Of a DNA stretch of 23,894 nucleotides, positions 1 to 23,894 are shown piece after piece; positions within the stretch are counted from its first letter, which is position 1, and the number at the start of each line of letters is the position of its first letter. The notes below the pieces were generated by a model. The model ran no database searches, had not been told where the DNA came from, and saw nothing but the letters and a program-made list of their open reading frames with translations. The stretch is taken from contig JAFOYK010000179.1 in the NCBI GenBank assembly GCA_017424665.1, positions 1 to 23,894 on the forward strand, written 5' to 3'. Position numbers and translations under genes: made by a program. The stretch comes from Oscillospiraceae bacterium (GTDB taxonomy: Bacteria > Bacillota > Clostridia > Oscillospirales > Ruminococcaceae).

Positions 1-263
1 CCTTTTTCCGCAAGACCATTGAAAAAGCGCTGGATTTCGCCGCAACGGACATCGCAAAGCCTTGTTTTTCCAAAAACGGGAAGAACAAGGCTTTTGTAAT
101 ATTGACGGTAGGTTTCAAAAGTTCCGGTTTTTACACGGAGTTTTTTGTAATCGTTCAGCCAGATTTCGAACCATTGGTCAAAAAACATTTTCGGGCTTTC
201 ACATGGGGAAGGCTTTGGGGAAGAGCAAACTTTGATTTTTCTTATCTTTTTACAGACTGACAT
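1..263 (-). CDS. Tyrosine recombinase/integrase, N-terminal fragment (cut by window edge)
   Basis: Read on the minus strand from ATG at 263-261, the frame stays open to the window edge (87 codons seen). After a basic, Cys-containing stretch of about 25 residues comes the core-binding (SAM-like) domain of phage/Tn916-type integrases: 'FFDQWFEIWLNDYKKLRVKT', then 'TFETYRQYY', 'VLPVFGKTRL' and 'GEIQRFFNGL'. This pattern of W..W...YK..VK...TY..Y, P.fG...L and iq.f.n.L is typical of the family. The catalytic R-H-R-Y domain would lie outside the window. The start is supported by GGAGGA at 271-276, 7-8 bases upstream. Such enzymes integrate and excise mobile elements at att sites. The gene points away from rpsJ, so the window may hold one end of an integrated element. 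A domesticated or remnant integrase is equally possible because the C-terminus is not visible. Confidence 0.85.
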   Translation of the reverse strand, partial: MSVCKKIRKIKVCSSPKPSPCESPKMFFDQWFEIWLNDYKKLRVKTGTFETYRQYYKSLVLPVFGKTRLCDVRCGEIQRFFNGLAEK

Positions 264-284
264 TTTTATGTCCTCCTATATAAT

Positions 285-313
285 ATTATACTATATATAA
301 AATATAATAAAAT
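285..313 (-). promoter_or_regulatory. Possible promoter of the integrase gene
   Basis: On the minus strand a TATAAT hexamer corresponds to plus positions 285-290 and lies inside a perfect 12-bp palindrome (279-290, half-site TATAAT). At a 17-bp spacing the -35 position (308-313) reads ATTTTA, a poor match to TTGACA. Transcription would begin almost at the ribosome binding site, giving a very short leader. The whole stretch 277-312 is A/T only except for one C, so a TATAAT match by chance is likely. Confidence 0.35.
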
Positions 314-340
314 TTTCTGGATTTCGGAGGGGAAAAGCGG

Positions 341-430
341 GAAACACCCGGCAAGGTTTACCTTTGGAAAAGATTTTTATGCCGATGCTTTAGTTTGCTA
401 AAATAATTCGTCCACAAAGCCGGGTGTTTC
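341..430. repeat. 12-bp perfect inverted repeat around a 66-bp spacer
   Basis: GAAACACCCGGC at 341-352 is the exact reverse complement of GCCGGGTGTTTC at 419-430. The inner 9-mer AACACCCGG occurs a third time in direct orientation at 523-531, and a one-mismatch copy (AACACACGG) lies at 962-970. The spacer is not self-complementary over any length and no T-run follows, so this is not a rho-independent terminator. The position between a divergent integrase gene and the ribosomal promoters fits a protein-binding site, such as integrase arm-type sites or a repressor operator, or the edge of an inserted element. The function is unknown. Confidence 0.6.
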
Positions 431-485
431 GTGTTAACAGGCTAAAGCGAATGTAAAAAATATGGTTAAAACGCAGATTTTTTAC

Positions 486-514
486 TTGATTTTTTGGTAA
501 AAATGCTGTAAAAT
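486..514 (+). promoter_or_regulatory. Upstream sigma-A promoter P1 of the rpsJ leader
   Basis: TTGATT (486-491) and TAAAAT (509-514) are separated by exactly 17 bp. Each hexamer differs from consensus at one or two positions. The start would fall near 520, so the transcript would begin just before the third copy of the AACACCCGG motif (523-531) and run into the inverted repeat at 555-598 and then the second promoter. Confidence 0.6.
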
Positions 515-554
515 AGAGTAGGAACACCCGGTTGAGTGTACGAGAAAAAGCTTG

Positions 555-605
555 GTGATTTTTTACGAAAAAAATTCAAAAAAATCTTAAAAAATCACGA
601 AAAAA
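555..605. promoter_or_regulatory. Phased A/T-tracts and 11-bp inverted repeat upstream of P2 (UP-element-like)
   Basis: Five A or T runs of 6-7 bases lie at 559-564, 568-574, 578-584, 589-594 and 600-605, with centres 9.5 to 11 bp apart, one helical turn. Such phasing bends DNA. Directly upstream of a -35 box at 609 it is the classic arrangement of an UP element contacted by the alpha subunit C-terminal domain. The same stretch holds a perfect inverted repeat, GTGATTTTTTA (555-565) and TAAAAAATCAC (588-598), which could form a hairpin in transcripts from P1 or be a binding site. Confidence 0.65.
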
Positions 606-608
606 CGC

Positions 609-637
609 TTGACAAAGGGCTTGACATATTATATAAT
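609..637 (+). promoter_or_regulatory. Consensus sigma-A promoter P2 of the S10-spc-alpha superoperon
   Basis: TTGACA at 609-614 and TATAAT at 632-637 are both perfect matches with the ideal 17-bp spacing. A second TTGACA at 621-626 is too close to the -10 to act with it. The expected start is near 644-645, leaving a leader of about 395 nt before rpsJ. A perfect promoter with phased A-tracts upstream fits the very high expression expected of this operon. Confidence 0.88.
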
Positions 638-642
638 ATGTC
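623..642. promoter_or_regulatory. 20-bp perfect palindrome over the P2 -10 box (possible operator)
   Basis: The half-site GACATATTAT (623-632) is followed directly by its reverse complement ATAATATGTC (633-642), with no spacer and no mismatch. The TATAAT box lies inside it. A dimeric repressor bound here would block RNA polymerase. Because the core is AT-only, part of the symmetry could be chance, but the GACAT/ATGTC ends are not explained by promoter consensus. Confidence 0.55.
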
Positions 643-669
643 TTGCGTGACTGCAACAAGGCGGATGCT

Positions 670-744
670 ATGCAAGCATATCACTTGTGTGACGTCCGCA
701 CGATATGCGATGAAGCGGGAGGTTGCTGTCTGTGTGACAGGTAA
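670..744 (+). CDS. Possible 24-residue cysteine-rich leader ORF
   Basis: ATG at 670 opens a frame ending at TAA 742-744. The product has five Cys in 24 residues, with 'HLCDVRTICDEAGG' followed by 'CCLCDR'. No convincing Shine-Dalgarno site precedes it. It is in the same frame as the next small ORF, and its Cys-Asp pattern recurs there, as expected from the nucleotide-level repeats. It may be a leader peptide or only a by-product of the repeated RNA modules. Confidence 0.15.
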   Translation: MQAYHLCDVRTICDEAGGCCLCDR

Positions 745-756
745 TTTCCGCAGAGT

Positions 757-915
757 ATGTCCGATTTTAAACCGGGCGACAAGAAATACTGCACACCCAT
801 GTGTGTCGGCGTATGTGATGAGCTGCGTTCGACGGGTCTTGTTATTAAAGCGTGCCTTTGCTTTAAAAAGCTGGAGGTGCGCGCGTCCGGAGATACCTAT
901 GTCTATTATATATAA
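757..915 (+). CDS. Possible 52-residue cysteine-rich leader ORF
   Basis: ATG at 757 opens a frame ending at TAA 913-915. The product begins 'MSDFKPGDKKYC', carries five Cys (residues 12, 16, 20, 33, 35) including a 'CLC' pair, and ends 'GDTYVYYI'. I recognise no family. An internal ATG at 799 is in frame. There is no clear Shine-Dalgarno site, which argues against translation. The last eight sense codons cover the 5' arm of the hairpin at 888-940 and the stop codon lies exactly in its loop, so translation would melt that hairpin. This is the main reason to keep it as a candidate leader peptide. Confidence 0.22.
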   Translation: MSDFKPGDKKYCTPMCVGVCDELRSTGLVIKACLCFKKLEVRASGDTYVYYI

Positions 916-946
916 TATATAATAGATGGCGGGATTTCCGTTTTTT
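888..946 (+). terminator. Rho-independent-like hairpin in the rpsJ leader (possible attenuator)
   Basis: CGGAGAT at 888-894 pairs with ATTTCCG at 934-940 (one G-U). CC at 896-897 can pair with GG at 932-933. The top of the stem is a perfect 10-bp repeat, CTATTATATA 903-912 with TATATAATAG 916-925, closed by the loop TAA. Six T follow at 941-946. The long stem with an interior loop and a T-run fits an intrinsic terminator, but the upper stem is A-U only and the T-run is short. Lying between P2 and rpsJ with no promoter recognised after it, it must be read through for the operon to be expressed. Confidence 0.55.
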
Positions 947-958
947 AATGATAGGACA

Positions 959-1016
959 TGAAACACACGGGAACGTGGAATGTGTTTCACAAGGTCGCAC
1001 CCCAAGTGTCATTGGG
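959..1016 (+). promoter_or_regulatory. Two further leader hairpins before the rpsJ ribosome binding site
   Basis: GAAACACA at 960-967 pairs perfectly with TGTGTTTC at 981-988, extended by T959-A989. CCCAA at 1001-1005 pairs with TTGGG at 1012-1016 around a six-base loop. The second ends about ten bases before the Shine-Dalgarno sequence AAGGAGG (1025-1031). Stems in this place could affect ribosome loading on rpsJ. No T-runs follow, so they are not terminators. Confidence 0.45.
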
Positions 1017-1039
1017 AATCAATTAAGGAGGCGATTTTA

Positions 1040-1351
1040 GTGGCAGTCAAAGAAAAAATCAGAATCAGACTGAAGAGCTATGATCATCAGCTTATCGATC
1101 AGGCAGCAGAAAAGATTGTTGAAACCGCAAAGCGCACTGGTGCTCGTGTTTCCGGTCCTATTCCGCTCCCTACCGAAAAAGAGATCGTAACCATTCTCCG
1201 CGCTGTTCATAAATACAAAGACAGCCGTGAGCAGTTTGAACTTCGTACCCACAAAAGACTCATCGACATTCTGAGACCTTCCAACAAAACTGTTGAAGCT
1301 CTCACCGGTCTTGAGCTCCCTGCCGGCGTCGAAATCGAAATCAAATTCTGA
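1040..1351 (+). CDS. rpsJ: 30S ribosomal protein S10
   Basis: 103 residues, the normal S10 length. It starts '[14 protein letters not shown]' and contains '[17 protein letters not shown]' and '[14 protein letters not shown]', the conserved S10 segments including the loop that reaches into the 30S head. S10 also acts as NusE in antitermination complexes with NusB. I chose GTG at 1040 because AAGGAGG (1025-1031) lies about 8 bases upstream and homologues begin M-A-x-x-K-I-R. An in-frame ATG at 980 would add 20 residues unlike S10 and lies inside a leader hairpin. This is the first gene of the superoperon. Confidence 0.97.
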
Positions 1352-1432
1352 TTTAAGATTCGACCATGCAGGTCATGTCGATCCGCAAAAACTGAATGCG
1401 GAACCGACCAATCACCATTAGGAGGCAGAAAA
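1352..1432 (+). promoter_or_regulatory. rpsJ-rplC spacer with two small hairpins
   Basis: This 81-nt gap is the longest inside the superoperon; most others are 2-37 nt. CGAC (1361-1364) pairs with GTCG (1377-1380) and ATG (1366-1368) with CAT (1374-1376), leaving one bulged C. TCCGC (1382-1386) pairs with GCGGA (1398-1402). Neither has a T-run. The stems may be an mRNA processing or r-protein binding site that sets S10 apart from the downstream genes. Confidence 0.35.
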
Positions 1433-2128
1433 ATGAAAAATGCAATCATCGGCAAAAAGATTGGTATGACCCAGCTTTTTGACCAGGCAGGAAAAGTTAT
1501 TCCTGTAACCGTTGTTGAAGCCGGTCCCTGCGTCGTTGTTCAGAAAAAAACTCTTGAAAACGACGGTTATGAATCCGTACAGATCGGCTACGGTGAGATC
1601 ACCGAAAAACATCTCACCAAACCCCTTAAAGGACATTTTGCTAAAGCAGATGTTGCTGCAAAAAAATTCCTTCGTGAATTCAGACTTGACGATTGTTCCG
1701 CAGTAAACGTTGGCGACATCATCAAAGCAGACGCTTTCGTTGTTGGCGAAAAAGTTGACGTTACCGCAAAATCCAAAGGTCACGGATACGCTGGTACCAC
1801 CAAACGTTATGGTTTCAAAGGTATGCGCGCAACCCACGGTGTTGGTCCTATCCACCGCCACATCGGTTCCATGGGTAACTGCTCCGACCCCGGCCGCGTA
1901 TTCAAAGGCACTAAACTTCCTGGCCACTTCGGTGTTGAAAGAACTACCGTTCAGAACCTTGAAGTTGTTAAAATTGATGCTGAGAACAATCTCATCGCAA
2001 TCAAAGGTGCAATTCCCGGTCCTAAAGGCGCAATCGTAAGCGTTATGGCAGCTGTTAAGAAACAGAAAGTTAAAAACACTTCCGTTTCCATCAGTAAGAA
2101 CCCGCAGAAAGCATCTGCACGTAAATGA
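1433..2128 (+). CDS. rplC: 50S ribosomal protein L3
   Basis: 231 residues. 'IIGKKIGMTQLFDQAGKVIPVTV' is the L3 N-terminus. The extended loop that reaches the peptidyl transferase centre is seen at about residues 115-165: 'KSKGHGYAGTTKRYGFKG', then 'PGRVFKGTKLPGHFGVERT' and 'TVQNLEVV'. L3 is an early-assembly protein of domain VI of 23S rRNA. The tip of the loop reads 'GVGPIHRHIGSMGNCSDPGR', somewhat different from the textbook SHG..HR.PGSIG form but still recognisable. GGAGG at 1421-1425 sets the start. The C-terminal basic tail 'KNPQKASARK' is slightly long. Confidence 0.97.
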   Translation: MKNAIIGKKIGMTQLFDQAGKVIPVTVVEAGPCVVVQKKTLENDGYESVQIGYGEITEKHLTKPLKGHFAKADVAAKKFLREFRLDDCSAVNVGDIIKADAFVVGEKVDVTAKSKGHGYAGTTKRYGFKGMRATHGVGPIHRHIGSMGNCSDPGRVFKGTKLPGHFGVERTTVQNLEVVKIDAENNLIAIKGAIPGPKGAIVSVMAAVKKQKVKNTSVSISKNPQKASARK

Positions 2129-2146
2129 TAAAGGAGGAAAAGACAC

Positions 2147-2773
2147 ATGTTAGACGTTAAAGTTTTGAACATGAACGGCGAAGAAGTCGGTACTCTTTCC
2201 CTCTCTGAAGCCGTTTTCGGTATTGAACCGAACACCGTTGCAATGCATGCAGCAGTTGTTAACTATCTTGCTAACCGTCGTCACGGTACTCAGTCTACCA
2301 AGACCAGAACCGAAGTTCGCGGCGGCGGCAGAAAACCCTGGAGACAGAAAGGCACCGGCCACGCTCGTCAGGGTTCCATCAGAGCTCCTCAGTGGACTCA
2401 CGGTGGCGTAGCTCTTGGCCCGAAACCGAGAAAATATCATTTCACTCTCAACAAAAAAGTTCGCAGACTTGCAATGCTCTCTGCACTCAGCTGCAAAGTT
2501 GCTGCAAGCGAAATGATCGTTCTCGAAAACCTCGAGCTCAACGAAATCAAAACCAAAGCAATGGTAAAAACCCTTGCAAACATTGGCGCAGAAGGCAAAA
2601 CCCTTATCGTTATGCCTGAAGTTAACGAAAACGTTATCAGAAGCGCACACAACATTCCCGGTGTTAGAACTTCTCTTACCAACACCATTAACGTATATGA
2701 CATCCTCAACCACGATAACCTTGTTATCACCAAAGAGGCTGTTGCAAAACTTGAGGAGGTGTATGCAAAATGA
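2147..2773 (+). CDS. rplD: 50S ribosomal protein L4
   Basis: 208 residues. The conserved internal extension that lines the exit tunnel is seen at about residues 45-90: 'RHGTQSTKTRTEVRGGGRKP', 'WRQKGTGHARQGS', 'RAPQWTHGGVALGPKPR'. The C-terminal half ends 'VYDILNHDNLVITKEAVAKL', the usual L4 end. In gammaproteobacteria L4 represses its own operon through the S10 leader. Whether that applies here is open, but it makes L4 the first candidate ligand for the structured leader upstream of rpsJ. The stop overlaps the rplW start (ATGA), so the two are translationally coupled. Confidence 0.97.
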   Translation: MLDVKVLNMNGEEVGTLSLSEAVFGIEPNTVAMHAAVVNYLANRRHGTQSTKTRTEVRGGGRKPWRQKGTGHARQGSIRAPQWTHGGVALGPKPRKYHFTLNKKVRRLAMLSALSCKVAASEMIVLENLELNEIKTKAMVKTLANIGAEGKTLIVMPEVNENVIRSAHNIPGVRTSLTNTINVYDILNHDNLVITKEAVAKLEEVYAK

Positions 2774-3066
2774 TGAAAACCGCTCATGACATCGTCATCG
2801 CTCCGGTTATCACCGAAGCTTCCATGGCTGCAATCAGCCAGAAGAAATACACTTTCCGTGTAATGAAAAACGTAAACAAACAGGAAATTGCCAAAGCTGT
2901 TGAAGAACTTTTCGGCGTAAAAGTTGCAAAAGTTAACACCATCAACATGAGAGGCCGCAACAAACGCGTTGGCCTTCACTATGGTAAAACCGCTGACTGG
3001 AAGAAAGCAATCGTAACCCTTAAAGCTGACTCTAAGGGCATTGAGTTCTTCGAGAGTATGCTGTAA
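2770..3066 (+). CDS. rplW: 50S ribosomal protein L23
   Basis: 98 residues. It begins 'TAHDIVIAPVITEASMAAI' and contains 'KYTFRVMKNVNKQEIAKAVE', 'GVKVAKVNTINMRGRNKR' and a C-terminal 'WKKAIVTLKADSKGIEFF', the full L23 pattern. L23 sits at the tunnel exit and docks trigger factor and SRP. Two ATG codons stand in tandem. The first (2770) is preferred because GGAGG at 2755-2759 is 10 bases away and it gives the ATGA overlap with rplD. Confidence 0.97.
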   Translation: MMKTAHDIVIAPVITEASMAAISQKKYTFRVMKNVNKQEIAKAVEELFGVKVAKVNTINMRGRNKRVGLHYGKTADWKKAIVTLKADSKGIEFFESML

Positions 3067-3080
3067 GGAGGACGAACTGA

Positions 3081-3914
3081 ATGGCTATTAAGTTCTATAA
3101 CCCCACTACTCCCGGTCGTCGCGATATGTCCACCATCGATTATTCTGGACTTTCCAAGGTAGCTCCGGAACGCAGCCTTCTCGAACCGATGAAGAAGCAT
3201 TCCGGTCGTAACTCCTACGGCCGCATTACCGTTCGTCATCGTGGCGGCGGCAACAGAACCAAATATCGTATTATCGACTTTAAACGTAACAAAACCGGAA
3301 TGATGGCAGACGTTCTCACTCTTGAGTACGACCCCAACCGTTCCGCTCACATCGCTCTTGTTCAGTACGAAGACGGCGAAAAGAGATACATCGTTGCTCC
3401 TCATGGAATGAGACCCGGCGATAAAGTTACTTCCGGTCCGGAAGCAGACATCATCGCAGGTAACGCACTTCCTCTTGCAAACATCCCCGTTGGTACTTTC
3501 ATTCACAACGTAGAGCTTTATCCCGGAAAAGGCGCACAGCTTGTTCGTTCTGCAGGCACCATGGCACAGCTCATGGCTAAAGAAGGCAAATATGCTCTTA
3601 TCCGTCTCCCCAGCGGCGAGCTCCGCAACGTTCCGATCGGCTGCTACGCAACCATCGGCCAGGTTTCTAACGTAGAACACGCAAACGTTTCCTACGGTAA
3701 AGCAGGCCGTATGCGTCACATGGGTTGGAGACCTACCGTTCGTGGTTCCGTAATGAACCCCTGCGACCATCCTCACGGTGGTGGTGAAGGTAAATCTCCT
3801 ATCGGCCGTCCGGGCCCTGTAACCCCTTGGGGTAAACCTGCTCTCGGCGCAAAAACCAGAGCTAAACACAAGGCATCCGATAAATTTATCGTAAGACGCC
3901 GCAACGCGAAATAA
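3081..3914 (+). CDS. rplB: 50S ribosomal protein L2
   Basis: 277 residues, the usual size. It starts '[20 protein letters not shown]' and has '[19 protein letters not shown]' and the SH3-like and OB-like central domains. The C-terminal signature near residues 222-255 includes '[20 protein letters not shown]' and '[13 protein letters not shown]', with the His of the HGGGEG loop that lies near the peptidyl transferase centre. L2 bridges the subunits and helps their association. Confidence 0.98.
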
Positions 3915-3935
3915 TCGAGAAGGAGGATAAACGAC

Positions 3936-4217
3936 ATGAGCAGAAGTGTTAAAAAAGGACCGTTCGTACAGCCTGTTCTTCTTGCAAGAGTTCGTGAAAT
4001 GAACAAAGCAGGCGAGAAAAGAGTTCTTAAAACCTGGAGCCGTTCGTCCACGATCTTCCCGGATTTCGTAGGACACACCTTTGCGGTTCACGATGGACGT
4101 AAACATGTTCCGGTATATGTAACCGAAGATATGGTTGGCCACAAACTCGGCGAGTTTGCTCCCACCAGAACTTTCAGAGGTCACGCTGGTTCTAAAAAAA
4201 CTAACAACGGTAAATAA
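3936..4217 (+). CDS. rpsS: 30S ribosomal protein S19
   Basis: 93 residues. '[19 protein letters not shown]' is the universal start, and '[20 protein letters not shown]' and '[18 protein letters not shown]' are the S19 signature near the C-terminus. S19 lies in the 30S head with S13 and contacts the A-site finger and tRNA. The final 'SKKTNNGK' is a normal flexible tail. AGGAGG precedes the ATG by a standard distance. Confidence 0.98.
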
Positions 4218-4237
4218 GGCCGAGAGGAGGATTTCAC

Positions 4238-4573
4238 ATGGAAGCAAGGGCTATTTTGAGATATGCCCGCATCTCGCCTCGTAAAGTACAGATTGTTCTC
4301 GATCTTATCAGAAACAAACCTGTAGATTACGCAATGGCAGTGCTTAAACACACCCCCAAAGCGGCTTGTGAGCCGCTCGAGAAGCTCCTGAAATCGGCTA
4401 TCGCCAACGGAGAGAACAACCACGGCATGAGCAAAGACAACATGTACATTGCAGAATGCTTCGTAACTCCCGGCCCGACGATGAAACGAATTCAGCCTAT
4501 GGATCACGGTAAAGCATTCCGTATCCTTAAGAGATCTTCTCATATCACCCTGGTTCTCAGAGAAAAAGACTAA
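4238..4573 (+). CDS. rplV: 50S ribosomal protein L22
   Basis: 111 residues. It begins 'MEARAILRYARISPRKVQIV' and 'LIRNKPVDYAMAVLKHTPK' follows. The tunnel beta-hairpin region runs over about residues 78-104, 'FVTPGPTMKRIQPMDHGKAF' followed by 'RSSHITLVL'. The hairpin tip lines the exit tunnel beside L4; substitutions there in other species alter macrolide response. The tip here looks ordinary. Confidence 0.97.
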   Translation: MEARAILRYARISPRKVQIVLDLIRNKPVDYAMAVLKHTPKAACEPLEKLLKSAIANGENNHGMSKDNMYIAECFVTPGPTMKRIQPMDHGKAFRILKRSSHITLVLREKD

Positions 4574-4588
4574 GTAGGAGGTAAATTA

Positions 4589-5281
4589 ATGGGACAGAAA
4601 GTTAATCCCCACGGTCTCCGTGTTGGTGTAATTAAAAATTGGGATTCCCGCTGGTTTGCCAAAGACTCGGTCTTCGGCGATACTCTCGTAGAGGATTACA
4701 ACCTTCGTAAATTCCTCAAAAACAAACTTTACGGAGCAGGCGTTCCTAAAGTTGAAATCGAACGTACCGGCGACAACAAAGTGAGAATCCACATCCACTG
4801 CGCAAAACCCGGCATGGTCATCGGCCGTCAGGGTTCTGAAATTGAAAAACTTCGCCTTGAATGCGAGCAGATGCTCAACAAAGGCAAAGAAGAAAAAGTT
4901 CAGGTTTTCCTCAACATTGTTGAAGTTAAACAGCCTGACAAAGACGCACAGCTTGTTGCAGAAAACATTGCTGCACAGCTTGAACGCAGAATTTCCTTCC
5001 GTCGTGCAATGAAACAGTCCATCGGCCGTTCCATGAAACTCGGCGTTAAAGGTATCAAAGTAATGTGCTCCGGCCGTCTTGGCGGTAGAGAGATTGCCGG
5101 CAGCGAATGCTATCATGAGGGCACCATTCCGCTTCAGACCATTCGTGCTGACATCGACTACGGTTTTGCAGAAGCTGCAACCACCTACGGTCGTATCGGT
5201 GTTAAAGTTTGGATCTACAACGGCGACGTTCTTAACGACGTAAAAAAACAGCCCTCTCGCAAAGAAGGAGGTCGTAAATAA
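4589..5281 (+). CDS. rpsC: 30S ribosomal protein S3
   Basis: 230 residues. '[20 protein letters not shown]' is the conserved start. A type II KH domain is seen with its GXXG-bearing loop in '[16 protein letters not shown]' (about residues 74-89). The C-terminal domain holds '[19 protein letters not shown]' and '[15 protein letters not shown]'. S3 forms the mRNA entry channel with S4 and S5. The stop TAA shares its last A with the ATG of rplP (TAATG), so S3 and L16 are coupled. Confidence 0.98.
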
Positions 5282-5709
5282 TGCTTCTTCCGAAGAGAGT
5301 TAAATACCGTCGTGTTCAGAGAGGCCGCATGAAAGGTGCTGCACACAGAGGTAATTTCGTTTCCAACGGCGATTTCGGCCTTATGGCTCTTGAGCCCTGC
5401 TGGCTCAAAGCAAACCAGATCGAGGCAGCTCGTATCGCTATGACCCGTTACATCAAACGTGGCGGTCAGGTTTGGATCAAAGTTTTCCCGGATAAACCCA
5501 TCACTGCAAAACCTGCAGAAACCCGAATGGGTTCCGGTAAAGGTGCTCCTGAATATTGGGCAGCCGTTGTTAAACCCGGCCGCGTAATGTTCGAAATCGG
5601 CGGAGTATCCGAAGAGCTTGCAAGAGAAGCAATGAGACTTGCTTCCCACAAGCTTCCTATCAAATGTAAATTCGTAAAAAGGGAAGAAAAGGGGGTTGAC
5701 GAGCAATGA
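5281..5709 (+). CDS. rplP: 50S ribosomal protein L16
   Basis: 142 residues. It begins '[20 protein letters not shown]' and has '[19 protein letters not shown]', '[20 protein letters not shown]' and '[20 protein letters not shown]', all L16 hallmarks. L16 organises the A-site tRNA contact in the 50S subunit. Its Shine-Dalgarno (5267-5271) lies inside the 3' end of rpsC. Its own stop overlaps the rpmC start by four bases (ATGA at 5706-5709). Confidence 0.98.
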
Positions 5710-5906
5710 AAGCAGCACAGGTTCGTGAAATGAATAGAGCAGACCTTGAAAAGAAACTTTCTGAGCTCAAAGCCGAGCTTTTCAACCTGAGATTCCAGCA
5801 CGCCATTAACCAGCTTGAAAATCCGATGAGACTTGTTGAAGTCAGAAAAGACATCGCAAGAGTTAAAACCGCTCTTCGTGAACTCGAGCTCAAGGCTGAG
5901 CAGTAA
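5706..5906 (+). CDS. rpmC: 50S ribosomal protein L29
   Basis: 66 residues, two long helices. '[20 protein letters not shown]', '[19 protein letters not shown]' and '[14 protein letters not shown]' match the L29 family. L29 lies near the tunnel exit beside L23. The four-base overlap with rplP indicates coupled translation. The Shine-Dalgarno is the AAGGGGG-like purine run near 5690. Confidence 0.96.
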
Positions 5907-5924
5907 TTGAAGGGAGGATAAAGC

Positions 5925-6185
5925 ATGAACGAAGAAAGAAATCTTAGAAAAACCAGAGTCGGTATCGTAGTTAGCGACAAAATGGACAAAACCGTTGTTG
6001 TTAAAGTCGAAGACCGTGTTCAGCACCCCCTTTATAAAAAGATTATTAAGAGAACCGTAAGATTCAAAGCGCATGACGAAAACAACGAATGCGGAATCGG
6101 CGACCGTGTAGAGATCATGGAAACCAGACCTTTGTCCAAAGACAAACGTTGGAGAGTTTCCGAGATCATCGAAAAGGCCAAATAA
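5925..6185 (+). CDS. rpsQ: 30S ribosomal protein S17
   Basis: 86 residues with the OB fold of S17: '[20 protein letters not shown]', '[19 protein letters not shown]' and the motif '[20 protein letters not shown]' near residues 58-77. S17 is a primary binder of the 5' domain of 16S rRNA. The N-terminus 'MNEERN' is typical of Firmicutes. GGGAGG lies upstream at a normal distance. Confidence 0.97.
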
Positions 6186-6217
6186 TTAAGAGTCGGACGG
6201 AAAGGAGGAAATAATCT

Positions 6218-6586
6218 GTGATACAGATGCAATCTCATCTGAAGGTTGCTGATAACACCGGTGCAAAAGAACTTCAGTGCATCCGTGTTCTCGGCGGTAC
6301 CAGAAGAAAATATGCTAACATCGGCGACGTTATCGTAGCTAGTGTTAAAAAAGCAGCTCCCGGCGGCATGGTTAAAAAAGGCGATGTTGTCAAAGCTGTT
6401 ATCGTCCGCTCGGCCAAAGGTGTTCGTCGTGATGACGGCAGCTACATTCGTTTCGACGAAAACGCAGCCGTAATCATCAAAGAAGACAAAAACCCGCGTG
6501 GAACCCGTATCTTTGGACCGGTAGCTCGTGAGCTCCGTGAAAAAGATTACCTTAAAATCCTGAGCCTTGCGCCCGAAGTTCTCTAA
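6218..6586 (+). CDS. rplN: 50S ribosomal protein L14
   Basis: 122 residues, exactly the standard length. It has '[20 protein letters not shown]', '[20 protein letters not shown]' and the C-terminal '[17 protein letters not shown]'. L14 contacts L19 at the subunit interface. The start is GTG at 6218, with GGAGG (6204-6208) nine bases upstream. The next Met (fourth codon) is too far downstream for homologues, which begin M-I-Q. The 32-nt gap after rpsQ is longer than its neighbours. Confidence 0.97.
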
Positions 6587-6603
6587 GAAGGAGGAAATTG
6601 ACG

Positions 6604-6921
6604 ATGAATAAAGTACACGTAAAAACCGGCGACAAAGTCATCATCATCTCCGGCAGAGATAAAGGCAAAGAAGGCAAGGTACTTGAAGTAAGCCCTTCCG
6701 AAGGCAAAGTTATTGTCGAAGGATGCAACATTGCAACCAAACATGCAAAACCCAGAAGAATGGGTGAGCAGGGTGGTCTTCTTCAGGTTGAAACTGCTAT
6801 CTATGCCTGCAAAGTGATGCTTGTTTGCCCCAAATGCGGCAAAGCAACTAGACTTGCCCACAAAGTTCTTGCTGACGGAACCAAAAAACGTCTTTGCAAG
6901 AAATGCGGCGAAACTTTTTGA
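6604..6921 (+). CDS. rplX: 50S ribosomal protein L24 with C-terminal zinc ribbon
   Basis: 105 residues. An N-terminal KOW motif, 'GDKVIIISGRDKGKEGKVLE', is followed by 'VIVEGCNIATKHAKP', the L24 core. At the C-terminus two CXXC pairs ('CPKCGK' and 'CKKCGE', about 25 residues apart) form a zinc ribbon, an extension seen in many Firmicute L24 proteins. L24 starts 50S assembly on domain I of 23S rRNA. ATG at 6604 is preferred: the Shine-Dalgarno GGAGG is about nine bases away, whereas an in-frame TTG at 6598 would be only about three bases from it. Confidence 0.96.
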   Translation: MNKVHVKTGDKVIIISGRDKGKEGKVLEVSPSEGKVIVEGCNIATKHAKPRRMGEQGGLLQVETAIYACKVMLVCPKCGKATRLAHKVLADGTKKRLCKKCGETF

Positions 6922-6937
6922 GTAAGGAGGAAAACAC

Positions 6938-7477
6938 ATGACTAGACTTAGTGAGTACTACAAAAGCGATGTAGCACCTGCTCTTATGAAGAAGTTTGAA
7001 TACAAAAGCGTCATGCAGATCCCGAAACTCGATAAGATCGTTGTGAACGTTGGCGCTGGCGATTGCAAAGATAACTCCAAAGCAATGGATGCTATTCTTA
7101 AAGACCTTGGTGCTATCACCGGTCAGAAAGCAATCACCTGCAAAGCTAAAAAATCCGTAGCAAACTTCAAACTCCGTGAAGGAATGGTTATCGGTGCAAA
7201 AGTAACCCTTCGTGGTGCTAAAATGTACGAATTCATGGACAGACTTTTCAACATCGCACTTCCGCGTGTTAGAGACTTCCGTGGTATCAATCCTAACGCT
7301 TTCGACGGACGCGGCAACTACAGCCTTGGTCTTAAAGAACAGCTGATCTTCCCGGAGATCGACTATGATAAAATCGAAAAACTTCGTGGTATGAACATTT
7401 GCTTCATCACCACCGCACAGACCGATGAAGAAGCTCGCGAGCTGCTCACTCTTATGGGCGCTCCGTTTGAAAAGTAA
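6938..7477 (+). CDS. rplE: 50S ribosomal protein L5
   Basis: 179 residues. '[20 protein letters not shown]', '[20 protein letters not shown]' and '[20 protein letters not shown]' lead to '[20 protein letters not shown]' and '[17 protein letters not shown]', the complete L5 signature. L5 with 5S rRNA and L18 forms the central protuberance and contacts S13. The C-terminal '[20 protein letters not shown]' is standard. Nothing is unusual. Confidence 0.98.
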
Positions 7478-7495
7478 GATAGGAGGATATAAAAC

Positions 7496-7681
7496 ATGGC
7501 AAAAATGTCTATGAAGGTCAAACAGAAAGCAGAACCTAAGTTCTCTACCAGAGCTTACACCCGCTGCAAAATCTGTGGCAGACCCCACGCCTATCTTCGC
7601 AAATTTGGTATTTGCCGTATCTGCTTCAGAGAACTTGCTTACAAAGGTGAGATCCCTGGCGTAAAGAAGGCAAGCTGGTAA
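7496..7681 (+). CDS. rpsN: 30S ribosomal protein S14, zinc-binding (type Z)
   Basis: 61 residues, the short zinc form (also called rpsZ). Two CXXC pairs are visible, 'CKICGR' at residues 24-29 and 'CRICFREL' from residue 40, with '[10 protein letters not shown]' and '[10 protein letters not shown]' matching the family. The longer Zn-free S14 used under zinc limitation is about 89-101 residues and is not in this window. S14 sits in the 30S head. The 28-nt gap to rpsH contains AAAGGAGG. Confidence 0.97.
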
Positions 7682-7709
7682 CTTATAGAGAACAAAGGAG
7701 GTTTGAGGA

Positions 7710-8108
7710 ATGCATATCACCGATACTGTCGCTGACTTGCTGACCCGCATCAGAAACGCGAATTCCGCTAAGCATGATACCGTCGATGTTCCCGCTTCTA
7801 ACATGAAAAAAGCAATTACCCAGATCCTTCTCGATGAAGGTTACATCAAAGGTTACCAGGTAATTGAAGATGGAAAACAGGGAATCATCCACATCACGCT
7901 CAAATACGGCGCAAATAAAACCCCGGTAATCACAGGCCTTCGCAGGGTTTCCAAACCCGGCCTGCGCATTTACACTAACGTTGAGGAAATGCCCAAAGTT
8001 CTTAAAGGCCTTGGTGTCGCAATTCTTTCCACCAATAAAGGAATCATGACCGACAAACAGGCACGTAAAGAGAACGTTGGCGGCGAAGTCCTTGCGTTCA
8101 TTTGGTAA
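7710..8108 (+). CDS. rpsH: 30S ribosomal protein S8
   Basis: 132 residues. '[20 protein letters not shown]', '[20 protein letters not shown]' and the C-terminal '[20 protein letters not shown]' followed by 'EVLAFIW' are diagnostic. S8 binds helix 21 of 16S rRNA. In E. coli it is the translational repressor of the spc operon, acting near rplE. I did not identify a comparable site here. Confidence 0.98.
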
Positions 8109-8124
8109 GAAGGAGGGAAACTGA

Positions 8125-8670
8125 ATGTCTCGTATCGGTAAAAAACCGATTGCTATACCGGCAGGCGTTGAAGTCAAAATCGACGGAAACGTTGTAGAGG
8201 TAAAGGGTAATAACGGTACCCTTAAACAGAGCTTTCGACCTGAGATCAAAATCGAAGTCGAAAACGGCGAGATCATCGTGTCCCGCCCTGATGATACTAA
8301 GGAAATGAGAAGCCTTCACGGCCTTACCAGAACCCTTGTATCCAACATGGTAACCGGTGTATCCACCGGTTTCACCAAAGAGCTTGAAATCAACGGTGTT
8401 GGTTATAAAGCAGTTAAAGAAGGAACCAACCTTGTTATGAACCTTGGTTATTCCCACCAGGTCATCATCCCTGAACACGATGGTGTAACTTTTGATGTTC
8501 CTGCACTTAACAAAGTTATTGTTAAAGGCGCTGACAAACAGGTTGTTGGTCAGATCGCAGCAGAGATCAGAGGCAAACGTCCGCCCGAACCTTACAAAGG
8601 CAAAGGTATTAAATATGTAGGCGAAACCATTATCCGCAAGGAAGGTAAAGCCGGTAAAGGTAAAAAATAA
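8125..8670 (+). CDS. rplF: 50S ribosomal protein L6
   Basis: 181 residues made of two similar domains. It opens '[20 protein letters not shown]', contains '[19 protein letters not shown]', and ends with the signature '[16 protein letters not shown]' and a lysine/glycine-rich tail. L6 lies near the sarcin-ricin loop and the factor-binding site. GAAGGAGGG precedes the ATG by a standard distance. Confidence 0.98.
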
Positions 8671-8686
8671 GAAGGAGTGAAAAAAC

Positions 8687-9046
8687 ATGGTATCTAAAGC
8701 TGATAAAAACGCAGCACGTGTTAAAAGACACTACCGCGTAAGAAACAAAATCAGCGGAACCGCTGAAAGACCGCGTCTTAATGTTTTCCGCTCCGCTAAA
8801 CACATTTACGCTCAGATCATTGATGACGTAAACGGAGTTACTCTTGCAGCAGCTTCCACCACCGAAAAATCTTTCGAGAACTACGGCGGCAACAAAGAAG
8901 CAGCTAAAGAGATCGGTAAACTCGTAGCTCAGAGAGCTATCGAAAAAGGCATCACTTGTGTTGTTTTCGACAGAAGTGGTTACCTTTATCACGGACGTGT
9001 TAAAGAACTTGCAGAAGGTGCCCGCGAGGGTGGACTTCAATTCTAA
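8687..9046 (+). CDS. rplR: 50S ribosomal protein L18
   Basis: 119 residues. A basic N-terminus leads into '[20 protein letters not shown]' and '[20 protein letters not shown]', with the C-terminal '[20 protein letters not shown]' and 'AREGGLQF', all standard L18. It binds 5S rRNA with L5. The Shine-Dalgarno GAAGGAG is a little weaker than in the neighbours, though the spacing is normal. Confidence 0.98.
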
Positions 9047-9060
9047 GAAGGAGGATACAG

Positions 9061-9561
9061 ATGGCTTTAATCGATGCTTCTAAACTCGATCTTGTTGAAA
9101 AGGTCGTAGCAATAAACCGCGTATCCAAAACCGTCAAAGGCGGACGTGTTATGAAGTTCAGCGCTCTCGTAGTAGTTGGCGACCAGAACGGAACCATTGG
9201 TTTCGGAATGGGCAAATCTAACGAAGTTCCGGACGCAATCCGCAAAGGTATTGAAGACGCAAAGAAAAATCTTAAACACATTACCCTCAAAGGAACCACC
9301 ATTCCTCACGAGGTTATCGGTAAATTCGGCGCTGGCGAAGTACTTATGAAACCGGCTCCTAAAGGTACCGGTGTTATCGCAGGCGGCGCAGTTCGTGCCG
9401 TTATGGAAGCAGCAGGCATCAAGGACGTTCGTACCAAATGCCTTCGTTCCAACAATCCTTGCAACGTAGTTTCTGCCACCATGCAGGGCCTGCTTTCTCT
9501 CCGTGATGCGGAGCAGGTAGCAGCAGTCCGCGGCAAAACCGTTGAAGAAATCTACGGTTAA
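9061..9561 (+). CDS. rpsE: 30S ribosomal protein S5
   Basis: 166 residues. The double-stranded RNA binding-like domain has '[20 protein letters not shown]' and '[20 protein letters not shown]'. The second domain has '[20 protein letters not shown]' and '[18 protein letters not shown]'. S5 contributes to decoding fidelity and the mRNA entry helicase with S3 and S4. The loop around '[12 protein letters not shown]' is where spectinomycin-resistance changes map in other bacteria; it looks wild-type. Confidence 0.98.
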
Positions 9562-9578
9562 GGAGGAAAACAGTTAAA

Positions 9579-9758
9579 ATGCTTAAAATCAAACTTGTAA
9601 AAGGTTTCATCCACAAGAAAGATGATCAGATCGCAACTGCAATCTCCCTTGGCCTCCGCAAAATTGGTGCGGAAACCCTTCAGCCCGACAATGCAGCAAC
9701 CCGCGGCAAAATCGCTAAGATTGCTCACATGGTCGAGGTCACCGAAGTAGAAGAATAA
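9579..9758 (+). CDS. rpmD: 50S ribosomal protein L30
   Basis: 59 residues. The ATG at 9579 follows AAGGAGG (9560-9566) with 12 bases between. The product starts '[17 protein letters not shown]', continues '[20 protein letters not shown]' and ends '[16 protein letters not shown]', the L30 signature. It is one of the smallest genes of the operon and sits between rpsE and rplO as in other bacteria. Confidence 0.96.
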
Positions 9759-9772
9759 GGAGGTGCACCGAT

Positions 9773-10213
9773 ATGAAACTTCATGAACTTGCTCCGGCAC
9801 CCGGCGCAAATACCGAAAGCTACCGCAGAGGTAGAGGCCACGGTTCCGGCAACGGCAAAACCGCTGGTAAAGGTCATAAAGGTCAGAAAGCCCGTTCCGG
9901 CGGCTCCATCCGTCCCGGATTCGAAGGCGGCCAGATGCCTCTCCAGAGACAGATCCCTAAACGTGGTTTCAAAAACATTTTCGCTAAAGAATATGCAATT
10001 GTTAACGTTGGCGATCTTGAAATCTTTGAGAACGGCACTGTTGTAAACGGCGAAGCACTTGTTGCAGCAGGTCTTCTCAAAAAGACTCTTGATGGAGTCA
10101 AAGTTCTCGGCAACGGCGAGCTCACCAAACAGCTCACTGTTGAAGTAGCTGCTTTCTCTGAGTCTGCTAAGCAGAAAATCGAGGAGGTTGGCGGAAAGGC
10201 CGAGGTGAAATAA
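9773..10213 (+). CDS. rplO: 50S ribosomal protein L15
   Basis: 146 residues. The Gly/Arg-rich N-terminus has '[20 protein letters not shown]' and '[20 protein letters not shown]', the L15 signature; the C-terminal globular domain ends '[18 protein letters not shown]'. L15 is a late-assembly protein of domain II. The stop is only two bases before the secY ATG, and the secY Shine-Dalgarno lies inside this gene, so secY translation probably depends on rplO. Confidence 0.98.
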
Positions 10214-10215
10214 AG

Positions 10216-11511
10216 ATGTTTGATGTCTTCAAGAATGCTTGGAAAGTAGAGGATATCCGCGAAAAACTTCTTTACACTCTCCTTATTATTGTCATTTTCC
10301 GTCTTGGCGCTGCAATTCCGGTTCCTTTCCTTGATGCATCCGCACTTTCTGCGATGTTCGGTGCAAACTCCGGTAACCTTCTCGGTTATCTGAACATGCT
10401 CACCGGTGGTGCACTTTCCATGGCAACCGTTTTTGCACTTTCCATTTCGCCTTACATCACCGCTTCTATCGTAATTCAGCTTCTCACCATTGCAATTCCT
10501 GCACTTGAGAAACTTGCGAAAGAAGGCAACGAAGGCAAAAAGAAGATCAACATGATCACTCGTTGCTCCACCGTTGCTCTTGCTCTGATTCAGGCATATG
10601 CATACTATGTAACCCTCAAAGGTTACAACGCAGTTGCAACTTTTGACAATACTTGGGAAAATGTACTCGTAGTCGTAACTATCCTGTTCATGTTCACCGC
10701 CGGTTCCATGCTCGTTATGTGGCTCGGCGAGAGAATCGATGAAAAAGGTATCGGAAACGGTATTTCCATGATCCTTTTTGCCGGTATCGTATCCGGTGGT
10801 CCCAGACTTGTTTCTACTCTCTGGTACTACCTCACCCTCGGCGAAGTAAAATATTACTTCTTCGTTCCGGCACTTGTCATCATCTTTGTTTTGCTTATTG
10901 CATTTATCGTTCTTTTCAACCAGGCTGAACGCCGTATTCCTGTTCAGTACGCAAAACGCGTTGTTGGACGTAAACAGTACGGTGGCCAGTCCAGCCACAT
11001 TCCGGTTAAAGTAACCATGGCAGGTGTTCTCCCGATCATCTTTGCGGGTGCACTTCTTGCCATCCCCGCAACCATCGAGGCATTTGTAAAAGTAGAAGAA
11101 GGTTCCTTCTGGGCCGGTTTCTTCAACATGTTTGACCAGACTCACTGGCTCTACTCTGTTCTTTACTTTGTTCTCATCGTTGCTTTCAGCTATTTCTATA
11201 TTGCAATTCAGTACAATCCTACTGAGATGGCAAATAACCTTCAGAAGAACAACGGTGCAATCCCCGGAATTCGTCCCGGTAAACCTACCGCAGACTTCAT
11301 TTCCAGAATCATCGGAAAAATCACCTTCATCGGTGCAATGTTCCTCGGCGTTATTGCTCTTCTCCCCACCATCATCGGTGCTGTTTCCGGCATCCAGGGC
11401 GTAACCATCGGTGGTACCACTGTTATCATCGTTGTTTCCGTAGCTCTTGAGACCGCAAGATCTCTTGAATCCATGATGATGATGAGACATTACAAAGGAT
11501 TTCTTGAATAA
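10216..11511 (+). CDS. secY: Preprotein translocase subunit SecY
   Basis: 431 residues with ten hydrophobic segments. Conserved stretches include 'FRLGAAIPVPFLDASALSAM' near the N-terminus, 'LGERIDEKGIGNGISMILFA' (about residues 170-190), 'QSSHIPVKVTMAGVLPIIFA' (about residues 256-275) and 'IQYNPTEMANNLQKNNGAIP', whose cytoplasmic loop contacts ribosome and SecA. SecY is the channel of the Sec pathway. SecE, SecG and SecA are not in the window. The position between rplO and adk is the standard one. Confidence 0.98.
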   Translation: MFDVFKNAWKVEDIREKLLYTLLIIVIFRLGAAIPVPFLDASALSAMFGANSGNLLGYLNMLTGGALSMATVFALSISPYITASIVIQLLTIAIPALEKLAKEGNEGKKKINMITRCSTVALALIQAYAYYVTLKGYNAVATFDNTWENVLVVVTILFMFTAGSMLVMWLGERIDEKGIGNGISMILFAGIVSGGPRLVSTLWYYLTLGEVKYYFFVPALVIIFVLLIAFIVLFNQAERRIPVQYAKRVVGRKQYGGQSSHIPVKVTMAGVLPIIFAGALLAIPATIEAFVKVEEGSFWAGFFNMFDQTHWLYSVLYFVLIVAFSYFYIAIQYNPTEMANNLQKNNGAIPGIRPGKPTADFISRIIGKITFIGAMFLGVIALLPTIIGAVSGIQGVTIGGTTVIIVVSVALETARSLESMMMMRHYKGFLE

Positions 11512-11529
11512 TTAATAGGAGGTATATCC

Positions 11530-12162
11530 ATGAATCTTATTCTTCTTGGAGCTCCTGGTGCAGGAAAAGGAACTCAGGCCGAAATTCTTAAAGAGAAACT
11601 CGCAATTCCGACCATCAGCACAGGCAATATCCTGCGTGAGGCAGTAAAAAACGAAACTCCGCTTGGACTTGAAGCAAAAGGATACATGGAATCCGGAAAA
11701 CTTGTTCCGGATGCTCTTGTTATCTCCATCATCGAGGAGCGCCTTACTAAGGACGACTGCAAGAACGGTTTTATTCTTGACGGTTTTCCCCGCACCATTC
11801 CTCAGGCAGAAGCCCTGCAGGAAGGCGGCGTAAGAATTGACAAAGCACTCGAAATTGCCGTTTCCGACGATGCAATCGTTGCTCGTCTTTCCGGCAGAAG
11901 AGTTTGCTCCGGTTGCGGCGCTCCCTACCATATGATTTCCTGTCCTCCTCCTGCTGATAACATCTGCCCCAAATGCGGCGCAGAAATTATCACCAGAAAG
12001 GACGATCTTCCCGAAACCATTAAACACCGCCTCGATGTTTATCATGAACAGACCGAGCCGCTTAAAGGTTTCTATGGAGATCAAGGCAAGCTTGCAGTAG
12101 TCAACGGCGAGAACGGAATTGAAGAAACCACTCGTCTTGCGCTGGAAGCTCTGGGGGTCTAA
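11530..12162 (+). CDS. adk: Adenylate kinase (zinc-containing lid)
   Basis: 210 residues. The P-loop 'GAPGAGKGT' is at residues 7-15 and the AMP-binding segment 'STGNILREAVKN' follows. 'GFILDGFPRTIPQAEAL' is the family signature. The lid carries four Cys, C126, C129, C146 and C149 (CX2C-X16-CX2C), which bind zinc in Gram-positive enzymes. The enzyme catalyses ATP + AMP to 2 ADP. With DUF62 proteins downstream releasing adenosine, adk could take part in recycling, but its place here is conserved and unrelated. Confidence 0.98.
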   Translation: MNLILLGAPGAGKGTQAEILKEKLAIPTISTGNILREAVKNETPLGLEAKGYMESGKLVPDALVISIIEERLTKDDCKNGFILDGFPRTIPQAEALQEGGVRIDKALEIAVSDDAIVARLSGRRVCSGCGAPYHMISCPPPADNICPKCGAEIITRKDDLPETIKHRLDVYHEQTEPLKGFYGDQGKLAVVNGENGIEETTRLALEALGV

Positions 12163-12165
12163 ATC

Positions 12166-12915
12166 ATGGTGATTCTTAAACCCGCAAGTGCGATCAAAAA
12201 GATGCGTGAAGCCGGAAGACTTTCGGCTCTCGCTCTTAAGGTCGGCGGCGAGGCAGTTAAACCCGGCGTAACAACCGCCGAGATTGACAAAGTTATTTAT
12301 GATTTCATCATGAGTCAAGGGGCAACCCCCTCGTTCCTGAATTTATACGGTTTTCCCGCCAGCGCATGCATCTCTGTAAACGATGAACTTATCCACGGTA
12401 TCCCCGGAAACAGGGTTATTAAAGAAGGAGACATTGTTTCAATAGACGTCGGTGCATGCCTGGATGGTTACCACGGCGACAACGCTGCAACTTTTGTAGC
12501 GGGCGAAGCTTCCGAAGAAGCTCAAAAGCTTCTTGACTTTACCAAACAAAGCCTTTATAAAGGAATAGAAATGGCAGTCGTCGGAAACAGAGTCGGAGAT
12601 ATCTCCAACGCCGTACAAACTTACTGCGAAGAGCGCGGCTATTCCGTTGTCCGCGAATTTGTCGGGCACGGCATTGGCCGCAGCGTTCATGAAGATCCGG
12701 AAGTTCCGAATTTCGGCGCGGCTGGTCATGGACCCAGGCTGGTGAACGGAATGTGCATCGCCATTGAGCCAATGATAAATGCCGGAACAAGGTTTGTATC
12801 AACGGATTCCAATGGCTGGACAGTAAGAACCAAAGATGGCAAGCTTTCTGCCCATTTTGAGCACACCATCGCAATTACGGATAACGGTCCGATTATTCTG
12901 ACCGACCCGGACTGA
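12166..12915 (+). CDS. map: Methionine aminopeptidase, type I
   Basis: 249 residues, pita-bread fold. The five metal ligands are visible: D94 and D105 ('IDVGACLDGYHGDN'), H168 ('GHGIGRSVHEDP'), E201 ('CIAIEPMI') and E232 ('FEHTIAI'). H76 or a near neighbour in 'NDELIHGIPG' is the usual substrate-binding His. The enzyme removes the initiator Met from nascent chains at the ribosome. It starts three bases after adk and has no strong Shine-Dalgarno of its own ('GGGGGTC' in the adk tail is the best), suggesting coupling. Confidence 0.97.
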   Translation: MVILKPASAIKKMREAGRLSALALKVGGEAVKPGVTTAEIDKVIYDFIMSQGATPSFLNLYGFPASACISVNDELIHGIPGNRVIKEGDIVSIDVGACLDGYHGDNAATFVAGEASEEAQKLLDFTKQSLYKGIEMAVVGNRVGDISNAVQTYCEERGYSVVREFVGHGIGRSVHEDPEVPNFGAAGHGPRLVNGMCIAIEPMINAGTRFVSTDSNGWTVRTKDGKLSAHFEHTIAITDNGPIILTDPD

Positions 12916-12926
12916 TGAGGTGAAAA

Positions 12927-13175
12927 ATGCTCGGACAGGTAGTTTTGTCAAAAGCGGGTAAAGACCGCGGCAGTTTCTACGCAATAGTGCTTGAGGATGA
13001 AGAATTTGCATTTATTGCCGACGGCAGACTCCGCAAAGTCGAAAAACCCAAACGCAAGCGTAAAAAACATCTTGCTCCAACCAAAACGGTTTTGGAAAAA
13101 GATGCACTCGAAACTAACGGAAAGCTCATCACTGCGCTTTCTAAATTCAACAAAATTGACGAGGGAGGGAATTAA
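12927..13175 (+). CDS. KOW domain RNA-binding protein (L14e-like)
   Basis: 82 residues. The N-terminal half '[20 protein letters not shown]' fits the KOW/SH3-like fold of the L14e/L6e-like proteins found between map and infA in many Firmicutes. The middle '[17 protein letters not shown]' is strongly basic and would bind RNA. The C-terminal 30 residues are polar. The role is not established; location and basicity suggest a ribosome- or translation-linked job. GAGGTG precedes the ATG, and the stop is two bases before the infA start. Confidence 0.88.
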
Positions 13176-13177
13176 GC

Positions 13178-13396
13178 TTGGCCAAAGAAGATGTAATTGA
13201 AATCGAGGGTACTGTTGTGGACTCCCTTCCCAACGCCCAGTTCAAGGTCGAGTTGCCCAACGGCCACCAAATTTTAGCTCATATCTCCGGTAAACTCAGA
13301 ATGAACTACATTCGAATCCTTCCCGGAGACAAGGTAACGGTTGAAATGTCGCCTTATGACCTTACCAAAGGGCGCATTACTTGGCGATCTAAGTGA
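13178..13396 (+). CDS. infA: Translation initiation factor IF-1
   Basis: 72 residues, the exact usual length, with an S1-type OB fold: '[20 protein letters not shown]', '[20 protein letters not shown]' and '[20 protein letters not shown]' then 'GRITWRSK'. The start is TTG at 13178, chosen because homologues begin M-A-K-E-D and GAGGGAGG (13161-13168) is at the right distance. IF-1 blocks the A site during initiation. The Shine-Dalgarno lies inside the preceding KOW gene. Confidence 0.97.
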
Positions 13397-13411
13397 TAAG
13401 GAGGTATATCT

Positions 13412-13525
13412 ATGAAAGTCAGACCTTCCGTAAAACCCATCTGTGAAAAATGCAAAATCATCAGACGCAAAGGCCGTCTTATGGTTATCTGCTCCAATCC
13501 TAAACACAAACAGCGTCAGGGCTGA
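13412..13525 (+). CDS. rpmJ: 50S ribosomal protein L36, zinc form
   Basis: 37 residues. '[20 protein letters not shown]' is followed by '[17 protein letters not shown]'. The zinc ligands C11, C14, C27 and H32 (CX2C-X12-CX4H) are present, so this is the zinc-binding type. GGAGG at 13400-13404 precedes the ATG. L36 is the smallest protein in the operon and lies in its standard place between infA and rpsM. Confidence 0.97.
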
Positions 13526-13554
13526 TTAACTAAAACGGAGGTGCAACAAAGTCT

Positions 13555-13923
13555 ATGGCTCGTATAGCTGGTATTGACCTGCCGAAGAATAAGAGAATCG
13601 ACATCGCTCTCACTTATATCTACGGTATCGGCCGCACAACCGCTTCTAAGATCATTGCGGATACTGAAATTGATCCTACTATTCGTGTAAAAGATCTTTC
13701 CGAAGATGATGCTACTAAATTGCGTGAGTACATCGACAAAAACATCGAGGTAGAAGGCGACCTTCGCCGTGCTACCGCACTTGATATTAAACGTCTTGTA
13801 GAAATTGGTTGCTATCGTGGTCTTCGCCACAGAAAAGGTCTCCCCGTTCGCGGTCAGAGAACCAAAACCAACGCAAGAACCCGCAAAGGTCCCAAGAAGA
13901 CCATTGCTAACAAGAAGAAATAA
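13555..13923 (+). CDS. rpsM: 30S ribosomal protein S13
   Basis: 122 residues. '[20 protein letters not shown]' and '[14 protein letters not shown]' form the helix-two-turn-helix start. The C-terminal signature '[20 protein letters not shown]' precedes the basic tail '[17 protein letters not shown]' that reaches the P-site tRNA. S13 makes bridges B1a and B1b. The Shine-Dalgarno (GGAGG, 13537-13541) is 13 bases from the ATG, longer than elsewhere in this operon. Confidence 0.98.
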
Positions 13924-13939
13924 GAGGGAGGATTAAGAC

Positions 13940-14341
13940 ATGCCGAAAGCAAATGCTAAAAAAGCAATTACTCGTCGTCGCCGCGAGAAAAAGAATATTG
14001 AACGTGGCGCAGCACATATCCAGTCCACCTTCAATAACACTATCGTTACCATCACCGATGTTCGCGGCAACGCTCTTTCCTGGGCTTCCGCAGGTGGCCT
14101 CGGTTTCCGTGGTTCCAGAAAATCCACTCCTTACGCAGCTCAGACTGCAGCAGAAACTGCAGCAAAAGCAGCAATGGAGCACGGCCTTAAAACCGTTGAA
14201 GTTTTCGTAAAAGGTCCCGGTTCCGGTCGTGAAGCAGCAATCCGTGCTCTTCAGGCAGCAGGACTCGAAGTAACTATGATCAAAGACGTTACTCCTGTTC
14301 CCCACAACGGATGCCGTCCGCCCAAACGTCGCCGCGTATAA
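13940..14341 (+). CDS. rpsK: 30S ribosomal protein S11
   Basis: 133 residues. '[20 protein letters not shown]' and '[20 protein letters not shown]' are conserved core segments, and the end '[19 protein letters not shown]' is the S11 signature. S11 lies on the 30S platform near the E-site and the mRNA exit. The first 25 residues are rich in Lys and Arg ('[14 protein letters not shown]'), a normal Firmicute feature. Confidence 0.98.
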
Positions 14342-14378
14342 TAGTGGTATTCTGAAATTATTGGAGGTGTAAAAACAC

Positions 14379-15005
14379 ATGGCAAGATATACAGGTTCTG
14401 TATGCAGACTCTGCCGCCGCGAAGGCAAAAAGCTCTTCCTCAAAGGCGAAAGATGCTATGGTCCTAAATGCGCACTCAGCCGCAGAGCTTATGCTCCTGG
14501 CCAGCACGGTCAGGGCCGTAAAAAGATCTCTGAATACGGTCTTCAGCTTCGCGCAAAACAGCAGGCAAAGAGATACTATGGTGTTCTTGAAAGCCAGTTC
14601 GAACATTATTTCGAACTCGCCAGCAAACAGGCTGGTCAGGCTGGTGAAAACCTTCTCAGAATTCTCGAAAGCCGTCTCGACAACGTTGTTTACCGTGCAG
14701 GTCTTGCTTCTTCCAGAAAAGAAGCTCGCCAGCTCGTAAGACACGGTCACTATACCCTTAATGGCCACAAAGCCAACATCCCTTCCATCCTGCTCAAAGC
14801 CGGTGACGTTATTGCTGTAACCGACAAGAGCCGTCAGAACGAAAAACTCAAAGCAGTTGTAGAAGCAAACTCTGCACATCCCGTTCCTTCCTGGATCGAT
14901 TTCGATGCAGAAAAACTCACTGCTAAGATCAATCAGCTTCCTAACCGTGAAGACATCGATCTTGACGTTGAAGAACACCTGATCGTTGAGTTGTACTCCA
15001 AATAA
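14379..15005 (+). CDS. rpsD: 30S ribosomal protein S4, zinc-binding form
   Basis: 208 residues. The N-terminus holds C9, C12, C26 and C31, the spacing of the zinc site in Thermus S4; many Firmicute S4 proteins lack it. '[20 protein letters not shown]' is the family signature and an S4 RNA-binding domain follows ('[20 protein letters not shown]', '[20 protein letters not shown]'). S4 starts 30S assembly. In E. coli S4 represses the alpha operon and in Bacillus its own separate gene. No pseudoknot was identified in the 37-nt gap upstream. Confidence 0.97.
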
Positions 15006-15070
15006 TTAATTGGTAGGAACTGACAGGGGAATGCGAAACAGGGCTTTAAGCCCACATAGGAGGGATTTAG
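15006..15070 (+). promoter_or_regulatory. rpsD-rpoA spacer
   Basis: This 65-nt gap is the second longest inside the superoperon. It contains a small symmetric element (GGGC 15041-15044, GCCC 15050-15053) just before the rpoA Shine-Dalgarno AGGAGGG, and a purine-rich stretch. I see no convincing promoter hexamers or T-run. A weak mRNA structure controlling rpoA translation is possible. Confidence 0.25.
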
Positions 15071-16021
15071 ATGTTAGAAATTGAAAAACCGAGAATCGAA
15101 GCCGAAGAAAACCCCGAAAACCTCAGCTACGGAAAATTCGTTGTTGAACCTCTCGAGCGTGGATTTGGTACGACTCTTGGTAACAGCCTGAGACGCGTAT
15201 TGCTCTCCTCGCTTCCCGGCGTTGCTGTAACGTCCGTAAAGATTGACGGAATCCGTCATGAATTTTCCACCATTCCCGGTGTAAAAGAGGACGTCACCGA
15301 AATCATCCTCAACATCAAAGGCCTTACCGCAAAACTTCATTGCGACGGCCCCAAGGTTGTTGTAATTGATGTTTCCGGTGAACAAGAAGTCACTGCCGGT
15401 TCAATCCAGGCCGATTCTGAAGTCGAAATTCTCGACAAAGACATGCATATCGCAACTCTTGACAGCGATGGCCACCTTTTCATGGAAATTACCCTTGACA
15501 AAGGCCGCGGCTATATTTCCGCTGAAAGAAACAAACAGGATATGCAGCCTGCAATCGGCGTAATTCCCGTTGATAGTATTTATACTCCGGTACTGAAGGT
15601 AAACTATACTGTTGAAAACACTCGTGTTGGTCAGATTACCGACTACGATAAACTTACCCTCGAGGTTTGGACAGATAATACCATTTCCGCTAAGGAAGCA
15701 GTATCTCTCGGAGCTAAGGTCCTCAATGAACATCTCAACCTGTTCGTGGATCTTTCTGAAGACGCCTTCAAAGGCGAGATCATGGTAGAAAAGGACAACA
15801 ACTCTAAAGAGAAAGTCCTTGAGATGACCATTGAAGAACTTGACCTGTCCGTAAGAAGCTTCAACTGCCTCAAACGTGCAGGAATCAACACTGTCGAAGA
15901 CCTTATCGGCAAATCCGAGGACGAAATGATGAAAGTTCGTAACCTTGGTAAGAAGTCCCTTGAAGAAGTTGTTGCTAAGCTTGAATCTCTTGGCTTCAAC
16001 CTCAACAAGGAAGAAGATTGA
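15071..16021 (+). CDS. rpoA: DNA-directed RNA polymerase subunit alpha
   Basis: 316 residues. The N-terminal domain (to about 230) has '[20 protein letters not shown]' followed by '[20 protein letters not shown]', the dimerisation and beta-contact region. After an acidic linker the C-terminal domain has '[20 protein letters not shown]' and '[20 protein letters not shown]'. The RS.NCLK and NLGKKS residues that bind UP-element DNA in E. coli (R265, N268, C269, K298 region) are kept, consistent with use of the phased A-tracts upstream of this operon's own promoter. Confidence 0.98.
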
Positions 16022-16046
16022 TTGAATCAAAAAGGAGTGAATATCG

Positions 16047-16388
16047 ATGTCCGGAACTAGAAAGCTCGGTCGTGCTACCGACTGCAGAAGAGCTATGCTC
16101 CGCGCGATGGTCACCTATCTGCTTGAAAACGGCAAGATTGAAACCACCGTCACTCGTGCAAAAGAAGTTCGCGCTATGGCTGAGAAGATGATCACTATTG
16201 GTAAAAATAGCGATCTTCATTCCAAACGTCAGGTTTTTGCTTTCGTAACCAAGGAAGCAGTTGCAAAGAAACTCTTTGACGAGATCGCACCTAAATACGC
16301 CGAAAGAAACGGCGGTTACACCAGAATCATCAAAATTGGCCCCCGCCGCGGTGACGCAGCAGAAATGGCTATCATTGAGCTTGTGTAA
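16047..16388 (+). CDS. rplQ: 50S ribosomal protein L17
   Basis: 113 residues, the usual bacterial length. It has '[20 protein letters not shown]', '[20 protein letters not shown]' and the end '[20 protein letters not shown]' then 'AIIELV'. Last gene of the superoperon. The stop at 16386-16388 is followed by a strong terminator 27 bases later. Confidence 0.98.
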
Positions 16389-16413
16389 TTAATAGAGCAT
16401 AATTCTTAAGAAA

Positions 16414-16444
16414 TGCCTCCGGAGAAATCCGGAGGTATTTTTTT
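16414..16444 (+). terminator. Rho-independent terminator of the ribosomal superoperon
   Basis: CCTCCGGA (16416-16423) and TCCGGAGG (16428-16435) form a perfect 8-bp stem with a GAAA tetraloop, extended by G-U and T-A pairs, and a run of seven T follows (16438-16444). It separates the ribosomal genes from the next promoter at 16485. Confidence 0.96.
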
Positions 16445-16484
16445 GGCGCAATTTTCAAAAACCGCATTATAAAGCCAAAAAGCC

Positions 16485-16513
16485 TTGAAAAAAAGAAGGA
16501 AATTTGTTATAAT
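16485..16513 (+). promoter_or_regulatory. Sigma-A promoter of the DUF62-ECF operon
   Basis: TTGAAA (16485-16490) and TATAAT (16508-16513) stand 17 bp apart. The start would be near 16520, leaving a leader of about 82 nt. With the terminator just upstream, this makes the following genes a separate transcription unit with a strong housekeeping promoter. Confidence 0.87.
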
Positions 16514-16547
16514 TTCTGTAATTGATTATATATTGGATAAGTCTGTT

Positions 16548-16570
16548 TTTTAATTTTGGAAAAATTAAAA
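16548..16570 (+). repeat. AT-only inverted repeat in the DUF62 operon leader
   Basis: TTTTAATTTT (16548-16557) and AAAATTAAAA (16561-16570) are exact reverse complements with a three-base loop GGA. In RNA this forms a weak 10-bp hairpin about 10-15 bases before the Shine-Dalgarno of the first gene. It has no T-run. I could not match the leader to a SAM, purine or preQ1 riboswitch. Confidence 0.5.
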
Positions 16571-16601
16571 TCTGATATGAAAATCGGAGGAAAATATAAA
16601 A

Positions 16602-17441
16602 ATGGAAAAACCTATTCTTGTTTTTCAAACTGACTTTACTTATAAAGAAGGCGCAGTTTCCGCAATGTACGGCGTTGTAAAAACTGTTGACAGAAGCCTT
16701 GAAATTTTCACCGGCAGCCATGAAATTCCTCATTTTGATGCCTGGAGCGCAAGTTACCGCCTTTGGCAGACTGTTCGCTTCTGGCCGAAAGGCACAATTT
16801 TTGTTTCTGTTGTTGACCCCGGCGTTGGCACCGACAGAAGAGCTGCCGCGGTTAAAACTAAAGACGGCTATGTTATCATTACTCCCGATAACGGAAGCCT
16901 TACTCACATCGTTAAATTCCACGGTGTTGAAGAAGTTCGCATGATCGATTACGCTAACAGAAGACCCACCAGCGAAGGCAGTGCTGTTTTCGACGGAAGA
17001 GACCTTTTCGGATATAACGCAGCAAGACTTGCAGCGGGACAGATTTCTTTCGAAGAACTTGGCCCGGAATATCCCGCAGAAGAAATTGTAATGATCGATA
17101 TGCCGAAAGCTCATTCCGAAGAGGGGATGGTTTCCGGATATTTTGAAATTGTTGACCCCAACTTCGGCAATATGTGGTCCAACATTCTTGCTGAAGATTT
17201 TGAGCACGCAGGCTTTGAATACGGCGAAGAGCTTGTGCTCAAAGTTGAGCACGAAGGTGAAACCGTGCTCGAAAAAGCAATGCCTTATTGCAAAGCTTTC
17301 GGTGACGTTAAAAAAGGGGAGCCCCTTCTTTACACAAATGAACTTCTTCACGTTTCCGCAGCTCTTTCCGAAGGAAGCATGCTTGAGGAATATAAACTCG
17401 GTTTCGGCCCGGAATGGAAAGTTGAAATCAGGAGGAAATAA
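16602..17441 (+). CDS. SAM hydroxide adenosyltransferase family protein (DUF62), variant active site
   Basis: 279 residues, full-length DUF62/COG1912. Family motifs are 'LVFQTDFTYKEGAVSAMYGV' near the N-terminus, 'FVSVVDPGVGTDRR' (residues 67-80) and 'ITPDNGSLTHI' (93-103). Characterised members hydrolyse S-adenosylmethionine to adenosine and methionine using water activated by an Asp-Arg-His triad. Here D72 and R79 fit the Asp and Arg, but the usual 'FHGRD' reads 'FDGRD', putting Asp131 where His is expected. It may use another nucleophile, have low activity, or act as a partner of the paralogue that starts two bases downstream. The next gene's Shine-Dalgarno lies in the last codons of this one. 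Family sure; activity open. Confidence 0.88.
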   Translation: MEKPILVFQTDFTYKEGAVSAMYGVVKTVDRSLEIFTGSHEIPHFDAWSASYRLWQTVRFWPKGTIFVSVVDPGVGTDRRAAAVKTKDGYVIITPDNGSLTHIVKFHGVEEVRMIDYANRRPTSEGSAVFDGRDLFGYNAARLAAGQISFEELGPEYPAEEIVMIDMPKAHSEEGMVSGYFEIVDPNFGNMWSNILAEDFEHAGFEYGEELVLKVEHEGETVLEKAMPYCKAFGDVKKGEPLLYTNELLHVSAALSEGSMLEEYKLGFGPEWKVEIRRK

Positions 17442-17443
17442 TT

Positions 17444-18289
17444 ATGTCCGATGCGCTTGTTTTTCAAAGTGACTTTGGTCTTGTTGACGGTGCGGTTGCC
17501 GCAATGTATGGCGTTGCCCTTGATGTGGACAAAGATTTGAAAATTTTCAATCTTACCCATGACATAACGCCTTATAACATCTGGGAGGCAAGTTACCGCC
17601 TTTATCAGTCCGTTGAATATTGGCCGAAGGGAACGGTTTTTGTTTCCGTTGTTGACCCGGGCGTTGGTTCTTCCAGAAAAAGCGTTGTTGCGAAAACTTC
17701 CCAGGGACAGTTTATTGTAACCCCCGATAACGGAACTCTTACCCATATCAAAAAGAATATCGGAATCGTTTCCATAAGGGAAATTGACGAAAGCCGCCAC
17801 AGAAGACAGAACACCGAATTCAGCTACACTTTCCACGGAAGAGACGTTTACGCCAACACCGGCGCAAAACTTGCTTCCGGAAAAATAAGTTTCGAAGAAG
17901 TTGGTCCGGAACTTCCGATTGAAAAAATTCTTGAACTTCCCTGCGGAGAAGTTGTTGTGGAAGAAAAAAACGTTTCCGGATGCATTGATATTCTTGACGT
18001 TCGATTCGGAAGCCTTTGGACAAACGTTCCGAGAGAAGATTTCAAGAAAATCGGAGCAGAATTCGGCGACAGGATCGAAGTTACCATTTATAACAACGCG
18101 ATGCTTGTTTACCAGAACTACATCATGTACGGACATTCCTTTGCGGACGTCCGAATTGGTGAACCTATCATCTATGTAAACTCCCTTTACCGGATGGCTG
18201 TTGCGATCAACCAGGGTTCTTTCGCAAAAGCTTATAACATCGGTACCGGAAACCACTGGAAAATTGTTTTCAGAAAGATTTCCGATTAA
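17444..18289 (+). CDS. SAM hydroxide adenosyltransferase family protein (DUF62), intact triad
   Basis: 281 residues, a paralogue of the preceding gene along its whole length (shared 'AMYGV', 'ASYRL.Q.V..WPKGT.FVS' and 'VVDPGVG' blocks). The family triad is complete: D71 and R78 in 'VVDPGVGSSR' and H131 in 'YTFHGRDVYA'. The expected reaction is SAM + water to adenosine + methionine. DUF62 enzymes are trimers with the active site between subunits, so mixed trimers with the upstream paralogue are possible. The two-base spacing means nearly coupled translation. Its neighbours are an ECF transporter, so the substrate may be imported rather than made in the cell. Confidence 0.9.
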   Translation: MSDALVFQSDFGLVDGAVAAMYGVALDVDKDLKIFNLTHDITPYNIWEASYRLYQSVEYWPKGTVFVSVVDPGVGSSRKSVVAKTSQGQFIVTPDNGTLTHIKKNIGIVSIREIDESRHRRQNTEFSYTFHGRDVYANTGAKLASGKISFEEVGPELPIEKILELPCGEVVVEEKNVSGCIDILDVRFGSLWTNVPREDFKKIGAEFGDRIEVTIYNNAMLVYQNYIMYGHSFADVRIGEPIIYVNSLYRMAVAINQGSFAKAYNIGTGNHWKIVFRKISD

Positions 18290-18353
18290 AAAGTTCGTTC
18301 TATGCAAAACGCATAACGATATAAAGTCAAAAAACCTATAGGAGGGTAAAATT
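18290..18353 (+). promoter_or_regulatory. Spacer between DUF62-2 and the S component, with a small hairpin
   Basis: CGT (18296-18298) with ACG (18316-18318) and TATGC (18301-18305) with GCATA (18311-18315) form an eight-pair stem with a two-base bulge and a five-base loop. No T-run follows. TATAGGAGGG precedes the next ATG. I see no promoter consensus, so the S component is probably co-transcribed. Confidence 0.35.
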
Positions 18354-18938
18354 ATGCTTAAAAAATTTGTTGGCGAATGGAACACCAAAACCATCGTAGC
18401 AGTTGCAATCGGCGCAGCTCTTTACGGCGTACTTATGGTATGGGGCTCCATTCCGGTATTCACTAACACCAACCTTACCAGCGCAATGATCGTTCCTGTT
18501 GTTGTTGGCGCACTCTTCGGACCGCTTCCCGCAACTGTAGCACTTCTCGTTGGTAACTGCCTTGCTGACCTTATCGGCGGTTGGGGCTTCTGGTTCGACT
18601 GGTCCGTTGGTAACGGCGTTCTCGGTCTTTTCGTAGGCCTTCTTCCTCTCTATGGCGCAGACATCAAAAACGGTATCTTCAAAGTAAAACACGCTGTTAT
18701 CTACACCATCTGCTGCCTTCTCGGTAACGCAATTGCTTTCGGCATTGTAACCCCTGTTATGACCTCTCTCTTCTATTCTGCAGACCTTGAAATTACTTTC
18801 CTCCAGAGCTTTGCAGGCGGTATTTCCAACACTGCTGTTCTTGTAGTTATCGGCATTCCCGTTCTTGTTCTTCTTTCCAAACGTTATGCTTCCAGAGCAA
18901 ACCTTGTTGAAGAACCCGAAGAACTTACCGAAGAATAA
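18354..18938 (+). CDS. ECF transporter S component (substrate-binding membrane protein)
   Basis: 194 residues with about five or six hydrophobic segments (roughly 14-34, 42-66, 83-100, 112-136, 152-176). The early 'IGAALYGVLMVW' segment resembles the AxxxA-type first helix of S components that contacts EcfT. 'PVVVGALFGPLPATVALLVG' and 'LADLIGGWGFWFDWSVGNG' recall the COG4720/DUF1393 group of S components with their D-W-S-x-G-N motif. S components bind the solute outside and topple in the membrane when joined to an EcfT-EcfA module, which is encoded just downstream. The substrate cannot be read from sequence; the DUF62 pair points to an adenosyl or nucleoside compound. The acidic tail 'EEPEELTEE' is cytoplasmic. 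Confidence 0.85.
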   Translation: MLKKFVGEWNTKTIVAVAIGAALYGVLMVWGSIPVFTNTNLTSAMIVPVVVGALFGPLPATVALLVGNCLADLIGGWGFWFDWSVGNGVLGLFVGLLPLYGADIKNGIFKVKHAVIYTICCLLGNAIAFGIVTPVMTSLFYSADLEITFLQSFAGGISNTAVLVVIGIPVLVLLSKRYASRANLVEEPEELTEE

Positions 18939-18957
18939 TTTTTTTGAAACCGATTTT

Positions 18958-18994
18958 CGTCCCTCCGCTTTGCGGAGGGACGGATTTTAGTTTT
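18958..18994 (+). terminator. GC-rich hairpin with broken T-run between S component and ATPase genes
   Basis: CGTCCCTCCGC (18958-18968) pairs without mismatch with GCGGAGGGACG (18972-18982) around TTT. The following bases are GATTTTAGTTTT, an interrupted T-run. This would act as a partial terminator, giving more DUF62 and S-component transcript than ATPase and T component. Full termination would leave the ATPase without a recognised promoter. Confidence 0.65.
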
Positions 18995-19057
18995 AAAAGC
19001 AGGCATAAAAGAGCCCTGAAAAAACATTTTCCGGTTGTTTTATGCCTACTTTTTAAA
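18991..19057 (+). repeat. Long imperfect inverted repeat just before the ATPase ribosome binding site
   Basis: AGGCATAAAA (19001-19010) and TTTTATGCCT (19038-19047) are exact reverse complements, and the stem continues outward to 18991 and 19057 with two mismatches, 18 pairs in all around a 27-base loop. Five T (19050-19054) lie in the 3' arm. It ends four bases before AAGGAG (19061-19066). It could be a second weak terminator, a translational switch, or a remnant of a small palindromic repeat element. Confidence 0.55.
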
Positions 19058-19074
19058 GAAAAGGAGCTGCTGAA

Positions 19075-20790
19075 TTGGAAAAGAAACCGATTATTGAATT
19101 TAAAGACTTTAGTTTTAAATATAAGATCCAGAGCAAGGCGACCCTTCGTGATATAAATCTTACTATTTATGAAGGTGAAAAAGTTCTTATCCTCGGACCT
19201 TCCGGCTGCGGAAAATCCACCCTTATGAGCTGCATCAACGGACTTATTCCTTTTTCGAACGAAGGCGAAATCACCGGAAGCTGTAAGGTCAACGGAAGAG
19301 AAACCAGAACTCTTTCCATTTTTGAACTTTCCAAAGAGGTCGGAACCGTTCTTCAGGACAGCGACGCCCAGTTCGTAGGTCTTTCCGTCGGTGAAGATAT
19401 AGCTTTCTCTATGGAAAACGAAATGGTTCCGAGAAAGGAAATGATTCCGGAAGTTGAAAAACTTGCCGGAACCGTGGGAATGGAAGATTTTATCAAAGCG
19501 CTTCCTTTCGATCTTTCCGGCGGACAGAAACAGAAAGTTGCTCTTGCCGGCGTAATCAGCGATAAGGTAAACATTCTTATGTTCGACGAACCCCTTGCGG
19601 CTCTTGACCCCAAGATGGGCGTTGCGACCATTGAACTTATCGACAGGGTTTCCCAGGATAAAACCAAAACTGTTCTTATAATTGAGCACAGACTTGAGGA
19701 CGTTCTTTACCGCCCGGTGGACAGAATCATCCTTATGGGCGAGGGAAGAATCGTTGCGGATACCACCCCAATCGAGCTTCTTAATTCCAATCTTCTTAAA
19801 GAAAGCGGCGTTCGCGAACCGCTTTATCTCACCGCGATGAAATATGCGGGATGCGATATTTCCGCAAACAAAACCATTTGCGATATTGAAAACCTTGAGC
19901 TTTCCGATGACGACAAAGAAAAACTCATCGCATTTTTCCATGAGGAAACTCCTGAAATCAAAAAAGAACCCGGCGAGGAAGTTATCCGCCTTGATGACGT
20001 AACTTTTGCTTATGAACACGGAAAACCCGTTGTAAAGGGACTTGATACCGTCATCAGAAAAGGCGAAAGAGTTGCAGTGGTCGGCAAAAACGGTGCGGGA
20101 AAATCCACCATGGCAAAACTTATAACCGGAATTCACCGCCCGAACAAAGGACATATTTACATAGACGGAAAGGATTATAAAAAATCCACCGTTAAAGAAA
20201 TCGGTGAAGAAGTGGGCTACGTAATGCAGATGCCCAACCAGATGATAGTTAAAGACCTTATCAAAGATGAGGTCGAACTTGCGCTTCGCCTTCGCAATAT
20301 TTCCGAAGAGGAAATTACCGAGCGCGCGGCGGAAGCCATGAAGGCATGCGGACTTTATTCCATGAGAAAATGGCCGGTGGATTCCGTCAGCTACGGACAG
20401 AAAAAACGTGTTACCGTCGCAAGTATCATGGCTCTTGGTCCGGATACCATCATTCTTGATGAACCGACGGCCGGTCAGGATTATCGCCACTATACCGATA
20501 TCATCAAATTTATCAATAAGCTCAACAGCGAATACGGAAAAACCATCATCTTTATCACCCACGATATGCATCTTGCGATTGAAAACACCGACAGAGCAAT
20601 CGTTTTTGCGGATGGAAAGATAATCGCGGATGAATCCGTTTATTCCGTTCTTTCCAACGACGAAATCATCGAAAAGGCAAACCTTAAGCAGACCAGCCTT
20701 TATATGCTTGCCAAAAAGCTTGATCTTTCGCCGGAAAAATTTATCGAGCACTTTATCCGTTATGAAAGGATGGTGAAATCGGGTGAATAA
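19075..20790 (+). CDS. ECF transporter ATPase with two fused ABC domains (EcfA-EcfA')
   Basis: 571 residues, two ABC domains in one chain. Domain 1: Walker A GPSGCGKST (41-49), Q-loop Q94, signature LSGGQ (147-151), Walker B ILMFDEP (167-173), H-switch H205. Domain 2: Walker A GKNGAGKST (337-345), signature VSYGQ (438-442, SGGQ changed to SYGQ), Walker B D462-E463, H496. It powers solute uptake with EcfT. TTG at 19075 is the start: AAGGAG is eight bases upstream and the strand-1 sequence 'PIIEFKDFSFKY' follows. The last eight bases overlap the T-component gene. Fused ATPases of this kind (YkoD-like) usually belong to dedicated, single-substrate ECF systems. Confidence 0.93.
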   Translation: MEKKPIIEFKDFSFKYKIQSKATLRDINLTIYEGEKVLILGPSGCGKSTLMSCINGLIPFSNEGEITGSCKVNGRETRTLSIFELSKEVGTVLQDSDAQFVGLSVGEDIAFSMENEMVPRKEMIPEVEKLAGTVGMEDFIKALPFDLSGGQKQKVALAGVISDKVNILMFDEPLAALDPKMGVATIELIDRVSQDKTKTVLIIEHRLEDVLYRPVDRIILMGEGRIVADTTPIELLNSNLLKESGVREPLYLTAMKYAGCDISANKTICDIENLELSDDDKEKLIAFFHEETPEIKKEPGEEVIRLDDVTFAYEHGKPVVKGLDTVIRKGERVAVVGKNGAGKSTMAKLITGIHRPNKGHIYIDGKDYKKSTVKEIGEEVGYVMQMPNQMIVKDLIKDEVELALRLRNISEEEITERAAEAMKACGLYSMRKWPVDSVSYGQKKRVTVASIMALGPDTIILDEPTAGQDYRHYTDIIKFINKLNSEYGKTIIFITHDMHLAIENTDRAIVFADGKIIADESVYSVLSNDEIIEKANLKQTSLYMLAKKLDLSPEKFIEHFIRYERMVKSGE

Positions 20791-21664
20791 CCGTTTTCTT
20801 ATAAACTATACCCCCGGTTCCACTTTTTTGCATAAACTTAACGGAACCACAAAGGTAATCGGCTTTATCGCAATAACCATTGCGATCATCGCAACTTTCG
20901 ATTTCAGAATCATGCTTGCGATTTTCCTTCTTTGCATGGCAGGCGTTGCAAGCATGAGACCCAACTGGAAACCCATCGCTTTTATGTTCGGTTTCCTTAT
21001 CGTTATGAACGGAATTATCGGAAGCCTTATGGTAATTGTAATTTCTCCCGAATCCGGACTTACGAAAACCGGAATGGAAACGGTTTTCTGGTCAACGGCA
21101 AACGGAAGATTTTATCTCAGCTGGGAACTTCTTTGGTACACCTGGGCAATGTTCTTTAAAAGAGTTGCTTCTCTTTCTTCCGCAATGCTCTTTGTTCTTT
21201 CCATAACTCCTTCGGAGCTTGCGGCGGGACTTAACAGCATCAAAATGCCTTATAAAGTCTGCACCATCGTTTCCCTTGCTTTCCGTACCATTCCCGATAT
21301 CGCAAGAGATTTTACCGACATCAAAAATTCCATGATGATGCGCGGCGTTGAACTTGAAAAAGCTTCTCTTTCCAAAAAACTCAAGCAATATATCATAATG
21401 CTTGTTCCGCTTCTTATGAGCAGCTTTGCGAAAGTTGAAAACATTTCCAACTCCATGGATCTCCGTTCTTACGGAAAATGCAAAGGAAGAACCTGGTACA
21501 GCGAACACCCCGCAACAAAAGGCGATTATATCGCCAGAGGCGGAATCGTTCTTATTTTCCTTTGGTGCGCTTTCTATATTATTTTCTTCCGCAACATGCA
21601 TGCTCCGCTTGTTGATTTCTGGTGCCCCTGGGTTCCGCAGGAAATTTCCGGTTATTGGTTCTGA
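20783..21664 (+). CDS. ECF transporter T component (EcfT-like permease)
   Basis: 293 residues, with hydrophobic segments near the N-terminus ('VIGFIAITIAIIATF', 'FMFGFLIVMNGIIGSLMVIV'), in the middle ('AMLFVLSITPSELAAGL') and at the C-terminus ('IVLIFLWCAFYIIFF'). Two coupling-helix motifs typical of EcfT are present: 'MMMRG' (R187) and 'MDLRSYG' (R228); these helices dock in the ATPases. EcfT joins the S component to the ATPase pair. The start is GTG at 20783, eight bases inside the ATPase gene, so the two are coupled and probably made in fixed ratio. The tail after the last helix is longer than in minimal EcfT. Confidence 0.92.
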   Translation: MNNRFLINYTPGSTFLHKLNGTTKVIGFIAITIAIIATFDFRIMLAIFLLCMAGVASMRPNWKPIAFMFGFLIVMNGIIGSLMVIVISPESGLTKTGMETVFWSTANGRFYLSWELLWYTWAMFFKRVASLSSAMLFVLSITPSELAAGLNSIKMPYKVCTIVSLAFRTIPDIARDFTDIKNSMMMRGVELEKASLSKKLKQYIIMLVPLLMSSFAKVENISNSMDLRSYGKCKGRTWYSEHPATKGDYIARGGIVLIFLWCAFYIIFFRNMHAPLVDFWCPWVPQEISGYWF

Positions 21665-21675
21665 TGAGGTGAAAT

Positions 21676-22437
21676 ATGGCTTTTGAACATTTTGTTGTCC
21701 ATATTCCCCATAATTCCTTCGAAATTCCGGAAAGTTATAAAAACAGTTTCTGCATCAGCGAAAAGGAAGTTTTTCGTCAGCAGCTTTTTATGACCGACGC
21801 ACACACAGCCGAACTTTTTTGCGATGATGAAATTGCGAAAGTTCGCGTAATAAACCCGGTCAGCCGCCTTATTTGCGATGTTGAAAGATTCCGCGACGAT
21901 AAAGACGAATATAACGCCGAAAAAGGCCAGGGCCTTATGTATACCAAAGGAATGTTCGGAAAAAAACTTCGCGACTATGACGAAAACTTAAGAAACAGAA
22001 TTCTTGAGGAATTTTACGACCCGCATCACGCAAGACTTACCGAAGCGGTCGAACTTGCCCTTGAAAAAACCGGAAGATGCACAATTCTTGACGGACACAG
22101 TTTTAATTCCGTCTGGCCGATAAAGCGCGACTGTTTTTTCAGAAGACCGGATTTCTGCATCGGTACCGACCCTTTCCATACTCCTAAAGGACTTGAGGAA
22201 GCTTTGGTAAAAGCATGTAAAGAAGCGGGTTATCATGTAAGGGTGAACACCCCTTATTGCGGAACCATAACTCCGATCAAACATTACGGAAAAGACAAAA
22301 GAGTTTTGAGCATTATGGTCGAAGTTAACCGCAAGCTTTATATGAACGAAAAAACCGGAGAAAAAACCAAAGGTTTTGAAAAAACAAAAGAAATGTGCCG
22401 CAAACTTATGAAAATCGCGGCGGAATATGAAGAATAA
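21676..22437 (+). CDS. N-formylglutamate amidohydrolase-like protein (FGase/HutG-type fold)
   Basis: 253 residues. Family motifs seen are 'VVHIPHNSFEIP' (residues 7-18), 'LICDVERFRDD' (about 65-75), 'ILDGHSFN' (about 137-144) and 'VEVNRKLYM' (about 215-223), which supply His, Asp and Glu residues of the metal-dependent hydrolase site. Known members release formate from N-formylglutamate at the end of a histidine degradation route, but no other hut gene is in the window. The gene begins 11 bases after the T component with GAGGTG as Shine-Dalgarno, so it belongs to the ECF operon. It may hydrolyse an amide in the imported compound; this is inference. Confidence 0.85.
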   Translation: MAFEHFVVHIPHNSFEIPESYKNSFCISEKEVFRQQLFMTDAHTAELFCDDEIAKVRVINPVSRLICDVERFRDDKDEYNAEKGQGLMYTKGMFGKKLRDYDENLRNRILEEFYDPHHARLTEAVELALEKTGRCTILDGHSFNSVWPIKRDCFFRRPDFCIGTDPFHTPKGLEEALVKACKEAGYHVRVNTPYCGTITPIKHYGKDKRVLSIMVEVNRKLYMNEKTGEKTKGFEKTKEMCRKLMKIAAEYEE

Positions 22438-22466
22438 AAAATGCAGGCTTTGCCTGCATTTTTTTG
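22436..22466. terminator. Terminator at the end of the DUF62-ECF operon
   Basis: ATGCAGGC (22441-22448) and GCCTGCAT (22452-22459) form a perfect 8-bp stem with a TTT loop, with A's before and seven T after, so it can work in both directions. It begins right at the stop codon of the FGase-like gene. Confidence 0.93.
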
Positions 22467-22501
22467 TTTTCGGTTACGGAAAATGACAAAAAAATCGGTG
22501 G

Positions 22502-22537
22502 GCCTGTCTGTATTATATATGCAGACAGGCTTTTTTT
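22502..22537 (+). terminator. Second terminator-like hairpin, directly before the spoIIAA ribosome binding site
   Basis: GCCTGTCTG (22502-22510) pairs perfectly with CAGACAGGC (22522-22530) around an 11-base AT-rich loop, and seven T follow (22531-22537). The Shine-Dalgarno of spoIIAA (GGAGG 22542-22546) starts only four bases later. Any transcript entering from upstream would meet this before spoIIAA. It may be a back-up terminator protecting the sporulation operon from read-through, or an attenuator. Confidence 0.75.
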
Positions 22538-22553
22538 ATTTGGAGGTGTTTTT

Positions 22554-22880
22554 GTGCCGGTTGAAATAGATATTGATGAAAAAAGCGTTACCGCATATAT
22601 TTCCGGAGAAATCGACCACCACAACGCGGCGGGATTGAGAAGCAAAATTGACGAAGCGGTTGAAAATGCTTACCCGGAAGTTCTTATTCTTGATTTCGGC
22701 GGGGTGACTTTTATGGATTCTTCCGGAATCGGGCTTGTTATGGGAAGATATAAACTTATGAAGAATCTTTCCGGAAAGGTTTTTGTGGAAAACGCGCCGC
22801 GCCAGATAAAGAAAGTTTTGAGAATGGCGGGAATTGAAAAAATGCTTTCCGAAAAGAGCGGAAAGGAGGTTTTGGTATGA
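22554..22880 (+). CDS. spoIIAA: Anti-sigma F factor antagonist SpoIIAA
   Basis: 108 residues, a STAS-domain protein. 'VEIDIDEKSVTAYISGEIDH' and 'LDFGGVTFMDSSGIGLVMGR' are the family core; the first or second Ser of 'MDSSGIG' (about residues 56-57) is the site phosphorylated by SpoIIAB. The unphosphorylated form pulls SpoIIAB off sigma-F in the forespore. GTG at 22554 is the start: GGAGG is seven bases upstream and homologues begin right before this beta strand. An upstream in-frame extension to 22464 would be translated from inside the terminator hairpin and is rejected. It overlaps spoIIAB by four bases (ATGA). Confidence 0.96.
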   Translation: MPVEIDIDEKSVTAYISGEIDHHNAAGLRSKIDEAVENAYPEVLILDFGGVTFMDSSGIGLVMGRYKLMKNLSGKVFVENAPRQIKKVLRMAGIEKMLSEKSGKEVLV

Positions 22881-23314
22881 AACCGATCAACGAAATGAAG
22901 ATGAGTTTTGAAAGCCGCAGCTGCAACGAAAGCTTCGCCAGAAGCTCTGTGGCCGCCTTTATTGCGGTTCTTGACCCGAACGTTGAAGAACTTTCGGACA
23001 TAAAAACGGCCGTTTCGGAAGCGGTCACAAACTGCATAGTGCACGGATATAAAGAAAACATCGGCAAGGTTTACATACACGTAAAAATCTTCGAGGGAGC
23101 GCGGATCCAAATTTCAATAAAGGACAAAGGCTGCGGAATTTCCGACGTAAAAAAAGCCATGGAGCCGCTTTATACTTCCTGTGAAAACGGTGAAAGAGCG
23201 GGGCTTGGTTTTTCCATAATGGAATCGTTTATGGATAAGCTTAAAGTCCGTTCGAAACCCGGAAAAGGAACAAGCGTTACCCTTGAAAAATCCATCGTGT
23301 CGAAAGGAAAATAA
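22877..23314 (+). CDS. spoIIAB: Anti-sigma F factor and serine kinase SpoIIAB
   Basis: 145 residues, GHKL ATPase fold. N box 'SEAVTNCIVHGY' (about residues 47-58), G1 box 'DKGCGI' (about 83-88) and G2-type 'GERAGLGFSIMESF' (about 105-118) are clear. It binds and inhibits sigma-F with ATP and phosphorylates SpoIIAA. The start overlaps the spoIIAA stop (ATGA), matching the known coupled, balanced synthesis of the pair. GGAGG at about 22864-22868 is its Shine-Dalgarno. Confidence 0.97.
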   Translation: MKPINEMKMSFESRSCNESFARSSVAAFIAVLDPNVEELSDIKTAVSEAVTNCIVHGYKENIGKVYIHVKIFEGARIQISIKDKGCGISDVKKAMEPLYTSCENGERAGLGFSIMESFMDKLKVRSKPGKGTSVTLEKSIVSKGK

Positions 23315-23315
23315 T

Positions 23316-23894
23316 ATGTCGGTAACAAAGCTTGCTGACAGCACGGTTGACAGAGAAATACTTATAACAGAAAATCTTGGGCTTGTTCATTCCTGTGCCC
23401 ACCGCTTTACGGGAAGGGGAATTGAATATGAAGACCTTTTTCAGGCGGGCTGCATGGGGCTTGTTAAGGCTTTTGACGCATTCGACAGAGAAAGGGGCGT
23501 TCGCTTTTCAACCTATGCGGTGCCGGTGATTCTTGGAGAAATGCGAAGGCTTTTCCGTGACGGCGGAACGGTTAAAGTCAGCAGAAGCCTTAAAGAGCTT
23601 TCGCTTAAAACGACAAAAGAGCGGGAAAACTTCTTGCTTAAAAACGGAAGGGAACCCACCGTTTCGGAACTTTCGGAAATACTTTCTGTAAGCGCAGAGG
23701 AAGTCACAGAAGCTCTTTGCGCCGCCGCACCGGTAATTTCTCTTACCGCAGGAGAAGACGAAGGAGGCGGCCAGACAGACGTTCCGGTTGAATCGCCCGA
23801 AGACGAAATTACGGAAAGGCTTTCGGTAATAAAAGCGATTTCCGACCTTGAGGAAAAAGACAGAACGCTTATAAAATACAGGTATTACGAAAAC
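23316..23894 (+). CDS. sigF: RNA polymerase sigma-F factor (3' end beyond window)
   Basis: 193 codons seen, open at the window end. Region 2 is complete: 'ITENLGLVHSCAHRFTGRGI', 'YEDLFQAGCMGLVKAFDAFD' and 'RGVRFSTYAVPVILGEMRRL'. Region 3 ('GREPTVSELSEILSVSAEEV') and the start of region 4 ('DLEEKDRTLIKYRYYEN') follow. Sigma-F drives early forespore genes. Order and one-base spacing after spoIIAB identify it as sigF rather than sigG, which has similar regions 2 and 4. AAAGGA upstream is a weaker Shine-Dalgarno, with a normal ATG at 23316. Confidence 0.95.
   Translation, partial: MSVTKLADSTVDREILITENLGLVHSCAHRFTGRGIEYEDLFQAGCMGLVKAFDAFDRERGVRFSTYAVPVILGEMRRLFRDGGTVKVSRSLKELSLKTTKERENFLLKNGREPTVSELSEILSVSAEEVTEALCAAAPVISLTAGEDEGGGQTDVPVESPEDEITERLSVIKAISDLEEKDRTLIKYRYYEN

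Follow-up and report, generated by a model that had tools for sequence, protein, structure and literature searches.

Association of SAM hydrolase-like genes with a dedicated ECF transporter: a possible methionine/SAM salvage module in an Oscillospiraceae bacterium

What purpose might two SAM hydrolase-like genes serve in a cluster that also encodes an importer and an amide hydrolase? This question is raised by contig JAFOYK010000179.1 (assembly GCA_017424665.1) of a gut-type Oscillospiraceae bacterium; the window is the whole stretch analysed, 23,894 nt in length. An earlier note on this DNA had proposed that the cluster imports an adenosylated or nucleoside-type solute and breaks it down.

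Layout of the cluster and its proteins

A profile search returned six co-directional genes with the coordinates and families first given for them: HAT1, HAT2, S, double ATPase, T and FGase. The features in the window are the following.

16485..16513, + strand: promoter-like site, sigma70-type with extended -10 (TTGAAA, 17 nt, TG-TATAAT), 11/12 matches, preceding HAT1
16602..17441, + strand: HAT1, SAM hydroxide adenosyltransferase-like (HAT/DUF62); PF01887 147.6 bits, PF20257 54.4
17444..18289, + strand: HAT2, SAM hydroxide adenosyltransferase-like (HAT/DUF62); PF01887 170.7 bits, PF20257 77.5
18354..18938, + strand: ECF S component; PF07155 109.5
18939..19074, + strand: S-ATPase gap of 136 nt with two long hairpins, the first (18956-18984) 13-pair and terminator-like
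19075..20790, + strand: double ECF ATPase, its two fused halves separated by DUF3744; start codon TTG; PF00005 twice
20783..21664, + strand: ECF T component; CbiQ family, 87.4
21676..22437, + strand: FGase-fold metallo-amidohydrolase; PF05013 146.2 against a cut-off of 28.9
22436..22464, + strand: terminator-like hairpin with T-run, 3' of the FGase gene

The cluster (16602..22437) had been described as tightly spaced throughout. The genes, families, single direction, promoter and terminator of that description stand, while the spacing is not uniform: the gaps between successive genes measure 2, 64, 136, -8 and 11 nt. The -10 of the promoter-like site is kept in two relatives (L003 and L004), one of which also has the -35, altered at a single position. 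The S-ATPase gap has a predicted fold of -56.6 kcal/mol (z -7.15), and in the same two relatives its first stem is identical and its second nearly identical. Because of these hairpins, one uninterrupted transcript across the six genes is not assured.

In both HAT proteins, the N- and C-terminal domains score above the Pfam cut-offs (26.3 and 25.5). The defining catalytic triad of SAM hydroxide adenosyltransferases is Asp-Arg-His. It is complete in HAT2, and all three residues are kept in 110 of 124 aligned HAT proteins. HAT1 keeps the Asp and Arg but reads FDGRD against the FHGRD of most family members, with Asp at the His position, and the altered triad is also found in L003 and L004. HAT1 has Glu at the column where HAT2 has the Ser of an NS motif, and HAT2 has FGS at the place of FGN in HAT1. 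Both proteins fall below the NCBIfam equivalog cut-offs for (R)-SAM hydrolases (HAT1/HAT2 117.3/136.1 against 350 for NF058624; 94.2/117.1 against 470 for NF053629), and below the fluorinase cut-off (TIGR04507, 81.6/101.8 against 400). HAT chemistry is described in the available part of PMC12120602, which leaves the role of HAT unsettled.

The dedicated ECF module is complete, with S, two ATPase domains and T in one gene cluster. Among the S-component residues invariant over 54 aligned homologues are D72, W80, W83 and Q151, and the window protein is 25-31% identical to ten distant PF07155 S proteins aligned with it. The solved structures nearest to it, ThiT, RibU, FolT and 4hzu, are tied. A single-sequence match to 'Nucleoside transporter 1' chains (E 0.0009) was absent with the family profile and was taken as chance.

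In the FGase-fold protein, H9, H12, D68, E70, H117, H118, D139, H141 and E216 are invariant over 49 aligned sequences. It scores 58.5 bits in the HutG model TIGR02017, below the cut-off of 278.75.

Conservation of the neighbourhood and its RNA control

The earlier note placed DUF62 genes near ECF transporter genes in Firmicutes, which is borne out. In the family of the window's genome, the two adjoin in 11 of the 12 HAT-bearing genomes (119 searched); at the class level, they adjoin in 15 of 17 (391 searched), and at the phylum level in at least six of 16 (299 searched). The three samples each contain the window's genome, and overlap mutually and with the 67-locus set. The association thus extends beyond close strains, and the first refuting condition of the earlier note, a neighbourhood confined to such strains, does not hold. 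A chance figure of about 1e-14 assumes independent loci; the loci are not independent, and the figure is not relied on.

For the ten other HAT-bearing genomes of the phylum sample, eight regions were read (L161-L168; one of two for G190), and none contains an S or T gene. The same is true of the HAT regions L209 and L222. Few genomes have a HAT gene: 16 of 299 in the phylum sample and 17 of 391 in the class sample. PF07155, by contrast, is found in at least 269 of the 299. The majority of PF07155 genes are unrelated to HAT.

Gene content was compared over 54 loci of the S component whose downstream sequence runs to 4.3 kb or more, the window included. ATPase and T genes are present in all 54 and a HAT gene in 50, leaving four with ECF genes and no HAT. 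S-A-T without HAT was seen in L114 and L116. Of the 54 loci, 38 have an M20 dipeptidase-like gene, five have FGase, none has both and 11 have neither; in most relatives M20 stands after T, where the window has FGase. FGase is confined to one clade (5 of 68 loci), where it takes the place of M20. It therefore looks like a swap for M20, with amide hydrolysis as the shared step; as a general part of the system, FGase is out. The 391 class genomes contain four further, more distant FGases, none of them near an S or T gene; the reading frame of one is interrupted by a stop. The trees were made by a quick method and by FastTree under simple models, and carry warnings of long branches. Judged by length, some contigs occur under two names (L212/L011, L214/L019 and L160/L046).

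Some neighbours point to methionine. A MetI-type gene lies directly upstream of S in five loci (L042, L050, L053, L055 and L066), and in L113 a MetQ-M20-MetN-MetI series lies upstream of HAT. L113 also has a nucleoside phosphorylase (PF01048) before A-T, which fits use of adenosine; no relative of it was found at E 1e-12 among 103 loci searched.

Rfam models were scanned in 66 loci, including the two without ECF genes (L209 and L222). A SAM riboswitch was found in six, each just upstream of the S gene and on its strand; 43-75 nt separate its end from the longest reading frame of S. HAT genes follow downstream in the same direction in four of these (L042, L055, L059 and L066); the other two contigs end earlier. 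A distant relative, L109, has a T-box with a Met specifier directly before HAT-S-A-T; the ATG in the specifier region is common to six aligned T-boxes. RNA control was thus seen in only seven of the 66 loci, six of them mutual close relatives. In the window itself, neither a riboswitch nor a T-box reaches gathering score, and this covers the Mts-type methionine control RNA. One SAM riboswitch of the window's own genome (C136) lies where a contig ends, upstream of a short frame of unknown kind, and is uninformative for the operon.

Salvage and competing explanations

The best reading of the cluster, about which confidence and doubt are evenly divided, is a methionine/SAM salvage module importing an adenosylated sulfonium compound. 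Served by a dedicated ATPase and T, the S component would take up either SAM that other cells release, for which the biologically inactive (R,S) epimer might be the most useful form, or an N-acylated derivative of SAM. In the HAT step, water would attack C5' to give adenosine and methionine (or N-acyl-methionine), and the amidohydrolase (FGase here, M20 elsewhere) would remove an N-acyl or aminoacyl group to yield free methionine. We infer import, its direction, the substrate, the order of steps and any joint action of HAT1 and HAT2.

This salvage reading draws on the gene content, the wide linkage, methionine/SAM control in some relatives, the mutual exclusion of M20 and FGase, and the complete triad of HAT2. 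The frequency of HAT at S-component loci despite its overall rarity, the MetI-type neighbours and the L113 phosphorylase also speak for it. Should HAT be produced under low SAM, its purpose is unlikely to be destruction of useful SAM made by the cell, which argues for an imported substrate or the useless epimer. The adenosylated solute of the earlier note fits and is strengthened by the methionine/SAM control in relatives; FGase, however, is no general part of the system. Counted against salvage are the absence of a control RNA in the window and of the catalytic His in HAT1, the small number of loci with RNA control, the many PF07155 genes unrelated to HAT, the HAT regions without S or T, and the loci that lack HAT or have neither M20 nor FGase. 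The psuG-type gene in L112 and the GNAT gene in L110 are unexplained by it.

A more specific version is doubtful: N-acylated or (R,S) SAM might enter through the ECF transporter and be split by HAT1 and HAT2 acting as one composite hydrolase, with the His-less HAT1 supplying part of an interface site, after which a deacylase (M20, or FGase by swap) would complete a dedicated pathway from damaged or conjugated SAM to methionine. If true, many DUF62 proteins would gain the physiological role that they still lack.

The main competitor, possible though less probable than salvage, is an importer of methionine or a simple precursor (such as N-acyl-methionine, a Met dipeptide or S-methylmethionine), with M20 or FGase freeing methionine and HAT only recycling the cell's own (R,S)-SAM when methionine is short. 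SAM riboswitch and Met T-box control in relatives agree with this, as do two tested M20 proteins whose scores (300.3 and 304.2, cut-off 207.95) place them in the Sapep dipeptidase subfamily, two loci (L068 and L007) with S-A-T plus M20 or FGase and no HAT, and the MtsA annotation in S. suis (PMC9423846, in its available part). However, ECF linkage is commoner for HAT (50/54) than for M20 or FGase (43/54), HAT adjoins distant S components in regions where no M20 was found (L109-L112, L149-L154), and L158 and L159 have five tandem HAT genes after S-A-T.

Another reading, which seems improbable, has the transporter bring in nucleosides or nucleobases (adenosine, pseudouridine or a modified nucleoside), from which an adenosyl compound is made for HAT to act on. 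Neighbours that would suit it are the phosphorylase of L113 and, in L112, the psuG-type gene that precedes S (PF04227, 437 bits); SAM and tRNA-Met control would not be expected, the phosphorylase is without a relative in the 103 loci, and the weak nucleoside transporter match disappears with the family profile. Least credible by far is import of riboflavin beside unrelated HAT genes, in line with the Pfam name of PF07155. The S component passes the NCBIfam 'riboflavin' model PRK13661 (129.8 against a cut-off of 99), whose substrate name is a label and not an assay, and among solved structures the profile search ranks 3p5n, a riboflavin uptake protein, highest (E 0.0073). At gathering score, neither the window nor the 66 loci gave an FMN riboswitch, which makes the label doubtful. 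With the model passed, this RNA missing and the nearest structures tied, the second refuting condition of the earlier note, an S component within a group of known unrelated substrate, is neither upheld nor dismissed.

Taken as salvage of an imported adenosyl compound, the combination of HAT, one importer and an amide hydrolase, with SAM or tRNA-Met control in some relatives, gives a concrete, testable role. The gene set offers a way to test the purpose of SAM-hydrolase genes, with the S component as the protein to assay; its substrate would also bear on the 'riboflavin' label.

Comparison with known systems

No publication pairing DUF62 with an ECF transporter was found, which is weak evidence of absence given thin coverage of subscription journals. 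HAT with ECF, M20 or FGase is untreated in the available parts of PMC4418817, PMC3766115, PMC11477304, PMC9423846 and PMC12120602.

Already known, as an annotation name, is a methionine-regulated ECF transporter: S. suis SSUSC84_0348 is annotated as its MtsA (PMC9423846, available part). By that annotation, MtsA is a methionine-controlled ECF S component, and some relatives of the window share this control. The S. suis gene preceding it carries the name 'DNA-directed RNA polymerase subunit delta', which the HAT-family chain of PDB 7ccg also bears; the pair may be a HAT and a PF07155 protein. Unlike MtsA, the window's branch has an amidohydrolase, and the window has no control RNA.

The window HATs share both domains with the SAM hydroxide adenosyltransferases (DUF62; solved 2zbu, PH0463 and MJ1651), a family known for SAM hydrolysis, and HAT2 shares the Asp-Arg-His triad. 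They differ from these examples in having two paralogous types in one operon, distinct at two columns, in the ECF linkage, and in the changed triad of HAT1 in the window, L003 and L004. The window FGase is 25% identical over the aligned part to 2q7s of the N-formylglutamate amidohydrolase/HutG type. In contrast to HutG, it sits in a HAT-ECF operon and is the sole PF05013 match of its incomplete genome.

Sulfur salvage of the Bacillus ytmI/yxe type combines an N-acetyltransferase, C-S cleavage and an M20 deacylase. The GNAT in L110 and M20 in many loci recall this logic, with HAT replacing the monooxygenase and the ECF transporter replacing the binding-protein importer.

The operon and its setting

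The earlier note read six genes as two DUF62 SAM hydrolases, a complete ECF transporter and an FGase-like hydrolase under one promoter, and the gene families are borne out by Pfam and NCBIfam. HAT1 and HAT2 are both SAM hydroxide adenosyltransferase-like proteins. Next comes the ECF S component, a PF07155 protein; the ATPase (A) is a double, fused one that carries DUF3744, the T component is of CbiQ type, and the final hydrolase (FGase) belongs to PF05013. A site resembling a promoter precedes the operon, and a hairpin closes it. The intergenic gaps are, in order, 2, 64, 136, -8 and 11 nt. The 136-nt gap holds two long hairpins, with stems that the two closest relatives (L003 and L004) retain; they may act as an internal terminator or as a processing site that yields more S than ATPase.

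Features of the window
702-782: S10-Clostridia ribosomal protein leader (RF03136, 56.4 bits)
15071-16602: rpoA and rplQ, directly preceding the operon start, as in L003 and L004
16602-22437, forward strand: the six genes
18939-19074: S-ATPase gap, 136 nt, two long hairpins, the first terminator-like; folding z -7.15
22500-22532: another terminator-like hairpin, downstream of the FGase gene and ahead of spoIIAA (GTG start near 22554)

The draft genome holding the window is 73.5% complete and, judging from its closest relatives that carry names, of Oscillospiraceae type. Upstream of the six genes lies a ribosomal-protein operon, then rpoA and rplQ (by eye); downstream are spoIIAA and spoIIAB (Pfam/NCBIfam) and a sigma-factor-like frame (by eye). 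In many Firmicutes, the position after rpoA/rplQ is occupied by the shared ecfA1-ecfA2-ecfT genes. In L154, a locus of a distant S branch, rpoA is also found just upstream.

Conservation of the HAT-ECF neighbourhood

A scan for the S component, with one genome per species and regardless of HAT, gave 67 loci, or 68 with the window. Gene content was counted in the 54 loci with at least 4.3 kb downstream of S, window included. A and T are each present in 54/54 and HAT in 50, with two or more HATs in 35; the HAT-less loci are L006, L007, L037 and L068. M20, a dipeptidase-like gene that follows T in most relatives, occurs in 38 and FGase in five (window included). The two never occur together (0/54), and 11 loci have neither. 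Across all 68 loci, contig ends included, HAT is found in 55, M20 in 40 and FGase in 5.

HAT genes themselves are rare (16/299 phylum genomes and 17/391 class genomes). In the window's family, where 119 genomes were searched, HAT adjoins ECF genes in 11 of 12 HAT-bearing genomes; one of the 11, L155, has A and T only, and the remaining one, L156, is at the end of a contig. The class figure is 15/17, the exceptions being L209 and L222, and the 15 include L217, which sits at a contig end and has just A and T. In the phylum, HAT adjoins ECF genes in at least 6/16 HAT genomes. S or T genes were absent from the eight HAT regions read (L161-L168) among the ten other phylum HAT genomes, one of the two HAT places of genome G190 being read within that set.

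The linkage reaches a second, distant S branch (L109-L113, L149-L154, L216, L218-L221, L223 and L224), in which ten aligned S components share 25-31% identity with that of the window; L114 and L116, of the same branch, carry S-A-T without HAT. Inside these clusters no M20 was found, the one exception being a member of a different subfamily that lies within a Met cluster in L113. In L113, HAT-S is preceded by MetQ-M20-MetN-MetI, whose Met-transporter proteins do not reach the NCBIfam equivalog cut-offs, and A-T by a nucleoside phosphorylase. At L113:7719-8312, directly upstream of HAT-S, lies another ECF S component, of the Trep_Strep/MptD family (82.7 bits vs 76.45). In L112 (3397-5425), the genes directly before S are one of psuG type (PF04227) and, by eye, one resembling a kinase.

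Two HAT types

When 124 HAT proteins, each 230 residues or longer, are aligned, two columns distinguish HAT1 (FGN and Glu, 24 proteins) from HAT2 (FGS and Ser, 69 proteins), with 31 others. These columns presumably match the fluorinase residues touching the adenine and the amino-acid end. One of each type is present in 20/39 loci with two or more aligned HATs. The Asp-Arg-His catalytic triad is complete in 110/124, and the His is replaced by Asp in HAT1 of the window, L003 and L004. Five tandem HAT genes follow S-A-T in L158 (8146-12207) and L159 (7322-11168), and at each locus the triad is missing from one of the five. In a separate alignment, PDB 7ccg, a HAT-family chain that bears the name 'DNA-directed RNA polymerase subunit delta', keeps 0/3 triad residues. 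Since the active site of the family sits between trimer protomers, according to one study (PMC12120602), a mixed HAT1-HAT2 trimer is possible.

Control, substrate and known systems

An Rfam scan of 66 loci at the gathering score found SAM riboswitches in six (L042, L050, L053, L055, L059 and L066) and no FMN riboswitch. Between the end of each riboswitch and the longest reading frame for S there are 43-75 nt, and by eye a terminator-like hairpin lies close to the start of that frame. S-A-T-M20 and then HAT genes follow in L042, L055, L059 and L066; the L050 and L053 contigs stop sooner. S in L042, L055 and L066 is directly preceded by MetQ-, MetN- and MetI-type genes, and these by a T-box; the L050 and L053 contigs start within such a cluster. 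Because the six are close relatives, they count as few events. A T-box directly precedes HAT-S-A-T in L109, of the distant branch, and is a separate event. L043 and L059 each have a further T-box on the downstream side of the operon, that of L043 preceding a MetN-like gene. ATG is common to the specifier regions of all six T-boxes in alignment.

By the logic of these elements, the system would be made in such relatives when SAM or methionine is low. Hydrolysis of usable SAM made by the cell itself would then be harmful, and an imported substrate for HAT is thus favoured, namely an adenosylated sulfonium. The main rival is that methionine or N-acyl-methionine is imported, with HAT in a side role. 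GNAT-type acetyltransferase genes lie between or after HAT genes in L110 (9724-10530, by Pfam), L111 (9006-9875) and L067 (4344-5159; both by eye), which suggests N-acylation chemistry. For the favoured adenosylated sulfonium, the inactive (R,S) epimer of SAM would be the most natural choice, because one HAT family member prefers this epimer, as the same study states (PMC12120602). Eleven columns are invariant among 54 aligned S components, including D72, W80, W83 and Q151; the Asp and Trp would suit a cationic ligand, although this is only suggestive.

For the HAT, M20 or FGase parts, no publication was found in the literature searched, to which most subscription journals do not belong. A methionine link is not new to this sort of ECF transporter, since 'methionine-regulated ECF transporter', with MtsA as its S component, already serves as an annotation name, as in S. 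suis (PMC9423846). There, the MtsA gene adjoins one annotated as 'DNA-directed RNA polymerase subunit delta' (PMC9423846), which is the name carried by the HAT-family chain 7ccg.
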